A stretch of 64,000 nt of DNA from Bacteriovorax sp. Seq25_V (GTDB lineage Bacteria; Bdellovibrionota; Bacteriovoracia; Bacteriovoracales; Bacteriovoracaceae), in NCBI RefSeq assembly GCF_000447795.1, contig NZ_AUNI01000019.1:186001-250000 (forward strand). Reading direction: 5' to 3'. Positions within the stretch are counted from its first letter, which is position 1, and each line of letters begins with the position of its first letter. The notes under the pieces were generated by a model. That model saw only the letters and a list, made by a program, of their open reading frames with translations, did not search any database and had not been told where the DNA came from. A program made the translations under genes and the position numbers. This document shows, piece by piece, positions 1 to 64,000 of the stretch.

Positions 1-606
1 AACATAAGCAAGACCAACAAGGGCATCTTTCTCGCTCGCATTGTGAACGGCCTTGGTTATGGCCCTGTCAGCATCGTAGATACTATTTGTAAAAATATGT
101 CCATCTGGTCTGAATGGTAAGTTCTGATGAGTCTTTTCACGTCGATCAAAGCCTTCTATATCATGAATTTTTCCCCAGCTCGAACCATTATCAATTGAGA
201 TAAAATCAATTGGTAAGATCTTATGAGTTGCAAGCATTGCTTTGATTTGATCAGTTGTATAAGGACCTTCTTTCTTACCTTCTATAAGTAGGTAATAATC
301 CTCTTTAGCTTCAGCGAGATTTTGTGTTGAAACGAGGGCCGGTCGACGACGTTGAAAATATGGGTGCGAATAGACAGAAGTCCATTCTGCTTCAGTTACA
401 TTTTTAACTTTTGTTTCTTCACTATAAAGATTTGCATCTGCAAGAAAATCTTTTAAATCAATATTCCAAAAGGGACCAATAACTTTTCCCTCCACAAGAA
501 TTTCGTAGATTTCTTCACTCGGGTATTGATGATGATCAATCTGCTCTTGAGTGAGTAGATAGTCTTCAATTGATTTTCTTTGATCATTTTTTAAGGCATT
601 ACCCAT
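1..606 (-). CDS. GYF-like domain protein, C-terminus beyond window
   Basis: An open frame of 202 codons runs from an ATG at 606 off the left edge, so the C-terminus is missing. The start is supported by a GGGGGA ribosome-binding sequence about 8 nt upstream. Two similar segments are visible: residues about 35-70 (EIYEILVEGKVIGPFWNIDL) and about 103-150 (YYLLIEGKKEGPYTTDQIKA). Both fit the GYF_2 pattern of a short strand, a G-x-x-x-GP(Y/F) turn and a helix. GYF_2 domains are usually protein-interaction modules in bacterial membrane or regulatory proteins. No signal peptide is seen in this part, so this end is probably cytoplasmic. The function is unknown and what follows the GYF repeats cannot be seen. 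Confidence 0.7.
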   Translation of the reverse strand, partial: MGNALKNDQRKSIEDYLLTQEQIDHHQYPSEEIYEILVEGKVIGPFWNIDLKDFLADANLYSEETKVKNVTEAEWTSVYSHPYFQRRRPALVSTQNLAEAKEDYYLLIEGKKEGPYTTDQIKAMLATHKILPIDFISIDNGSSWGKIHDIEGFDRREKTHQNLPFRPDGHIFTNSIYDADRAITKAVHNASEKDALVGLAYV

Positions 607-696
607 ACGATGTCCCCCATAGACATTAGAATCTAAGAGGCGTATCGGCACTTTTTACCACTATTTTAGGAAAACTTGATAAAAATGATTTTAAAC

Positions 697-725
697 AAAA
701 AAAGGAGACTCGAAAGTCTCCTTTT
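697..725 (-). terminator. Rho-independent terminator of the porin-like gene
   Basis: A 7-bp stem (GGAGACT/AGTCTCC, loop CGAA) extended by A/T pairs is followed on the minus strand by a T-run. It lies about 30 nt past the stop of the gene ending at 754. Confidence 0.85.
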
Positions 726-753
726 CATTATAAATTAAATACTTAGATGGTAC

Positions 754-1599
754 TTAGAATAGTGTGTAGTAAAGAGTTGTCCCTACAGCACCTTTGTTCC
801 ACCACTGGTGTACACCTGTTGCGTAGCCGTCATTTGATTGAACAATCCATGATTCAAAGTATAGAGATACTGAAAGAGCACCGATTGAGTAGTCTGCAGA
901 GGCAGATAGAAGAATATTGTCGCTTCCTTGAGTGTTAGAAGCAGCATCCTTAACATTGTCTTTGTAGCTATACCAAATGAATGATGGAGTTACAGAGAAG
1001 TTATCAGTGAATGAATAAGTTGGAACAACACCGATTGAAAGAAGCTTATCTCTCTTGAAGTCACCAGAGTTTCTATTGTACTGAAGAATATATGGATTAG
1101 ATCCAAGAGTAAATTTTCCCCAAGTTTTAGAGAATGAAGTATATAGGTAGTGGTAACTATCGTAACCTGTCTTTCTTGCTTCATCATTAACAAAGTAGTT
1201 TCTCAAAAGGAAACTCATGTTCACGCCATGCTTTTCTTCTGTAAGAATTTTCGATCTTGTAAATCTAAACTCAGTGTTGCTTAGTTCTGTATGGTAGTCA
1301 CCTTGACCTTTTTGAGTTTTGTCATGTGAAGTTCTAAACATAGGCTTAAGAGTCAGTTTATGATATTTGTCGATTTTGTAGTTTAGGTAAACATAGTTAT
1401 CTGAAGTAAAACCATCAGCACCTTTTGAATCAATATAAGTATCATTTAACCAGCTTACTGAAACTGGAGATTCTTTAATTTTGTTCCAAAGATTTGATAA
1501 TGTCGTCGTTGATGTCGACGGGCTTGTTGTCGTTGCAGTATCAGCTGCTGTCGCGCCTACTGCTGCTACTAGTGAAAGTGCTAGTAAAAGTCTCTTCAT
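754..1599 (-). CDS. outer-membrane beta-barrel (porin-like) protein
   Basis: The 281-residue product has a clear Sec signal peptide (MKRLLLALSLVAAVGATAAD, cleavage near ATAA). After a Thr/Ser-rich linker, the chain consists of alternating polar/hydrophobic strands rich in Tyr, Ser and Asp, and it ends in YYTLF. A C-terminal Phe is typical of proteins assembled by the BAM complex. It should sit in the outer membrane. No substrate can be inferred; it resembles the simple barrels abundant in Bdellovibrio-type bacteria. The start at 1599 is preceded by AAGGGGACAAGGA. It is transcribed divergently from the Kdo-transferase-like gene at 1861 and ends in a strong terminator at about 700-725. Confidence 0.8.
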   Translation of the reverse strand: MKRLLLALSLVAAVGATAADTATTTSPSTSTTTLSNLWNKIKESPVSVSWLNDTYIDSKGADGFTSDNYVYLNYKIDKYHKLTLKPMFRTSHDKTQKGQGDYHTELSNTEFRFTRSKILTEEKHGVNMSFLLRNYFVNDEARKTGYDSYHYLYTSFSKTWGKFTLGSNPYILQYNRNSGDFKRDKLLSIGVVPTYSFTDNFSVTPSFIWYSYKDNVKDAASNTQGSDNILLSASADYSIGALSVSLYFESWIVQSNDGYATGVHQWWNKGAVGTTLYYTLF

Positions 1600-1676
1600 T
1601 CCTTGTCCCCTTCGTGTGTTATATGCCTAATCAAGTTAACTTTTTATTAATCGTGTTACCTAAAATGACAATTTCC

Positions 1677-1803
1677 TGACAAAAAGACAACAATTTTAAC
1701 AAAGACCTATACCATTTCTTGCTAAATGTAAGAAAAAGTAATTTTTTGAACAAAACCATAAATAAATTTACATATTCCTCAGTGTCGCAATGTCTTTTTG
1801 ACA
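1677..1803. promoter_or_regulatory. two near-identical 13-bp palindromic sites in a divergent promoter region
   Basis: TGACAAAAAGACA (1677-1689) and TGTCTTTTTGACA (1791-1803; reverse complement TGTCAAAAAGACA) differ by one base and flank the region between the porin-like gene and the gene at 1861. They look like operator sites of an unknown regulator. The A/T core means chance is not excluded. Confidence 0.35.
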
Positions 1804-1824
1804 CCAAAATGTCGCGATAAAGTG

Positions 1825-1853
1825 TTGAATAAAGGTAAAGTGATACCTATACT
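1825..1853 (+). promoter_or_regulatory. sigma70-type promoter with its -10 box beside a start codon
   Basis: TTGAAT (1825-1830), a 17-nt spacer and TATACT (1848-1853). The ATG at 1861 is only 7 nt past the -10 box and has no Shine-Dalgarno sequence, so the transcript would begin at or one base before the start codon. Confidence 0.6.
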
Positions 1854-1860
1854 TTAACTA

Positions 1861-3189
1861 ATGCTTATCCTAATGAATATCGCACTCATTCTTCGAACGG
1901 TTTTTTTTCCTTTAATAAGGTTACTTTCTTTAATTGTGCCGGCCTTAAAAGACAGGGCCCAATTCGAGTATGAGAATCAACTATCTCCTTATAGTGAAAG
2001 TTTTAATAAAGTGGGGCGTAAGGCTGAGATTGCTTTTCATTTCTCTAGCGAAGGAGAGCTCGAAATCATACGGCCGATTATTGATCAAAGTCTTATTCAG
2101 GGGCATTATGTCGAATTGCTTTTTACATCACCGAGCGTTGAAGCAAAAGTTGTAAAACTTTGCTCACTATATCCAGAAAAGGTGAGGTGCTTTCGCATGC
2201 CTCTAGTCAGTTTTTTTCCAATCTTTTTTGGGCACAATAACTATCGCTGGCAAAGCGCAGATAAGCTTTTAATGGTACGTTACGACTTTCTTCCGGAACT
2301 TATTTGTATGAAGCCTTTTCTTTCTAAGTTCATTCTCTTTGCAGCTTCCGCAAAGAGTTCCTCAAATAAAGATTGGCGATTTATTTTAAAGCGAGGAATT
2401 TATCAAGTCTTTGATGATATCTTTCCTACAACAAAAGAGGATGAGTCCTTCTTTCGCTCTAAACTAGATACTAGGAGAGTGAAGATACATGGACCAAGTG
2501 AACTACGATCACTGCAGATTAATAAGAGGCAACTTCAATTTAACTTTCATCAAAATGAATTACATCATGCTCTACACGACTTAATCATGTTAAGACCAAA
2601 ACGCTTGATGATAGCTCAGTTATGGCCAGAAGAGCTCCCTTTTTTGCAAACTCAAAAGCTTATCTCAAAGGTATCATCAGGAGAACTTCTCTGCTACGTT
2701 GCTCCCCACCGTTTTGATAGCGCATTTGTCGCACAGTTAAGAGTAGGACTTGAAGAAATATTTAAAGATCAGGTGCCTATTTACTTTATAGCCAAGGATG
2801 CAAAGGCCAGCGATGTTACAGAAATTTCAAAACAGTCTCAGCTAGTTCCTGGTGTCATTTTAAGTTGCCTGCCAGGGATTCTATGCGAACTCTATCCTTT
2901 ATTTGATAAAACGTATGTTGGTGGTGGCCTTGGTAAAGGAGTTCATTCGCTACTCGAGCCATTCGTGGCCGGCAGCCAAATTGCCTGCGCAAGCAATGTT
3001 GATCGTTCAACCGAATATGATATTGCACTTTCTCTTGGGCAAGATATTTCAATTATTAATTCATCTGTAGACTTTGAAAGCTTCCTTAGCAAGGATGACT
3101 ATAAAGATATTGATATTGCACACTTTATTGAGGACAATGAGAAAGCGCTGATTGGCCTACTTAGACTTTTGGAAATTACTAATGCTTAA
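1861..3189 (+). CDS. divergent 3-deoxy-D-manno-octulosonic-acid (Kdo) transferase-like glycosyltransferase
   Basis: The 442-residue protein has the layout of WaaA/KdtA (GT-B fold). An N-terminal hydrophobic anchor (residues about 1-28) is followed by FHFSSEGELE (about 59-68), which matches the SVGE motif that carries the catalytic Glu. A C-terminal VGGGLGKGVHSLLEPFVAG matches the family's VGGSL...H..LEP nucleotide-binding region. WaaA adds Kdo from CMP-Kdo to lipid A on the inner face of the cytoplasmic membrane. The middle of the protein is poorly conserved, so this could be a paralogue with another acceptor. The next gene's ATG lies within its last codons (ATGCTTAA), which implies translational coupling. 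A strong promoter is immediately upstream. An alternative start is the ATG at 1873. Confidence 0.7.
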   Translation: MLILMNIALILRTVFFPLIRLLSLIVPALKDRAQFEYENQLSPYSESFNKVGRKAEIAFHFSSEGELEIIRPIIDQSLIQGHYVELLFTSPSVEAKVVKLCSLYPEKVRCFRMPLVSFFPIFFGHNNYRWQSADKLLMVRYDFLPELICMKPFLSKFILFAASAKSSSNKDWRFILKRGIYQVFDDIFPTTKEDESFFRSKLDTRRVKIHGPSELRSLQINKRQLQFNFHQNELHHALHDLIMLRPKRLMIAQLWPEELPFLQTQKLISKVSSGELLCYVAPHRFDSAFVAQLRVGLEEIFKDQVPIYFIAKDAKASDVTEISKQSQLVPGVILSCLPGILCELYPLFDKTYVGGGLGKGVHSLLEPFVAGSQIACASNVDRSTEYDIALSLGQDISIINSSVDFESFLSKDDYKDIDIAHFIEDNEKALIGLLRLLEITNA

Positions 3190-4519
3190 AAAAAATATTG
3201 ATACAATTATTGTTGGCCGTAATTATGTTTCATACTTACTAGGTTTTCAGCTTCTCTTAGAAAAACGCGACGTGCTTCTACTTGAAGATGAAAGACTTTC
3301 AAATGGGCACGGTCATTTCAATTATTTCTCTCATATTGAGCGCTCTTTTATTAAAAGCTGGGCCGAGAGTATTTCAATTGAGGACACTCTTGATATCGAC
3401 AACTATCTTGAGGTAAGACCTTATATTAGTAAGCTTGGTGATCGGGAAGTTCTACTTGGTAAGAATAGTCCTTATTCTAATCTAAGAGAGTTATCTCGAA
3501 AGTTTCCTGAGCTATTCAGTGAATTGTATATCCATATAAAAGAAAATCTTATCCTTGAAGAAGAGTTTAATGATAGTTACTACAAGCTATCTTCTCGACT
3601 TGGAAATACTCTTTGTCGCTTTAAGACGATGCAAAATATAAATGTACAAACTTTCATGCATCACAGTCCTGAAGTTTTTAATGACCTTTTTGAAATATTC
3701 TATAAAAGCTTAACTGAAGAAGGTGACAATCAAGATCTTGCATCATTGTTTATATATTCTTCACGCACGATTGTTCATAATGTTTTAACTGATAAACTTT
3801 CAAAAATTGAGGCCATACATCTCTTCCTTTCTTTGCTCGGACCAAGATATTTCTTCAATACAGCTGAACTAAATAAGAGTCTTGAAATATTACTTGTTTC
3901 TCGTGGTGGATTTTTCCGTTCTAGCCCGATTAGGGAGTGGAAATTTCATAAAGGTAAACCTTGGTGTGTAGAATTAAATAGTTTTGAAGGTATTGTTCAT
4001 CCAAAGCATATTTCTTTTGTTGGCGGAAGGCCTTCAAGTTTTCCTTTAAAGTTTGATACAAAAGGCACTTATACAAATTTTAATATTAAATTGACTCATG
4101 ATAAGTCTTTGACTGACTCTTTTGATAAGTATCTTTTTAAGGTAAATAAAATGGGGACGCAGTTTCCTTTTCTTTGTCTTACAAATCATGAAGGAAACAA
4201 GGTCGCACAGGTTTTCTCCCGCACAGTAGAGTGTCAAAAGGCAGAATTCTATCGTGAAGAAATTCGTGAGCTATTAAAGCATGAGAGAGTTATTGAATCA
4301 GGTGAGGAAATGTCTCAAACTGAAGTTGGACAAGAGGTTGTTTGTTCACATAGCTTTGAAAATGTTCACATTCCAAGTAAAGTAGTGATTCGAGACGCTG
4401 GAAATGCACTGGAGAATACTCAGTTAAAAGACGTTCACTATATTGGTCCTTGTCAGCGATCTCCGCTTGGTCTTTTGAGTTCACTTTTAGAAACAAAAGA
4501 TTTTAGAAATTTTCTCTAA
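3182..4519 (+). CDS. unknown protein with a degenerate FAD/NAD-binding N-terminus
   Basis: The 445-residue frame starts at the ATG at 3182, which overlaps the upstream stop; a longer reading from 3152 would lie inside the upstream gene. Residues about 5-35 (IDTIIVGRNYVSYLLGFQ...VLLLEDERL) have the pattern of a Rossmann beta-alpha-beta unit ending in an acidic residue. However, the glycine-rich GxGxxG loop is replaced by GRNYVS. The frame near the end, HYIGPCQRSPLGLLSSLLE, is also reminiscent of the late segment of FAD-dependent amine or phytoene-type oxidoreductases. No catalytic role can be assigned, and loss of the glycines argues against normal dinucleotide binding. Coupling to the Kdo-transferase-like gene suggests a cell-envelope role (inference). 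Confidence 0.6.
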   Translation: MLKKNIDTIIVGRNYVSYLLGFQLLLEKRDVLLLEDERLSNGHGHFNYFSHIERSFIKSWAESISIEDTLDIDNYLEVRPYISKLGDREVLLGKNSPYSNLRELSRKFPELFSELYIHIKENLILEEEFNDSYYKLSSRLGNTLCRFKTMQNINVQTFMHHSPEVFNDLFEIFYKSLTEEGDNQDLASLFIYSSRTIVHNVLTDKLSKIEAIHLFLSLLGPRYFFNTAELNKSLEILLVSRGGFFRSSPIREWKFHKGKPWCVELNSFEGIVHPKHISFVGGRPSSFPLKFDTKGTYTNFNIKLTHDKSLTDSFDKYLFKVNKMGTQFPFLCLTNHEGNKVAQVFSRTVECQKAEFYREEIRELLKHERVIESGEEMSQTEVGQEVVCSHSFENVHIPSKVVIRDAGNALENTQLKDVHYIGPCQRSPLGLLSSLLETKDFRNFL

Positions 4520-4527
4520 TCTTAGGT

Positions 4528-4539
4528 TATAATAATCCT
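4528..4539 (+). promoter_or_regulatory. -10 box directly before a start codon
   Basis: A perfect TATAAT (4528-4533) stands 6 nt before the ATG at 4540, with no Shine-Dalgarno sequence between. No good -35 box is seen. It suggests a leaderless transcript of the prepilin-like gene. Confidence 0.45.
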
Positions 4540-4782
4540 ATGAACTTTTTAAAAAGCACTACATCAAGTAATACTGGTCAGGTCGTTGTTGAATACGTTC
4601 TGATGCTCTTAGTGATTGTTGTGCTAGCTTCAACAGTCTTTAATATCATCAAGGCCCGTCTAAGTTTTGATCCGGCCACTTGTCCCCCTGGAAGCTTGAA
4701 CCCGATCTGTGCTGTAAAGAGCCTTACTAATAGTGATGGGGATGAGGCCTCGAAGTATCGTTCATTTAGACTTGCTCGCTAA
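4540..4782 (+). CDS. small prepilin-like (Flp/type IVb) membrane protein
   Basis: The product has 80 residues. The N-terminus shows a class III (prepilin peptidase) signal: a polar leader ending in Gly14, then QVVVEYVLMLLVIVVLASTV with Glu at +5 of the predicted mature protein, followed by one hydrophobic helix. This arrangement is typical of Flp/Tad-type minor pilins and pseudopilins. The tail has two Cys (about residues 47 and 56) and ends in basic residues. No other pilus genes are nearby, so it probably works with machinery encoded elsewhere. The start has a TATAAT 6 nt upstream and no ribosome-binding site. Confidence 0.65.
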   Translation: MNFLKSTTSSNTGQVVVEYVLMLLVIVVLASTVFNIIKARLSFDPATCPPGSLNPICAVKSLTNSDGDEASKYRSFRLAR

Positions 4783-4946
4783 GTTACTGAATTTACAGTA
4801 ACTATTGTAATTAAATATCAATATCTTACACCTATTTCCTGTAAAATTTACACTAACTCGTTGAAAACCTAGAAACATTTGTGCGTTGTGCTATAACTGA
4901 AAGGTAACACACAAATAGAACGGGAATTTTTTCTAGGAGAACGAAA

Positions 4947-5996
4947 ATGAAAAAGGGAAATAAGCAAATTTCACTTTTATTAAGCCTGATGGCAATCTCA
5001 TTACCAATGGGACAATCTTTTGCACAAGAAGATCCATTGTTAACAGAAACTGCTGATCAAATCGTAAACACTGATCAAATTGATATCGAAGGACTTTACT
5101 CTCAAAAGCAAAAGCAACCTTCTCAAGCTGATCGTATTCAAAAACTTCGTCGTGAGCTTGAAGAAAAGCACGAGCAAATGATGAGAAAGAAAGTTGAAGA
5201 CATGAGACTAGAAGAAGAGAGAAAGCTTGCTCGAAAGCTTCAGAATGCTCTTAATGGTCAAATGCAAGCAATGGATCAGGTTTCAACTCAAGCAGCTGCG
5301 CCTGTTAAAACTGTTGAAGCGGTGGCACCTGCTCCACAAGAAACACTAAATAATAGCGTTTCACTAAGTGGTGGTTTCATGAGCCTTTCAAGTGATACTC
5401 AAGATCTTGAAGCGGGATTGAACCTAAGACTTGGTGTTGAAAATAGAGTTCACCCAAATATCACTGTTGGTGTTGGTGTGAGATATGTTTCTCTTGATAC
5501 TAAAGATCAAGATAACAACTATATCAACTATGGTAGCTACGGAAGTAACTATTATGGAATTTATTCAAATAATAATTCGATTTATAATGAAGCGAGAACA
5601 ATTAACTTTAAGCAAGTTTCTTTCGATCTAAACTCTAAGTTCTACTTCACAGTAGATTCAAAGATTAGACCATTTGCTGGAGTAGCTGTTGCTTATAATA
5701 GAGGATCATTTAAATACGAAGAAAATAAATCTTATTACTACAATGGTAATAATTATGGAGATGAGAAAGTTTCGAGCAATAATGTTTCTGGTGCAGTAAT
5801 GGTTGGAGCTCAGATTCAGTTCTCTAAGCACTTTTCTGCAGAGATTAGCGCTCAGTATGAACGAGCTCTTAATTCAGGAGTTTCTGACCTAAAAAATTCT
5901 AATACTCCAGATGAGCAAAGACTTAGAAATCTTGCGCTTGATTTAGAGGAAGCGAATATTGCTTCAATCAATGCAGGACTTTCTGTAAACTTCTAG
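4947..5996 (+). CDS. exported coiled-coil plus beta-barrel outer-membrane protein
   Basis: The 349-residue product starts at an ATG with AGGAGA about 6 nt upstream. It has a signal peptide (residues 1-27, cleavage after SFAQ or SFA). Next comes a charged coiled coil (about 55-105, repeated EEKHEQMMRKK-type heptads) and a Pro/Ala linker near 115-130. The C-terminal 210 residues are a small barrel with Gly/Tyr/Asn-rich strands ending in NAGLSVNF, like the 8-stranded OmpA/OmpW-type domain. The coiled coil would lie in the periplasm and the barrel in the outer membrane. Tyr/Asn-rich extracellular loops (about 190-215 and 265-285) are notable. A strong terminator follows. Its ligand or partner is unknown. 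Confidence 0.75.
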   Translation: MKKGNKQISLLLSLMAISLPMGQSFAQEDPLLTETADQIVNTDQIDIEGLYSQKQKQPSQADRIQKLRRELEEKHEQMMRKKVEDMRLEEERKLARKLQNALNGQMQAMDQVSTQAAAPVKTVEAVAPAPQETLNNSVSLSGGFMSLSSDTQDLEAGLNLRLGVENRVHPNITVGVGVRYVSLDTKDQDNNYINYGSYGSNYYGIYSNNNSIYNEARTINFKQVSFDLNSKFYFTVDSKIRPFAGVAVAYNRGSFKYEENKSYYYNGNNYGDEKVSSNNVSGAVMVGAQIQFSKHFSAEISAQYERALNSGVSDLKNSNTPDEQRLRNLALDLEEANIASINAGLSVNF

Positions 5997-6032
5997 TAAA
6001 AAGCTCAACAATTCCCGTGTTATTATTTAATT

Positions 6033-6056
6033 GGCCTACGTAAGTAGGCCTTTTTT
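6033..6056 (+). terminator. Rho-independent terminator
   Basis: A perfect 7-bp stem GGCCTAC/GTAGGCC with a GTAA loop is followed by TTTTTT, 35 nt past the stop of the barrel gene. Confidence 0.9.
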
Positions 6057-6137
6057 CGTCTAATAAATCTTTCATTTAAACCGATACTCGTCTATCATAA
6101 ACATGCACAATTATTCAAAATACCCCAAGGAGTACAT

Positions 6138-7433
6138 ATGTCACTAAAACCTGTTTATTTGGTTGAAGGTAAGAGAACGCCACATGCGAAGGCCGGTGGA
6201 GAACTAAAAGATATTCAAGCGCCATTCTTAGGAGCATATCTTGTAAGGGCCCTACTTGATAATACATCAATTGCTAATGATGAAGTTGATGAAGTTATCT
6301 TTGGTAACACGGGAACACCTGCAAAGTATCCAAATATCGGGAGAGTGATTGCTCTTGAAGCGGGACTTGATAAAAAAACTTCTGGTTATTCTGTTCATAG
6401 AAATTGTGCTTCAGGTTTAGAAGCTGTTTCACAAGCATTCTTAAAAGTTGCTAGCGGAAGACATGATGTAATTGTTGCTGGTGGTGTTGAATCAATGTCA
6501 AATATGCCATTAATTTATAATAAGGAGATGACTGAGCTTTTCATGAATCTTATGAAAGCAAAATCGATGTCTGACAAGATTAAAGTTATCTCAAGCTTTA
6601 GACCTCCTTATCTTTCTCCTATTGTTGCAATCGAGCAAGGTCTTACGGATCCTTTCTGTGGGCTAAATATGGGACAAACAGCTGAACTACTTGCAAGAGA
6701 GTTTGGAATTACAAGAGAACAACAAGATGAGTTTGCTAACCTTTCACATCAAAAAGCCGTTGCTGCAATGGAAGCAGGAAGATTTGCAGATGAAATTCTT
6801 CCTCTCGCAGTTGGTTATAAGATGGATAAGCTTCTTATGAATGATGTTGGTCCACGTGCGAACTCTACAGTTGAAGGTCTTGGAAAAATGAGACCATACT
6901 TTGATAAGAAGTCGGGAACAGTTACTGTTGGTAATGCTTGTCCTATCACTGACGGTGGTTCGGCAATTCTTTTTGCTTCAGAAGAAGCAGTAAAAAAATA
7001 TAATCTTGATCCAATGGCAAGAATTGTTGATTATCATTTTCATGGTCTAGAGCCACAAAGAATGGGAATGGGACCACTTCTTGCAATGGATGGACTATTC
7101 AATAGAACGGGGATGACACTTGATCAAATGGATCTTGTGGAAGTTAACGAAGCATTCGCTGCCCAAGTAATTGCTGTAAATATGGCAATGAAAGAAAAGT
7201 CACTTGCTGAGAGATTTGGTCTTTCAAAAGCATGGGGAGAAATTCCTGCTGAGAAACTAAATGTTAACGGTGGAGCAATTGCCCTTGGTCACCCTGTTGG
7301 CTCAACTGGTTCAAGACTACTTGTAACTCTTGCTCACGAGCTTAAGAGAAGAAAAGCAGGCTTTGGTGTTGCGTCTCTTTGTATTGGTGGTGGACAAGGT
7401 GGTGCTTGTATCATCGAAAACCTTAAGAAATAA
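6138..7433 (+). CDS. fadI: 3-ketoacyl-CoA thiolase (FadI-type)
   Basis: The 431-residue enzyme catalyses the last step of fatty-acid beta-oxidation, thiolytic cleavage of 3-ketoacyl-CoA to acetyl-CoA. Thiolase signatures are intact: nucleophilic Cys90 in HRNCASGLEA, the GGVESMSNMP segment, VNEAFAAQ, His385 in ALGHPVGSTGSR, and Cys415 in SLCIGGGQGG. Its length matches E. coli FadI (about 436). The start is preceded by AAGGAG at good spacing. The hydratase/dehydrogenase subunit follows after 24 nt, so the two probably form the FadIJ-type multienzyme complex. This is the first gene of a five-gene co-directional cluster. Confidence 0.93.
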   Translation: MSLKPVYLVEGKRTPHAKAGGELKDIQAPFLGAYLVRALLDNTSIANDEVDEVIFGNTGTPAKYPNIGRVIALEAGLDKKTSGYSVHRNCASGLEAVSQAFLKVASGRHDVIVAGGVESMSNMPLIYNKEMTELFMNLMKAKSMSDKIKVISSFRPPYLSPIVAIEQGLTDPFCGLNMGQTAELLAREFGITREQQDEFANLSHQKAVAAMEAGRFADEILPLAVGYKMDKLLMNDVGPRANSTVEGLGKMRPYFDKKSGTVTVGNACPITDGGSAILFASEEAVKKYNLDPMARIVDYHFHGLEPQRMGMGPLLAMDGLFNRTGMTLDQMDLVEVNEAFAAQVIAVNMAMKEKSLAERFGLSKAWGEIPAEKLNVNGGAIALGHPVGSTGSRLLVTLAHELKRRKAGFGVASLCIGGGQGGACIIENLKK

Positions 7434-7457
7434 TTTTAAAAATTTGGAGATACATAT

Positions 7458-9581
7458 ATGAGTTATAAAAGAATTAGTTTTGAGACAAAAGAAAATATCG
7501 CCTATGTTGGAATGGGTTATAACTGTACAAAGGCAATGACTGTTCTAGACGAAGAGACACTAAATGAACTTCAAGATATCGTTGAAGAACTTCATGGAAA
7601 TGCTTCATCTTTAAAAGGTGTTATTTTTCATTCTCATAAAGACAGATGTTTTATCGCTGGTGCTGATATTAATCTTATCTCATCAATGAAGACTGAAGCC
7701 GATGGACAAGCTGGGTCAGAAGCTGGTCAAAAAATCTTTAATAGAATTGAAGATCTAAAAGTAACAACAGTTGCTTGTGTTGGCGGTGTTTGTCTTGGTG
7801 GTGGGCTAGAGCTTGCTCTTTCTTGTAATAAGATTATTACAAGTGATGATAAAGGTGTTCAACTAGGACTTCCTGAAGTTAAGCTTGGTATTATTCCTGG
7901 TTTTGGTGGGACATACCGTCTTCCAAAAAAAGTAGGTCTTCCAACGGCACTTGATATGATTCTATCTGGAAAAACTCTTGATGGAAGAAAAGGTAAGAAA
8001 GTTGGCTTAGTTGAGGAAACTTATGCTAAAGAGCGTCTACTTGATATGGCCCTTAAGCATTTAGGTAAAACTGAAAAGAAAAAGTCATTTAAAGAATCTT
8101 TAGAAGATCTTGCAACAGATAACGTATTAACGAAGAAAATTATTTTTCAAAAAGCACGTGAGAGTGTTTTAAAGAAAACTAAAGGTTTCTATCAAGCACC
8201 ACTTAAAATTTTAGATGTAATGGAAGCTGGTGTGATGAAAGGTCGCGCAAGCTACCTTGCAAGTGAAGCAGAAGCTTTTGGAGAGTTATGTGTGGGTGAT
8301 CAAAGTAAGAACCTTCAACATATCTTTTTCATGGTCGAGAGCTCAAAGAAATACCCAGGTATTAAAGGTGAAGGAAAGATAAAGAAACTTGAAAGAGGAG
8401 CTTGTCTTGGTGCTGGTACAATGGGTGGCGGTATTGCTTGGTTAATGGCCAAGAATGATATGAAGCCAATTATGAAAGACTTAAATCAGACAGGACTCGA
8501 GCTTGGTCTTAAGCAGTCAGCTTCTAATTTCATGGGCGCTGTTAAGAGAAAGAGAATGTCTTACGACGACTTTGAAAGAATGCAAAGATCAATTATTGCA
8601 CAAACTGACTTTAGAGGTTTTGGACACGTAGACCTTGTCATTGAAGCAGTTGTTGAAAATATGGACATCAAGAAGAAAGTATTTGCTGAAGTTGAAACTA
8701 AAGTTTCTAAAGACACTATACTAACTTCAAATACATCTTCACTTTCAATCCAGGAGATGTCGACTGCCCTTGAAGATTCTTCAAGATTTGCGGGTCTTCA
8801 CTTCTTTAACCCAGTTCACATGATGCCTCTTGTAGAGATCATTACTCATGATAACGTTTCTCCAGAAACTGTTGAAGCTCTTTATAACTGGGTACTAAAA
8901 ACAAAGAAAACACCAGTTGTTGTAAAAGATGGTCCAGGATTCCTTGTAAATAGAATCCTCATGCCATTTATGAACGAAGCAGGATTCCTTCTTGAAGAAG
9001 GTGTATCGATGAAAGATATCGATGATGCATGTTTAAACTTTGGTATGCCAATGGGCCCATGTCGTCTTCTTGATGAAGTAGGGATTGATGTTGGTCAAAA
9101 AGTTGCAAAGATTATTCACGATGGTCTTGGTGATAGAGCAGCGTCTTCTTCATTAACTGGAAAACTCGTTGAGAAAGGTTTCCTTGGAAGAAAGACATCA
9201 AAAGGTTTTTATCTTTATGATGAAAATGGAAAAGTAGCAGGTCCAAATGCTGAAGCTCTAGCGATTTTCCCAAAAGCAACTAAAAAAATGACTGAAGTTG
9301 AAATTCAGAAAAGAATCTTTCTTCCAATGATTAACGAAGCTGCAACAGTTCTTGAAGACAAGATCGTTGATAATGCAATGGCCGTAGATCTTGGACTAAT
9401 CTTTGGTATCGGTTTTCCTCCATTTAGAGGTGGACTACTTAAGTATGCAGATAGCGAAGGATTGGAAAGAATTCAAGCTGAGCTTGTAAGTCACGCTGAA
9501 TCTGTAGACAAGGCGAGATATACGCCATGTAAATTAATTAATGATCTCGTAAGCCAAAAGAAAAAGTTTTACGAATTATAA
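7458..9581 (+). CDS. fadJ: fatty-acid oxidation complex alpha subunit (enoyl-CoA hydratase / 3-hydroxyacyl-CoA dehydrogenase)
   Basis: The 707-residue bifunctional enzyme has an N-terminal crotonase domain (about 1-190) with oxyanion-hole GAD near 68 and the two catalytic Glu motifs GGGLELALSC (about 113-122) and LPEVKLGIIPG (about 137). The dehydrogenase half begins with the NAD-binding GAGTMGGGIAW near 319. It carries the catalytic His in LHFFNPVHMMPLVE near 447 and ends with two C-terminal helical domains. It hydrates trans-2-enoyl-CoA and oxidises the 3-hydroxyacyl-CoA with NAD+. The start has GGAG 7-8 nt upstream. Length and order after fadI match FadJ better than FadB, which usually precedes its thiolase. 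Confidence 0.93.
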   Translation: MSYKRISFETKENIAYVGMGYNCTKAMTVLDEETLNELQDIVEELHGNASSLKGVIFHSHKDRCFIAGADINLISSMKTEADGQAGSEAGQKIFNRIEDLKVTTVACVGGVCLGGGLELALSCNKIITSDDKGVQLGLPEVKLGIIPGFGGTYRLPKKVGLPTALDMILSGKTLDGRKGKKVGLVEETYAKERLLDMALKHLGKTEKKKSFKESLEDLATDNVLTKKIIFQKARESVLKKTKGFYQAPLKILDVMEAGVMKGRASYLASEAEAFGELCVGDQSKNLQHIFFMVESSKKYPGIKGEGKIKKLERGACLGAGTMGGGIAWLMAKNDMKPIMKDLNQTGLELGLKQSASNFMGAVKRKRMSYDDFERMQRSIIAQTDFRGFGHVDLVIEAVVENMDIKKKVFAEVETKVSKDTILTSNTSSLSIQEMSTALEDSSRFAGLHFFNPVHMMPLVEIITHDNVSPETVEALYNWVLKTKKTPVVVKDGPGFLVNRILMPFMNEAGFLLEEGVSMKDIDDACLNFGMPMGPCRLLDEVGIDVGQKVAKIIHDGLGDRAASSSLTGKLVEKGFLGRKTSKGFYLYDENGKVAGPNAEALAIFPKATKKMTEVEIQKRIFLPMINEAATVLEDKIVDNAMAVDLGLIFGIGFPPFRGGLLKYADSEGLERIQAELVSHAESVDKARYTPCKLINDLVSQKKKFYEL

Positions 9582-9585
9582 TTGA

Positions 9586-10734
9586 ATGCATTTTTTAAAG
9601 TTTTTCATAAAATATCTTTTTCAAGCAAAGACTCGCCAAGGCCTACTAATTATGGCCATGGCGGGACTCTTTGTTTCTAGCTTTTGCTTAGTCCTTGTTC
9701 AGGGAGTACTCACAGGTCTCCAAGGTAATAGGGTAGAGCGTTCTAAAGAAATTGAGGGTAGCTACGTTATAAAACTTAACGGTGATGGACTCGAGCTTGA
9801 TCAGTACCTTATTGATAATAAGATAAAGTATTCGAAGGAATATGAACTAGAGGGTCTTGTCAAAAATGGTAATTACATCACTCCTGTAATTATTCACGGA
9901 CTTGCAAGTAGCGTTCATGTCGCAGATTTCTTAAAAGATAATGAAATTAAGTCTCAGTTACTGATGTCGGCTTATGTGGCCCAGAAGGCCATGATTCGCC
10001 CAGGTGATGATGTTCAAATTATCTCTCCTGCTCATACTGATGCTTTTTTCGGGGATCTCGCACGCTATAAGACCCTAGAAGTTTCAGAGTTTGTAGATTC
10101 TAAAGATCCTGCAATTGATGAATTTCACGTGTGGACTGATCTTAGAAGTGTGCAGTCTTTAATTAGGAAGAGAGATGTGAATCAAATCAGAATCTATCAG
10201 AAGCTTTCTACAGATCAGACAGTAAAAATTCTATCTTTTTCAAATGTTAAAGATATAATTCGTTGGGAGTCTTCACATCAGAATCTTGTGTACGCTCTCT
10301 CGCTTGAAAATAATGTTATCCTTTTTCTCTTTAGCGCCACAGTTGTACTTGTCGGCCTAAGTATTGTTGCAGGCCTTAGTATATTCTTTAATCGCTTAAA
10401 GCAAGATTTTGTTTCTTTCTGGATTTTAGGAATGTCCCTTCAACGTATAAAAAAAGTTGGCGCAATAAATATTGGAATTGTAACGATCTCGACACTGGTT
10501 TTTGGCAATCTCTTGGGGCTTCTAAGTGCTTATACTTTAGAATCTTTTTCTCCTGTTATCATGCCTGAGATGTTTGTTGACCGATCTCTTCCTGTTAAGA
10601 TTACGCTGTATTCATTTAATTTCTCTTTTGTATTTCCTGTGCTTTTAACAATTCTTTTCACATATATTGCAAGCACGAGATTTTTTAATTCAAAGAACGA
10701 TTTTTTAAAGACCCTAAGAAGTATTGGAAGATAG
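9586..10734 (+). CDS. LolC/LolE-like ABC transporter permease (FtsX/MacB superfamily)
   Basis: The 382-residue protein begins 4 nt after the fadJ stop. It has one N-terminal membrane segment (about 20-42), a periplasmic region of about 190 residues, and three membrane segments in the C-terminal third (about 245-270, 290-320, 345-370). This is the standard FtsX/LolCE topology. The opening YLFQAKTRQGLL...AMAGLFVSSFCLVLVQGVLTGLQ resembles LolC/E, which pass lipoproteins from the inner membrane to LolA. No LolD ATPase gene is adjacent, so the partner must be elsewhere. Its presence in a fatty-acid oxidation operon is unusual and its substrate is uncertain. Confidence 0.7.
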   Translation: MHFLKFFIKYLFQAKTRQGLLIMAMAGLFVSSFCLVLVQGVLTGLQGNRVERSKEIEGSYVIKLNGDGLELDQYLIDNKIKYSKEYELEGLVKNGNYITPVIIHGLASSVHVADFLKDNEIKSQLLMSAYVAQKAMIRPGDDVQIISPAHTDAFFGDLARYKTLEVSEFVDSKDPAIDEFHVWTDLRSVQSLIRKRDVNQIRIYQKLSTDQTVKILSFSNVKDIIRWESSHQNLVYALSLENNVILFLFSATVVLVGLSIVAGLSIFFNRLKQDFVSFWILGMSLQRIKKVGAINIGIVTISTLVFGNLLGLLSAYTLESFSPVIMPEMFVDRSLPVKITLYSFNFSFVFPVLLTILFTYIASTRFFNSKNDFLKTLRSIGR

Positions 10735-10736
10735 AA

Positions 10737-11420
10737 ATGTCAGGTGAAGTTATTAAAGATGATCTTGAGATTATCGGAATCTTAAAAGGACTTAGTAATA
10801 ATAAAACCAAGCTTTGGTGTTGGCAGGATGTTATTCATGAAGATGGTACAAAAGAACGTGTTGTTCATTATGTGATCATTCAAAAAGTTGACCCAATTAA
10901 GAAGGTCTTTCATGTTCGTCCTAATGTAAAGCATGGGTTTCGTTTTGTTGGTGATGCTAAGACATTCATCCTTGCAAAAGAGCGAGCTATCGCCTTTTCT
11001 TTTGTTCCTCGAGATGTTGGAACGCAATATATGATGATTGCTATCCCAACTCAGGTAACACCAGTTAAGGCCGAATTCATTCAGTCTGTGGAACTTGTTG
11101 AACGTGAGAATGAAGGTAAACATCAGCATCTTCGTGCAGCAGAGAGAAAACAAATTACATCGACGAAAATGGTTGGGATCAGAAAGTATGATAATGAGGG
11201 GCTCCTTGGAATACTTGATTTTCACTTTCTCTATGATCTTTCTGCTGGTGGCCTTAGTTTTCGTGTTGAAGATCCTGCTGAATTTTTCAAGGATGAGCGC
11301 ATCGTTGCAGTTAGTATCGATGGGAAAAACCTTGCTAATCCTTATCGCTTGATTGTGCGCTCAATTCGTGAAATGGAAGATGGGAAATTTAAAGTTGGAT
11401 GTCAGTTTATAAAGGATTAA
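10737..11420 (+). CDS. PilZ-domain protein, predicted c-di-GMP receptor
   Basis: The 227-residue soluble protein has an N-terminal YcgR_N-like half of unclear fold. It is followed by a PilZ domain (about 120-225) with the two c-di-GMP-binding signatures, RAAERKQ (RxxxR) and DLSAGGLSF (D/NxSxxG). YcgR-type proteins change motility or secretion when c-di-GMP is bound. It lies 2 nt after the permease gene and 4 nt before the DUF5329 gene, within the fadIJ operon. This suggests the operon is not purely catabolic. No membrane segment is visible. Confidence in the PilZ call is high; the target is unknown. Confidence 0.85.
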   Translation: MSGEVIKDDLEIIGILKGLSNNKTKLWCWQDVIHEDGTKERVVHYVIIQKVDPIKKVFHVRPNVKHGFRFVGDAKTFILAKERAIAFSFVPRDVGTQYMMIAIPTQVTPVKAEFIQSVELVERENEGKHQHLRAAERKQITSTKMVGIRKYDNEGLLGILDFHFLYDLSAGGLSFRVEDPAEFFKDERIVAVSIDGKNLANPYRLIVRSIREMEDGKFKVGCQFIKD

Positions 11421-11424
11421 CTAA

Positions 11425-11802
11425 GTGCATATTACAAATAAACTTTTATTGTCTATTATTTTATTTTGTCAGCTCGCTTTTGCTGGCGTAGAAGAAAATG
11501 AAAAAAGAATTGAATTTCTTTTAAATGCAATAAATCAATCGAAAGGGACTTTCTATCGATCTGGGGAGTCCTACCCCGCGACTAAGGCCCACGATCATAT
11601 TAAAAGAAAATATAGAATTGGAATGCTTAACCCTTTTTCTCCTTCTAAAGAAGAGTGGACGGCTGAGTTTTTTATCGACAATGTAGCTTCAAAGTCATCA
11701 AGTACTGGAGAAGATTATTTTATAGATGAGAACGGTAAACGTATGAAGATGAAAGAATGGCTTGATAATAAATTAAAAACTTTCAATAAAAACTCGTTGT
11801 AA
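11425..11802 (+). CDS. exported DUF5329-family protein
   Basis: The 125-residue product uses a GTG start with AAAGGA 8 nt upstream. A signal peptide (residues 1-20, cleavage after AFA) is followed by EKRIEFLLNAINQSKGTFYR, AHDHIKRKYR and FIDNVASKSSSTGEDYFI. This order of motifs matches DUF5329, a family of small periplasmic proteins of unknown function. It is the last gene of the fadIJ operon, and its 3' end overlaps the convergent barrel gene by 20 bp. Confidence 0.8.
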   Translation: MHITNKLLLSIILFCQLAFAGVEENEKRIEFLLNAINQSKGTFYRSGESYPATKAHDHIKRKYRIGMLNPFSPSKEEWTAEFFIDNVASKSSSTGEDYFIDENGKRMKMKEWLDNKLKTFNKNSL

Positions 11803-12481
11803 AGAGATAGAGAAATCCTTTGTTCTTGGGTAAGTAGTGAAGTCCTAAACTTGGTGATGATAATAACTTTTTCTCTCTGATAACAGTAATAGATGCTCCA
11901 TATCCAAATATTGTGTCGGTTCCAGTTGCAGCTAAATTCATTTGGTATTCACCTATTCCAGTAGAAACTATATAGTCACTATTGATTTCGTATATTATAT
12001 CTAGGCTAAACTCATCTCCTGACCTATATGATTGAAGTCGCTCTTTTTTTGTGTAACTTGAGTCGCGGTTAAATGTAAATCCAATAGCGATTCCAGTATA
12101 TATATTGAATGAGGTGATAAGCGATGTCATATTGATGATGAAGTTATCTTGTGCCTGGTAGTCATCAATATTGAAGCTCATTCTAGTAAAACCAATCGAA
12201 ATAGAAGTGAAATCATTTTTATACAAGTTGTATTTAAAGTTAAAGTTATATTGATGTCTACTTTCGAGATATAGTAATGGGATAGTTCCGAGTTCAAAAT
12301 CTTTTGCTATACCAACTGATAAGCTACTCATAAATACGCTAGAGGTTACATTTGCACCTGCTGTCTTTTGGAGAGAGACTTTTCCTGGTGCCAGGGTATT
12401 TGGGTTTGTTGTTACATGTGGATAGTAGTTTGCTGTGATAGAGATATTGATCAAAACTATTAAGATACTCTTTAGATTCAT
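11783..12481 (-). CDS. exported beta-barrel-like protein
   Basis: The 232-residue product has a short hydrophobic N-terminus (about 1-17) that can act as a signal peptide. The rest is alternating strands with frequent Tyr/Phe/Ser, including SIGFTRMSFN, TGIAIGFTFN and YGASITVIRE, and it ends in LYLFTTSFY. An aromatic C-terminus is consistent with an outer-membrane barrel. No family is recognised. It sits just downstream of tex on the same strand. Its leader contains a 7-bp hairpin (AGGGAGG/CCTCCCT, 12490-12507) that holds the only Shine-Dalgarno-like sequence, about 20 nt before the ATG, so the start signal is poor. Confidence 0.6.
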   Translation of the reverse strand: MNLKSILIVLINISITANYYPHVTTNPNTLAPGKVSLQKTAGANVTSSVFMSSLSVGIAKDFELGTIPLLYLESRHQYNFNFKYNLYKNDFTSISIGFTRMSFNIDDYQAQDNFIINMTSLITSFNIYTGIAIGFTFNRDSSYTKKERLQSYRSGDEFSLDIIYEINSDYIVSTGIGEYQMNLAATGTDTIFGYGASITVIREKKLLSSPSLGLHYLPKNKGFLYLFTTSFY

Positions 12482-12514
12482 ATAAATACAGGGAGGAAGA
12501 CCTCCCTCCCTTTA

Positions 12515-14827
12515 TTATTTCAGTTTAAAGTTCTTAAGAGCTGCGAATGCATTATTTCTAATTGGTGCATCTGCTTGTGGTTTTGGAGCTCTATTGCCTC
12601 CCTGTCTTGGAGAAGAGCCACCCGTAGGTCTTACAAATTGCTTAGAGTCTTCACCTTTTTTACAAGTTAGTGAAATTCTCTTTCTTTCGAGATCAACATC
12701 TAAAACCATTACCTTAACTTCTTGACCAGCTTTTAGAGCATCAAGTGCATTTTCTACAAAGTGGTCGGCCATTTGTGAAACGTGCACAAGTCCATTCTCT
12801 TTGATCCCGATATCAACGAAGGCACCAAACTGAGTAATGTTTTTAACGATACCCGGGTACCACTCGCCAATTTTAATATCTTTAATTGATTGAGCGTCTT
12901 TTCTAAACTCTGTTGTCTTAAACTCTGTACGCGGATCTTGAGTTGGAGCAGTTAAAGACTTAACAATATCATCAATTGTAAATTGTCCAAGCTCATCAAC
13001 AAGCTTTGAGTCTGTTTTAATTTTCTTTGCAAGTTCTTTGTCTTCAACAAGTTCTTTTACTGATTTTCCATTCTCTTTCGCCCAGTCTTCAAGAGTTTGA
13101 TATCTTTCTGGGTGAATAAATGTTGAATCTAGAGGGTTTTCACCGTTATAAATTCTTAAAAAACCTGCGGCCTGTTCAAAAACTTTTGCTGTAAAACGTG
13201 GTACCTTTAAAATTTCTTCTCTCTTCTTAAAAAGTCCCTTGCTGTCTCTATATTTAACAACATTTTCTGCAACACTTGGCCCAATTCCTGAAATAAAAGA
13301 TAGTAGAGGAGCACTCGCTGTATTTAAATCAACTCCTACGTAGTTAACACAACTTTCAACGACACCATCAAGAGATTTTTTAAGTCTTGTCTGGTTGACG
13401 TCGTGCTGGTACTGACCAACACCAATTGATTTTGGATCAATTTTAACTAGTTCTGCTAGAGGGTCTTGGAATCTTCTTGCAATCGAGATTGCTCCTCTTA
13501 CCGTTGCATCTTTGTCTGGGAATTCTTTCTTTGCAATTTCCGACGCAGAATAAACAGAAGCTCCATCCTCAGAGATCATTGTTGCTTTTACTTTTCCATC
13601 CCTAACTTGTTTTACCATGTCTTCTACAAATTGAAGTGTTTCTCTTCCATATGTTCCGGACCCAATAGCAATATACTCAACATTAAATTGATCAATCATT
13701 GCTTCAAGAATTCTTGCTGATTGTTCTTTGAAGTTCTTAGGTGGGTGAGGATAGATAACAGTATCAACTACAAACTTACCTGTATTATCAACCACAACAG
13801 TTTTACAACCTGTCACAACACCTGGGTCAATTCCAAGTACAGTTTTTGGGCCTAGGTATGGTTGAAGAAGAAGGTTTTTAAGGTTTGCGCCAAATACTTC
13901 AATTGCTGACTCATCAGCAAGTTTTTTAAGCTCAGTTTTTATCTCAAGATCAAGTGAACTATGAATATAATTTTTAAATGATTTTAGTGCACAGTCTTCA
14001 AGAACTTTTAAAAGAGTTAAGCTTGAATCTTCGTAGTACTTGCTTCTTATTTTTGAAGTTGCCATTGCCTCATCAAAAATAACATCGACCTTAAGTACTT
14101 TTTGAGTCATCGCTCTTCTAATTGCCAGGAAACGGTGAGTGGCCTTCGGGTCTTTTAAACCAGAAACACTTTGTTCAAATTCAAAGTAGTCTTTGTATTT
14201 GTCAGAGTCTTTTACTTCATCTGCTTCTTTTCTCTTAGATGTTTTAATTGTTGCAAGCTTCCAGTACTCAAGTCTTAATTGATCCTTGATTTCTGAGTCG
14301 TGTGCAAACATTTCAATAATAATATCACATGCACCTTTGATAACGTCATCAAATGAAGCAATCTTAAGATCTGGCTTGATATACTTAACTGCTTCTTTTG
14401 CAATTTCTGTCATTGGTGCTTTTGTCGTTAGCATGAAGTTTGCAAATGGCTCAAGTCCAGCTTCTTTGGCAACCATACCTTTTGTTTTTCTCTTTGACTT
14501 AAATGGTGCATAGAGATCTTCGAGTTGGTTGATTGTAGTTGCTGCTAAGATTTTCTTCTCAAGATCTGGTGTGAGCAGTTCAAGCTTCTTAATTGCCTCA
14601 AGAATGAATGCTCTTCTTTTTTCTCTTTCAATATATTCTTCGTACTTTGTTTGTAATTCTCTGATTTGAGTTTCATCCATTCCGCCCGTTTTTTCTTTAC
14701 GGTAACGTGTGATAAATGGAACAGTGCAATCTTCCACATATAGCATCTCTAGAACTGCCATAATATACTTTGCCTGAATGTCTGTGTTATCCACGCAATA
14801 GAGTACTGCATTATTGTCAATATTCAC
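12515..14827 (-). CDS. tex: Tex-family RNA-binding transcription accessory protein
   Basis: The 770-residue protein matches the usual Tex/YhgF length. Order of domains: N-terminal helical Tex region; YqgF/RNase H-like domain beginning at VLGIDPGVVTGCKTVVVD (about 330); helix-hairpin-helix with LDGVVESCVNYVGVDLNTAS and LSFISGIGPSVAENVVKYR (about 485-530); and an S1 domain (about 650-722; GIVKNITQFGAFVDIG...LVHVSQ). A basic Gly/Pro/Arg tail follows. Tex binds nucleic acid and affects transcription and virulence gene expression in several bacteria. The start is GTG at 14827 with GAGGAG 7 nt upstream; an ATG at 14837 is out of frame. Confidence 0.93.
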   Translation of the reverse strand: MNIDNNAVLYCVDNTDIQAKYIMAVLEMLYVEDCTVPFITRYRKEKTGGMDETQIRELQTKYEEYIEREKRRAFILEAIKKLELLTPDLEKKILAATTINQLEDLYAPFKSKRKTKGMVAKEAGLEPFANFMLTTKAPMTEIAKEAVKYIKPDLKIASFDDVIKGACDIIIEMFAHDSEIKDQLRLEYWKLATIKTSKRKEADEVKDSDKYKDYFEFEQSVSGLKDPKATHRFLAIRRAMTQKVLKVDVIFDEAMATSKIRSKYYEDSSLTLLKVLEDCALKSFKNYIHSSLDLEIKTELKKLADESAIEVFGANLKNLLLQPYLGPKTVLGIDPGVVTGCKTVVVDNTGKFVVDTVIYPHPPKNFKEQSARILEAMIDQFNVEYIAIGSGTYGRETLQFVEDMVKQVRDGKVKATMISEDGASVYSASEIAKKEFPDKDATVRGAISIARRFQDPLAELVKIDPKSIGVGQYQHDVNQTRLKKSLDGVVESCVNYVGVDLNTASAPLLSFISGIGPSVAENVVKYRDSKGLFKKREEILKVPRFTAKVFEQAAGFLRIYNGENPLDSTFIHPERYQTLEDWAKENGKSVKELVEDKELAKKIKTDSKLVDELGQFTIDDIVKSLTAPTQDPRTEFKTTEFRKDAQSIKDIKIGEWYPGIVKNITQFGAFVDIGIKENGLVHVSQMADHFVENALDALKAGQEVKVMVLDVDLERKRISLTCKKGEDSKQFVRPTGGSSPRQGGNRAPKPQADAPIRNNAFAALKNFKLK

Positions 14828-14952
14828 TTAAACTCCTCATTTTGTGTGTTATTCAATCTGTCTTTAGATAGTGTTTTGTGTTAAAAAGTTTTAAAATTTT
14901 AAGGTTAGAAGTCATTAACTGACAATTAAAAAATGAATTTTTCGGGTAAGTA

Positions 14953-15942
14953 ATGGATGATATATATGATTTAGTAGTTGTAGGAGACGGTATAGCTGCG
15001 CGTTGCATGCTCTTTGCCCTCGCTTTGGACGATTCTTTTGACAACTCAAAAAAAATTCTTCATATCTCAAGCGATTCTTTTTACCCTACGTGTACGGCAC
15101 GTACGACGTCAGTTGTTAGTTTTGGCGCTCATCAAAAGGGGATTTCGATTCTTGGAGATCTCCTTGTGGACTCTCTTTTTGCTTTTGAGGAATTTTGTAC
15201 TACTTATTCCCCCGAAGGCGTTGAGTTCTCTCGTCAATACTATGTAAAACCTGAAAACGAGTCAAAACTTGCGCAGTTCAACGAACGCTACAGTCACAAG
15301 ACTAAAATTTTCAATGTGGAATGTGCTTTTGATCGCTGTGCAATCATTAATTCTTCATCACTAAATTCGTGGCTTGAAGCATCTTATCTAAAGTACTTTT
15401 CAAATTATACTAAAGTTGATGATGTCGTGACTGCTGTGAATTTAAAGGATCATGTTATTAATACCAGAAAGCGTGATCTTGTTCCTTATAGTAAACTTCT
15501 TCTTTGCACAGGCCCTTATACTCCTTTCTTGTTCAAAGAAAAGAAACTACCAGAAGGGAAGGCAGTGAGTGGTTCATATTTTCAATGGGAAGACATAGAT
15601 CTTGGTAGTGACTCTTTTGTTTTAAGCCAGGGTCACTTTAATATAATTTATCGAAGCGGCGAGAAGCTTGTTCTGTTTGGTGGCACGAGTTATGAAGGGA
15701 TTGTCTTTGATCACTACCTTCAGGAGCTAAGAGAAAATTATGAAAGTTTTGTCTCTGTATTTCGAGAGCTACCTCTTCCAAGTATTGAAACAGCATCTGT
15801 TATTACTGGGATAAGGCATAAAGGAAAGAAGCGTCTTCCATCTTTTTATACTGAGAATGACATGATTGTTTTAAATGGGCTTTATAAGAATGGATTTTCA
15901 TTCCCATTTTATTTTGCCAAAAAAATAGGCCTCTATCTCTAG
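14953..15942 (+). CDS. FAD-dependent oxidoreductase (DAO-like)
   Basis: The 329-residue protein opens with a dinucleotide-binding unit (YDLVVVGDGIAARCMLFALA) where the third glycine of GxGxxG is replaced by Ala. TSVVSFGAHQKG near 55-65 and LLCTGPYTPFLF near 180 recall the second FAD-contacting stretches of D-amino-acid-oxidase-type enzymes. Near the end, VITGIRHKGKKRLPSFYTEND...NGLYKNGFS matches the closing FAD motif (GxRPxxxDxxP...G...G), though loosely. It is short for a DAO enzyme, and its substrate is unknown. The start has only a weak GGGTAAG upstream. Its last codons form half of a bidirectional terminator. Confidence 0.7.
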   Translation: MDDIYDLVVVGDGIAARCMLFALALDDSFDNSKKILHISSDSFYPTCTARTTSVVSFGAHQKGISILGDLLVDSLFAFEEFCTTYSPEGVEFSRQYYVKPENESKLAQFNERYSHKTKIFNVECAFDRCAIINSSSLNSWLEASYLKYFSNYTKVDDVVTAVNLKDHVINTRKRDLVPYSKLLLCTGPYTPFLFKEKKLPEGKAVSGSYFQWEDIDLGSDSFVLSQGHFNIIYRSGEKLVLFGGTSYEGIVFDHYLQELRENYESFVSVFRELPLPSIETASVITGIRHKGKKRLPSFYTENDMIVLNGLYKNGFSFPFYFAKKIGLYL

Positions 15943-15954
15943 AGGCCCTTTGTC
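15928..15954. terminator. bidirectional terminator overlapping a stop codon
   Basis: A perfect 8-bp stem GGCCTCTA/TAGAGGCC (15928-15935, 15940-15947) spans the stop codon of the FAD oxidoreductase. On the plus strand it is followed by CTTTGTCTTT. On the minus strand it is followed by TATTTTTTT, so it also ends the convergent lipoprotein operon. Confidence 0.85.
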
Positions 15955-15958
15955 TTTA

Positions 15959-18703
15959 TTAGTTGTTTTTTTCTCCAAATGAACTCGTCAGTGGATTGAA
16001 GTCTTTCACTGGAAGCTCATCGTAGTATTGATCATCAGCATTTCCAAGGTCGTCATACTTCTCAACCGTACCTGGGATTGCGATATCTGCTACGAGGTCA
16101 TGATCTCTATCAAATGCCAGTAAGAAATTTGAAAAAGTATCTTTCATATATGTGTCTGGTAATACCGTCTTTTTTACTTTCTTTAAGAAGATATTCTGTG
16201 CATTTTCATTAACAAAGTCAGTGAATCTTGCAAAGTTTTTCTCTCCTCTTATTAGAGTAACAAATTTATTTTCGGCCATACTTAAGCCATCTCTTAGGAT
16301 TGTATTAAACTGGTGACCTTCTCCAATATAGAACCATGATTCAGTCAGTTGTTCTTCAACGATATTATCCATACAAATTCTAAATCTTTTTGGATTGTCA
16401 TATCTCCTCTCGATAATGTGTGGCATTCCTCCACCATAACCATATGGCATATGATGTTCTTGAAGCTCTAACTCATATCTATTCGTCCCTGTTAAAGTCA
16501 CGCACTTGTTTGTGTAAGCTTTAAATCCTAGGATAAGCTTCTCAGCATAAAGGTCAACACCTGTTCCAACATCAGCTCTGTTTGAGCTTCCTGTTTGCAT
16601 ATCGTGTCCCCACATCTTCCCAACGTCAATTCCACCATTTACTCCAATTTTTACAACTGGGATGTCAAACTTTACACCAAGTCCGGCCTTGATACTCCTT
16701 GATGTTGATACTCTATCACTTGTTCCATGGTACGAACCAGTACCAGCTCCACTGTGAATTCTAATTGTATTAGAGAATTCAACTCTTGGATTCTTTGTTT
16801 CAAGCGCTTTGATATGACTATATGCTGATACATCCATCATTGTCTCTGGCGCTTCTATACATTTTTTATAGTTAATGTCTTTGTAAGACTTAAATACCCA
16901 TGATCCAACTGTTTCATTGCTAAAGAACAGATCACAAAACTTTCTCATCGTGTCTCTTGAGTAGTTATCTTCAAAAAGGGCCAGTCTTTCTTGCTTTTCA
17001 AGCTTCATTGATAGTTTTTTATCAAGTGAAGAAAGTGAGATATTTGTAAAGTCCTCAAGTTCAGTTTCAGTCTTTGCTCTTTCCATAAATGCTTGTTCTG
17101 CACTTGTATTTGTTTTTCTTGCTAATTGTTGATCAATGATTTTCCCATTTGATTCAGAATTAACTTGTGAAAATAAGTTATCTAAAAATCCTTGTAACTC
17201 AACCATGTTACTCGATTCTTTTGCTACTGCATCTTCTACATCCACTTGTGTGTGTAGTACTGATCTGAACATCTTGCTTGAAGCATGGAACGTTCCTGCT
17301 GCAATTCCTGGTACTAGTGAGTTCTCAGTTTCTTCAAGTGGCTCAAGTTTCACAACAGCGTATGTTCTTGTGTAAACATATGGTACATCGCTAAATTTGA
17401 TTGGTAGATCAATTCTTGCTTTTAACCTCTTTGCCTCAATTTCAACTTCTTTTGCTGTCGCAGATATCACTTTGAACTTATGGTAGTTAGTTGAAGTTAG
17501 TTCAATATCACCATCTGTTGGAGCAAGGATTAAAACTTTTAGTCTAAATCTTCCTGAGAAGATTGGCTCAGTTGGATCAATTGTGTGTACGAAGTTACCA
17601 TAGTCAATTTTTGGAAACATATTAACGACGTATGACTTCACGATAACAAGATCTAGGTTCTTATTAATATGAAAGCCTTTATCTTGATCATGACCTAAGA
17701 ATGAATAGTTAATCTCATCAAGAAAGATTTTTGCTTTTTGATCTTTTGAATCTTCTGGGCATTCTCCTGAGATTGTATCATGACCAAAGACCCATCCAGA
17801 GTTAGACCATGGGTAGAGACATACTCTTCTTTCTACATATGCACCTTTAAGTGCAGGGTTCTTTGATTTCACGATAAAGTTGTATGGAATACGTCTTGTA
17901 TTTGTATATCTCTCATGTAGCATTGAAAAAGATAGTTCCGCACAACCATTTTCGTTAAGCATGAAGTTTTCTTTCTTTAATACACGTCCTGTTTCTTCAT
18001 TGATCATGTAGGCATCGATCATTTGTCTTGCCATTCTTTGACCATTTGACTTCAGGTTAAAACAAGTATTTGCTACAAATGGCTTGTCGATAACATTATT
18101 GTCATTTCTTGGATCCTCTTTTCCGTAACCTTTCGGTGTGAAACGAATTTGATCCATTACGATTGTATTGTTAATTGCAAGCTTGTTATTTCTATTTGTC
18201 GTTGTTCTATTTTCCGCCTTGGTTAAGTCAATGAAGTTGTCTCCGTTGATTGGATCAATTCCATAGTATAGAGGAGCACTAATTTCTGTACCATTCACAC
18301 TTATTGTTCTTTTAAATTCGACAAGCTGGTTTGCTTGTGTGAAATCGATCTCAACATGCTCTTCCCAGAATATACATGCATCTTTATCAGAGCGAAGAGT
18401 TTTTGTTCCAATCTCTTTTCCTGTTAAACTAAAGTTAAAGAAACTTAAGTCTCTATCAAAAGTCGTATCAAGACACGCTTTCATTGTGTAGAACTTATCC
18501 GTAGGCTGTCTTGATGTTGGACTCTCTCCAACTTCTTGTTTTCCATCTATCTTTATCGATTTAACGATTAGCGTGGAAGACATTGCGTTGATCCCATCAG
18601 CGCCGGCCAGTGGATCAGCTTTCTTGTCATCAACTGATTGCGAACAGCTAATTAGAAAAGCGCAAATAGTTAATAGGGCAAGCTTCTTCTTACAAAATGT
18701 CAT
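15959..18703 (-). CDS. large surface-type lipoprotein, 914 residues
   Basis: The signal peptide ends in a lipobox (FLISC, Cys20), so the protein is lipidated. The body is about 890 residues with no recognised family. Around residues 640-760 is a Gly/Ser-rich stretch (GAGTGSYHGTSDRVSTSRS, KIGVNGGIDVGKMWGHD) that may form a beta-sandwich or barrel-like core, near a pair of Cys (KCVTLTG and RICMD). The gene's ATG overlaps the end of the upstream barrel gene by 14 bp, implying coupled translation and possibly a complex on the cell surface. It ends at a strong terminator shared with the convergent gene. Confidence 0.7.
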   Translation of the reverse strand: MTFCKKKLALLTICAFLISCSQSVDDKKADPLAGADGINAMSSTLIVKSIKIDGKQEVGESPTSRQPTDKFYTMKACLDTTFDRDLSFFNFSLTGKEIGTKTLRSDKDACIFWEEHVEIDFTQANQLVEFKRTISVNGTEISAPLYYGIDPINGDNFIDLTKAENRTTTNRNNKLAINNTIVMDQIRFTPKGYGKEDPRNDNNVIDKPFVANTCFNLKSNGQRMARQMIDAYMINEETGRVLKKENFMLNENGCAELSFSMLHERYTNTRRIPYNFIVKSKNPALKGAYVERRVCLYPWSNSGWVFGHDTISGECPEDSKDQKAKIFLDEINYSFLGHDQDKGFHINKNLDLVIVKSYVVNMFPKIDYGNFVHTIDPTEPIFSGRFRLKVLILAPTDGDIELTSTNYHKFKVISATAKEVEIEAKRLKARIDLPIKFSDVPYVYTRTYAVVKLEPLEETENSLVPGIAAGTFHASSKMFRSVLHTQVDVEDAVAKESSNMVELQGFLDNLFSQVNSESNGKIIDQQLARKTNTSAEQAFMERAKTETELEDFTNISLSSLDKKLSMKLEKQERLALFEDNYSRDTMRKFCDLFFSNETVGSWVFKSYKDINYKKCIEAPETMMDVSAYSHIKALETKNPRVEFSNTIRIHSGAGTGSYHGTSDRVSTSRSIKAGLGVKFDIPVVKIGVNGGIDVGKMWGHDMQTGSSNRADVGTGVDLYAEKLILGFKAYTNKCVTLTGTNRYELELQEHHMPYGYGGGMPHIIERRYDNPKRFRICMDNIVEEQLTESWFYIGEGHQFNTILRDGLSMAENKFVTLIRGEKNFARFTDFVNENAQNIFLKKVKKTVLPDTYMKDTFSNFLLAFDRDHDLVADIAIPGTVEKYDDLGNADDQYYDELPVKDFNPLTSSFGEKNN

Positions 18704-19823
18704 AAGACTTCCTTAAGTTTATTTTTATAATTTTTTCATCTGATAAATAAAATTGTGGTGTCTTTACCTTTCTGTCTACGTAACTAATTGTCGTTGTGAG
18801 ACTTTCAGGATTTTCGATTTTAAGCTCTAATGTTTTACCTTCATAATTATTTTTATAAGGAGAGCTATTGTAATAACTAACTGTCGTATCTGAATCTACT
18901 GAGAAATCAGACATTGAAAGAGTAACCTTATTATCTAGAACTTCAGTTGAAGCTGAAAGTTCATATACCTTACCAGTGTCGTGACCGCTGTCAGCGTTGT
19001 TATTTTTCACCTGCTTCATTGCTGGTGTAATTGTTAAAGAATTACCAAGAGCAAGAGTCGTGCTGGCCTTAAGCATTTTTCCTTTAAATCCGTAAACGTA
19101 TAGTGAGTTTGATTCACTTGTGCCTGAAACAGTGTTTCCGTAGTACTTATCATTATAAGCTAGTGAACTTGAGAGATTCTTGTATGCGTACTGAGCGCCT
19201 TTTAAATCTATAGCATGTCTACCAAGTTTAAATTTGATATTGATAAATTCACTGAAAAATCTTGGTTCACCCTCGTCAATATTATCAAAACGATTTGATA
19301 GCTCGTCATTATATGGACTTGATTGTGTCGCCACGGCACTCATTTTTAAGAAATCATTTTCAAATGAGACTTTCTCTCTCACACCCATAGAGGATGCTCC
19401 TGAAGCAATTAGGTTGTCACTTGAGTCTTCATCATTATTATCAAGTGCACCAGCATAGAGGTCGAATAGTTCAAGAACATTATATGAAAGGTAGGCATAC
19501 TTAGCGTAGTAGCCAGACTTTGGTGTAAATCTTCTCTGATCATATTGAGCTTTTGAGCTTCCTGTCTCAGAAGAAAGCGTAAGGTTAAGATTTAAGTAGA
19601 TATCATTGGAAATATTCGCTCTTGTTTCGACGTTGAGACTCGAGTTGAAAAGCTTTGCTTTATCAATTGACCCCGCAAGATCTGTATAGCCTGCTCCTAG
19701 AGATAGTTTTAGTTTTTCAATTCCTAAATCCTTAGCACTCTTTTTGAAGTCCGCGCTAACTGTTCCACTCACAAGAGTAGAAAAGAGGAGAGATGAAATA
19801 AGGAGTTTTCTTTCACTTTTCAT
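18690..19823 (-). CDS. outer-membrane beta-barrel protein coupled to a large lipoprotein
   Basis: The 377-residue product has a signal peptide (cleavage near VSA, about residue 24). About 16 amphipathic strands of Tyr/Ser/Asn-rich sequence follow, such as YYAKYAYLSYNVLELFDLYAG, NIKFKLGRHAIDLKGAQYAYK and LYVYGFKGKMLKAST. Size and pattern fit a 14-16-stranded porin-type barrel. It lacks a C-terminal aromatic (ends KSYDIL), which is atypical for BAM substrates. It lies upstream of and overlaps the 914-residue lipoprotein gene. Function unknown. Confidence 0.7.
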   Translation of the reverse strand: MKSERKLLISSLLFSTLVSGTVSADFKKSAKDLGIEKLKLSLGAGYTDLAGSIDKAKLFNSSLNVETRANISNDIYLNLNLTLSSETGSSKAQYDQRRFTPKSGYYAKYAYLSYNVLELFDLYAGALDNNDEDSSDNLIASGASSMGVREKVSFENDFLKMSAVATQSSPYNDELSNRFDNIDEGEPRFFSEFINIKFKLGRHAIDLKGAQYAYKNLSSSLAYNDKYYGNTVSGTSESNSLYVYGFKGKMLKASTTLALGNSLTITPAMKQVKNNNADSGHDTGKVYELSASTEVLDNKVTLSMSDFSVDSDTTVSYYNSSPYKNNYEGKTLELKIENPESLTTTISYVDRKVKTPQFYLSDEKIIKINLRKSYDIL

Positions 19824-20116
19824 ATTAGTCCAAGCTTATAGTTCAAATTAATTAGTACACTATCAAATATACAAGAACCGTGCCATGCACCGTGTCATTT
19901 TTTCATGAAAATAATGAAAGTAAGGTACTGAAAAAAGGTAATGAATTATGATTAATTTATTGATTTTACTACATTTTGTTTAATTGGAGGTGTTATCTTT
20001 TTGGTGTGTCGTTTATTTTTTATACAATTTTTGGATGGCTAAAAAAAGATGAGACTATTCATTTCTTAATGTAAAATTTGAGAAGTTATTTATAAGTATG
20101 GGAAAAGATAGAAGCA

Positions 20117-20193
20117 TGGTAGCGATGGGCAGATTTGAACTGCCGACCCCGACGTTATGAATGTCGTGCTCTAACCAACTGAGCTACATCGCC
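20117..20193 (-). tRNA. tRNA-Met (CAU), elongator type
   Basis: The minus strand gives a full 77-nt cloverleaf with encoded CCA. The acceptor stem GGCGATG/CATCGCT includes a G1-U72 wobble, the D arm is GCTCAGTTGGTTAGAGC, and the anticodon arm is CGACA-TTCATAA-CGTCG. The T arm is GGCAG-TTCAAAT-CTGCC, and the discriminator is A. The anticodon is CAU. The paired position 1-72 and D-arm form exclude initiator tRNA. A G1-U72 start also occurs, from memory, in Bacillus elongator tRNA-Met. A tRNA-Ile2, whose CAU is modified by TilS, is less likely from the acceptor stem, but the divergent neighbour is tilS. Confidence 0.92.
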
Positions 20194-20256
20194 ATGGATT
20201 GTTCTGGAATATTAATGAGTTGCAGATATCTTGTCAATATATTAATTTAATAAAAA

Positions 20257-21411
20257 ATGACAAATCTAAAGCGCTATCTATTCAACTTTTCGAAACATAT
20301 CAATGAATTTTGTGTGGAATTCAATTTAATCGGATCAAAGCGTCCTGTTATTGCACTCAGTGGTGGCCTTGATTCTGTGGCCCTACTCTCTGTGATAAAT
20401 GACCTTCATCTGCAAGGATTTGTGCGTAGGCCTCGTGCTGTGACAGTTGATCATGGAACTCGTGCAGACATTTCTCATGAGCTTGCTGGACTCAAGGACT
20501 TTTGTCTGAAGCTTGGAATTGAATATACAATTTTAAAAATTGCGCCTCTTGATCTAAAAGCTTCAAATTTTGAAAATCTTGCACGTCATGCTCGCTATCA
20601 AGCTTTAAAAGAAAATCTCGAAAAAGATGAAGTTTGCTTACTTGGTCACCATTTAGACGATTGTTTTGAATGGTCATTAATGCAACAATTCAAAAGTTCT
20701 CAAATGAGCTCTAAACTGGGAATTCCTGTTAAAAGAGGAATATTTAGAAGACCGCTTCATTGTGTCTCTCGTGCCCAAATTTTAAAATATGCGCGACTAA
20801 AAAATCTATCTTGGTTTGAAGATAGTTCAAATAAAAATTTAAAATTTGAAAGAAATTTTGTACGCGAAAATTTAGTCAAAAAAATCGCTAAGCGCTATCC
20901 AAAATATCTCAAGCACTATGTGAATTCACAGCGTGAATTAAAACTAATGCTCCAAAGTAACAATGCTCATAAAAAGATGATGGTGAAATACCGTCATAGA
21001 GAATGGGGAGTAATTTTAGAAGTTGAAGGTGATCTACAACCAGATCTTCTTAAGCGTGAGATCTTTAAAATTTCAAGTGCGACTAGAGGCCAAGTCTCGT
21101 TGCAGATAGATAAATTTGTTCAAAATTTTAATAAGAACACAAATGAGACTAAAGGCCCATACACATTTTCTGGGGGGATTGAAGTTTACCAGTTTGGCCG
21201 TGCAATAATTATTGTTGCTAAGAACTTTGAGATAGAACCCATAGCTTCTCAGATTCCTGGCGCTTTTCCATTTATAGTCAAGGCGAAACCTAAGGAGGCC
21301 CTGCGCGGTACGTCTATCTTTTTATCTGCTAAATGCCGCGAACTTCAAGAGCAAATGGATGTCTCATACCCATGGAAGTCCCCGAGAGGGCAAGTTCTTA
21401 TCTATATTTAA
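20257..21411 (+). CDS. tilS: tRNA(Ile)-lysidine synthase
   Basis: The 384-residue protein has the PP-loop ATPase motif SGGLDS (residues 35-40) in VIALSGGLDSVALL. It also has TVDHGTR, ARHARYQAL, LLGHHLDDCFEW and a later DSSNKNLKFERNFVRENLV segment, all typical of TilS. TilS converts C34 of tRNA-Ile(CAU) to lysidine with ATP and lysine, changing its decoding from AUG to AUA. The C-terminal part is shorter and more divergent than in E. coli (432 residues). There is no Shine-Dalgarno sequence. A TTGCAG-17-TAATTT promoter (20220-20248) would start the transcript within 1-2 nt of the ATG. Confidence 0.9.
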   Translation: MTNLKRYLFNFSKHINEFCVEFNLIGSKRPVIALSGGLDSVALLSVINDLHLQGFVRRPRAVTVDHGTRADISHELAGLKDFCLKLGIEYTILKIAPLDLKASNFENLARHARYQALKENLEKDEVCLLGHHLDDCFEWSLMQQFKSSQMSSKLGIPVKRGIFRRPLHCVSRAQILKYARLKNLSWFEDSSNKNLKFERNFVRENLVKKIAKRYPKYLKHYVNSQRELKLMLQSNNAHKKMMVKYRHREWGVILEVEGDLQPDLLKREIFKISSATRGQVSLQIDKFVQNFNKNTNETKGPYTFSGGIEVYQFGRAIIIVAKNFEIEPIASQIPGAFPFIVKAKPKEALRGTSIFLSAKCRELQEQMDVSYPWKSPRGQVLIYI

Positions 21412-21420
21412 TTTCATAGT

Positions 21421-21448
21421 CTTGACATTGGCGTCCGTGATACCATTT
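21421..21448 (+). promoter_or_regulatory. candidate heat-shock (sigma32-like) promoter of ftsH
   Basis: CTTGACA (21421-21427), 13 nt, then TACCATTT (21441-21448). This matches 6 of 8 bases of the CCCCATNT element and nearly all of CTTGAAA of E. coli sigma32 promoters, at an allowed spacing. ftsH is a heat-shock gene in other bacteria. The start codon is about 92 nt downstream. Confidence 0.45.
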
Positions 21449-21539
21449 TAATGACTGGTATTTCTTGAAAGAATGAAAATCAGTCTTTACAATATGTTAC
21501 CATAAGAAAATAGGAATCTAACATTTCGAATAAAGGATT

Positions 21540-23450
21540 ATGATGAAAAATCAACAAAAAACATTACTACTGTGGACTGTTTTCATCCTCATGGTTTTAG
21601 CAATTTCTAAAGTTGCAACAGAGGGAAGGCAAGTTTACAAACCTGTCTCTTACCCTGACTTTATCTCTTCAGTAGAAGCAAAGCATGTAGAGAAAGTTAT
21701 CTTCAAAGGTAAGAACACAATTCTTGGTAAATTTAATCAAGGGTATGAAAATGGAAGCTGGTTTCAAACTACTGGTAACACTGGTCCAGAGACTTTCCAT
21801 ATCCTAAGAGATAATAAAATTACTCCAGAGTATGAAGAGGAAGAAAAGCAGACAATGCTGACTACTTTTCTTATTCACTGGGGACCAATGATCTTCTTAT
21901 TTGTTATCGTGATCTTCTTCCTGAAGCAACTTCAATCAGGTGGCGGAAAAGCGATGAGCTTTGGAAAATCTAAGGCACGTATGCTCTCTCCACATGACAA
22001 GAAAGTTACTTTCGCAGATGTATCAGGTGTTGAAGAAGCGAAAGAAGAGCTTGCAGAAGTTGTAGACTTCCTCAAGGATCCAAAGAAATATACTTCTCTT
22101 GGTGGAAAGATTCCTAAAGGTGTTATCCTAGTAGGTCCTCCAGGGACAGGTAAGACTCTTCTTGCAAGAGCTGTTGCTGGTGAAGCAAATGTTCCATTCT
22201 TTTCTATCTCTGGTTCTGACTTCGTTGAAATGTTCGTTGGGGTTGGTGCTTCAAGAGTTAGAGATCTTTTTGAGCAAGGAAAGAAATCAGCTCCATGTAT
22301 TATCTTTATTGATGAGATCGATGCGGTTGGACGTCACAGAGGACACGGAATGGGTGGAGGCCACGATGAGCGTGAGCAAACACTAAACCAACTCCTTGTT
22401 GAGATGGATGGTTTCGAATCAAATGAAGGTGTTATTCTAATTGCAGCAACAAACAGAATTGACGTTCTTGATAGTGCTCTATTAAGACCAGGTCGTTTTG
22501 ATAGACGTGTTACTGTTGGTTCTCCAGATGTAAGAGGAAGACTTGGAATCTTAAAGGTTCACACTAAGAAAACTCCACTTGCTGAAGATATTAATCTTGA
22601 AGTTATCGCTAAAGGAACTCCTGGATTCACTGGTGCTGACCTTGCAAATCTTGTTAATGAAGCTGCACTCTATGCTGCTCGTTATGGGAAGAAAAAGCTT
22701 GAGATGATTGATTTTGAACAAGCAAAAGATAAAGTTCTAATGGGGCCAGAGAGAAAGTCGATGGTAATTTCTGATCACGAAAAACGTGTTACAGCTTATC
22801 ACGAAGCAGGACATACTCTTGTTGGTTTAAACCTGCCTAAAACAGATCCTATACATAAAGTTTCAATCATGCCACGTGGTGGAGCTCTTGGGGTTACTCA
22901 AACTCTTCCAAGTGAAGATATGCTAAACCTTACGAAAGAAAAAGGTGAGAACTTCATCGCTTTCTTAATGGGTGGACGTTGTGCAGAAGAGCTTATATTT
23001 GGTGAGATTTCAAATGGTGCTTCAAATGATATTGAAAAAGCAACAGGTCTTGCAAATGCAATGGTTTGTTCTTGGGGGATGTCTGAGAAATTAGGACCTA
23101 GAAATTATAAGAGACCTGGAGCAAATCCTTTCGGTGGTGCTCAAGGAGAAGGTGTTGGTTACTCTGAGCAAACGGCTAATGAGATCGATTCTGAAATTCA
23201 TGCATTCATTGATAATAACTACAAGCTTGCGATGAAAATTCTAACAGATAACCGTGGAGCTCTTGAAAGAATCGCTGAAGGACTTATGGTCTGGGAAACT
23301 CTTGACCTTAAGCAGATCACAGACCTTGTTGAAGGAAAAGATATTGGAGTTCCAATCATCGAGAAAAAAGAAAAGAAGCCAATCATCGGTGAAGATGGAT
23401 CTCTTATCCATGTTGATAAGAATATCCCTGATGATGGTGTGATCGCATAA
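21540..23450 (+). CDS. ftsH: ATP-dependent zinc metalloprotease FtsH
   Basis: The 636-residue membrane protease has two N-terminal membrane segments (about 8-26 and 113-135) around a periplasmic domain. The AAA module carries Walker A GPPGTGKT near 199, Walker [16 protein letters not shown] and the second region of homology ([20 protein letters not shown]). The zinc protease has the HEAGH motif at residues 421-425. FtsH removes misassembled membrane proteins and regulators, including LpxC and sigma32 in E. coli. It has two adjacent ATG codons after AAAGGATT; the first is taken. folP follows after 3 nt, a linkage also seen in other bacteria. Confidence 0.97.
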
Positions 23451-23453
23451 CTA

Positions 23454-24317
23454 ATGCCAAATAACAAAGTTCAAATAATGGGAGTGATTAACCTCACTCC
23501 CAATTCTTTTTCTGACGGCGGTGAGCATCTTAGTGGCCAAGTCGTTGCAGATAAAATCAAATCTTTCACAGCTTATGAAAACCACATCATCGACATTGGG
23601 GTGGAGAGTACAGCTCCTTTTAATGACTCGATAAGCTTTAAAGAAGAAGTCAGCCGTCTTGATGAATTCTTCTTCCCAAGACTTTTAGAATTCAAAAAAC
23701 TGGGAGTGCAGACATTTTCCTTCGATACCTATAAGCATGAGACGATGACTTATATTCTCGAAAAATTAAGTGGAAGTGAAAGTGATTTTAAAATCATTTG
23801 GAATGATGTTTCAGGTGTAATTGATCAAGAGTTAGTTTCAATTTTAAATAAGTATCCTGAGATCGAAATTGTTATCTCTCACAATCTTGCAGGCAAGCGT
23901 GCTTTCTCAGGTGAGCATATGGATTATGTTGATGAGTCTCTAACAACAGCATCGGTCATATCGTTTTTTAAGAAGAGAGTAGACAAGCTAGTTGAGTCGG
24001 GCATTGAGCCTGGACGAGTTTGGTGTGATCCGTGTTTTGGTTTTTCTAAAACTCAGGAGCAAAATTACCTGCTTCTGGATGAAATTCTTACACTCACTGA
24101 GTTTTATCCAAAGTGGCTAATTGGTATCTCAAGAAAATCTTTTCTCCAAAAACTTGTCCCAGGTTTTGAGCAGATGACTAAAGACCAACGGATTATTGGC
24201 TCAGAAGTCTTTCATCAAAATTATCTGGCCAATATAGTGAATACACTAGAGTCTAAGGAGATTATCTTTAGAGTACACGACCCAAAAAGCTTATCTTTTT
24301 TACAAATTCATAGCTAA
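23454..24317 (+). CDS. folP: dihydropteroate synthase (folate synthesis)
   Basis: The 287-residue TIM-barrel enzyme has family signatures in order: IMGVINLTPNSFSDGG (about 8-23), DIGVESTAPF (normally DIGGESTRPG), WNDVSG, WCDPCFGFSKTQEQN (normally DPGIGFGKT) and IGISRKSF. It joins p-aminobenzoate to hydroxymethyldihydropterin pyrophosphate. Substitutions in the pterin-binding DIG-ST-RPG loop and in DPGIGF are noteworthy but conservative. The start lies 3 nt after ftsH, so it is cotranscribed with it. Confidence 0.9.
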   Translation: MPNNKVQIMGVINLTPNSFSDGGEHLSGQVVADKIKSFTAYENHIIDIGVESTAPFNDSISFKEEVSRLDEFFFPRLLEFKKLGVQTFSFDTYKHETMTYILEKLSGSESDFKIIWNDVSGVIDQELVSILNKYPEIEIVISHNLAGKRAFSGEHMDYVDESLTTASVISFFKKRVDKLVESGIEPGRVWCDPCFGFSKTQEQNYLLLDEILTLTEFYPKWLIGISRKSFLQKLVPGFEQMTKDQRIIGSEVFHQNYLANIVNTLESKEIIFRVHDPKSLSFLQIHS

Positions 24318-24345
24318 GAATCTGAAAATGCTGTATTGCAGCATA

Positions 24346-25803
24346 ATGAAAAAAATATCACTTAAAGTCTTACTTGTTCTTCTGTCTATTAATTACTCTT
24401 ATGCACGTGAGGTCATTAATTATTTTAGTGATGGAAAGAGTATTTCAAAGAAAAGGGTCTATGATGGGGATAGACTTCTAGCGGAACATAATTATTCAAT
24501 TGACGGTGAGGAAGTAACACGAACACTCTATGAATATAGAGAAGATGGTAGCTTTTATCGCATCAATTACATGAATAATTTTGAAAGACCAAAGAGAAAG
24601 GAGCTTGTTGCATTAAGGCAAGGTGAAGAAGTTGTTATTGAACGTTATGGTTTTGATAAGACAACTTTTGAGTTAGAAAATATCGACACTCTCGATGGGG
24701 ATAGAGTTGTCAGTCGATATGTCTTTGCACAAGAAGGTGAGAACTTCACTTATCGTTTTAATTACGATGAGGATCGAATTATTGGCTTCGATGTTCTCGA
24801 TACAAGCGGTGATGTTATTGGCGACTATGATCAGAGTATCATTGGGGATATTCCGGGGGGGCCTCAAGATGCAGTAGTGAAGATTGCTGTTATTGATTCT
24901 GGTTTTGATCACGGTCATGCTGATCTTCGCGATCATATCCTCATTAATCCAAATGAGAACTTTGATGGAGTTGATAATGATGGTGATGGTTTTGTTGATA
25001 ATGTTTTAGGCGTTCACTATGATGCTGGAAATAACTTAAAATTCTCGACACCTCTTCAGGGCAGAATAATGGATCCAGGTCCTCGTTCATCACAGAAAGC
25101 GGGAGTGTATGGAATTCCTTTTGAAACAATAAACACTAATGCTACGGGACAGATTAACTCCCATGGTACACATGTTGCTTCAATTGCTCTTCGTGATCTT
25201 GAGTCTGCTTCACTGCTGGCCTTCGCTGGAGATTTTGGAGAGGCGAAATATCTCGATCTCATTTCTAAAAAACTTAAGGAGTCAAAAGTTGACTTCGTAA
25301 ATATGAGTTTCTCTTTCCCTCATTTTTCTAGTGGCGATGTTGCACGTGAGACTTATCGAAGCTTACAAGAAATGTTCAAAAATAACCCTGAAACTATTTT
25401 CTTCGTTGCAGCTGGAAACAATGGGAGGCATTTTACAGCATCCCGTGACTCATGCCTTTACCCAGCTTGTTATCAGTTTGACAACGTGGTGACGATTGGG
25501 GCAACTGATAGCGATAAATTCGACGAGACGGGCAGTGAGAAAATGGCAGAATATTCTAACTTCAGTGAGACTTATGTTGACTTCTTTGCCCCAGGGACAA
25601 AAGTCAAGGCCGCGCTCTTGGGAGATATGCAAATTCGTTACAGTGGCACTTCGATGGCCTCACCTATGGCCTTGAATCAAGCGGCCAAGTTAAAGGAAGC
25701 ATTCCCTGAACTGACAGCAAAAGAAGTTATCGAACTTATGAAAAAGAGGGCCACAAAGACCACTGGAATTATCTCTAAGTATGGTTTAATTAGACCCTAT
25801 TAA
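24346..25803 (+). CDS. secreted subtilisin-like serine protease (S8) with a Ca2+-type loop
   Basis: The ATG at 24346 gives a signal peptide (MKKISLKVLLVLLSINYSYA); an ATG six codons earlier would spoil it. A propeptide-like region of about 150 residues follows. The S8 catalytic triad is visible: Asp184 in AVIDSGFDHGHADL, His273 in NSHGTHVASIA, and Ser436 in SGTSMASPMA, with the oxyanion Asn in VAAGNNG. After the Asp motif, NPNENFDGVDNDGDGFVDN is an EF-hand-like calcium loop often found in exported subtilases. It would be an extracellular or periplasmic endoprotease, as predatory bacteria produce in large numbers. It lies 28 nt after folP and may be cotranscribed with it. Confidence 0.9.
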   Translation: MKKISLKVLLVLLSINYSYAREVINYFSDGKSISKKRVYDGDRLLAEHNYSIDGEEVTRTLYEYREDGSFYRINYMNNFERPKRKELVALRQGEEVVIERYGFDKTTFELENIDTLDGDRVVSRYVFAQEGENFTYRFNYDEDRIIGFDVLDTSGDVIGDYDQSIIGDIPGGPQDAVVKIAVIDSGFDHGHADLRDHILINPNENFDGVDNDGDGFVDNVLGVHYDAGNNLKFSTPLQGRIMDPGPRSSQKAGVYGIPFETINTNATGQINSHGTHVASIALRDLESASLLAFAGDFGEAKYLDLISKKLKESKVDFVNMSFSFPHFSSGDVARETYRSLQEMFKNNPETIFFVAAGNNGRHFTASRDSCLYPACYQFDNVVTIGATDSDKFDETGSEKMAEYSNFSETYVDFFAPGTKVKAALLGDMQIRYSGTSMASPMALNQAAKLKEAFPELTAKEVIELMKKRATKTTGIISKYGLIRPY

Positions 25804-25997
25804 TAATCATATTATACGTGCGGAGCGGGGTGTGGGATAAAAATAGACACTGAACTGCGCGAGTTTACAGAGGTAACAGTACATTTTAAGCTAGTCTAAG
25901 GCCCTTATTCTCTATATTTTTTACATTCTCAAGCATATTTCCCCCACTGTTCGCCTTTCTCTACTAGAATGTTGCCGATTACCTAATCGGAGATTAT

Positions 25998-26867
25998 ATG
26001 CGTACAACATTACTTGTTTTACTACTTGCCTTTACTAACTCTGTTATTGCGAAGAATAAAGCAATCTATGGTGAGTTTAATGTTTTTCACACTGAAACCA
26101 GTCAGGATATCTCAATAAGAAAAAATGCTAAGGCCACGGCCCTTGTTGTTAATAAGTTCAGCATTGAGAAGATTACAGATAATTTGTTTGCTATGAATAC
26201 AAAAACACTAGGCCAAAGGGCCCCTCTATGCGAAGGTAATCCATGGAAAGATGAAATTGCACTTGGTTCTTGTTCTAGTTTTCTAATTTCAAAAGATACT
26301 ATCGTAACTGCAGGACACTGTGTTCAAAATGCACAGTGGGATTGTAATCAAAAATCTTTTATTTTTAATGTTGAATCGAAATTTTTCACTTCAACTAAGA
26401 AGCAATACTTTAGAAAGAGTGATGTCTATACTTGCTCAAAAATTCTTGCCCATGAAATTGATGCTGATAGTGGTATCGATCTCGCCGTTATTAAACTTGA
26501 TCGCGAAGTCGAAGGTGTTACACCTTTAAAGTTATCTCGCACAGGTGATGAAAAACTTGGTACCTCGATAACGATGATTGGAAATCCATTAGGCCTATCA
26601 AGTATGACTTCTGAGAATGGAAGAATCAGAGCTTTTGAGGAGAACTTTTACGTGGCCGACCTTGATTCTTTTGCTGGCAATAGTGGTGCCCCGGTATTTA
26701 AAAATGATAGCAATGATGTAATTGGAGTTCTTGTTCGTGGCGAAGAAGATTTCGAATATAACGAAGAAACTGATTGTTTTGAGCAAGTAAAATGTCTCGA
26801 AGGTGAGTGTCGTGGTGAAGACATCGTTAAAGCATCTTCTGTTTTAAAATTAATCGAAAAAATTTAA
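25998..26867 (+). CDS. secreted trypsin-like serine protease (S1 family), copy 1
   Basis: The 289-residue product has a signal peptide (1-18, cleavage after VIA), and CGGAGATT precedes the start. A catalytic triad is present: His107 in VTAGHC, Asp161 in GIDLAVIKLDR, and Ser229 in FAGNSGAPVF. Paired Cys occur around the His motif and near the C-terminus (ETDCFEQVKCLEGECRGED). The mature N-terminus begins KNKAIYGE, like the IYG(T)D openings of other proteases of this group. It is a paralogue of the gene at 27444 with similar length and the same C-terminal Cys pattern. Predicted role: digestion of prey or environmental protein (inference). Confidence 0.9.
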   Translation: MRTTLLVLLLAFTNSVIAKNKAIYGEFNVFHTETSQDISIRKNAKATALVVNKFSIEKITDNLFAMNTKTLGQRAPLCEGNPWKDEIALGSCSSFLISKDTIVTAGHCVQNAQWDCNQKSFIFNVESKFFTSTKKQYFRKSDVYTCSKILAHEIDADSGIDLAVIKLDREVEGVTPLKLSRTGDEKLGTSITMIGNPLGLSSMTSENGRIRAFEENFYVADLDSFAGNSGAPVFKNDSNDVIGVLVRGEEDFEYNEETDCFEQVKCLEGECRGEDIVKASSVLKLIEKI

Positions 26868-26874
26868 TTATCAC

Positions 26875-26904
26875 TTGAATCTATGGTGCTATTGCAATTA
26901 AAAT
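26875..26904 (+). promoter_or_regulatory. promoter placing the transcription start at the start codon
   Basis: TTGAAT (26875-26880), 18 nt, TAAAAT (26899-26904). The ATG at 26911 is 6 nt past the -10 box and no ribosome-binding site exists, which suggests a leaderless transcript. Confidence 0.55.
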
Positions 26905-26910
26905 AGTGCC

Positions 26911-27309
26911 ATGATCGTCCTTGGCCAAATCGTCCTTTTCACACAAAATAAAATGAGACTAACGTCTTTTCTCTCAGATTTATTTGATCTTGAAATTGAT
27001 AATTCACGAGACTCAATCCGACTTGTGAATGAAGACCTTTCTTTTCTTATTATTGAAAGAGAGGAAAAATTAAATAATCAAGGAACTTTGATGTTAGATT
27101 TTTTCGTCTCTTCACTCGATGAGCTGCATCAAATTAAGGATAAGTATCAATTCCTAAATTATCGACAAAATTCATTGAGCACAGATGGTACAGCTTTAGG
27201 CCTTTCTACTCAACCAATAGAAATTAAAGAGGCCGGTGACATGAGCTTCTTCTTTTTTACTGATCCAGATCAGCGTCGCTGGAAAGTCTCCTATCTCGGT
27301 CCTCAATAA
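26911..27309 (+). CDS. glyoxalase/VOC-fold protein
   Basis: The 132-residue cytoplasmic protein has the beta-alpha-beta-beta-beta layout of the vicinal oxygen chelate superfamily. It opens with a strand and helix (IVLFTQNKMRLTSFLSDLFDLEID), then SIRLVNEDLSFLIIE, and closes with MSFFFFTDPDQRRWKVSYLG, which resembles the usual FF-DPDG-x-x-E/K-W ending. The metal-ligand His and Glu of true glyoxalases are not evident, so activity is unknown. It sits between two paralogous secreted proteases with its own promoter. Confidence 0.65.
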   Translation: MIVLGQIVLFTQNKMRLTSFLSDLFDLEIDNSRDSIRLVNEDLSFLIIEREEKLNNQGTLMLDFFVSSLDELHQIKDKYQFLNYRQNSLSTDGTALGLSTQPIEIKEAGDMSFFFFTDPDQRRWKVSYLGPQ

Positions 27310-27349
27310 TCTTTATTATTGCGCACTGCTGTTTCTAAAATAACCTAAT

Positions 27350-27379
27350 CTTACAATTCTGTATGTAAGATATTGTAAG
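27350..27379 (+). promoter_or_regulatory. cluster of CTTACA/TGTAAG half-sites upstream of protease copy 2
   Basis: CTTACAAT (27350-27357) is inverted as ATTGTAAG (27372-27379), with a third half-site TGTAAG at 27364-27369. It is a possible regulator-binding site about 65 nt before the start codon. Confidence 0.35.
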
Positions 27380-27443
27380 TTGTCTAACATTTCTCAAAGT
27401 AGTTTAATGCTTTTGTCAGATTTACATAGCAAAAGGAATATAT

Positions 27444-28328
27444 ATGACAAATTTAGGGAAGATGATTATCGCTTTAACTGTTTTGACTTTTTCAATGCCA
27501 GTAATCGCGATCGATAAAGTTATCTACGGAACAGATGACAGAAGAGACCTTTTCGAAGAAACAAACCCAATGTATCTTGACCTTGCAGCTTCAACTGCAG
27601 CAATGATTGAAAATGGAAAAGTTAGAAGTACTGATGAAGGTTTTGTTGTTGGTGGTACGACACTAGCTGAACGCGGAATTTGTGCTGATGCAAAATTTGC
27701 AGATCAAGCAACAACTGCTAATTGTTCAGGTTTTCTTGTTGGAGATGATCTTCTAGTAACAGCAGGTCACTGTATCAAGACACAATCAGATTGTAATACA
27801 AGCAAATGGGTTTTCGGTTACGGACACCAGACTTCAGATATTACAAGAGATATCAAAGTAACATCTGATGATGTTTACTCATGTGCTTCAATTGTTGAAA
27901 GATCACTTGAGTCTGGTTCAAAAATGGACTTCGCTCTAATTAAGCTTGATAGAAAAGTTGTTGGTCGCCCAGTTCTTAAAGTTAGAACTGAAGGTAAGAT
28001 CGAAGCTGGACAAAAAATTGTTGTTATCGGTCACCCAACAGGTCTTCCAACTAAAGTTGCAGACAACGCGTGGGTAAGAAGCAATTCAAATGATGTTTAC
28101 TTTGTTGCAAATCTTGATACTTTTGGTGGTAACTCTGGTTCAGCAGTATTCAATGCAGACACTGGTGTTGTTGAAGGTATCCTTGTTAGAGGTGAAGCTG
28201 ATTATGTTTACGACTGGAATAAAGGTTGTAGAGTTCCTAAGCAATGTGAAAATGATTCATGTCGCGGAGAAGATGTAACAAGAATTACAAATATTACATC
28301 ACTAATGAAAATCTTAACTTCTAATTAA
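27444..28328 (+). CDS. secreted trypsin-like serine protease (S1 family), copy 2
   Basis: The 294-residue paralogue of the gene at 25998 starts at an ATG with AAAGGAAT upstream. It has a signal peptide (1-23, cleavage after VIA) and a mature start IDKVIYGTDDRRDLFEE. The triad is His109 in VTAGHC, Asp162 in KMDFALIKLDR and Ser231 in GGNSGSAVF. C-terminal Cys are in NKGCRVPKQCENDSCRGED, the same spacing as copy 1. Codons look more biased (highly expressed type) than in copy 1. It ends in a strong terminator. Confidence 0.92.
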   Translation: MTNLGKMIIALTVLTFSMPVIAIDKVIYGTDDRRDLFEETNPMYLDLAASTAAMIENGKVRSTDEGFVVGGTTLAERGICADAKFADQATTANCSGFLVGDDLLVTAGHCIKTQSDCNTSKWVFGYGHQTSDITRDIKVTSDDVYSCASIVERSLESGSKMDFALIKLDRKVVGRPVLKVRTEGKIEAGQKIVVIGHPTGLPTKVADNAWVRSNSNDVYFVANLDTFGGNSGSAVFNADTGVVEGILVRGEADYVYDWNKGCRVPKQCENDSCRGEDVTRITNITSLMKILTSN

Positions 28329-28357
28329 TATAACGGATTACATTTTAAGATCTTAAA

Positions 28358-28384
28358 AAAGGGAGAGTTAATCTCCCTTTTTTT
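28358..28384 (+). terminator. Rho-independent terminator
   Basis: Stem AAAGGGAGA/TCTCCCTTT with a GTTAA loop and a run of seven T, 30 nt after the protease stop codon. Confidence 0.92.
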
Positions 28385-28390
28385 ATTTCA

Positions 28391-28543
28391 AACTGCTCCG
28401 ATTAAATGGGGATGAATTTTCATTTGGCCTAAGAAGATTAGAAGCTTAAGGCCATAAAATCGTAACGGCCTAATAAATTTCGAGATATCAGCCTAAATAT
28501 ACTCAGTGTCTTACAGTTTTATCCCCATTTAACTGGAGCAGTT
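28391..28543. repeat. 153-bp inverted-end repeat element, copy 1
   Basis: The left end AACTGCTCCGATTAAATGGGGAT (23 bp) returns inverted at the right end with 2 mismatches. Two more copies of nearly identical length lie at 37548 and 40904. The interiors show no clear similarity. The right edge supplies two bases of the TAA stop of the HxlR gene. No target-site duplication is visible. Confidence 0.85.
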
Positions 28544-28910
28544 AAATGAGCTTCATTAAATTATCTTCAATCCAATTCGTCAGGCCAATGACCTGCTTTG
28601 AAAGATCAAGGCCTAATTCAGTTAGTGAATATTCAACATAAGGTGGGACCACATCATAAGACTTTCTATTAACTAATTTATCTTCTTCTAGAAGCTTTAA
28701 AGTTTGAGCAAGCATTTTCTCACTTACACCATGAATGGTCTTTCTAAGCTCACTAAAGCGCTTTATTTCACCGTCAGAGAGGGCCAGTAATATAAGTAGA
28801 CCCCATTTACTAGTGATATGCTTTAAAATTTCACGCGAAGGGCACTTGTCAGAGAAGACATCTCCTCGATCAAATTTCTTTTTTACGTCTGCAACTTCCT
28901 GATTTTCCAT
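28542..28910 (-). CDS. HxlR-family winged-helix transcriptional regulator
   Basis: The 122-residue protein has the HxlR hallmark Cys (CPSREILKHITSKWGLLILLAL), the winged helix (ELRKTIHGVSEKMLAQTLKLLEEDKLVNRKSYDVVPPYVEYSLTELG) and a C-terminal dimer helix. HxlR proteins often sense electrophiles or quinones through a conserved Cys. It is divergent from the NmrA-type reductase gene at 29016, which it probably controls. The TAA stop is partly formed by the repeat element, so the original C-terminus may have been altered. Confidence 0.9.
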   Translation of the reverse strand: MENQEVADVKKKFDRGDVFSDKCPSREILKHITSKWGLLILLALSDGEIKRFSELRKTIHGVSEKMLAQTLKLLEEDKLVNRKSYDVVPPYVEYSLTELGLDLSKQVIGLTNWIEDNLMKLI

Positions 28911-28929
28911 GATTCTCTCACTTTTGTTT

Positions 28930-28964
28930 ATACTTACTTTTTGGTGTGTACTTACTAAAAGTAT
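28930..28964. promoter_or_regulatory. candidate HxlR operator
   Basis: TACTTACT occurs twice (28931-28938 and 28949-28956), 18 bp apart, within a larger inverted pattern ATACTT...AAGTAT. It lies between the divergent regulator and reductase genes. Confidence 0.5.
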
Positions 28965-29015
28965 GTTCAGTTGTTAATATAACACAATCAAGCAATATCA
29001 CAAAGGAGTATTGAT

Positions 29016-29873
29016 ATGTACGCTATTACTGGGGCCTCTGGCCAACTTGGAAGACTAGTTATTGAAAAATTATTAGCACAAAACGTTGCTGCAAAAGATA
29101 TTGTGGCCGTTGTAAGAAACCCAGCAAAGGTTAAAGATCTAAGGGAGAAGGGAATCGTAGTTAGAGAAGGTGACTATGAAAGACCGGAGCTTTTGGTACA
29201 GGCATTGGAAGGAGTTTCTAAACTTCTGCTAATTTCATCAAGTGAGGTTGGTAAGAGGTTGCCACAGCACAAGAATGTTATTAAGGCAGCGAAGGAAGCA
29301 AGTGTTCCTTTTATTGCGTATACGAGTATTTTGGCCGCGGATAAATCAACTCTTTCTCTAGCTGCTGAGCATATCGCTACAGAGAAGGAAATCGAGGCCT
29401 CTGGTCTTGAATATATTTTTCTAAGAAATGGTTGGTATACTGAAAACTATACAATGAGTGTGCCAACAGCTCTTGAATATAAAGTTGTTCTTGGAACTCT
29501 AGGAGAGGGGCGAGTGGCAAGTGCAAGTCGCGCCGACTTTGCAGAGGCGGCAGCTGTTGTTCTTACAAGAAGTACAAATGACAAGAAGATATATGAACTG
29601 GCCGGATCAAGTTCTTTTACACTAAATGAATTTGCAAAGGAAATTTCAAAACTTTCTGGAGTTGAAGTTGTGTATAATAATTTAGAGGCCCAAGATTTTT
29701 CGAAGGTTTTAAGCGATGCAGGACTTCCACAAGGACTCGTTGATATCCTTGTCGATTCAGAAATTCAGGCCCGCGATGGATGGCTTAATAGCGATTCAGA
29801 TGATCTTGAAAAGTTAATTGGAAGGCCTACAACAAGTTTAGCAGAATCAATAAAGGATTTGGGTATTCTATGA
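29016..29873 (+). CDS. NAD(P)H quinone reductase-like protein (NmrA-type SDR)
   Basis: The 285-residue protein starts with the atypical SDR nucleotide motif (MYAITGASGQLGRLVIEKLL), followed by VAVVRNPAK and AYTSILAADKS...EKEIEASGLEYIFLRNGWYTENY. This pattern is that of QorB/YtfG, which reduces quinones with NADPH. The start has AAGGAG at good distance. HxlR divergence plus a QorB-like enzyme is a well-known oxidant/quinone-response arrangement. It overlaps the DODA-type gene by 4 bp (ATGA). Confidence 0.88.
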   Translation: MYAITGASGQLGRLVIEKLLAQNVAAKDIVAVVRNPAKVKDLREKGIVVREGDYERPELLVQALEGVSKLLLISSSEVGKRLPQHKNVIKAAKEASVPFIAYTSILAADKSTLSLAAEHIATEKEIEASGLEYIFLRNGWYTENYTMSVPTALEYKVVLGTLGEGRVASASRADFAEAAAVVLTRSTNDKKIYELAGSSSFTLNEFAKEISKLSGVEVVYNNLEAQDFSKVLSDAGLPQGLVDILVDSEIQARDGWLNSDSDDLEKLIGRPTTSLAESIKDLGIL

Positions 29874-30643
29874 TGCCAGCACTTTTTATCGGACATGGCT
29901 CACCAATGAATGCTATTGCCGATAATAGTTATACTAAAATGTTAAATGGACTTGGGAAGAAATTCACTCGTCCAAAATTCATTCTCGTCGTGTCTGCGCA
30001 CTGGCTTACAAATGGAACTTTTATCACGGCGATGAAAAAACCAGAAACCATTCATGACTTTGGTGGTTTTCCACGTGAGCTTTTTGAAGTTCAATATCCT
30101 GCTCCAGGAAGTCCTAGTGTCGCAACGCTTGTGCAGGAAGCTCTTGGCGTTGAGAGTAGGGTCCAATTAGAAGAATCGAAATGGGGGCTTGATCATGGGA
30201 CTTGGTCTGTTCTGCGCCATCTCTATCCCAAAGCTGACATCCCAGTTTTACAATTAAGTATTAATCGCAATATGACCTTACAAGAACACCTTGAGCTTGG
30301 AATTAAGCTTCAAAAAGTTCGTCAGCTTGAAGGACTTATTGTTGGAAGTGGCGATATCGTTCACAATCTGCGAGCTATTAAATGGGAAGAGGATGCGAAG
30401 CCTTTTGAGTGGGCCCTTGAATTTGATAAGCTTGTACAAGAAAAAATTAAAGAAAGAGATTTCAATTTTCTAGTGAATGAATTTTTAGATACAGAAGCGG
30501 GAAGGCTTAGTGTTCCAACTCTCGATCACTATATCCCTCTGCTTTATGTTCTTGGCGCTAGTACTGATGAAGATGAGTTATTTTTTGAATACGAAGAAAT
30601 TCAAAATGGCTCTATTTCGATGACTAGTTTTAGATATGAATAG
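29870..30643 (+). CDS. class III extradiol dioxygenase-like protein (YgiD/DODA type)
   Basis: The 257-residue protein has the metal-binding family pattern: FIGHGSPMNAI near the N-terminus, VVSAHWLT, HDFGGFPRELFEVQYPAPG, LDHGTWSVLRHLYP and VGSGDIVHNLR. These supply the expected His ligands. The family includes E. coli YgiD and 4,5-DOPA dioxygenase, which open catechol rings. Overlap with the quinone-reductase gene suggests a shared job in catechol/quinone detoxification (inference). Two start codons, at 29870 and 29873, are possible. Confidence 0.88.
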   Translation: MMPALFIGHGSPMNAIADNSYTKMLNGLGKKFTRPKFILVVSAHWLTNGTFITAMKKPETIHDFGGFPRELFEVQYPAPGSPSVATLVQEALGVESRVQLEESKWGLDHGTWSVLRHLYPKADIPVLQLSINRNMTLQEHLELGIKLQKVRQLEGLIVGSGDIVHNLRAIKWEEDAKPFEWALEFDKLVQEKIKERDFNFLVNEFLDTEAGRLSVPTLDHYIPLLYVLGASTDEDELFFEYEEIQNGSISMTSFRYE

Positions 30644-30645
30644 AA

Positions 30646-30672
30646 AGTCCCCATGCAAGCATGGGGACTATT
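30646..30672. terminator. hairpin terminator between convergent genes
   Basis: A perfect 11-bp stem AGTCCCCATGC/GCATGGGGACT with a 2-nt AA core. A short T-rich stretch follows on both strands, so it can serve the dioxygenase gene and the convergent pmbA. Confidence 0.75.
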
Positions 30673-30675
30673 TCA

Positions 30676-32007
30676 TTACTTTCCAGCAATCGAAAGTGAA
30701 TTAAAGATAATTGTCGGCATAAAGAAAGTGTAATCTGATGTGTTGTGAAGCTTATCTCCAACAAAGAGAACATCTCCAAGAATCTTGTAGAAGTTCCCGC
30801 TTACTGTTACGTCTTTAAAGTACGAAACAATTTCGCCGTTCTTATAAACGCGTCCACTGACTCCTAGAGAGAACTCACCTGAAATTGAGTTTGTTCCACT
30901 ATGAAGACCTTGAGCATTTGTAATCTCAATATAGTCGATATCTTTAAGCTTCGCTTCGCTATCAGGGCCTGTCTCGATAATGAAGTTAGAAAAAGTTGTT
31001 GATAGAGATGACTTAGGACCTCTCGAAGCACAGAAATTATTTGTCGCTCCGAGTTCACTTGCTGTTGCAGAGTTATGAATAAACGATTTTAAAACTCCAT
31101 TTTCAACGAATGTATTTTTTTGCTTGTTAAAGCCTTCACTGTCAAATGGCATGACGTTAAACCCTTTCTCGTAGAATGGATCGTCAATAAAACTAATTCT
31201 TTCATCAATTACTTTTTGACCAATTTTATCTTTCCAAGGATTGATCTTATCAATAGCGCCTTTCGCACTTAGCATTAGTGCAAATGATCCGAAGATATCT
31301 TGGAAAAGATCAGGAGAAAAACTTACGTTATAATCACCTGTTGGAAGTTGTCCAGCATGTAAGAGGTTCTTTGCAACTTCAATTGATTCGTCAATACAAT
31401 CATCAAAGTCTAGTTCTCTAAAGTCTCTTTTTACACTTCCTTTATAGTGCATTGAATTCTTATCACCGTCTTTTAAAAGTGCTGATGTAAAACATGAGTA
31501 TGTTTTGGCCTGATAGCTACATCTTACACCGAGGCTATTTCCAAGGTGAACTTGAACCGTTCCTTCTGAAACACTATTGTATGGAGCATTTGTTGCAAGC
31601 TTTTCTCTTTTTAGGACTTCATTTTCAAGATAAAGTGCTTTTTCAATCATTTCATCTGGAGTCGGAGAGTGTTCAATATTTGCTTTCGGGTTTTTATCGC
31701 TTAAAGAATTTCCCTTCGCGACAATCCTTTGATGAGGGTCTTCCTTTGAGTACTTTGCATTTTCGAGGGCCTTTTTGATTGTCTCTTTAATCGAGTCGTC
31801 ATCAAGTGCTTCTGTAAAACTTGTTCCTACTTTTCCATTTTGGATAACGCGAATTCCAAGACTGTGAGAATTGGCCTTCTTATATTCTCCTAGTTCTCCC
31901 TTGTCTGCTTTTAGAGAAAATGTGTCTTGCCCAGAAACAATAACGTCACATTCTTTTGCGCCAAGTTCATTGGCGAATTTTATTGTCTTGTCGATGTAAT
32001 TAATCAT
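30676..32007 (-). CDS. pmbA: TldE/PmbA-family metalloprotease subunit
   Basis: The 443-residue protein fits the TldD/PmbA family: an N-terminal helical/beta domain with AKECDVIVSGQDTFSLKADKGEL, a mid-section with APYNSVSEGTVQVHLGNS, and a late GLHSGTNSISGEFSLGVSGRVYKNGEI. PmbA (TldE) lacks the zinc motif and pairs with TldD to cut unfolded peptides; in E. coli it matures microcin B17 and degrades CcdA. It overlaps tldD by 4 bp (start codon within the tldD end), which fits a heterodimer made at equal levels. Confidence 0.9.
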   Translation of the reverse strand: MINYIDKTIKFANELGAKECDVIVSGQDTFSLKADKGELGEYKKANSHSLGIRVIQNGKVGTSFTEALDDDSIKETIKKALENAKYSKEDPHQRIVAKGNSLSDKNPKANIEHSPTPDEMIEKALYLENEVLKREKLATNAPYNSVSEGTVQVHLGNSLGVRCSYQAKTYSCFTSALLKDGDKNSMHYKGSVKRDFRELDFDDCIDESIEVAKNLLHAGQLPTGDYNVSFSPDLFQDIFGSFALMLSAKGAIDKINPWKDKIGQKVIDERISFIDDPFYEKGFNVMPFDSEGFNKQKNTFVENGVLKSFIHNSATASELGATNNFCASRGPKSSLSTTFSNFIIETGPDSEAKLKDIDYIEITNAQGLHSGTNSISGEFSLGVSGRVYKNGEIVSYFKDVTVSGNFYKILGDVLFVGDKLHNTSDYTFFMPTIIFNSLSIAGK

Positions 32008-33389
32008 TTTCCACCTCCAACAAGGATTGAATCAACTTTGATTGCTGGTTGTCCTACAGTTGTATAAACACCACCTGAAACTGATCCACAAACACCTGCT
32101 GCAAAATCAAGATTGTCACCAACCATTGAAATTTGTTTTAAAACTTCTGGTCCAGAACCAATAAGAGTTGCACCTTTTACAGGGATTGTGATTTTTCCAT
32201 TTTCAATCAGGTAACATTCTTGGGCCGCGAAGTTGAACTCTCCAGTTCCTGGACTAACAGATCCTCCACCCATTTGCTTACAGTAAAGACCTTTATCAAC
32301 TGAAGCGATCATATCTTCAAATTTATCTTTACCAGCTTCAATATATGTATTTCTCATGCGTGAAGTTGGTGCGTACTTGTAAGACTCACGACGACCAGAA
32401 CCAGTTCTTTCGTATCCTGTCTTAATTGATCCCATCTTATCAACCATAAAGCTTGTAAGCTTTCCGTCTTTTATAAGTTGTGTTTTTTGTGTTTGCATCC
32501 CTTCATCGTCGATATTAATTGAACCCCAGTAGTTTTCAAGCGTTCCATCGTCAACAGCACTAACACAACTTGATGCAATCATTTCTCCCATCTTGTCGTG
32601 GAAGACTGATGCTTTCTTTGCAACAGAAGTTGTTTCAAGAAGGTGACCACAGGCCTCGTGAAAAATTACTCCACCAAAACCATTATCAATAACAACTGGC
32701 ATATTTCCTGCTGGACATGGTTTTGCTCCAAGCTTTGTTACGGCCTCTGTTACCATCTTTTCTGCAATTCTCTTTGGGTCCATACTAGAGATGAAATTCC
32801 ATCCCATCATCGCGCCTGGCGAATATGCTCCAACGTCTTGAACGTTACCATCGTTTGCGATAACACTTGTTCTTAGACGAATCCAATTTCTTTGGTCTGT
32901 TGTATGAAGTCCTTCTGAATTGAAGATTTCAATATCCTGCATATACATTGAAGCACCGGCAGTGACTTGTGTGATCTTATCTGAAAGGGATCTGGCATGA
33001 GAATCAATCTTGAAGAGGAATGGAATCTTTTCATCAAGACTAATTGATTGAGAAAGGCCACTAATTACTGGGTGTCTATCTTGTGGCTTGATGAAGTTGA
33101 ATTCAGCAAATTCATGAATACGATCTCTAGCGTCTTTTGCACAAAGAGTAGAAACAATTGATGTTAAGCTTTCTTTGTCAGTGCTATTTGTGTATCCGTA
33201 AAGAACTTTTGTCCCAAAGAATAATCTAATCCCAATTCCAAAATTAATTCCCGATGATACGTCATCAACTTTTGAACTTTTGATTGTAAATGATTCGAAG
33301 TTTTGTTTGTCGATGAAAAGTTCGCAAAAATCTGCACCTTTCATCAGAGCATAATCAATCACTGATGATGCGGTTTCTTTGTTTAGCAT
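32004..33389 (-). CDS. tldD: TldD-family zinc metalloprotease subunit
   Basis: The 461-residue protein carries the zinc motif GGVIFHEACGHLLE (HExxxH, the TldD form) near residue 250, and later RMRNTYIEAGKD and MGGGSVSPGTGEFNFAAQECYLIENGKI. It is the catalytic partner of PmbA. The start is supported by GGAGG with 6-nt spacing. That sequence can pair with an upstream stretch (see 33392-33418), so translation may be modulated by the leader. Confidence 0.93.
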   Translation of the reverse strand: MLNKETASSVIDYALMKGADFCELFIDKQNFESFTIKSSKVDDVSSGINFGIGIRLFFGTKVLYGYTNSTDKESLTSIVSTLCAKDARDRIHEFAEFNFIKPQDRHPVISGLSQSISLDEKIPFLFKIDSHARSLSDKITQVTAGASMYMQDIEIFNSEGLHTTDQRNWIRLRTSVIANDGNVQDVGAYSPGAMMGWNFISSMDPKRIAEKMVTEAVTKLGAKPCPAGNMPVVIDNGFGGVIFHEACGHLLETTSVAKKASVFHDKMGEMIASSCVSAVDDGTLENYWGSINIDDEGMQTQKTQLIKDGKLTSFMVDKMGSIKTGYERTGSGRRESYKYAPTSRMRNTYIEAGKDKFEDMIASVDKGLYCKQMGGGSVSPGTGEFNFAAQECYLIENGKITIPVKGATLIGSGPEVLKQISMVGDNLDFAAGVCGSVSGGVYTTVGQPAIKVDSILVGGGK

Positions 33390-33391
33390 AA

Positions 33392-33418
33392 AATACCTCC
33401 AAATATACTGAAGGTATT
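33392..33418 (-). promoter_or_regulatory. leader hairpin that could mask the tldD ribosome-binding site
   Basis: On the minus strand AATACCT (33418-33412) can pair with AGGTATT (33398-33392). The second arm includes the 3' half of the GGAGGT Shine-Dalgarno sequence just before the tldD ATG. Confidence 0.4.
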
Positions 33419-33458
33419 CTATCTTAATTCGGTTTAGACCGAAAGCCTTGGTGCATGA

Positions 33459-34736
33459 TTATTTGCGGTCTGACGCACGTCTCGAAGATACTGACTCAAT
33501 ACTCTCAAGTAATTCAGGATGAGTCTCGATAATTTTTAGAAAATCATTTTTCTCAAGTTTATACACATCGCAGTAGTTTTGGGCCCTTACATTGGCATTA
33601 CGTTTAGTCTCTTTCAAAAGGGCCGCTTCTCCAAAGAATTGTCCTTCATGTAGCGAGGCCACAACGTTACCGTCTTTTAGTATAACTTCGACAATACCGT
33701 GGGCAATAATATACATTTCATCACCAACTTCACCAATATTGATTATTGTTTGCCCAGGTCCAAAGAATTTTTGCTTAAGGGCAGCCGAGACATCTCTGAG
33801 GCATTGTTGTGTACAATTTCTAAAAAGAGGTAGTGTTCGGATGAGTTTGATATTCATGTAAATTTGAAGTTCTTGTTGAAGTGCTTGAGGAAGATCGTTG
33901 ATAATTTTGTTGTCATTGTCTGTGAGGCGCTTATTAAAAACATTGTTGTAATAGCTTAAAACATTGTGTTGCAGACGGTCCGGAATATTGTAGTACTTCA
34001 TGAAGTTGACGACATCATTCATTTTTTCACGCGCCTGTTCTTTGTAGCGCTCTCCGGCCGCGATCATTCTTGTCACATTACCAATAACAATCCCGTAAAC
34101 ACCAACTCCAAGAATCATTATCACCATGGTAAAGATCCTTCCATACATCGTCGTCGGTGTGATATCTCCATACCCAATAGTGGTGAGTGTCGTCACTGTC
34201 CAGTAAAGGGCCTTTATGTAGATATCCGCGCGATTGATTCCGGTTACTGGCTCAACTTTTAACCAAGCACAGCTGATCCAGTGAACGGCGATAACAAAGC
34301 AAAAAAATAGGATTCCAGTCTTAAGTTTTCTCGGAACGACAGTGAGTTTTCCGATAAATTGGAGAAGTCTAAATATTCTAACCATTCTAAAAAGGCGTAG
34401 AAGATTAAGGAGGCGAGTTGTCCCAGACAGCCCAAGTAAATAGCTAATTAACTCAAATGGAATTGAACAAAGAGAGTCTATAATCAAAAGGCCCCACCAC
34501 TTGAATTTTTCTTCAGAATTTTTGAACGTGACTCGGCCTTTTCTTTTTTGTCTTAGTTGATAGATAACGTCGAATAAGAAGATCGAACTGATAATGACAT
34601 CGAGAACAACTTGCCAGTTTTGGAGGCGAGTTTTAAAAGTGAACGAAAATGGTGCTTCGAGTGCTGTGATAGTAACAGCTAAAAATATCACCACCTGCCA
34701 CGAAATTTCGCCTTTTGTAAGTTGATTAGTTCTCAT
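33459..34736 (-). CDS. cyclic-nucleotide-gated, voltage-type K+ channel
   Basis: The 425-residue protein has six membrane segments. S4 carries regularly spaced Arg (RLLNLLRLFRMVRIFRLLQF, about 108-127). The pore has the K+ selectivity filter TIGYGD (186-191), followed by S6 and a C-linker. A cyclic-nucleotide-binding domain fills about 300-415, with FGEAALLKETKRNANVRA as its phosphate-binding cassette; the canonical R-A pair is present. It resembles MlotiK1/SthK-type channels. It should sit in the cytoplasmic membrane and open when cAMP or cGMP binds. AAGGAT precedes the start. Confidence 0.93.
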   Translation of the reverse strand: MRTNQLTKGEISWQVVIFLAVTITALEAPFSFTFKTRLQNWQVVLDVIISSIFLFDVIYQLRQKRKGRVTFKNSEEKFKWWGLLIIDSLCSIPFELISYLLGLSGTTRLLNLLRLFRMVRIFRLLQFIGKLTVVPRKLKTGILFFCFVIAVHWISCAWLKVEPVTGINRADIYIKALYWTVTTLTTIGYGDITPTTMYGRIFTMVIMILGVGVYGIVIGNVTRMIAAGERYKEQAREKMNDVVNFMKYYNIPDRLQHNVLSYYNNVFNKRLTDNDNKIINDLPQALQQELQIYMNIKLIRTLPLFRNCTQQCLRDVSAALKQKFFGPGQTIINIGEVGDEMYIIAHGIVEVILKDGNVVASLHEGQFFGEAALLKETKRNANVRAQNYCDVYKLEKNDFLKIIETHPELLESIESVSSRRASDRK

Positions 34737-34891
34737 AATTATCCTTGTGTACCGTATTAGTCGGTAAATATTGTTAAGTCTTTAGAATTAAAAGTGAAAT
34801 TTGCGAATAATTGTCAATTCTTTGTAAGGTGATATTGACTTTTATAGGGTTGATATCAAAATATGGGAAAGCATACTTTTATGGAGAAAAC

Positions 34892-35776
34892 ATGTTTAAA
34901 AGAATTGGATTATTTTTATTAGTGAATATTCTCGTCGTTTCAACGATCGGGCTTATTTCAAGTTTATTGGGTATACAACCTTACCTGACTGCAAATGGAA
35001 TTAATTACGAAAGTCTACTTGCTATCTGTTTACTATGGGGATTTGCGGGATCATTTATTTCGCTTATGCTTTCAAAATTTATGGCAAAGATGGCATTTCG
35101 CTTAAGACCAATTGAATCGACAGATCCAAATTTTGGTTATGTCCATCAGGCGGTTAGTCTTTACTCAAAGAGTGCGGGTATTTCAAAAATGCCAGAAGTG
35201 TATATTTACGATAGCCCAGAAGTTAATGCTTTTGCGACAGGACCATCAAAGAATAACTCACTTGTTGCTGTTTCATCAGGTCTTCTACAAACGATGAGAA
35301 GAGATGAAGTCGAAGGTGTTATCGCACACGAAGTAAGTCACATTGCTAATGGTGACATGGTGACGATGGCCCTAGCACAAGGTGTAATGAACGCATTTGT
35401 GATGTTCTTATCTCGTGTTGCTGCATTTGCTATTTCACAAGCACTGAGAAAAGATGATGACGAGGGACCAGGACTTGGGCCATTTGCTCATATGATGTTA
35501 ACTTGGGTTCTTGATATTTTATTTGGTCTACTATGTCTTCCTATTCTGATGTGGTTTTCTCGTTATAGAGAATTCAGAGCAGATGCTGGTGGAGCGAAAC
35601 TTGCTGGTCGTGAAAAGATGATTGCGGCCCTTGAGAAGTTAAAAAATAATCACGCACCAATTGATAATAGAGAGCCAAATCTTGCGGCCTTTAAGATTTC
35701 AGGTGCTCCAAAGTGGATTGAGTTAATCTCATCTCACCCAAGTCTCGATAAGAGAATCGAGGCCCTGAGATCATAA
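34892..35776 (+). CDS. htpX: HtpX-type membrane zinc metalloprotease
   Basis: The 294-residue protein is read from the ATG at 34892, which has GGAG 5-6 nt upstream; a longer frame from 34811 lacks such a site. There are two N-terminal membrane segments (about 5-25, 38-58), the zinc motif IAHEVSHIANGD (His146, Glu147, His150), two further membrane segments and the third-ligand motif EFRADAGGA. HtpX cuts misfolded membrane proteins alongside FtsH. Its 3' end overlaps the convergent response-regulator gene by 6 bp. Confidence 0.93.
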   Translation: MFKRIGLFLLVNILVVSTIGLISSLLGIQPYLTANGINYESLLAICLLWGFAGSFISLMLSKFMAKMAFRLRPIESTDPNFGYVHQAVSLYSKSAGISKMPEVYIYDSPEVNAFATGPSKNNSLVAVSSGLLQTMRRDEVEGVIAHEVSHIANGDMVTMALAQGVMNAFVMFLSRVAAFAISQALRKDDDEGPGLGPFAHMMLTWVLDILFGLLCLPILMWFSRYREFRADAGGAKLAGREKMIAALEKLKNNHAPIDNREPNLAAFKISGAPKWIELISSHPSLDKRIEALRS

Positions 35777-36154
35777 GAATTTTCTAATAACTTCTTCGAT
35801 CTTGTCGAAATCTAGGGGCTTTGAAAAGAAATCTAAGGCCCCTACCTCACTGGCCCTTTCCTTCATACTATCGTTTGAAAGGGCACTTGCAATATAAACC
35901 TTGATATATGGAAACTCGCTTTGTAGGTATTGGGCAAGCGTAATACCGTCCATATTTGGCATCGAGATATCTGAAAAGAGGATAATAATTTTTAAACTAT
36001 CTTTATTCTCCCTGAGATATTCAAGACACTGATCTCCATCGAGAAAGTGATATGACTCAAGTTGACCACTTTTGATAAGTTTTTTAAATCTTATTTTTAC
36101 CAATGTGTGTAATGATTCCTCATCATCAACAAAAGCTATATGTACTTTGTTCAT
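35771..36154 (-). CDS. single-domain response regulator (CheY-like)
   Basis: The 127-residue protein is one REC domain. It has the acidic pocket FVDDEES, phospho-acceptor Asp62 in FSDISMPNMDG, a Ser/Ala switch position (YIASALS) and Lys in FFSKPLDF. There is no output domain, so it acts by protein contact, as CheY or Spo0F do. It follows the histidine kinase gene by 2 nt and has AAGGA before the start, so the two form a pair. Confidence 0.92.
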   Translation of the reverse strand: MNKVHIAFVDDEESLHTLVKIRFKKLIKSGQLESYHFLDGDQCLEYLRENKDSLKIIILFSDISMPNMDGITLAQYLQSEFPYIKVYIASALSNDSMKERASEVGALDFFSKPLDFDKIEEVIRKFL

Positions 36155-36156
36155 TT

Positions 36157-37485
36157 CTAATCCTTTCTAAGGGGTAGTCGTATAATACTTTCGAAGTATT
36201 CTCCTGGTGCTGAGTTAACATGTAGGTTTCCACCGTGTCTTTTAATGATATCAAAAACCATAGATAATCCAAGGCCTGTTCCTTGACCGGTAGGTTTTGT
36301 CGTGTAGAAAGGCTCAAGAATTTTTTTTATTTGTTCTTTTTCAACGCCATCACCATTATCATAAATTCTAAGAACTAGTTGATTGTTTTGCTCATCAATT
36401 TGTGATGTTAACTCCAGCTCAGGCATAAATTTTTCATCCTTATCTTTCTTTGCTTTAAGCGCATAGAAGGAGTTGTCGAGTAGATTTATAATCGCTCTTT
36501 GAAGCGAGATACGCGACATATAAAAATCTGGAACGTCACATAGGTGAACATGCGGAGTGACATCAACCATCGCCTTGGCCCGCATAGCATGATAGGAGAG
36601 CTTAACGGCTTCATTTATCATTTCGTTAAAGCTTTCAATCTCAAATGTGTCATCATTGCGACTTTGTTCGAGCATGCTCTTAATAATAGACTCTGCTCTT
36701 TTTGATGAGGTTAAAATAATTTCAATTGTCGTTTGAAAATCTTCAAACTCTGCTTCAGCAAAAGATTCTTCTGAGTCTGTCATGGATTCCAGAATCTTAG
36801 CAGCATTAGAGATAAGATTGAGCGGATTTCTTATTTCGTGGGCCACTCCAGCAGTGAGTGCTCCAAGGGATGCTAGTTTTTCTTGTGCCACAATTATATC
36901 TTTTGCCTCAGTGAGCTCTCTTGTTCTTTGTGCAACTTTGTCTTCGAGTGTTTCGATTAACTCGAGAAATGATTTCTTCTCAAATAATTTCCCAATAAAA
37001 TCAGCAATAGAAGTCATAAAGTTTTTTTCAGTGATAGACCAATTCTCTTTCGCCGTTGTGTACTCAAGGCAAAGTACGCCAATTACTTCATCGGAGTCCC
37101 AAATCGGTGTATCGTAGAGAGAAAATATTCCCAGAGGCTCGAGATATGATTCTTTGAAGCACTTCGTTGCTTCGTGTGCCCTAGCATCTTGGGCCTCAAT
37201 GATACGATCTCTCTCTAGGGCCTCAAAGTAACTAGGGTAATCTTTTTTATACAAGTAGATATCTCGTTGATGGGAATTTCCGTCTTTAAGATATAATGAT
37301 GGCGCGTAAATACAGTCGCGTTTTTCGCCGTGAAGCCAAATGCCCACTCGGTCAGCAGCAAGATACTTTGATACCTCATTTGTAATCTGATCGAGACAGC
37401 TCTGTAACTCAGACAGTTTTGTAAAATTAATATTTCTAACTATTTCAAGAAGGCGTGTGTCACCAGACTTGTTATTCGTTACCAT
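36157..37485 (-). CDS. GAF-domain sensor histidine kinase
   Basis: The 442-residue cytoplasmic kinase has an N-terminal GAF domain (about 20-165, with YLAADRVGIWLHGEKRD and IWDSDEVIGVLCLEYT). A coiled coil (LEDKVAQRTRELTEAKD) leads to HisKA with His216 in GVAHEIRNPLNLISNAAKIL. The HATPase_c domain has LLDNSFYALKAKKD (N box), RIYDNGDGVEKEQ (G1) and GQGTGLGLSMVFDIIKRHGG (G2). There is no membrane segment, so it senses a cytoplasmic signal. The paired regulator gene lies 2 nt downstream. Confidence 0.92.
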   Translation of the reverse strand: MVTNNKSGDTRLLEIVRNINFTKLSELQSCLDQITNEVSKYLAADRVGIWLHGEKRDCIYAPSLYLKDGNSHQRDIYLYKKDYPSYFEALERDRIIEAQDARAHEATKCFKESYLEPLGIFSLYDTPIWDSDEVIGVLCLEYTTAKENWSITEKNFMTSIADFIGKLFEKKSFLELIETLEDKVAQRTRELTEAKDIIVAQEKLASLGALTAGVAHEIRNPLNLISNAAKILESMTDSEESFAEAEFEDFQTTIEIILTSSKRAESIIKSMLEQSRNDDTFEIESFNEMINEAVKLSYHAMRAKAMVDVTPHVHLCDVPDFYMSRISLQRAIINLLDNSFYALKAKKDKDEKFMPELELTSQIDEQNNQLVLRIYDNGDGVEKEQIKKILEPFYTTKPTGQGTGLGLSMVFDIIKRHGGNLHVNSAPGEYFESIIRLPLRKD

Positions 37486-37547
37486 TATCCATCCCTTATT
37501 TTCTCTCTAAATAAAATATCGGAACAAATAAAATATTATTAACTTTA

Positions 37548-37700
37548 AACTGCTCCATTTAAATGGGGATAATTTTAGACAACAATCCATTATATTAAAT
37601 GCTTGGCAGGTAAATATTTTAACAGCTTAGAAAATTAAGACATAATGCTGAGTAATTATTAAGATTTCGACTTCTCTGTCCCCATTTTTCTGGAGCAGTT
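37548..37700. repeat. 153-bp inverted-end repeat element, copy 2
   Basis: The left end AACTGCTCCATTTAAATGGGGAT contains the perfect palindrome CCATTTAAATGG. The right end, reversed, reads AACTGCTCCAGAAAAATGGGGAC. The flanks extend the symmetry as TTT/AAA. It has the same length as copy 1 but a different interior. It lies between the kinase start and the end of the next minus-strand gene, whose stop is 4 nt outside the edge. Confidence 0.85.
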
Positions 37701-37704
37701 TAAA

Positions 37705-38670
37705 CTAACTTCCTATATTCCTGAATGACTTAATAATTTCATTATAGGAATAAATTAAGTCATTAATAATTTCTTCACTAGTCTTGATATCGCTGATAAG
37801 GGAAGAGCACTGGCCTATTTCAAGTTCACCTTCATCCATGTTGCCATCAAGCATTCCAAGCTTTGCGCGGCCGTGACCTAAGTGAGCAATTAATTCTTCG
37901 TTACTAGCACATTGAGATTCGAGATCAGCAATTTCTTGATAAAATTTATTCTTTAAAAGGCGCACTGGAATATATGATTTCATCATAAGTTTTGTGTCGC
38001 CGGCCTTGGCATTGATAATGGCATTTTTAAAATTCATATGTGCGCTACTTTCAGCAGCATTTACAAAGCGTGAACCTATTTGTACAGCGCTTGCACCTAA
38101 GCACATGGCGGCTGCCATCGTTCGACCATCACAAATTCCTCCAGCTGCGATTACTGGAATACTGACAGCGTCGACAACTTGAGGGATTAGGCACATGGTT
38201 GTGATTTCATCTTTTCCGTTATGTCCTCCGGCCTCGAAGCCTTCTGCCACGACAGCGTCAACGCCTGCTTGCTCGCACTTGATTGCAAGCTCTGGCGATG
38301 AAGTCACGTGAATAACTTTTGCTCCCTGGTCTTGAAGGTACTTTGTATATTTTTTTGGTGAGCCAGCGCTGGTGAAAAATATTTTAATGCCGGCCTTAAG
38401 AGCGACATCAATTTGCTCATCAACATACTTGTAAAGAAGTGGGATATTCACGCCGAGGGCCTGGGGGTTATTTGTCAGTCCTTGCGCTTTTTCTATGTGT
38501 AGCTTTAGAAGTTCAGGCTTCATACTGCCTGCTCCGATAAGCCCTAGTGCTCCTGCCTCAGCACAAGCTGCTGCTAGCTTACCGCCTGAGACCCACACCA
38601 TTCCTGCTTGAATGATTGGATACTTGATGCCGAGAAGTTCTGTGATTTTATTATTATGATTTGCTTCCAC
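37705..38670 (-). CDS. nitronate monooxygenase / FabK-like flavoenzyme
   Basis: The 321-residue FMN TIM-barrel protein has LLGIKYPIIQAGMVWVSGGKLAAACAEAGALGLIGAG at the start, then VVAEGFEAGGHNG and SIPVIAAGGICDGRTMAAAMCLGASAVQIGSRFV. These motifs are shared by nitronate monooxygenase and enoyl-ACP reductase II (FabK). GGHNG carries the usual catalytic or substrate-contacting His. The two activities cannot be separated from motifs alone, so FabK is a real alternative. It overlaps the upstream HD-GYP-like gene by 17 bp. Confidence 0.85.
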   Translation of the reverse strand: MEANHNNKITELLGIKYPIIQAGMVWVSGGKLAAACAEAGALGLIGAGSMKPELLKLHIEKAQGLTNNPQALGVNIPLLYKYVDEQIDVALKAGIKIFFTSAGSPKKYTKYLQDQGAKVIHVTSSPELAIKCEQAGVDAVVAEGFEAGGHNGKDEITTMCLIPQVVDAVSIPVIAAGGICDGRTMAAAMCLGASAVQIGSRFVNAAESSAHMNFKNAIINAKAGDTKLMMKSYIPVRLLKNKFYQEIADLESQCASNEELIAHLGHGRAKLGMLDGNMDEGELEIGQCSSLISDIKTSEEIINDLIYSYNEIIKSFRNIGS

Positions 38671-40006
38671 CGTTTACACTCTTTTTTAAAGTTTTTTCGA
38701 GTGCTTTAATAATACGGATAGACTCACTATTTGTATACTTTTTGTAAAGCTCATCAATTAGTGGCCTTGGGGTTCCTCCCTGAATCTTGAAGCGGAGTAA
38801 TTCATTTACAAACTCAACGCTGATAATAAATATAAGCGAGTCTGTATCAAAATTATCTTCTTTGATTGAGATAGAAAAGCCTTTGCCATTTTGGACACCA
38901 TGATGGTGCTTAATGACATAATCAATATCAAGTGGAGCTTCTGGAAATTGTCTTACCATCACTGCGCCTTCAAGGGCGTGATTAAATACCTGATCCCATT
39001 CTTCATCATCGAGATCCGCGTTTTCCAACTCCTCAAAACTCGTAATCATCGCGAGATCTTCGTTATTGGCCAGTGAGATATCTTTAAAGACCGATGCGAA
39101 GGCCATCTTCTCATGCAGTTGCTTATCATCAATTCCAAGGTTCTTGATAATCTCACTAGCGACAATTGATGTGAGGTGAGCATGCTGATAAATATAACCT
39201 GTCTTTGAATTAAGTATTTTCCTAAGAAGTGGAGATACAACATCCTCGGCCATGAAAGAGTCAACGATCGAAGAAACTAATGTTTCAGTCAACTGAATGG
39301 TCGAAGAATTAAAGCCAATTCTTAAAATTTCTTTGGTCGCAATATTAAATGAGTTACCAAGAACTTCTATTTTTTCATCTATTTCGATTGGTTCACTAAG
39401 TTTTCGAACCAGCTGATTAGAAACGAAAATAGAGAATTGTTGAAGTTGATCAGAAGGAATATAGAAGTACTTTAAGTTCTGATCAATATAACGTGAAATA
39501 ACGGCCTTCGAAAAAACATCTCCTCGATGTATTCTCTTAACAAATTGGAAGTCATTATCAGATTTTTGAATGCGAATATAAACATCGCTACAAGAACTAT
39601 CGAGATTTAGAAAGTAGCCTACTGGTATCGGGGTATAGTCACTATTTTTCTTTCTTTTTAAAATATCATCACTAATTCCAAGTGTTTTAGCACTCAGAGC
39701 GACAACTTCCTCCCAGTCAGATTCATTCAGAAATTGGAGCGCAGAATATTTTTGTGCAAGATCAGGACGAGCGTGTCCCAGAATAATAAGATTTGTATTC
39801 TTCTTATTTTCGACAAGGTAATTTGTCATCGCATCAGCATTGTCGTCATTAGAAATTATCAGATCTATTTCCGGCAAAATAGCGAGCAGATCAATCGCCT
39901 CATCTGAGTTCTGTCTAACAATGACATCAACGCCCAGAAAACTCTTGATATTGATCGAGAGAAGATCCTTAACAACTGGTTTTGAAACGATTAATAGTAT
40001 TTGCAT
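38654..40006 (-). CDS. degenerate HD-GYP-type protein with an N-terminal receiver-like region
   Basis: The 450-residue protein begins like a receiver domain (ILLIVSKPVVKDLL...IDLIISNDDNADA...LIILGHARPDL), but the acidic pocket is missing. The C-terminal half follows HD-GYP order: YQHAHLTSIVASEIIKNLG, then MAFASVFKDISLANN (HD replaced by KD), FNHALEGAVMVRQ, and VIKHHHGVQNGKGFS (GYP replaced by GFS). Active HD-GYP enzymes hydrolyse c-di-GMP with metal held by the HD residues. The changes here suggest a binding rather than a catalytic protein (inference). This and the PilZ protein point to c-di-GMP control in the organism. Confidence 0.7.
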   Translation of the reverse strand: MQILLIVSKPVVKDLLSINIKSFLGVDVIVRQNSDEAIDLLAILPEIDLIISNDDNADAMTNYLVENKKNTNLIILGHARPDLAQKYSALQFLNESDWEEVVALSAKTLGISDDILKRKKNSDYTPIPVGYFLNLDSSCSDVYIRIQKSDNDFQFVKRIHRGDVFSKAVISRYIDQNLKYFYIPSDQLQQFSIFVSNQLVRKLSEPIEIDEKIEVLGNSFNIATKEILRIGFNSSTIQLTETLVSSIVDSFMAEDVVSPLLRKILNSKTGYIYQHAHLTSIVASEIIKNLGIDDKQLHEKMAFASVFKDISLANNEDLAMITSFEELENADLDDEEWDQVFNHALEGAVMVRQFPEAPLDIDYVIKHHHGVQNGKGFSISIKEDNFDTDSLIFIISVEFVNELLRFKIQGGTPRPLIDELYKKYTNSESIRIIKALEKTLKKSVNGGSKS

Positions 40007-40063
40007 CTGACCTACATTTTATCATTAAACCTAAAGATTATGTCGGTCTTTTTATCTAAATAG

Positions 40064-40858
40064 TTAATCTTTCAACATTTCTTGATAATTTGAATCAGTG
40101 AGTGCCTGATGTGCGTGCTTCTTTATTTCTTCCATTACTGCCGTTAGCTTCTTATATTCCTGGCGCGAAGCCCTTGTACATGTACGCTTCATTCCAAAAC
40201 CTTTTCTCGTCTCAACCAAGAAACCCGCACACAAAAGTGAGGCCCTAATGCTCATATGAGAACTATAGGTCGAGAGAATAACGCTAGGATCGGAGAGTTC
40301 ATAGATGAGTTTAAACCATTCAACAGTCCATAGAGTGGGATTTTTTTTTGGAGAAAATGCATCTTGAAATACACAGTGAAACTTTAAATTTCTAAATGTT
40401 GGGAGAGTTTCTCTTGCATCCCCAACAAGAATAATGAAGTTGAAATTAGAAATTTTAAAAGTAATACAATCTTTTTGGATCGTTAAATCTTCAAACTTTT
40501 CACGATACTTCTTTGCGAACGGGCTATGTTCGAGGGCCCACACTGCGAAGTCACGATCAATCTCAGTCGTTACAAAATTAACTACTGTCTGTGTTTTGCC
40601 AAGAAACTTATCAAGTAAACATTCAGCGCCGACTGCAACACCAAAACCTATCTCAAGAATATTTACAATATTATTTTCGGCCAGAAATCTTTCAACCTCA
40701 CAGCCTTCAATATAATTATAAATTGTTTCTTCGTAAGCGCCTGCTGTCGAATGACAGTTTTCATTGAAGAACTCAGAGTGCACGGTGAATGTGCCGTCAT
40801 TTGTTTCAACTATCTGATAATTTCCAAGCTTTCCCTTGAATTCCAATATTAACTCCAT
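40064..40858 (-). CDS. MnmC-like (MnmD) SAM-dependent methyltransferase
   Basis: The 264-residue protein has the MnmC methyltransferase-domain features: DGTFTVHSEFFNENCHSTAGAYEETIYNYIEG, the SAM loop LEIGFGVAVGAECLL, and QDAFSPKKNPTLWTVEWF. The domain completes mnm5s2U at the tRNA wobble base. The oxidoreductase half of two-domain MnmC is absent, so it resembles free-standing MnmD. SAM motif I is GFGVAVG rather than GFGxGLN. Length fits the single-domain form. Confidence 0.82.
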   Translation of the reverse strand: MELILEFKGKLGNYQIVETNDGTFTVHSEFFNENCHSTAGAYEETIYNYIEGCEVERFLAENNIVNILEIGFGVAVGAECLLDKFLGKTQTVVNFVTTEIDRDFAVWALEHSPFAKKYREKFEDLTIQKDCITFKISNFNFIILVGDARETLPTFRNLKFHCVFQDAFSPKKNPTLWTVEWFKLIYELSDPSVILSTYSSHMSIRASLLCAGFLVETRKGFGMKRTCTRASRQEYKKLTAVMEEIKKHAHQALTDSNYQEMLKD

Positions 40859-40903
40859 AATTTTATATCTTATTTTAAATGGTGGTCCGAAGGTTGGCCA
40901 TAG

Positions 40904-41057
40904 AACTGCTCCATTTTAATGGGGAAAGTAACCGCGTTTCTGCAATAACTATATAGAGTTAGCTAATTTTTTTAATGGCGGCCAGAATATTACTAGCTTA
41001 ACTATCTAGAATAGTGAGCGAAAGCATAAAATTCATCCCCATTTAACTGGACCAGTT
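40904..41057. repeat. 154-bp inverted-end repeat element, copy 3
   Basis: Left end AACTGCTCCATTTTAATGGGGAA; right end reversed AACTGGTCCAGTTAAATGGGGAT. It lies between divergent genes, 45 nt upstream of the methyltransferase start and 36 nt upstream of the lipoprotein start, so it may carry or displace their promoters. Confidence 0.85.
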
Positions 41058-41093
41058 TGTAAATGTTTAGAATTTACGTCCGATAAGCAACCG

Positions 41094-41738
41094 ATGAAAA
41101 AGTTATTACTTTCAACAATTTTCCTTTTATGCTCCTGCGGAAGAGACTATGCAAATAGTAATTCCAATTCAGGTGCGGTAGTGGGAGATACGCTAAATCT
41201 TGCATCGACCGCCACTACTTCAGAAATTTCGAGTGCTCGTGAGATTTGTAATGCTTATCGAACAAAACGGTTAAAGATCATTAGTGGTAGCTCGGTTTCT
41301 TCTATAAATTTCAACCTTAAAAATAGAAGTTGTGAAGGCTCTTCCTACGAAAATACGACAGAAGTTGCTGTCGATACACGTGTGTCTTTTGTCAATAAAG
41401 GCCTATGGAACCTATATCAGCCAAATCTTGAGACAGATCTGAGTGGAAGTCTTGCAAAGATTTGTAGTGAAGTTTATAGCGGTAGCGCTTTATCTATTTT
41501 GAGTTATGCTTCAGATGGGACAGCAATTCAATATCAATTAAACTCGGATTTAAGCTTCTTTATTTATAGAGGGGTGAAGTCTGAAACGGATAGTACGAAA
41601 TATACCGTTACCGAGAAAGTTAAGTTCACGCTAGATTCTGACACTAACTCGGATACATTTGGGTATGTTAAAGACTATAAGAAAGATAGTATGTGTTCTA
41701 ATGGGAAGGACTTCTCTTACATCCAGCAATATTTTTAA
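41094..41738 (+). CDS. small exported lipoprotein of unknown function
   Basis: The 214-residue product has a short signal peptide ending in the lipobox LLCSC (Cys15), so it is lipidated. The mature part has a Ser/Asn-rich linker and then a compact domain with Cys pairs (EICNAYRTKR, NRSCEGSSYE, AKICSEVY, DSMCSNGKD), probably disulphide-linked in the periplasm. No family is recognised. Its stop codon directly abuts a degenerate copy of the inverted-end repeat, and another copy lies just upstream, so the gene is bracketed by repeats. Confidence 0.7.
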   Translation: MKKLLLSTIFLLCSCGRDYANSNSNSGAVVGDTLNLASTATTSEISSAREICNAYRTKRLKIISGSSVSSINFNLKNRSCEGSSYENTTEVAVDTRVSFVNKGLWNLYQPNLETDLSGSLAKICSEVYSGSALSILSYASDGTAIQYQLNSDLSFFIYRGVKSETDSTKYTVTEKVKFTLDSDTNSDTFGYVKDYKKDSMCSNGKDFSYIQQYF

Positions 41739-41912
41739 ACTGCACCAGTCCAGTGGTGTTGAGATTACTTTCAATACCGAATTTAGCTTTAAAAAACACC
41801 AAATTATAAATTAAAAAGAAAAGGGCAGTTGGAACTGCCCCTTCTGATTTTTGGCAAAGTGAGATGCAATGGGGAAGCTGATAAATACTAACACCATTGC
41901 AAGGGGACAGTT
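41738..41912. repeat. probable degenerate fourth repeat element (about 175 bp)
   Basis: The left edge starts AACTGCACCAGT and matches the family end at 17 of 23 bases. The right edge CACCATTGCAAGGGGACAGTT matches the family right end at 14 of 21 bases. The left edge overlaps the lipoprotein stop and the right edge overlaps the acyl-CoA dehydrogenase stop. It is longer than the other copies and contains a terminator hairpin. The call is tentative. Confidence 0.4.
41817..41845. terminator. hairpin terminator between convergent genes
   Basis: Stem GGGCAGTT/AACTGCCC with a 2-nt core (41823-41840). On the minus strand it is followed by TTTTCTTTTT, ending the acyl-CoA dehydrogenase transcript. On the plus strand a looser T-rich stretch follows. 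Confidence 0.8.
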
Positions 41913-43668
41913 ACCTGAGTTCCCAGTCGGTATAGATTGCCTCAAGTCTTGGTTTAACCAGACGAGCATAACGATTAAAAAGCTCCGCTCTCGAGTTATC
42001 TCTTCGTGCGTGGATAGCTAGCACTCTTAGCGTTTCCATATATGAAAGAGCCTGAGTTAGAGTTTCTGCATGAGTCATTAGCTCTTCGATATTCGTTTCT
42101 GCTGTCCAGGCCTTAGGATTGAAGATGTCGCCGTAGCTTTCTGGTCTAAGGCATTTTACAAGTAGCGAAACGGTGTTCTTCTTAAAGCGATATTGAATAG
42201 TGTTAAAGGCTTTAATGGCCTCGTTTTCTGAGCTGATAATGTTTAGTGAAGGGTGCTTTGCGAGGATTGTTTGGAAGAATTTCTTCGGGTCTTTCGCAGC
42301 ATATTTCACGATATCTTTGAGTGCCATGAGGGCCTGAATTTGGCTGGTTCCCTCATAGAGAAGTGGACCAAAACTATCTCTGTGGTAGCGCTCAACAGGG
42401 TATTCCTGCATATATCCGTAGCCACCTAGAATTTGAATTGCCTTTTGAGAAATGGTCGCATAGGCCTCACATGTGTAGTATTTTACAAGCGGTGTGCGCT
42501 TACGAGTCCAAAGCCAGGCGTCGTTGAAGAGACGATTTTCTTCTTCATTTAGTTCGCCAGTTTTCTTCTTTTTCATGTCTAGACGTTGGTAGATATCGAA
42601 GTATGAAATTGTATCAACCATGAGGGCGCGAAGGGCGTCTCTTTCTGTTTCAAGATCTTCAATATTGCGCTTCATTAGCGGTAGGTCAGTGAGGGGACGG
42701 TCGAATTGAACGCGTTCTTTAGCGTAGTTTATAGCGTATGAAAGTGATCCTTCGATACCACCAAGGGCCTGCATACCTACAGCGATACGCGCTTCATTCA
42801 TGAGGTGAAGCATGTACTTGAAGCCCTCTCCCTGTTTTCCGATAAGGCTAGCTTTTGAGTTTTCGTAGACGATTTCGCATGTAAATGAACCATGCATCCC
42901 CATCTTTTCTTCGTTCTTGGCGACCTTGTAGTTAAGGGTGCCATCACCAAGATCCTGCTCACAAAGGAACATCGAGATTCCCTCAAGACCTGGTTTGTCT
43001 CCCTTGATTCGGGCCAGGACAAAGCCGAGTCCACCACCACCATTTGTGATGAAGATCTTTGATCCGTTAAGGAGGTAAGTACCATCTTCTTGTGGGGTTG
43101 CTGAAGTCTTGATATTGCCGAGGTCGGAACCGCAGCCAGGTTCAGTGAGACACATTGAGCCTGAAAGTTTTCCTTCCATGATTTGAGGAATCAGGCGCAT
43201 CGAGGTTTCTTCGTCACAAAAGCGATGAACCATATCTGCAATTGAAGTATAGAAGGCCAGTTGTGTACAAGATGACATACATGAGCGTGCAAGTTGTGCA
43301 AGAAGCACCATAAGGGAGCCAACAGGGAGACCAAGGCCGCCATACTCAGTAGGGATTGGGAGACCAAATGCCTGGAGTTCAGTCGCCTCATTGTAGAAAG
43401 CCTGGAGTTCTTCGCCTGGAATTGCACGTCCGTCGACGACTCTCCCGGCACCATTGATATCAAGTTTTGCTGCACGGTCGAGAACCGCTGAGCCGGCCCA
43501 ACTTCCAGTTTGCGTGAGAAGTTCTTTGATAAAATCGAGGACTTCTTCTTTGCTGTTAAAACCATCTTCAGTGGGAAATGAAGGGTAGTAGAGTGGGATA
43601 ATCGTGTCCCAGTCAAAACCATTTTCAACTAACCATTGCCAGTCTTTTTCGTCTGAAAAATAATTCAT
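41911..43668 (-). CDS. acyl-CoA dehydrogenase
   Basis: The 585-residue flavoenzyme catalyses the first beta-oxidation step, acyl-CoA to trans-2-enoyl-CoA, with FAD. Visible: the FAD/substrate loop SMCLTEPGCGSDLGNIKT, the ING-SKIFITNGG strand, RIAVGMQALGGIEGSLSYAINYAKERVQF, the GGYGYMQEYPVERYHRD helix and the catalytic Glu in LLYEGTSQIQALM. Its C-terminal extension of about 130 residues makes it longer than short-chain enzymes (about 380), like the FadE-related dehydrogenases of about 600 residues. It probably feeds FadJ/FadI encoded at 6-10 kb. G+C looks higher than in neighbouring genes. GGAG precedes the start. Confidence 0.93.
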   Translation of the reverse strand: MNYFSDEKDWQWLVENGFDWDTIIPLYYPSFPTEDGFNSKEEVLDFIKELLTQTGSWAGSAVLDRAAKLDINGAGRVVDGRAIPGEELQAFYNEATELQAFGLPIPTEYGGLGLPVGSLMVLLAQLARSCMSSCTQLAFYTSIADMVHRFCDEETSMRLIPQIMEGKLSGSMCLTEPGCGSDLGNIKTSATPQEDGTYLLNGSKIFITNGGGGLGFVLARIKGDKPGLEGISMFLCEQDLGDGTLNYKVAKNEEKMGMHGSFTCEIVYENSKASLIGKQGEGFKYMLHLMNEARIAVGMQALGGIEGSLSYAINYAKERVQFDRPLTDLPLMKRNIEDLETERDALRALMVDTISYFDIYQRLDMKKKKTGELNEEENRLFNDAWLWTRKRTPLVKYYTCEAYATISQKAIQILGGYGYMQEYPVERYHRDSFGPLLYEGTSQIQALMALKDIVKYAAKDPKKFFQTILAKHPSLNIISSENEAIKAFNTIQYRFKKNTVSLLVKCLRPESYGDIFNPKAWTAETNIEELMTHAETLTQALSYMETLRVLAIHARRDNSRAELFNRYARLVKPRLEAIYTDWELR

Positions 43669-43716
43669 ACTCTCTCCGGTATTAATGTTTAAATTTGATT
43701 GTAAGTTACTTGCTTT

Positions 43717-45591
43717 TTATTCTTTGGTTCTGAATAAACCAAGAATACTTTTAACAATATCCTCAGACTTAACAGTTGGACTATCTGCTGTCTCATCATT
43801 TCCTGCATCGAGACTAACTCCTGTCGCTTCAATGGCTCTGTCTAGATTATCATATTGAATACCAGAACCTTGGAAGTCTGAATCAACTTCATTGGCTGAT
43901 TTTAGATTCTTATCATTAAAAGCATTACTTGCAAGCTCCCGTTGAAGCATTGCCGTGTTTTGGCGAGTTACCTTGCCATTCTCTTTGTCATCACTAGTAA
44001 TTGTCAAATAACTGGAAACAATATTATTGTAATGAACAAGTTTAGCAAAGTCTTGTGTTTTAGATTTAAGTTCTTCGCCAATTTTTGTTAATGCCGTCGC
44101 ATCGAGATCAGTAATCTCATCATTTTTTTGACTGGTAATTTTGTTGACTTGATCAATTACACTTCGTTGAAGTGCTTCCTCTTTAGATTTGTAGCGTGAT
44201 TTTATCTCTTTTAAGATATCTTGATTCGTTGCTAGATTTTTGGCATCATCCTCGCTATAACCGTCTTCCATTAAGATCTTTTGTATCTTTTCTTCGTCAT
44301 CAATAGTTAACTTTTCAATTTCTTCGATTGATACTTCTGAGTTAATTTTGTATTCGGCAAGTTCTTGAAGTTTTTCTTCTCGATTAGTTTGCAAAAAGCT
44401 TTTACAGGCCTCTGGATCCTGTACTTTACCATCTTTGAAACAGGTTTCGAATTCAGCAGCCTCGTCTTTTGCGGCTTCAAGAGCTCCTGACTCGACCATT
44501 TGGTTTGATGTCAAAGAAGTTAATTCATCAATTTTCTTCTCTGCATTTTTTTCGTTGTAGCTAGATACAGAAGTAGGGTCTCTCCCTAAATCGATATTTC
44601 CCATTTTTGAGATGAGCTTCCCTGTTGCATCAAGGCTCTTTCTAGCACGTGAGATATAGTCTGTAACTTCGCAGGCTCTTTGCACTGTATAGTCAATCGC
44701 TTCAGTACAGTTTTCACCTCGGAATTTTGCAATACTATTTGTGTTATTCGGTTTATAATTCAGATCATTCTTTTGACATACTTCAAGCATTTTAGTCTTA
44801 GAATAAGAAACACCTGTAGATTTCAATACACCATCTTTGTCCATCTCTTTAATGTCTTCTGTCTGATAACAATGATGCTGAATTGTAGCAACACAATCAT
44901 TCCAGGTCGCTGCAGATGCAAGAATTTGGTTTCCTTGTGAATCTGTCTTAATACTTGCTAGTCCTTGAAGATTAGTGGTTCGAACTTTTTCTTGCTCTAT
45001 GCGAGATTTTGGAATAAAGAAGTACTTATCATTCATCATCTGACTTTCAATACAATAACTCGAAAGTATATTAATAACATTCTTACCTAATTGAGACTCA
45101 AAAAGTACAAAGAAAACTTTCTGATCAGCGGCACGCTCTCTTTGGTGGAGTTTTTCGCTATTAGCAATACGCTCTCCATAAAGAGCATCCTCTAGTTGCT
45201 TCTGAAGATATTTTTCAAGCGCCTGAAGTGCAGATGATTTCTCTCTCTTAGTTGAATTGAGGGACGATTTTTCTTGATATCGAGATGAGGCAACACCATC
45301 TTTGCTTGTTTCGCTAATATCACTTTTTAAGCTGTCGGTCACAGCATCTTTCAAGTCAGGCTTGAGCTGTACATCATCCCACACGCAGTCCATTAAGCTT
45401 TTTCCGTCAACCACGCCATTGGCGGAATGTTTCTTCATGCAACCTTGATATATATCGTAGACACCATCAATTTGAAGTGCTTTTGCGAGCTGTGGATTGG
45501 ACTCTTTTAACGAATCCATATAAACCTCTGCCGAAGGAGCAGAGTAGGAGTTTAAAGATGTGAATATAAATAAAAGGCCTAGATATTTCAT
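43717..45591 (-). CDS. large exported helical protein of unknown function
   Basis: The 624-residue product has a signal peptide (1-17, cleavage after SYS or SAP) and an AAGGATT ribosome-binding site. The chain is highly charged and mostly helical, with long Glu/Lys/Gln/Ser-rich stretches (about 85-145 and 325-510) that look like coiled coil. There are several Cys (YQGCMKK, SYCIES, WNDCVATIQHHCYQTED, RGENCTEAIDYTVQRACEV) suggesting disulphides in the periplasm. No catalytic motif is recognised. It sits alone upstream of the acyl-CoA dehydrogenase gene on the same strand. Confidence 0.65.
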   Translation of the reverse strand: MKYLGLLFIFTSLNSYSAPSAEVYMDSLKESNPQLAKALQIDGVYDIYQGCMKKHSANGVVDGKSLMDCVWDDVQLKPDLKDAVTDSLKSDISETSKDGVASSRYQEKSSLNSTKREKSSALQALEKYLQKQLEDALYGERIANSEKLHQRERAADQKVFFVLFESQLGKNVINILSSYCIESQMMNDKYFFIPKSRIEQEKVRTTNLQGLASIKTDSQGNQILASAATWNDCVATIQHHCYQTEDIKEMDKDGVLKSTGVSYSKTKMLEVCQKNDLNYKPNNTNSIAKFRGENCTEAIDYTVQRACEVTDYISRARKSLDATGKLISKMGNIDLGRDPTSVSSYNEKNAEKKIDELTSLTSNQMVESGALEAAKDEAAEFETCFKDGKVQDPEACKSFLQTNREEKLQELAEYKINSEVSIEEIEKLTIDDEEKIQKILMEDGYSEDDAKNLATNQDILKEIKSRYKSKEEALQRSVIDQVNKITSQKNDEITDLDATALTKIGEELKSKTQDFAKLVHYNNIVSSYLTITSDDKENGKVTRQNTAMLQRELASNAFNDKNLKSANEVDSDFQGSGIQYDNLDRAIEATGVSLDAGNDETADSPTVKSEDIVKSILGLFRTKE

Positions 45592-45742
45592 ACAATCCTT
45601 ATCGACTATAGTTGATTATAGCCTTAGTCTTATTGGCAAAAAAATCTCATGTGATTTCAGAAGCTTGTATTCCATAAGGTGCCATTGATATGTGTAAAAT
45701 CGCCCATGTAGCGCTTAAGAGCTTGTTTAAGGTGAGAATTTA

Positions 45743-45913
45743 GTGCATAACGAGCTTATGAATGAACAAAATAATAGTGTACTTGAAGACCTTTTAAGCG
45801 TTGTTGCTCCATGGACTTTGAGTAATTCCAAACTTAATCAGGAACTTGCTTCTAAGCTTATCGATCTCGATATTGATGAAGAGTCCGAAGATGAATCTAA
45901 TAAAGTTCAATGA
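45743..45913 (+). CDS. small acidic protein translationally coupled to the DTW-domain gene
   Basis: A 56-codon frame starts at GTG 45743 (or 51 codons from ATG 45758) and ends with a TGA overlapping the next gene's ATG (ATGA). The product is small, soluble and acidic at the end (DIDEESEDESNK), with a helical core LEDLLSVVAPWTLSNSKLNQELASKLID. AAGGTGA precedes the GTG. No family is recognised. The 4-bp overlap is the best evidence that it is translated. Confidence 0.55.
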   Translation: MHNELMNEQNNSVLEDLLSVVAPWTLSNSKLNQELASKLIDLDIDEESEDESNKVQ

Positions 45914-46524
45914 AAAAAACACGTAGAGAAACTTTCAGTGGTCGTTGTGAAGTTTGTCGCATTAACAAACCGCTTTGTTTTTGTTCTCATATTCCAAAGC
46001 TAGATAATAAAGTTGAAGTTCTCGTTGTGATGCATTTCACGGAGAGATGGTTAACATCAAATACTGCGTATTTTGCTAATCTTGTTTTAAATAATAGTAA
46101 GATTATCGAGAGAGGCAATCTTAATTCTCCCATGACAAGTGAGCAGTTTGTTAAAGAAGAGAAATCCTATCTTTATCTATTTCCTACAGAGGACTCAAAA
46201 CCAATTGAAGAATTTAAGGGAGATATTTCAAAAGCTGTGCTTGTTGTTCCTGATGGAAGTTGGTCCAAGGCGAAGAAGTTTCACAAGCGTGAGGAGTGCT
46301 TAAAAGCGCTTCCAAAGTATCATTTATCAAATGTAGGAAAGAGTAATTACCAACTTCGAAAATCTCCTGGCGAGGACTTCTTATGTACGTATGAAGCCAT
46401 TGCAAAAGCGCTTGGTAGTCTTGAAGGGAAAGAGATAGAAAATCAGATGTTGAATTTTTTTGATATTTTTGTTGATAGGGTTCTAAGATCTCGACGTGGA
46501 GAACAGACGCTTAGTAACCCTTGA
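45910..46524 (+). CDS. DTW-domain tRNA-uridine aminocarboxypropyltransferase-like protein
   Basis: The 204-residue protein begins with the zinc-binding cluster of DTW proteins (Cys13, Cys16, Cys23, Cys25 in CEVCRINKPLCFCSH). The signature is VVPDGSWSKAKKFHKR, where the family has DxTW; here Thr is Ser. LRKSPGEDFLCTYEAIAKAL fits the late E-A motif. DTW enzymes of the TapT/YfiP type transfer the aminocarboxypropyl group of SAM to uridine in tRNA (acp3U). Its end overlaps the convergent small gene by 14 bp. Confidence 0.85.
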   Translation: MKKTRRETFSGRCEVCRINKPLCFCSHIPKLDNKVEVLVVMHFTERWLTSNTAYFANLVLNNSKIIERGNLNSPMTSEQFVKEEKSYLYLFPTEDSKPIEEFKGDISKAVLVVPDGSWSKAKKFHKREECLKALPKYHLSNVGKSNYQLRKSPGEDFLCTYEAIAKALGSLEGKEIENQMLNFFDIFVDRVLRSRRGEQTLSNP

Positions 46525-46834
46525 TATTATATTTTTCTCTAATATCGCGATCAAATTTTGAGTATTTCTTATTGCATACGAACAGATGACCAAGCTTTGA
46601 ATCACCGGCCCATGCAATTGTCTTTGAATATGATTCACAACCTGATCTTTTAAGTGCTCTCTTTAGTGTATCCTCAGAGCTCCAAAGTATTTGATCTGGC
46701 CCATCACACCACCATTGTTTATCTTTACTTTGCCAGCAGAACGCTAGAGTATTCTTATTTGTACTTGCTTGAATTTTCCCTGTAGCAAGTACAGTCGTAA
46801 AAAATAAAGAAAGCAGAATAATTTTTTTCATCAT
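46511..46834 (-). CDS. small exported Cys/Trp-rich protein
   Basis: The 107-residue product has a signal peptide (about 1-23, cleavage after IQA). The mature part has four Cys (FCWQSKDKQWWCDG, SGCESY, FVCNKKY) and a cluster of Trp, so a small disulphide-bonded periplasmic or secreted domain is likely. No family is recognised. GGGGAT precedes two tandem start codons. Confidence 0.6.
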   Translation of the reverse strand: MMKKIILLSLFFTTVLATGKIQASTNKNTLAFCWQSKDKQWWCDGPDQILWSSEDTLKRALKRSGCESYSKTIAWAGDSKLGHLFVCNKKYSKFDRDIREKYNIKGY

Positions 46835-46954
46835 ATCATCCCCGATTACTTATTATCTTAACAGAAACAAGATTGTGCAGGTAGTTAATTTTGGTTAAAT
46901 AAATTAAAACTATAAAAACTAGGTTTATTGTTTAAACAAGCACTTATTAGTTAT

Positions 46955-46990
46955 ACCTTAACTTATATGATAGAAAAAGTTAAGGTTTTC
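46955..46990. terminator. hairpin after the metzincin gene
   Basis: A perfect 10-bp stem ACCTTAACTT/AAGTTAAGGT with a 12-nt loop. A T-rich tail follows on the plus strand, and the minus-strand tail is weaker. It lies just past the stop of the gene at 46991-48529. Confidence 0.5.
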
Positions 46991-48529
46991 TTATGAATCT
47001 CGATGTGAATAATAGAGTGAGTTGAGAATTTTTTTACTCTTTTGATCTGTCGCCATATTTTTTATAAGCGAGCTTAAGTAGTTTAATCCGCGTGATAATT
47101 TTCTCGCATCAAAAGATGCTCTGTCGTACTGAGAACTGCCAATTTCATTTATTGATAACGAATTTACTTTAGAGAGAATTGCAGCTGCCTTATTGATGTC
47201 TTTATCAATGTACAAAGCGGCCAGTGCTCCAGCAAATAGATTATTATTTTTTTCAATTTCTTTACTTGGAACAGAGTACTCACTAGCCTTCTTTAAATTT
47301 TTTGTACTTGGGAGTTTGATATTTCTCTTTTCAAGCTCGTTAAGCATGGCCTTTTGAATTCCGAGTCCACGATTTTCTAGCGTAATAAATAGAGACTGCG
47401 TATTCTTTGCTGAGTTTTCGATTTCTAGAATATTTGCATAGAAGAAGGCCTCTGCAGCAACAAGACCCGAGCTTGCTGAATAGTTTGCGAGATCATGGAT
47501 ATACTCCGGGTCAAATTCTGACTTGTAGCTTCCTGCGCATAGTTTACAAGCATTACCCCTGGCCTCCTTATCTTCGCCAAAACAGCAAGTTTCGCAGCCG
47601 TACGTAATATCAATACCAGAGCCGTGAGTGTATCCAAAGTTGTGAATCATTTCATGAAAGAGAATCCCTTCCATTTCGTTCTTGTCGCGAGGGCCATCGA
47701 GAATCGCACCAAAAATACTTGTATGAATTTTTGGATTTATTGAGACGAATGGGTGAGTAATACCTTCAAGTCCACGGGGAGAAGTTTCTGCTGTCGAGGC
47801 ATGGGCCACTGTTGAATCACTCCAGCGAGCATCCTTTTCATGGCAGAGGATTGAAACACTTTTCTTCTTCCCACTTAGTTGAGCATCAAAGAAGTTTAAA
47901 AGATTTGGTATTTCACTCTTGAGTGTTTCATTTGGATTCTTCTTTGCTAGGTCCTTAAGGCAAGAGAGGCCCTTACTTAGTGCGTTTGTCGTGATCTTAG
48001 AAAAAGATTTTTTACTGAAGTTATCAAAACATGATTCATGAACTTGAATCCCTTTTGTGATTTCAGAAAAGCCTCCTCCTAGTTTATTGATAACCGGTTT
48101 GAAGTCGGCAAGTAGGTCTTCAATTGAGTTGATTGAGCGCATATAATTCTCTTTGCCACAATCAGATTTTTGAATAGTTGCATAAGAGTAATTAGCAAAA
48201 ATAATTTTTTTCCCATCAATATACTTATACTTTGTTATATTTGTTTTAGCTTCGATACCTGAGTACGTGATTTCTTCTTGTCTTTCGATCTTGCCATCGT
48301 AATTGTCATCATAAGTTATTACAGTAAGACCATCTTGTTTTTTAGCAATATAGTCAAACTCGCCATCATAGTTTCTATCGTTTTGTTGCTCGACTAGAAT
48401 GCCATCATCATAGATAAGAATATTATCGATCTTTCCATCGTTATTATTGTCATACTCAAACCTATCTTCAGCGTAAGAAACGGAGAGTATAGTAGTCAGG
48501 AATAGGGAAGTGATGAGCTTTGCTTTCAT
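46991..48529 (-). CDS. secreted metzincin-type zinc protease with N-terminal Ca2+-type repeats
   Basis: The 512-residue product has a signal peptide (1-20, cleavage after SYA). Next come three DxNxDGxxD-type loops (DNNNDGKID, DRNYDGEFD, DDNYDGKIE; about 26-85) that look like calcium-binding thrombospondin-3/EF-hand repeats. The zinc motif HEMIHNFGYTH begins at His292 and fits HExxHxxGxxH of metzincins exactly. It is followed by a Cys-rich patch (YGCETCCFGED...NACKLCAG), perhaps a second metal or disulphide site. The C-terminal 130 residues are helical. The family is unassigned; an exported endopeptidase is the best reading. Confidence 0.8.
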   Translation of the reverse strand: MKAKLITSLFLTTILSVSYAEDRFEYDNNNDGKIDNILIYDDGILVEQQNDRNYDGEFDYIAKKQDGLTVITYDDNYDGKIERQEEITYSGIEAKTNITKYKYIDGKKIIFANYSYATIQKSDCGKENYMRSINSIEDLLADFKPVINKLGGGFSEITKGIQVHESCFDNFSKKSFSKITTNALSKGLSCLKDLAKKNPNETLKSEIPNLLNFFDAQLSGKKKSVSILCHEKDARWSDSTVAHASTAETSPRGLEGITHPFVSINPKIHTSIFGAILDGPRDKNEMEGILFHEMIHNFGYTHGSGIDITYGCETCCFGEDKEARGNACKLCAGSYKSEFDPEYIHDLANYSASSGLVAAEAFFYANILEIENSAKNTQSLFITLENRGLGIQKAMLNELEKRNIKLPSTKNLKKASEYSVPSKEIEKNNNLFAGALAALYIDKDINKAAAILSKVNSLSINEIGSSQYDRASFDARKLSRGLNYLSSLIKNMATDQKSKKILNSLYYSHRDS

Positions 48530-48719
48530 ACTCTTCTTATCGAGAAATTATAAATAATATTTAAAAATTCGTAGAAATCCTGATGTGGTAATGAAATTTA
48601 AAATAGTGAATAGAGTTAAGAAATATTTATTGAAGGCCTGCAAAATACCATAATTATAAATTGATCCTCTTGGTAATAGAGTTGGTGCAGGATATTTACA
48701 CAATGAAAATAACCAACTT

Positions 48720-49832
48720 TTGGAGTCACCTGAGTGGAGCTTTTTCTACGATCTTGATGGAAATTTAATACAAAAGTCACACAAGATTAAAAACCTTGTT
48801 TATAATTATAGCTGGAGCACTTTAGGAAAACTTATACAAGTTGATATCGATGAAAATTCTCTGCCAAGTAAGTCGTTAAAGTTTAAATATGATGGCCTTA
48901 ACAGAAGAATTGAAAAGCAGTATATTGATTTTAAAACTTCAAAAAACTCTTATCTAAAAAGATTTGTGTACGACGGAGAAGATATTATTTTAGAACTCGA
49001 TGGTGAAAACAAAATTAAAGCACTATTTGTTCATGGAGAAGGAATCGATGATGTTTTAATGATGATCCGAGATGAAAATGATAATGAACTATTTGAAGAC
49101 GATGAATCTTATGCTTATACAAAAGATCATCTTGGTTCAATTCGAGAGATTGTGGATCATGAAGGAAGAGTACAACAACGCTATAGTTATTCAGCTTACG
49201 GAGAAACAAAGATCGCTAAGATGAATGAAAAAGATGATTTGATAGATTCGCCGTATGGATTTACAGGAAGAGAATTGGATCTTGAAAGTGGAGACATGTA
49301 TTACCGAGCGAGATATTATGACAGTTCGACGGGAAGATTTCTTACACCTGATCCAATTAGGTTTGCAGCTGGAGATACAAACCTGTATCGCTATACAGGA
49401 AACAATCCTGTGAATAGAATTGATCCAGATGGATTAGACTGGATTTATGTTCAATCAACAGGGGAACTATATAGGGTTGATGAAAGTGGCGCTAGAATTC
49501 CAGGAACGACCTTTTTTGGCTATTCAGGGGCTCCTGGATATGTTAATCAATCAAATGCTCAGAACTTAAGAGACTTAGGACCAATTCCCCAAGGACAATA
49601 TACAATTGGCTCTCAGAGAAATAATAGAACCAATCGAGGAACGGACTTGTTAAATTCATTGAGATTAACCCCAAGTGCTAATACAGATACATTCGGTAGG
49701 GCAGGGTTTATAATTCATGGATCAAATAATCCTAATCAGCAAGATGCTTCTGAAGGATGTCCAATTTTTGGACCAAATGCTAGAAATACTATAGGTAATA
49801 GTAATGACAATATTTTAAGGGTTGTACCATGA
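48720..49832 (+). CDS. orphan RHS C-terminal core with L,D-transpeptidase-like (DUF2778/Tlde1) toxin tip
   Basis: The frame is open from 48660, just after a stop, and the first 20 codons already read as RHS (IDPLGNRVGAG...). The gene is therefore a 5'-truncated RHS protein; TTG 48720 is a weak nominal start. YD-type repeats run to the core end: KDHLGSIREIVDHEGRVQQR, SPYGFTGRELDLESGDMYYRARYYDSSTGRFLTPDPI and NPVNRIDPDGLDW. The variable tip (about 240-370) has GPIPQGQYTIGSQ, then FIIHG (His333) and SEGC (Cys347). These match the His and Cys of DUF2778/Tlde1 enzymes, which damage or edit peptidoglycan cross-links. The next gene, overlapping by 4 bp, is the candidate immunity gene. Confidence 0.8.
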   Translation: MESPEWSFFYDLDGNLIQKSHKIKNLVYNYSWSTLGKLIQVDIDENSLPSKSLKFKYDGLNRRIEKQYIDFKTSKNSYLKRFVYDGEDIILELDGENKIKALFVHGEGIDDVLMMIRDENDNELFEDDESYAYTKDHLGSIREIVDHEGRVQQRYSYSAYGETKIAKMNEKDDLIDSPYGFTGRELDLESGDMYYRARYYDSSTGRFLTPDPIRFAAGDTNLYRYTGNNPVNRIDPDGLDWIYVQSTGELYRVDESGARIPGTTFFGYSGAPGYVNQSNAQNLRDLGPIPQGQYTIGSQRNNRTNRGTDLLNSLRLTPSANTDTFGRAGFIIHGSNNPNQQDASEGCPIFGPNARNTIGNSNDNILRVVP

Positions 49833-50467
49833 TAAAACTATCTATTGTGTTTTTTTTCATTTTTTCAAGTTGTTCAAATGCAATGCCTTTAAGAAGAAAA
49901 GGGGTCATTTATAATAGTAAAGATGAAAAGATTGAACTCGAAGAAATTATTGCAAAGATGAGTGATGAAAAAGACCTTACAATTAAAGAAATCACTGTTG
50001 AAAAATCAACTCTTAATGATGTTGTTGAGTATTTAGGGAATGCTAAAATTAATAAATTTAATTCAGGAAATGCTTCAGAGTTCTACACTTCAGTATGTTA
50101 CATAAATCCAAATATTATAGGACTGGAGTTTAGTTCAGGTGTACTAGGTGGAGGAAAGTATATTACACGAATAGATGTTTTTAAGCCTTTAAAAAAGAAT
50201 AAAAGAGGTTGTTTTATTAATAAATCTTTAGAAGTTGAAATAGGAACTAAAAGAGGAATAAGGATCGGTCTAACTAAAGAGAAGGTTAAAAAACTTTTAG
50301 GGAAACCAAGTATAAAATACAGCTCTTCAAATTGGGAATATTATTATGTAGACAAAGAGGAAAGCTCAAAATGTAAGGGTGGGTTTGATGTGACAGGTTC
50401 ATATAATTTAATTTTTGAAGGAAATAGCATAAAAAGCTTTTACATAACCAAAGCAACATCATGTTGA
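49829..50467 (+). CDS. exported protein, candidate immunity protein for the RHS tip
   Basis: The 212-residue product starts inside the end of the RHS gene (ATGA overlap). A hydrophobic N-terminus ends in FSSCSNA, a weak lipobox, so it is periplasmic and perhaps lipidated. It has several Cys (SVCYIN, RGCFIN, SKCKGG, TSC). A C-terminal part (GIRIGLTKEKVKKLLGKPSIKYSSSNWEYYYVD) recalls the SmpA/BamE-like 'GMTkeeV..lLGkP' fold. Its position, overlap and export to the compartment where a Tlde1-type enzyme acts support an immunity role by inference only. A strong terminator follows. Confidence 0.65.
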   Translation: MIKLSIVFFFIFSSCSNAMPLRRKGVIYNSKDEKIELEEIIAKMSDEKDLTIKEITVEKSTLNDVVEYLGNAKINKFNSGNASEFYTSVCYINPNIIGLEFSSGVLGGGKYITRIDVFKPLKKNKRGCFINKSLEVEIGTKRGIRIGLTKEKVKKLLGKPSIKYSSSNWEYYYVDKEESSKCKGGFDVTGSYNLIFEGNSIKSFYITKATSC

Positions 50468-50527
50468 TACATAAATGATCTGTTCAGAAGTACATAAAGT
50501 CGTATTTAATTAATTTTTTTCGTATTT

Positions 50528-50552
50528 GAGGGCCAACGTAAGGCCCTCTTTT
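50528..50552 (+). terminator. Rho-independent terminator after the RHS/immunity pair
   Basis: A perfect 7-bp stem GAGGGCC/GGCCCTC with an AACGTAA loop is followed by TTTT. Confidence 0.85.
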
Positions 50553-50571
50553 AAGGTTTTTAAGATTTCTT

Positions 50572-50742
50572 GTGCTTATTTTTCTAGGATTAAGCACCTA
50601 CCCAGGATATTTATATCTATGGAACATTGATCAGAATGCACAAAAAGTAAATTTGTACTATATGGGTATTGGTGGAATTAACCTCGTGTTGGCAGTATTT
50701 TGCGTCGTTTATATGGTCAAACATAAACTTAAAAGTAAGTAG
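50572..50742 (+). CDS. possible small two-span membrane protein
   Basis: A 56-codon frame from GTG 50572 encodes two hydrophobic segments (VLIFLGLSTYPGYLYLW and MGIGGINLVLAVFCVVYMV) and a basic tail (KHKLKSK). The start lacks a clear ribosome-binding site and follows a terminator. The frame continues, after a single TAG, into the RHS fragment. It could be a remnant of a further tip/immunity cassette. Confidence 0.35.
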   Translation: MLIFLGLSTYPGYLYLWNIDQNAQKVNLYYMGIGGINLVLAVFCVVYMVKHKLKSK

Positions 50743-51009
50743 CTGTGGACAAATTGTGATGTGACAATTTTAGGGCCACAAAAAACTTTTAATTGGATTA
50801 GGGGAAGGGATATTATCGGTCGTCCGATCGAAAATATTTCCTTTAATGATATGATTACTAAGTACTCATACGACAAGAATAATCAGCTACTGGAATTAGA
50901 AAATTTAGATCATCAAGATAAGATAATCTCTACGTTTGATTACTCATATAATGAGATTGGAAATATTACTTCTCTTACTCAGACACTTAATCTTGGAAAG
51001 CAAGGGTGA
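50743..51009 (+). pseudogene. RHS core fragment, truncated at both ends
   Basis: The frame encodes KYSYDKNNQLLELENLDHQD and FDYSYNEIGNITSLTQTL, two typical RHS/YD repeats, then stops (TGA TAA). A GTG at 50761 is the only nominal start. In an intact RHS protein this part would precede the segment at 48660, so the pieces are out of order. This fits a second orphan cassette whose toxin tip was lost. Confidence 0.7.
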
Positions 51010-51101
51010 TAATCAATAATCGAAATCAAGAAAAAATATTTTGAAAGAAATAATCGTGTGATACAATTTTGCTAGAAAATTTTATCACAAGGATGTTGAT
51101 T

Positions 51102-51995
51102 TTGAGAATTTCATTAGTTTCTCTTATTTTCTTATTACTTTTATCAAGTTGTGCTAGTGGCCCAACTTTCTACGATCTGAAAAATACTGATGATCAAATT
51201 TCCTATTCAAATGAAAAATTAAAATTTGCAATTGAGCACATAAGGAAGGAGATATTTGGGGCAAAGGATAATTGGCCGGTCATTTATTCCACAAAAAGCA
51301 ATACTAATTTTTTATTTGGAGAGAAACTTCAAATTTTAGACATCTCTTTTATTCTCAATGCCGTTGAACAAGGTAAGTACGTTTCAGAAGTCGCACATAC
51401 TATTGATAACCAAACATATGAGCAAATATATGGAAAGTGGACTGTGCCATATGGAATGGACCATTACGACAATGAACTCAATATGGCCGAGAATTACTCT
51501 TATTCTATTAAATCAAATCTCACAAATATTGCAGTCAAAACAAATATTCTCTTAAAAGGGGAGAATGGCAAGATTCAAAAATACACCACTGTAATTGATC
51601 TCAAATTATATTGTGGTGCAAATAAGTCAGATTCTTGTGAGCTAGATTCTAAAGTATCTGACTCTCCAGCAAGCTACATCAAAAACTTCTTAAATTCGAA
51701 AGTTACACGCATTGAAACATCAATAAGAACTAAGCTTGATACGATCTCCTTAAATGACCCTTTAAAGGAGTTTAGAGACCAGCATGATATCCTCTCGCGC
51801 CTTCAACGCCGTATGGTTTGGTATGGAATGAAGAAAGAAGTTTTTAACCTCTATGGAATATCTGAGAAATCAGGAAGCTTTACATGTGACCAAAGAAGTA
51901 TGAGCTGTCTTTCTGGCTATCATGATATTTCCTTCAATGATGGCCTTGTTTCAAATTTTAAATTCAAAGTCCAAGATAGAAAAGTTGGAATATAG
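51102..51995 (+). CDS. exported lipoprotein of unknown function
   Basis: The product has about 297 residues. AAGGA at 51089-51093 stands 8 nt before TTG 51102, which gives a compact signal MRISLVSLIFLLLLSSCASG with lipobox Cys17. ATG 51093 overlaps the ribosome-binding sequence and is less likely. The mature part is a mixed alpha/beta domain without recognised motifs. It has a Cys pair (KLYCGANKSDSCELD) and another near the end (FTCDQRSMSCLSG). The next gene starts 10 nt downstream, so the two form an operon and may form an envelope complex. Confidence 0.65.
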   Translation: MRISLVSLIFLLLLSSCASGPTFYDLKNTDDQISYSNEKLKFAIEHIRKEIFGAKDNWPVIYSTKSNTNFLFGEKLQILDISFILNAVEQGKYVSEVAHTIDNQTYEQIYGKWTVPYGMDHYDNELNMAENYSYSIKSNLTNIAVKTNILLKGENGKIQKYTTVIDLKLYCGANKSDSCELDSKVSDSPASYIKNFLNSKVTRIETSIRTKLDTISLNDPLKEFRDQHDILSRLQRRMVWYGMKKEVFNLYGISEKSGSFTCDQRSMSCLSGYHDISFNDGLVSNFKFKVQDRKVGI

Positions 51996-52005
51996 GATAA
52001 TCATC

Positions 52006-53376
52006 ATGAAGAACCTGTTTTTAAGCAGTTTAATTTTATTTTCGCTTCAAAATGCGAGTGCAAATTCCTTAACAAAATGGGAAGCCAGTATTGACATCCC
52101 TCAGTCTGTTTATCGCGTATCAAAAATTACGGATAATAGATCTGTGCAGTATGAGATAGCGGCCTATGAAGCGGCAATGGATCTTTTAAAAATTGCGAAG
52201 GCCAATACCAAGCTTGGAAACTCTTTTAAGGCCCTACAGTTCCTGGCCCTCGCGACCCATCTTTTTCCTTATCGTGACGATATCGTCAATACGTTTAAAA
52301 GAACACTAAGCTCTTATATTGATGAAACAAATGCTCTTATTAGTGCAAAAAATATTGAATGCGGTGATCTTAAAAATAGGGTAGCGTTTATCTCTTCTAT
52401 TTCGCCAAAAGAAGCGTCTCGCTTGAGAAATAATGAAAGCTGTTTTATCAAAGAAGACAATCGCCTTTTAACTCTTGACCAGATTGATCTCACTCAGTGG
52501 ATAGATCAGAGCAAGCAGCTTCAAAAAAGTTCATCGACAATTTCTAAGGCGGCATCGATGCATGATACTCCAACAGATGATCTTTTTCTGTTGGCCCAAA
52601 AGATGCAAAAAAATGCGAAAATGGACGCCGAAGAAGCGAATAAGGTATATGACTTAAAGTTTCCAAAAGTTGAGATTCTTGTTAATGCAATGAAGGTGTT
52701 GGGACAATTTTCATTTATGGCCAACTCTCCAAAAGTTGAAACAATCAATGACGGCGACGTTATCTTAACGGGAAGTTATTACGCCAATAAGTTCTCAAGT
52801 TTTACCTATGAAGGACTTTGTCGCACAATCGCCCCTTATTTTTCACTGCCACCAAGGCAGTCAGGTATAACATATTCCATAGGCAAGGCCACGTGTGGTT
52901 ACACAAAGTCATATGATCGAAATAAAAAAAATCTTGAGAAGTTTCTAATCGGGGATTGGCAGTTTGAGAATGTACAACTAAACCTAATGCCTAATACATC
53001 AAAGTATATAAGTGATGACCCTAAGGGAAAAACTGCACTTTTTAGATTTCTTCCACGTATTCTCGATATGAAACTTTCATATATCTACGGCAACGGGGAA
53101 AGGAGAGATTCTACTTTCCAAGTTCAGATCAAGGATATGCTAGACTTTTTTGGCTGGGTTCATTTCCCTGAACTCATAAATGAAGATCAAGGTATTCTAA
53201 AGCCAGAGCTTTTAAATAATAACGCTCATATTGTATTCTTGAATGGTAATCGCTTTGCCATACCAGTTCCTGATCTTCAAAAATTAAAAGGGCTTAAGGC
53301 CGTCGAAATTGCCTTTGATGCTGAAACGACATTTAAAAGAATGGTCAAGATGCTAGATATTAAGCTTAAGCAGTAA
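52006..53376 (+). CDS. exported helical protein of unknown function
   Basis: The ATG at 52006, preceded by TAGGAT, gives a signal peptide (MKNLFLSSLILFSLQNASA) and 456 residues; a longer frame would run into the upstream gene. The first half is helical with TPR-like spacing (YEAAMDLLKIAKANTKLGNSFKALQFLALATHLFPYRDDIVNTFKR). The second half is beta-rich with Cys (GLCRTIAPYFS, KATCGYTK). No family is recognised. It is cotranscribed with the lipoprotein gene upstream. Confidence 0.65.
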   Translation: MKNLFLSSLILFSLQNASANSLTKWEASIDIPQSVYRVSKITDNRSVQYEIAAYEAAMDLLKIAKANTKLGNSFKALQFLALATHLFPYRDDIVNTFKRTLSSYIDETNALISAKNIECGDLKNRVAFISSISPKEASRLRNNESCFIKEDNRLLTLDQIDLTQWIDQSKQLQKSSSTISKAASMHDTPTDDLFLLAQKMQKNAKMDAEEANKVYDLKFPKVEILVNAMKVLGQFSFMANSPKVETINDGDVILTGSYYANKFSSFTYEGLCRTIAPYFSLPPRQSGITYSIGKATCGYTKSYDRNKKNLEKFLIGDWQFENVQLNLMPNTSKYISDDPKGKTALFRFLPRILDMKLSYIYGNGERRDSTFQVQIKDMLDFFGWVHFPELINEDQGILKPELLNNNAHIVFLNGNRFAIPVPDLQKLKGLKAVEIAFDAETTFKRMVKMLDIKLKQ

Positions 53377-53559
53377 TCAACTAATGCGAGGGGATTTAAA
53401 AGTAGTTTTAATCCCTTGGCCCCCATAATTGTTCCTAGACTTACTCTGTATATTTTTTTGACAGGTCTAAAACTATTACAAGATCTTCACCGTTCATTTA
53501 TATTCTCTGGCAATATAAAGACAGACATCAAATTTTAGATGAACCCCCAGGAGATTTTT

Positions 53560-53913
53560 ATGAAAAAGATAATTATTGCATTAGTTCTATCATCAGTTTC
53601 AGCAGTAACATTTGCTAATTCAAGAGCATACGATCTAGCTAATGAGGCCCAATCAAAAATTCAATCAGAAAGGGAAGCTAAAGAGTCTTGGGAAAGTCGT
53701 ATGAGTGAGATCGTTCACAGAGCAGCGCTTATGACAGATGTAAAAATCAATTGCTCAAGTTCAGGACAAGAAAAAATACAAAATCTAATCTCGGATTTTA
53801 ACGGTGAATTAAAAGCTGAATATGAAAGTATTTTTAGTTGCGAAGGAGCAATTGAAAAGGCCTTAGATGGAGGAATTTCCGAATCAGAAATTAGGAAAGA
53901 ATTAGGTCTATAA
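53560..53913 (+). CDS. small exported protein
   Basis: The 117-residue product starts at an ATG with AGGAG at about 8 nt. It has a signal peptide (1-19, cleavage after TFA) and a helical mature part. Two Cys (KINCSSSGQEK and IFSCEGAIEK) probably form a disulphide. It is similar in style to other small Cys-pair exported proteins in this island. Function unknown. A terminator follows. Confidence 0.65.
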   Translation: MKKIIIALVLSSVSAVTFANSRAYDLANEAQSKIQSEREAKESWESRMSEIVHRAALMTDVKINCSSSGQEKIQNLISDFNGELKAEYESIFSCEGAIEKALDGGISESEIRKELGL

Positions 53914-53933
53914 GAATTTTAAGACTTCACATA

Positions 53934-53964
53934 TTGGCGGAGAGTAATTATCTCTGCCAATTTT
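53934..53964 (+). terminator. probable terminator
   Basis: Stem TTGGC..AGAG/CTCT..GCCAA with a 2-nt bulge, followed by TTTT, 20 nt after the small exported gene. Confidence 0.6.
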
Positions 53965-54283
53965 CCTATTACGAGATCTTCTCAAGATAAAATTAGAGTA
54001 GTAAAAGTGTACCCAAAAGCTAGACGAGGGGAAATTAATTCACCCCATATAATATTCGTTATATGGGGTAAGGTTGCCGCGCACTTCGATTTTCTATCTT
54101 TTTTATCTCCATAGCTTAGCTTTGCTGTGTGCTTGTTGTTCACACAATTACTATTTCAGTTAGACCAATCTCTTAGATTCTGCGTTATCTCACTAACGAT
54201 AAACTTCTATGAATAAAAACATAACTCAGGTAACGAAAAATTTCGTCACAGATAGATAAGATTTCGGAAAAATTTAATTATAA
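53965..54283. other. gene-free stretch with one strong hairpin
   Basis: No open frame with a credible start is seen on either strand. The only clear structure is a perfect 10-bp hairpin CCCCATATAA/TTATATGGGG with a 6-nt loop at 54043-54068. It has no T-run, so it is not an ordinary terminator. An untranslated RNA is possible but unsupported. Confidence 0.5.
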
Positions 54284-54325
54284 GAAGATCACAAAATAAC
54301 TTATAAAAGCGATATTGTGATCTTC
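54284..54325 (-). terminator. long-stem terminator of the exported-protein operon
   Basis: An 11-bp perfect stem GAAGATCACAA/TTGTGATCTTC (54284-54294, 54315-54325) with a 20-nt loop. On the minus strand it is followed by a T/A-rich tail. Confidence 0.6.
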
Positions 54326-54340
54326 CCACTGTATTACATT

Positions 54341-54658
54341 TTATTCTTCTAGCGATTCAGTAACTGCTGCCCTAAGAACTTCTAAATCACTTAGGTTTTC
54401 ATATTCTTGACTCTCTAAACGCAGCTTACCAACTAAATCTTCTAGCTCTGGCGAAAGATTTGAATCATCATTTAAAACCAATACCTCGAGCATTTCTTTT
54501 TGAACCTCAGGTGAAACTTTATGCTTTTTGCAAATCCCACCAGATAAAGAAAATGTGGTTAACATTAGTGGTGTTATAGTTGCTTCTCGTGAAATTTCAT
54601 TTGCGGTAACAAAAGAAGGCGCTAGCGCAACTAAGCTAAGTAATAATAATTTTTTCAT
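54341..54658 (-). CDS. small exported acidic protein
   Basis: The 105-residue product has a signal peptide (1-19, cleavage after VTA). The mature protein is acidic and helical (SPEVQKEMLEVLVLNDDSNLSPELEDLVGKL) with one Cys. No family is recognised. GGAG precedes the start, which overlaps the stop of the DUF4105-type gene by 4 bp, so it is coupled to it and could be its partner or inhibitor (inference). Confidence 0.65.
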   Translation of the reverse strand: MKKLLLLSLVALAPSFVTANEISREATITPLMLTTFSLSGGICKKHKVSPEVQKEMLEVLVLNDDSNLSPELEDLVGKLRLESQEYENLSDLEVLRAAVTESLEE

Positions 54659-56367
54659 CTGTGGCTCCTTTGATAGTTTTTAAGCATATTTATAATTGTT
54701 GAATGATTTTGTTTTGTTTTATCTAGTTCATCTTTAGCATTAACGGCCTCAATTGACTTTGGCTCCTGTTGTAATGCAATCTCATACAATTCCTGTATTT
54801 CATCAAGTCCTAGCGCAGGTCTCTCGTTTAGGCTCGAATCAATTTTTTTAATACCATATCCTCGCCGTTTATCTCTCCTATCTGAAAATGTGACAGTTTC
54901 TAGATCAACTGATAAATCATTACGCTTTGTTAAGATATTAAAATAGTCTTGAGAAGCCTTAAGTAGGGCTATGTTTTCGGCCAATAGAAGAATGAACAAC
55001 TCATTTTCTTTTTTCGCATTGATAATAAATTCTTCCCTGTCTTGTGCTTTTAGTGCAATGTAGTTCTTTGCTTCCATTCTGATTCCAAGCTTACGAAGTC
55101 CTTTTGAAAGCACTGTATCACCACTGATATGTGTTATATTACGTTTGTCAATTCTCCCAAACTTGAGGAGAAACTCTGTTATCCCCTTTGGTGTATCGAT
55201 ATTTTGAGCATAAATATTTTTGTCATCGAATGCGTACTTGAAAAGTCTCAGAAGCTCAGATGAACAATTATTTGTAATAAATTTATAATTTCCCTGATAC
55301 TCCCAAAAGTTTTCCAAAAGAAATCTTAACAACCTTGTCTTTTCTGTTCTGTTCAATTTTAAAGGATACTCGGTGATATCTCTAAGTTCGATTACATTAT
55401 ACTGAATTTTTGTAAGTGCGTAGTCTGTTCCTCGAAGCTTTGATTGATACTTTCCTGTTAGGCCAGAGTACAAAGAATAAGTACTCCCTGCAATATCTGC
55501 GACAAAGCTAAATGTGTACTTATTTGTTTTTGAGCAATTATTATTTGAGCAAAGCTCTAATAATAATTGCGCGTGTCCAAAACTTGAAGCTATGTCATCA
55601 CCTTCCCCTGAGAATAGATACGAGACCCCCTTAACATTGTCAGGAGAAATATTTATTGTCTCCAAACCTCGTGAAGTTGGTATTGTAATTTCCTCAGAAT
55701 AGCACTTATATTTTCTCTCTCTACCCTCTTCTAAAACTCTAGAAAAAAAGTCAAACTTACTGGGGCGGTGACAGGCGTATTGTTCATCTAAAAAATAGAA
55801 TTCAAAATTTACAGCAAAATTTTCTTTTATATTCTCATGTTCGTATATATCAGGAGAACGAGATGAATTTTTGTTAAGGAGAGTAATCTTCTCGACATCT
55901 AAAATTCTCTTTTTTGACTTGTGTTTTATATTTCTTTTCTCTGCATATGCTAAAGTGACATATTCGTCCATGGAGCTTACACGAAACTTTAAATCATAGA
56001 CATGTGCTAATTCATGAACCAGTGTTGAGGTAAGCAGGTGTTCCCTATCTGTATAACGACAGTTCTCAAAACTCTCCTTTGGTAAGGAAAAAATATTTGA
56101 ATTTATATATACAATCCCTTTTTTTGTCATACCAAAAACAGTTGATACATTAGTATTTTTGCAGAAGTTATGACTTATTGGAGCTAGTGGTTTCGAGACT
56201 ATTTTTGTATTACTCTCTCTAAGATAATTACTCATCTTACTAGGCAGTCTCTCTATTATATCACCAGCAATCTGTGATAAGTAAATATCATTCTGTCCTG
56301 AAGCGGATACAAATTGAGCAAAATAAATAGTTATAAGTACTGGCAATAAATAAAATCTCATATTCAA
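54655..56367 (-). CDS. exported DUF4105/Lnb-type protein with an added zincin-like domain
   Basis: The 570-residue product has a signal peptide (1-22). The N-terminal domain has STLVHELAHVYD (His118, Glu119, His122), an HExxH zinc motif, with ENFAVNFEFY downstream as a possible third-ligand segment. The middle has LFSGEGDDIASSFGHAQLLLELC and later YKFITNNCSSELLRLFKYAF, the paired GH and NC motifs of DUF4105, the Lnb N-terminal periplasmic domain with a papain-like Cys/His site. Linking a metallopeptidase-like and a Cys-hydrolase-like domain in one exported protein is unusual. A helical tail completes it. Confidence 0.72.
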   Translation of the reverse strand: MNMRFYLLPVLITIYFAQFVSASGQNDIYLSQIAGDIIERLPSKMSNYLRESNTKIVSKPLAPISHNFCKNTNVSTVFGMTKKGIVYINSNIFSLPKESFENCRYTDREHLLTSTLVHELAHVYDLKFRVSSMDEYVTLAYAEKRNIKHKSKKRILDVEKITLLNKNSSRSPDIYEHENIKENFAVNFEFYFLDEQYACHRPSKFDFFSRVLEEGRERKYKCYSEEITIPTSRGLETINISPDNVKGVSYLFSGEGDDIASSFGHAQLLLELCSNNNCSKTNKYTFSFVADIAGSTYSLYSGLTGKYQSKLRGTDYALTKIQYNVIELRDITEYPLKLNRTEKTRLLRFLLENFWEYQGNYKFITNNCSSELLRLFKYAFDDKNIYAQNIDTPKGITEFLLKFGRIDKRNITHISGDTVLSKGLRKLGIRMEAKNYIALKAQDREEFIINAKKENELFILLLAENIALLKASQDYFNILTKRNDLSVDLETVTFSDRRDKRRGYGIKKIDSSLNERPALGLDEIQELYEIALQQEPKSIEAVNAKDELDKTKQNHSTIINMLKNYQRSHR

Positions 56368-56539
56368 GACTCAGCAATTTCAATGCCAAAAGTTTTCCTT
56401 GAATATCGAAAAAATTCTTAATCGCCCATGAAAGATTGTCTAAAGATTAGACAAATGTCCAAAGAACTCTCAAAGACCATTAGAGTTTAATCAGTAGCTA
56501 ATAGATTAATTTTTTTTGTCTCTAGACGATAAGCGAAGT

Positions 56540-57361
56540 ATGCTCAAGCTCAGATTTTATCTTCTATTCTGTCTATTTTCTTTTCTTATAAGTTTCTTTT
56601 ATTTTAATGATTCACTAAATGATCGCACTCCTGCATCAGAGAGTGCAAAAAATTGTCATTCAATAGTTAATGAATTAGCTTCTCAACAGTCTCATATTCT
56701 ACAAAATTTTGAGATCCTCGGACTTAGAACTAGATCAGATCAGGATCTTAACGATGGAATTATTTATCAGACAAGAATTTTAGATCGTGAAGCTGATACG
56801 AGGGCCGCGACTATTTGGTTTGGAAAACAGAATAAGACTCTCCGTTTTGATATATATATAGAGGAAGATTATCGCTCAAGGGGCATGTACTCTTACTTAA
56901 TGAGTGAAATACTGAAGAGGTTTAAAGACGTTGAAAATATTCCATCAAGAATGAATATTCACAACTCTGCAAATGCCCGGATATTTTTCTCAACATTAGA
57001 TGAGTATGAAAATGATCTCTCTGTAGCGAGAATTAAAAATATGGCAATAAAGAAACGAAGAGTTTTATACCAAAATATTATTTCAGCATATAAAAATATG
57101 CCTTCGAGCCGTGCAAGAGCAAAAAATGGATTTAAAGGTGTCAAGACAATCATTATAGAAAATGACGTAAGCGGCATTGCTTTCAATTCTACAAATAGGC
57201 TTCACGAAACAGATATTATCATTAAAGATATTACTCAAGATAAAAGAATAATAAGTTATCATTTAAGTAGCGATGGAAAGTTTAAACCTGTAGAGTTCAC
57301 TAACTTCGACTTAAAGGACTATCTTACACACGAGCATTCCCCGTCAAAGGTATTATTTTAA
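56540..57361 (+). CDS. membrane-anchored GNAT-like protein
   Basis: The 273-residue product is read from ATG 56540; a TTG at 56516 is the only alternative. Residues about 3-23 are a membrane anchor or signal. Residues about 85-155 follow GNAT order: a beta strand LRFDIYIEE, then DYRSRGMYSYLMSEILKRF (acetyl-CoA loop Q/RxxGxG/A, here RSRGMY) and MNIHNSANARIFFSTL (the N-A-R..F end motif). Export of a GNAT enzyme would be odd because acetyl-CoA is cytoplasmic, so the catalytic part may face the cytoplasm or be repurposed. The start has no good ribosome-binding site. Confidence 0.5.
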   Translation: MLKLRFYLLFCLFSFLISFFYFNDSLNDRTPASESAKNCHSIVNELASQQSHILQNFEILGLRTRSDQDLNDGIIYQTRILDREADTRAATIWFGKQNKTLRFDIYIEEDYRSRGMYSYLMSEILKRFKDVENIPSRMNIHNSANARIFFSTLDEYENDLSVARIKNMAIKKRRVLYQNIISAYKNMPSSRARAKNGFKGVKTIIIENDVSGIAFNSTNRLHETDIIIKDITQDKRIISYHLSSDGKFKPVEFTNFDLKDYLTHEHSPSKVLF

Positions 57362-57389
57362 ATAACTCTTCAAATGAAGAGCAAAAGTT

Positions 57390-57430
57390 GATGTGATTAG
57401 TTTGTAATGAACTGAATTCACATCATCTTT
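57390..57430. terminator. possible terminator between convergent genes
   Basis: Stem GATGTGA/TCACATC with a long loop (57390-57424), followed by ATCTTTTACT. A small perfect hairpin CTCTTC/GAAGAG lies just before it (57366-57381). Confidence 0.4.
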
Positions 57431-57442
57431 TACTAAAAAATA

Positions 57443-57886
57443 TTAGATCCTAGTGCAAGTTTCGATATAACCAAGATTTGGATCAGTGCCCATTTTGTTA
57501 ATTATTTGAATATCTCCATTACTAGCCTTAATAATGTCAGACAGAACAGAAGTTTCGTGCTCTAACATAAATTCTTCTCCTGAGTCTGCATGTTTGGCAG
57601 GTGTCTGTGAGGCTACTGTTACAATCATTTTAGCTTGATCAATGTCTGCACATGTGATCGCCCCTTTTGTTCCTTCAATGATCTCTATTTCTTCGTGTCC
57701 AAATGTCAAATCAAAAGGTTCACTTACAAATCTCATTTTGCCATCTGTATTACTAATAACTAGCTCATATGAATCAATATTATCTAACTCAGGCACGCAC
57801 TTATAGACACCGGCGAGTCCAGAGCAGTCCTGAGCATAAGCATTAGTCAAAATGATCAACATTGTACTTAATAAGAATTCTTTCAT
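57443..57886 (-). CDS. small exported beta-rich protein
   Basis: The 147-residue product has a signal peptide (1-18, cleavage after AYA). The mature start is QDCSGLAGVYKCVPELDN, which looks like a lipocalin-type opening (G-x-Y/W with strands). Strands such as SYELVISNTDGKMRFVSEPFDLT and SNGDIQIINKMGTDPNLGYIETC follow. Four Cys probably form two disulphides. No family is assigned. Confidence 0.6.
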   Translation of the reverse strand: MKEFLLSTMLIILTNAYAQDCSGLAGVYKCVPELDNIDSYELVISNTDGKMRFVSEPFDLTFGHEEIEIIEGTKGAITCADIDQAKMIVTVASQTPAKHADSGEEFMLEHETSVLSDIIKASNGDIQIINKMGTDPNLGYIETCTRI

Positions 57887-58094
57887 GAGATTATCTCCAT
57901 ACGTAATAGTTAAGTATTTGAGAGAATTTTAGCAGGCCGAACAAATATTACATTAGTTTGTGAAATATTTACTGCGCTGTACAAAAAGTGAACACTGCCA
58001 CATTTTAATAAGTTGGAGCTCACAACGAAGTGCGTATGCAAAAATGGAAATATCTCTGCTATAACCCGTTCACGCAAAACATATGGGAGTGATT

Positions 58095-58382
58095 ATGAAA
58101 AATTTAGTAAAATCTTTAATTCTAGCGTTCGTTATTTCAAATGCTTATGCTACAGTACTTGAAAATTGCATTATTGATGCACAGGAAATTTGTCAGGAAC
58201 TTAGAGGAACAGACTTTCAAAAGTGTTTCAATGAAATGTTAAATCAGTGCTTAGACGATAGAAACTATTTAATCGATGGGGTTGCTACGGAAGAAGATAG
58301 AGTTAGCGCTTGCTATGATAAGTGCAGTAACTACACTGAGCCAACAATGAGACATATTTGTTATAACGAGTGTAAGAAATAA
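58095..58382 (+). CDS. small exported Cys-rich protein
   Basis: The 95-residue product is read from ATG 58095, which has GGGAG at 5-6 nt; an ATG at 58083 sits before that site. It has a signal peptide (1-20, cleavage after AYA) and nine Cys: ENCIIDAQEICQELR, KCFNEMLNQCLDD, ACYDKCSNY and HICYNECKK. The CxxxC pairs suggest an alpha-helical disulphide-hairpin protein. No family is recognised. A perfect terminator follows. Confidence 0.68.
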   Translation: MKNLVKSLILAFVISNAYATVLENCIIDAQEICQELRGTDFQKCFNEMLNQCLDDRNYLIDGVATEEDRVSACYDKCSNYTEPTMRHICYNECKK

Positions 58383-58384
58383 TC

Positions 58385-58411
58385 AAGGCCACACAAGTGG
58401 CCTTTTTTTAT
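58385..58411. terminator. Rho-independent terminator
   Basis: A perfect 8-bp stem AAGGCCAC/GTGGCCTT with an ACAA loop and T7 on the plus strand. The convergent operon ends 2 nt beyond it. Confidence 0.92.
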
Positions 58412-58412
58412 A

Positions 58413-58739
58413 CTAATCCCATTTAGAGAAAAGCAAAATTGCCTGATGTGGCTCGGCCATTTGAGATGCCATAACCTGGTAGATACCCTCTTCCCCATGA
58501 TAAACGCACATTAAAGAAGATCCAATAGAAGTTTGAATAATCTTAGATTCATTAACTCTTTTGATTTTTAGTTCTGAACAATTTCCTTCAATCATCGCGT
58601 CTTTAATGAAATTGGCACAAGATTCATTCCACTTGGATGGATAATCAATCCATTTCTTTGAATAAGTTATTTCTTCACAATTATTCGCAAAAATCGATGC
58701 ACTTAGAATCAATACAGCGACCATTCTTTTTAAAATCAT
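58413..58739 (-). CDS. small exported protein, last gene of a regulator-led operon
   Basis: The 108-residue product has a signal peptide (1-18, cleavage after IFA). The mature part has Cys in NNCEEITY, ESCANFIKDAMIEGNCSELK and SLMCVYHGEE, likely two disulphides. No family is recognised. It lies 9 nt after the zinc-protease gene. Confidence 0.65.
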   Translation of the reverse strand: MILKRMVAVLILSASIFANNCEEITYSKKWIDYPSKWNESCANFIKDAMIEGNCSELKIKRVNESKIIQTSIGSSLMCVYHGEEGIYQVMASQMAEPHQAILLFSKWD

Positions 58740-58748
58740 ATCTATCTC

Positions 58749-59486
58749 CTATTCTCTATATTTTCCGTTTTCTTCACCACCGGGAAACCAACACTCAGGG
58801 CGTTCTAGCCCTAATATTCCGTTAATCATTGTATCCAGACGACACTGGGATTCAGGATAATAACTCGGTGATGTATTCAAATTTAATTGGATATGTGTAG
58901 AGAAAATATCAAAGCTAACTAAATCGCCAAGATTTTTAAAGTAGGAGATATCGCTTTCGAGGGCAAACATCATACGCTCACACTCTCCTATCTCATAACT
59001 CCCCTGCTTCTCACAAAGCTTTGTGTAGACATCTTTTGCTACATATGCAGTTTTTGAAGTTAAGAAATTTAGTGCTAATGGAAGACACTTTGCAGTCGCA
59101 AAATAATCCGATTGTCCCTCGGTGGAACTTCCAGAATCCTTATGAGGCGTCCCTCCAATACCATGTCCCATTTCGTGGCAGCCAGTAACCAGAAGGCCCT
59201 CAGGCGTCATATCTGCAAGCCTTACAAAACCACCCATGAGATATAAATTATGCTCAACAATGCCGTCCATTTCGACCTTTACATACGAAGCGTGAACCAT
59301 ATCGATGTCCCACCAGTACGTCTCGGAGAGTCCAGGAATCGGCTTGTTAATCTTTAATGTATCAGTAGGATTTTCTTTAAGGATTTCAAAGGTCTTGAAA
59401 AGGGCCTGTTTAACATCTTGAAGCTCAAGATAGCTCACACTAGCAAAAGTATTAAAAACAAATGTAAGTGCGAGCAGTATTTTCAT
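58749..59486 (-). CDS. exported zinc metalloprotease-like protein
   Basis: The 245-residue product has a signal peptide (1-16). The zinc motif is GCHEMGHGIGGTPH (His104, Glu105, His108), followed by SSTEGQSDYFATAKCL. There Glu or Asp can be the third ligand (gluzincin-like HExxH...E). Six further Cys suggest an extracellular fold. It starts 2 nt after the Ca2+-motif protein gene. The HExxHGxGGxxH stretch and the E-G-Q-x-D-Y motif give good support for a peptidase fold, but the family is not assigned. Confidence 0.78.
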   Translation of the reverse strand: MKILLALTFVFNTFASVSYLELQDVKQALFKTFEILKENPTDTLKINKPIPGLSETYWWDIDMVHASYVKVEMDGIVEHNLYLMGGFVRLADMTPEGLLVTGCHEMGHGIGGTPHKDSGSSTEGQSDYFATAKCLPLALNFLTSKTAYVAKDVYTKLCEKQGSYEIGECERMMFALESDISYFKNLGDLVSFDIFSTHIQLNLNTSPSYYPESQCRLDTMINGILGLERPECWFPGGEENGKYRE

Positions 59487-59488
59487 TC

Positions 59489-60040
59489 TTAGTTTTCGCA
59501 GTAAGGGATTACGTAGTCTTTATCAAAAAGTTCTTTTTCAACTTTTCTATCATTGTCACGACCACCTCTACTTTCGACTATATATTTTATCTTTACGTTC
59601 TTTACCGTAGTTTGATTAACTGTAATCGGAACCCTCTTGCAATTCTTATCGTGATTATTGCAAACCTCTCGCCATGATTCATACACAAGGGGATATCTGT
59701 CGTACTCATAACCAACTATTACATTTGTATAACCATCACGATCTCCATCATTATCAAGATGACGAGATACTCTACGCCTTTCATATTGTGGACGTTTTTC
59801 AATTGTTCTAAATTCATCACCATCAATACACACCTGGAAAGCACTATTTGGATAACCAGTAAAGACATAATCACCACTGATTTGTAGATTCCAATTTTTC
59901 TTAACAGCATCTCTTACTTGAGTCCAAGATGAATCTGGTCCAATTCCGATCTTACCTTTTCCTGGTTTTGATCCGCCTGAAATTCCACCCGTTCCACCGA
60001 GAGCTAAAATAGATACCAATAAAGTTACTAGTAATTTCAT
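59489..60040 (-). CDS. exported protein with DxDGDxDG Ca2+-type loop, copy A
   Basis: The 183-residue product has a signal peptide (about 1-18) and a Gly/Lys-rich linker. The core is: SSWTQVRDAVKKNW, VFTGYPNSAFQVCIDGDEFRT, RHLDNDGDRDGYTNV (calcium-loop type), YPLVYESWREVCNNHDKNCKRVP, and DKDYVIPYCEN. The whole core is paralogous to the gene at 60954. The conserved Cys (four in each copy) probably form disulphides. Function unknown. It sits 3 nt after the regulator gene. Confidence 0.75.
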   Translation of the reverse strand: MKLLVTLLVSILALGGTGGISGGSKPGKGKIGIGPDSSWTQVRDAVKKNWNLQISGDYVFTGYPNSAFQVCIDGDEFRTIEKRPQYERRRVSRHLDNDGDRDGYTNVIVGYEYDRYPLVYESWREVCNNHDKNCKRVPITVNQTTVKNVKIKYIVESRGGRDNDRKVEKELFDKDYVIPYCEN

Positions 60041-60043
60041 TTC

Positions 60044-60814
60044 TTATTTTTCCTGTAAAGTATCTGTAACCGCAAAGGTAAATGCTCTTTTGAGCCCTTT
60101 TGCGCCTTCCTTGTTTGCTAATTCTACTTTTTCTCTAAATGCGCGTTCATCAATTTTTAACCACTGATCATAGGCCTCATCACTTAGGCCCTCAGCGTAG
60201 AAAGCAATAAGATTATTGCCAAACTCTTCTGCATTTTGAGGTTTACTATATTTCTCAATCAGAGAAAGTCCAATGCGCTTTAGTGTCTTTGCACTAAAAT
60301 TCGCCTGATTTTCCCCGACTGTATACTGCCCATTGCTAAGTCTCTTAAGCGCCTTCATCTCAATCATACGCTCAAGTGTAATCATTCCACTCATTCCATA
60401 ACGATACTGAATCAGCTCATTCGTTATTGGAGAACACGACGCTAGAAAATAAATCTCAGCAAATGTTTTGTCATAGTAAATTTCAGACTCAATATTTTGA
60501 AGATAAGAAATATTCTGTGAATTTTTGTTTGGATTTACTTTGCTAATTTCTTCTCTTACAACGGCCGGGACTAACTCCATTAAGAGAGAGTCATTTGTTG
60601 TTTCAAAAATCGCGCGATATAATTTATAGAGTGTTTGATATGTAGGCTTGTTCTCCTTCCCTAGTAAGCGGTATAGAGTTCGCTCACTCACTTCCATCTT
60701 TGCCGACAAAAGTCTAATCCCAATCTTGACGCTCTTGTACTCACTGACTTTCGCATTTAAGTCAGAGGCCACTTGGTCCATAAGATTTAAGGGGTGGTGA
60801 TTATCTATCTTCAT
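60044..60814 (-). CDS. helix-turn-helix regulator heading a secretome operon
   Basis: The 256-residue soluble protein has a predicted helix-turn-helix near residues 30-60 (IGIRLLSAKMEVSERTLYRLLGKENKPTYQTLYKLYRA), similar to XRE/phage-repressor types. A helical C-terminal domain contains a second winged-helix-like element (LIQYRYGMSGMITLERMIEMKALKRLSNGQYTV). The layout resembles the TIGR02147/DUF4423 regulators common in this bacterial group. There is no ribosome-binding site. The first gene of the operon, it lies 17 bp from a 14-bp inverted repeat, which suggests autoregulation. Confidence 0.7.
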   Translation of the reverse strand: MKIDNHHPLNLMDQVASDLNAKVSEYKSVKIGIRLLSAKMEVSERTLYRLLGKENKPTYQTLYKLYRAIFETTNDSLLMELVPAVVREEISKVNPNKNSQNISYLQNIESEIYYDKTFAEIYFLASCSPITNELIQYRYGMSGMITLERMIEMKALKRLSNGQYTVGENQANFSAKTLKRIGLSLIEKYSKPQNAEEFGNNLIAFYAEGLSDEAYDQWLKIDERAFREKVELANKEGAKGLKRAFTFAVTDTLQEK

Positions 60815-60830
60815 GATGGTCGCTTATAGC

Positions 60831-60879
60831 ATAGATAGTGAAAACGTTCTAAGTTAATTGAATTATTTTCACTATCTAT
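60831..60879. promoter_or_regulatory. 14-bp perfect inverted repeat, candidate operator
   Basis: ATAGATAGTGAAAA (60831-60844) and TTTTCACTATCTAT (60866-60879) are exact inverted copies 21 bp apart. They lie in front of the regulator gene and downstream of the paralogue at 60954. The spacing would fit a dimer pair or a promoter-spanning operator. Confidence 0.7.
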
Positions 60880-60908
60880 ATACGCACAACAAAACTTTAT
60901 TCGGGAGA

Positions 60909-60938
60909 GTGTGTAAGTATTTTGGGGCACTTACACAC
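60909..60938. terminator. hairpin after the Ca2+-motif paralogue
   Basis: A perfect 10-bp stem GTGTGTAAGT/ACTTACACAC with a 10-nt loop. The minus-strand tail (TCTCCC) is not T-rich, so it may act as an RNA 3' stabiliser as much as a terminator. Confidence 0.5.
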
Positions 60939-60953
60939 CTTTGGAATCAATAA

Positions 60954-61454
60954 TTAGTTACAAGCTGGGATTACGTATGTTTTTGTAAAAAGAGCTTTGT
61001 AAACATCGTCACGATCGTGTCCACCTCTTCTAACAACTTTAGAAACTGTGAAGTCTTTTTCTAGATCTTGGTGAACTGTATATGGAACTCTTCTACAGTT
61101 CTTGTCTCTGTTGTTACATACTTCTTTGTATGAAGTGTAAACGATTGGGTAAGTAAGGAATTCTTCACCAACTTTTACACTTGTCCAACCATCTCTTTCA
61201 CCATCATTGTCACGGTGTCTTGGAACTCTAACTGTTTTGTAAACTGGGAATTTTCTTGTCGTTGTAAAGTTGTCACCATCAATACATACGTCAAATGCAG
61301 AAATTGGTTGACCAACAAATACTGGTCCGTAGTTCATAGTAAGGTTAACATCAGCTTTTACAGCTGCTTTAATTTCTTCCCATGAAGAGTTTTCGTTGAT
61401 TGCAAAAGTAGATACAGAAAGTAATGCTGCAGCTAAAGCGATAATTTTTTTCAT
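60954..61454 (-). CDS. exported protein with DxDGDxDG-type loop, copy B
   Basis: The 166-residue paralogue of the gene at 59489 has a signal peptide (1-18, cleavage after TFA). It shares the same ordered motifs: SSWEEIKAAVKAD, VFVGQPISAFDVCIDGDNFTT, RHRDNDGERDGWTSV, YPIVYTSYKEVCNNRDKNCRRVP and TKTYVIPACN. A strong GGAGG ribosome-binding site and biased codons suggest high expression. It lacks the Gly-rich linker of copy A. Function unknown; probably a secreted, disulphide-bonded, Ca2+-binding protein. Confidence 0.78.
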   Translation of the reverse strand: MKKIIALAAALLSVSTFAINENSSWEEIKAAVKADVNLTMNYGPVFVGQPISAFDVCIDGDNFTTTRKFPVYKTVRVPRHRDNDGERDGWTSVKVGEEFLTYPIVYTSYKEVCNNRDKNCRRVPYTVHQDLEKDFTVSKVVRRGGHDRDDVYKALFTKTYVIPACN

Positions 61455-61621
61455 AAAGCCTCCGGTTTATTATGTGTTAAAAACACTGTTCAATTTGTTT
61501 GGTGAGACAGTTCTAAACAACGTGATACGGAAGCGCAAAAAATTGAAACCTTTCAATATTCTTTTTAAGACATTGTCACAGATTTTGTGAATTTCGATGA
61601 CATCGGGTACTTTTGTGTCAG

Positions 61622-63787
61622 CTAGGAAAGGTTTGTTCTAATAAAATCAACTATATCGGACTTCTTAAATGGTTTTAGTAAATAACCGCTAAATCCCTGA
61701 TCACGATACTCGTCGAGCTGCTCTTTGAAAACATTGGCAGTGAAAGCAAAGATTTTAGTTGAGTCGAGATTATTCATTCTTTCAAATTCTCTAATCTCTT
61801 TTAGTGTTTGTACGCCGTCTAAACCTGGCATTTGAATATCCATCAGTACAAGATCATATTTATTGTCGATGACCATTGGAATTGAGTCAGCGCCGTTATC
61901 GCAGAAATCGATATTCACGCCCAGCTTAGACATGTAAAGATTCATTAGCTGTCGATTACTTTCCTCGTCATCAACCACAAGAATTTTTCTTTTGGAGAGA
62001 TCAATATCTGAGAGTTCTTCTCCTTTTTGTCTCTTTGGCATAAGCTCAGATTCGTTAATCATTTTGAAATCAAGATCAAAATAAAATGTCGATCCAGTGC
62101 CAACCTCAGAGCTTACATGAATTGATCCACCCATCATCTGAATTAGTTTTCTTGTAATAGAAAGGCCTAGTCCTGTTCCTCCATAGTTACGAGAAATTGA
62201 ATTATCAGCTTGAGAAAATTGCTCAAAAATATTTGTTAACTGCTCTTTGGCAATACCAATTCCTGTATCAGTGACACTAAAACGTAGACGCTCATACTCT
62301 CCATCACGACCAAGAAGTTTAACTCCTAATTCAATATACCCTTTTGGAGTGAACTTGATTGCATTACCAATTAAATTAATCAGAACCTGACGTAGACGAA
62401 GACTGTCTGTTACCACATCTTTGTGCACGTCATTTTCGAGGTTCATTCTAAACTCAATATTTTTCTCTTTTACCTGATGCTCGAAAATACCCGCGAGGTC
62501 TTCGCAAAGACTATCTATGGACATATTACCGTATTCTAGTTTGAAGTCTTTAGACTCAATTTTAGAGTAGTCTAAGATATCATTAATCAGGGCCAAGAGG
62601 TTTTCACTAGCGCCCATGGCCGTCTTGATATATTTTTCTTGTGTATCACTCAGGATACTGTCCTCAAGTAGACCAAGGAAGCCGATAATTGACGTTAAAG
62701 GAGTGCGAATCTCGTGAGACATGGTTGCCAGAAAAGAGGTTTTGGCTTCAGAAGCTTTCTTTGCTTCATATGTACGCATCTCAAGTTCTTTTCTAAACTT
62801 ATTTTCCTCACTTGTATTAATTCCAATAGTACAATAGTTCTCTTCATTCGAATTTTTATCTGTAATCTTGAACGAAATAGTTGTGTAAACTTCCTCTGAC
62901 TCTCCATTCATAAAAACAAATTCTTTTCGAAATAGTGAATCTCCTCTCCTTAAATGTTCATCAATTTCAGAGAAAGTAAACTTCCACTGATTTAAATAAG
63001 ACTTACGAACAAGGTTAGAACGAAATTGTTGTTCAAAAATTTCACGATAATGACTCGAGGCCTCAACGATTTCCCCTGATTTTTTTCTGATAATTATATT
63101 AACAGGAGCATATTTTAGAAGGCCGTTGAATGTCTGAGCTAGGTTATTGACTGGTCTGGAGAGTTTCTGAGAAAAGTGTAGCGCAAATGTAAGAGCAATT
63201 AGTGAAGTAAATGCACCAATTAGAAGAGAAATAATAACATTTCGATTTAGTTTTTCTTCAACGTTAGCACTAGAAACCCCAACGATAATAATCCCGCTTT
63301 TGGTATTATCAAAGTCCGCACGGTACGGCATGACCATTTGGTGGTATGAGAGATCCTCACAACATGTTTCATTAGAGAATAGATACTTATCTGAGATATC
63401 ATTCAAATGGTCACCGTGGGCCATGAGATCAAGATAACTATTAACATCAAACTTGAGTGCTGTTTTAAAATTTGGTTTTTTAGAAAGAGCGATAACTTTA
63501 TTGTCTTCTGAGAGAATGTAAATGAAGAGAATGTCTTTCTCTCTTTCAATAATAGAGTCCGCAAAGATTTGAGCGTGATATTTTCCAGAGAAACTAATTC
63601 TATCTATTGAGAGTTGAAGTGTGTTGACAAGAGATTTTGTTAGCTGTTTCTGTGTCTCAGTAATTGTTGTTTTAAAAACTGTGTGACTAAAGTAGAGAAT
63701 TGAAATAATGATAAAGATAATCAGCGTGAAAAATGTTGCTGTAATCTTCGCATTAATTGAATGTAAGTTAGACCGATTATCGTTCAT
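61622..63787 (-). CDS. membrane hybrid histidine kinase with receiver domain
   Basis: The 721-residue protein has two membrane segments (about 13-33 and 180-202) around a periplasmic sensor of about 145 residues. A HAMP-like turn and a PAS-like region (about 230-330) follow. HisKA has His358 in ATMSHEIRTPLTSIIGF. HATPase motifs include LINLIGNAIKF, SVTDTGIGIAKEQ and NYGGTGLGLSITRKLIQMMGG. The C-terminal receiver has Asp650 in LVLMDIQMPGLDG and a Lys in LLKPFKK. It starts 5 nt after a periplasmic binding-protein gene, a LuxPQ/TorT-TorS-like pairing. No phosphotransfer domain is present, so a separate Hpt protein is needed. Confidence 0.92.
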   Translation of the reverse strand: MNDNRSNLHSINAKITATFFTLIIFIIISILYFSHTVFKTTITETQKQLTKSLVNTLQLSIDRISFSGKYHAQIFADSIIEREKDILFIYILSEDNKVIALSKKPNFKTALKFDVNSYLDLMAHGDHLNDISDKYLFSNETCCEDLSYHQMVMPYRADFDNTKSGIIIVGVSSANVEEKLNRNVIISLLIGAFTSLIALTFALHFSQKLSRPVNNLAQTFNGLLKYAPVNIIIRKKSGEIVEASSHYREIFEQQFRSNLVRKSYLNQWKFTFSEIDEHLRRGDSLFRKEFVFMNGESEEVYTTISFKITDKNSNEENYCTIGINTSEENKFRKELEMRTYEAKKASEAKTSFLATMSHEIRTPLTSIIGFLGLLEDSILSDTQEKYIKTAMGASENLLALINDILDYSKIESKDFKLEYGNMSIDSLCEDLAGIFEHQVKEKNIEFRMNLENDVHKDVVTDSLRLRQVLINLIGNAIKFTPKGYIELGVKLLGRDGEYERLRFSVTDTGIGIAKEQLTNIFEQFSQADNSISRNYGGTGLGLSITRKLIQMMGGSIHVSSEVGTGSTFYFDLDFKMINESELMPKRQKGEELSDIDLSKRKILVVDDEESNRQLMNLYMSKLGVNIDFCDNGADSIPMVIDNKYDLVLMDIQMPGLDGVQTLKEIREFERMNNLDSTKIFAFTANVFKEQLDEYRDQGFSGYLLKPFKKSDIVDFIRTNLS

Positions 63788-63792
63788 CTGTT

Positions 63793-64000
63793 TTATTTTT
63801 TACTCTCTACAAATTTATTGTTCCAATATTCATTTTTCCAAGGCTTTTTAAATGGCCTTGGAATTTCACCATCCCAACCAGGGTAGTCTTTCACTGTGTC
63901 CTTGGTTATCGGAAAAACAGGCACTAACACTTTAGTCGGAATAGACTTTCCATGAAGATAATTAAAAAGAATTTCAAATGATTTTGCCCCAAGTTGCCCA
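63793..64000 (-). CDS. periplasmic sugar-binding-type protein, C-terminal end only
   Basis: The last 68 codons of a frame entering from the right edge encode GQLGAKSFEILFNYLHGKSI, PTKVLVPVFPITKDTVKDYP and an aromatic tail ending ESKK. The pattern 'lG..a.e.l...l.Gk.ip..v..p...it' is the standard end of LacI/ribose-type periplasmic binding proteins. The stop is 5 nt before the hybrid kinase start, so the protein probably delivers a ligand signal to that kinase. The N-terminus and signal peptide are outside the window. Confidence 0.75.
   Translation of the reverse strand, partial: GQLGAKSFEILFNYLHGKSIPTKVLVPVFPITKDTVKDYPGWDGEIPRPFKKPWKNEYWNNKFVESKK

Follow-up and report, generated by a model that had tools for sequence, protein, structure and literature searches.

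The locus contains a three-gene cassette, A-R-B, in which a gene for a putative DNA-binding regulator (R) lies between genes for two paralogous exported proteins (A and B). By comparison of gene neighbourhoods the conserved unit is A-R-B, and the longer arrangement R-B-Z-S, which includes two further genes for exported proteins (Z and S), is not a conserved operon. On balance it appears probable that A-R-B forms a family-wide cassette in which R controls A via a two-part operator and B acts as a partner of A, Z and S having been appended. The genes are located as follows within the window, the whole 64 kb stretch of DNA that was analysed.

60954–61454, minus strand: A, exported protein of 166 aa, paralogous to B but lacking its Gly-rich stretch, predicted abundant (from identity, codon adaptation and synteny)
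60044–60814, minus strand: R, 256 aa, N-terminal Cro/C1-type HTH at about residues 9–88 and a winged-helix-like second domain at about 105–190
59489–60040, minus strand: B, 183-aa exported paralogue of A, 3-nt gap to R, with a Gly-rich mature N-terminus and an all-beta Cys domain
58749–59486, minus strand: Z, 245 aa, exported predicted zincin, Cys-rich, with HEMGH and EGQSD (residues invariant in homologues)
58413–58739, minus strand: S, small exported Cys protein of 108 aa, lineage-specific passenger

The A-R-B cassette across Bacteriovoracaceae

The open reading frames, which are mechanical gene calls, place R, B, Z and S in tandem on the minus strand with gaps of 3 nt (R-B), 2 nt (B-Z) and 9 nt (Z-S), and B, Z and S begin with N-termini resembling signal peptides. 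The first-pass annotation had described four minus-strand genes 2–9 nt apart and a regulator linked to exported cysteine proteins, both of which hold; its gene list ended one gene short, since A, the paralogue of B, belongs to the unit.

Close homologues of R were found in Bacteriovorax sp. BSW11_IV and in Bacteriovoracaceae MAGs by searching with a five-row R alignment, and a profile of 21 R proteins (mean column identity 46%) detected R in 54 of 129 genomes of the family. A total of 59 R loci were read, and the 50 with E < 1e-30 (51 including the window) were taken into the promoter analysis. The A-R-B cassette is found at about 50 loci in the family, and its order is retained with diverged sequence in G003, G007, G015, G020 and G097. 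A member of the A/B family lies directly behind R at 48 loci. The gene in this position encodes an exported protein of about 105–200 aa, usually overlaps R or begins within 10–15 nt of it, and nearly always has, following its signal peptide, a segment rich in Gly (GGIAGG, GDSAGG, GGDYGGGP). The gene preceding R, whether codirectional or divergent, in most cases encodes an exported protein of the A/B superfamily that lacks this segment. The genes after B vary between loci. The distance matrices of R and B are correlated (Mantel r 0.76, reached by 0 of 2000 permutations, none of which exceeded 0.18), a correlation to which shared descent contributes. More distant relatives, R', align with R over 247 columns in a profile comparison (99.6%), and most of them retain an exported gene that overlaps the end of the regulator.

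Several variants of the arrangement were observed. A tandem duplication in G003 (C3:593489-598411, L089) contains two R and six A/B-type genes within 5 kb, including two copies of A with identical match scores. At L174, L175, L177, L178 and L181 the distant R relatives lie behind an exported 'GSGCP' protein of 253–299 aa and their ends are overlapped by an exported 'TGAG' protein of about 110–120 aa. At L176, L179 and L180 the overlapping exported proteins are upstream and have GGEGSGSG-type stretches.

Exported proteins A and B

The alignment of A with B gave 52% identity. Both are predicted to contain an all-beta domain with near-invariant cysteines, which in B is predicted at pLDDT > 90, and the mature N-terminus of B has the Gly-rich sequence GTGGISGG. 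No structural match to the B model was found in the PDB with Foldseek or VIA-align, a result that does not in itself prove a new fold. The DNDGDRDG segment of B, originally read as a Ca2+ motif, is located in a variable hairpin and is missing from many homologues.

Codon adaptation was calculated relative to the ribosomal, EF-G and RNA polymerase genes of the window genome, whose codon table was also used for the relatives. The value for A was 0.844, the first of 51 window ORFs, compared with 0.534 for B, 0.455 for R, 0.434 for Z and 0.579 for S; a second A of the same genome gave 0.832. Medians over the relatives were 0.708 for A, 0.512 for B, 0.487 for R and 0.493 for other genes (A versus B, p 5e-13). 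From this contrast A is predicted to be an abundant major product, and B and R minor products.

A two-part site upstream of A

Comparison of the regions upstream of A revealed a two-part site consisting of GACA-N10-15-TGTC followed, after about 20–41 nt, by GACA-N1-2-TGTC. The site spans 61569–61619 in the window and lies 98–172 bp before A across relatives. The two halves, identified by their conservation upstream of A, are as follows.

61569–61577, minus strand: candidate operator, proximal (compact) half, GACAATGTC, -123 to -115 from the A start codon
61599–61619, minus strand: candidate operator, distal (extended) half, GACACAAAAGTACCCGATGTC

Within 41 A upstream regions the hexamers ATGTCC, CGGACA, CATGTC and TGGACA were enriched at a fixed distance with z-scores of 9–13, although these scores and the associated p-values are optimistic because the loci are related and not independent, and the motif was first noticed in the very loci tested. 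The proximal half starts 98–143 bp and the distal half mostly 141–172 bp before the start codon. The exact pattern with an A/T spacer occurs a single time in the window genome. In 577 kb of retrieved DNA the exact pattern occurs 12 times, nearly always next to R cassettes, and in 125 genomes the two spacer forms gave 13 and 17 matches, 30 in total, with 11 of these (5 and 6) at R cassettes that account for well under 0.01% of the DNA. It is only this location that stands out, as the 13 matches of the A/T-spacer form are no excess over the approximately 14 of a reversed-pattern control, and away from R cassettes the rate of the pattern resembles that of the control. The exact site is absent from about half of the A upstream regions, chiefly those of the more distant cassettes.

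Nine cassettes, found in genus g44, G038 and G020, have a structured, approximately 190-nt stretch in place of A behind the GACA/TGTC site. This stretch contains no plausible ORF and ends in a GGTGGCA...TGCCACC stem, and a tRNA gene adjoins it in most of the cassettes. It is absent from Rfam, and a covariance model of this candidate small RNA detected copies in 10 of 125 genomes, and the one copy outside the model-building set, the tenth, again has the site in front. The candidate loci are L100, L146, L147, L149, L150, L151, L152, L101 and L105, all in R upstream regions, and L347.

In G049 a small RNA that is near neither of the two R genes is preceded by the site. In G015 an exact site lies before a lone A-type gene; the contig also carries an R, some 57 kb away, that has no such site. 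The presence of sites at a lone A-type gene and at a small RNA with R located elsewhere suggests that R acts on the two-part site in trans.

The inverted repeat and the promoter of R

The region between A and R contains the following elements, of which only the -10 box is assigned to a strand.

60866–60879: inverted-repeat arm 1, exact match
60831–60844: inverted-repeat arm 2, abutting the probable -10 box of R
60824–60831, minus strand: probable extended -10 of the R promoter, TGCTATAA, from GCTATA enrichment before R genes
60909–60938: 10-bp stem-loop between A and R, 3' of A, GTGTGTAAGT / ACTTACACAC, from the sequence

The perfect 14-bp inverted repeat reported upstream of R (ATAGATAGTGAAAA / TTTTCACTATCTAT, arms 21 nt apart) was confirmed as exact, and is the sole perfect 14-bp repeat with a gap of ≤40 nt in the window, where first-order shuffles give an expectation of 0.075. 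No further exact copy of the arm was found in the 3.45 Mb genome. Elsewhere in the 125 genomes the arm occurs 21 times; one of these copies, in G027, lies 30 bp upstream of a distant R, at the same place as in the window. A scan of viral contigs gave 79 scattered matches to the arm. A conserved 14-bp operator was ruled out, because the repeat as such is absent from syntenic relatives and its arm is scattered across other genomes. The core of the repeat, GTGAAA/TTTCAC, is nevertheless over-represented before R genes, at 17 of 51 loci against 4.9 expected.

Among hexamers, GCTATA shows the highest enrichment before R genes, and the position of one repeat arm directly against TGCTATAA is consistent with an extended -10 box. 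The enrichment of the core and the position of the repeat make autoregulation of R through the 14-bp repeat possible. An RNA hairpin formed by the repeat in the R leader was also considered; use of TGCTATAA would make it unlikely, because the transcript would then start downstream of the repeat. Stem-loops similar to that between A and R occupy the same position in several relatives.

The abutment on the extended -10 box is a repressor-like position, and this, the frequency of the core before R genes and the fact that Cro/C1-type HTH domains often repress would fit a negative-feedback loop in which R represses A, and itself via the 14-bp repeat, until a signal, for example the export of A or B, releases it. 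This arrangement is conceivable but rather unlikely, as the two-part operator does not cover the A promoter region but lies farther upstream (-98 to -172 from the ATG), and syntenic relatives do not keep the 14-bp repeat as such. A site upstream of the promoter region together with a target predicted to be strongly expressed favours activation, and R is probably an activator of A.

The regulator R and related regulators

The N-terminus of R is a Cro/C1-type HTH domain (HTH_3), as 10 of 21 R members match this family with a best E of 9.2e-6. The description of R as an HTH regulator is thus supported at the level of the family, while the window member alone falls below significance. The predicted structure of R had a pLDDT of 77 and a low full-model pTM of 0.41; structural matches to its HTH were obtained at residues 7–89 (Z ~7), and winged-helix-like matches to a second domain at residues 97–202 (VIA Z 7–9.6). 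R resembles Cro/C1 (XRE, HTH_3) systems in its N-terminal HTH fold, a palindromic operator near the gene and a local cassette. It differs from them in its second, winged-helix-like domain, in the exported A-paralogue joined to it, in its putative two-part operator, and in having lone putative targets elsewhere in the genome.

The TIGR02147/DUF4423 regulators of the same genomes are similar to R in having an HTH and a C-terminal domain of similar length, and some have an exported gene right behind them. Membership of R in this group was rejected, since no match was obtained at E ≤ 1 for the window R, nor among the families listed for the 21 members; full-length homology to TIGR02147 was likewise rejected, as a profile comparison aligned only 55 HTH columns with a probability of 27%.

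One TIGR02147-type regulator (L210 / L224, G020:C111) is located beside a GACA/TGTC site, in a layout like that of A-R-B with a divergent exported 110-aa gene and an exported 144-aa gene overlapping the regulator end. R may therefore not be the sole reader of the site. If another regulator, for example of the TIGR02147 type, were the actual reader, R would be merely a neighbour; the same site in the G020 cassette would be explained, but its occurrence at R cassettes is far above chance and the genomes with lone sites do have R, which makes this decidedly improbable. Recognition of the site by R itself remains the preferred reading.

Z and S

Z has homologues in 68 of 97 genomes. In 38 sequences HExxH, EGQxD and several cysteines are invariant, including H104, E105, H108, E123 and D127, and E123 is the putative third ligand, so that the designation of Z as a zincin stands on the basis of sequence. 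Proteolytic activity of Z is putative; no relative of Z was found in Pfam, NCBIfam or the PDB.

The close homologues of Z in G001, G003, G007, G014, G015, G019 and G053, and those of S in G001, G004, G005 and G014, stand alone in unrelated places. The four-gene order R-B-Z-S, initially taken for a self-contained operon, was not kept in the relatives in which gene order was compared, Z and S being located elsewhere in every one, an outcome that the first-pass annotation had itself named as a refutation. The four-gene operon is thus a local addition to a conserved core, with Z and S, judged from these neighbourhoods, as lineage-specific passengers of the R-B transcript. The tight spacing on a common strand and the export of all three downstream products make co-expression here likely, and would suit a module of regulator, Ca2+ protein, protease and small Cys protein acting together. 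Such a module is nevertheless very unlikely given that Z and S stand alone in relatives, the genes after B differ by locus and the Ca2+-like loop is not conserved. Nothing at the locus indicates the secretion machine implied by the earlier term 'secretion module'; the products appear as cargo with Sec-type signals.

Two further genes for exported proteins were observed in the window, one of 570 aa that contains an Lnb_N domain and matches DUF7844 (54655–56367), and a small Cys-rich protein without a family match (58095–58382, plus strand).

Proposed mechanism and comparison with known systems

In the proposed mechanism R would be a cytoplasmic two-domain DNA-binding protein that recognises the two-part operator upstream of A and sets the expression of A, a predicted highly expressed exported beta-protein with conserved cysteines, by activation rather than repression. 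The 14-bp repeat would serve the promoter of R itself. B would be made at a low level with R, exported, and act on or with A outside the cytoplasm as an anchor, assembly partner or level sensor; its fold, which is the same as that of A, its flexible Gly-rich N-terminus and its fixed linkage to R make it the natural choice for such a role. Z and S would have joined the R-B transcript solely in this lineage.

An extension of this mechanism would make R the founding member of a class of exported-protein switch that is restricted to this lineage and has not been described before, in which the state of A feeds back on the A promoter via the co-made B and the same switch drives the approximately 190-nt small RNA in sister genera. 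This extension is put forward tentatively and is itself doubtful.

The earlier statement that no known system fits the locus was upheld for the libraries searched. No family was found for A, B, Z, S or full-length R in Pfam, NCBIfam, PADLOC, PHROGs or PDB sequence searches, the PADLOC models for anti-phage defence gave only weak matches at the level of chance, and no publication on the cassette was found in the literature searched for TIGR02147, DUF4423 and Bacteriovorax regulators. A phage origin, examined with B, and a plasmid origin, examined with R, were both unsupported.

In curli, CsgA is the major subunit, CsgB the nucleator and CsgD the regulator. The major/minor pair of curli is, by analogy only, the nearest parallel for A and B, as both systems combine an abundant exported protein (predicted in the case of A) with a low-level homologue and a dedicated regulator; no sequence relation is claimed, and the A-R-B loci gave no evidence of a secretion pore or fibre. 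In RRNPP cassettes (ComR, AimR) a gene for an exported product also follows an HTH regulator, often with start/stop overlap in the case of R-B, and one R member touches the AimR model (E 9e-4), but a receptor-pheromone pair in which R would bind a re-imported peptide processed from exported B is most improbable, since B is a predicted folded domain of 105–200 aa with conserved cysteines and not a short precursor, the C-terminal part of R in a model of low pTM (0.41) looks more like winged helices than TPR repeats, and the hosts are Gram-negative.

If R controls A through the two-part operator, these relatives of predatory bacteria would gain a defined regulon marked by a DNA site that can be read. 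The cassette brings with it a predicted abundant exported protein family, A, that is unnamed in any library searched, and a linkage of B to R that calls for a functional explanation. The two-part site may be used to find further targets from sequence alone, and that it can work as a predictor is indicated by the small-RNA copy from outside the covariance model, which again carries it.
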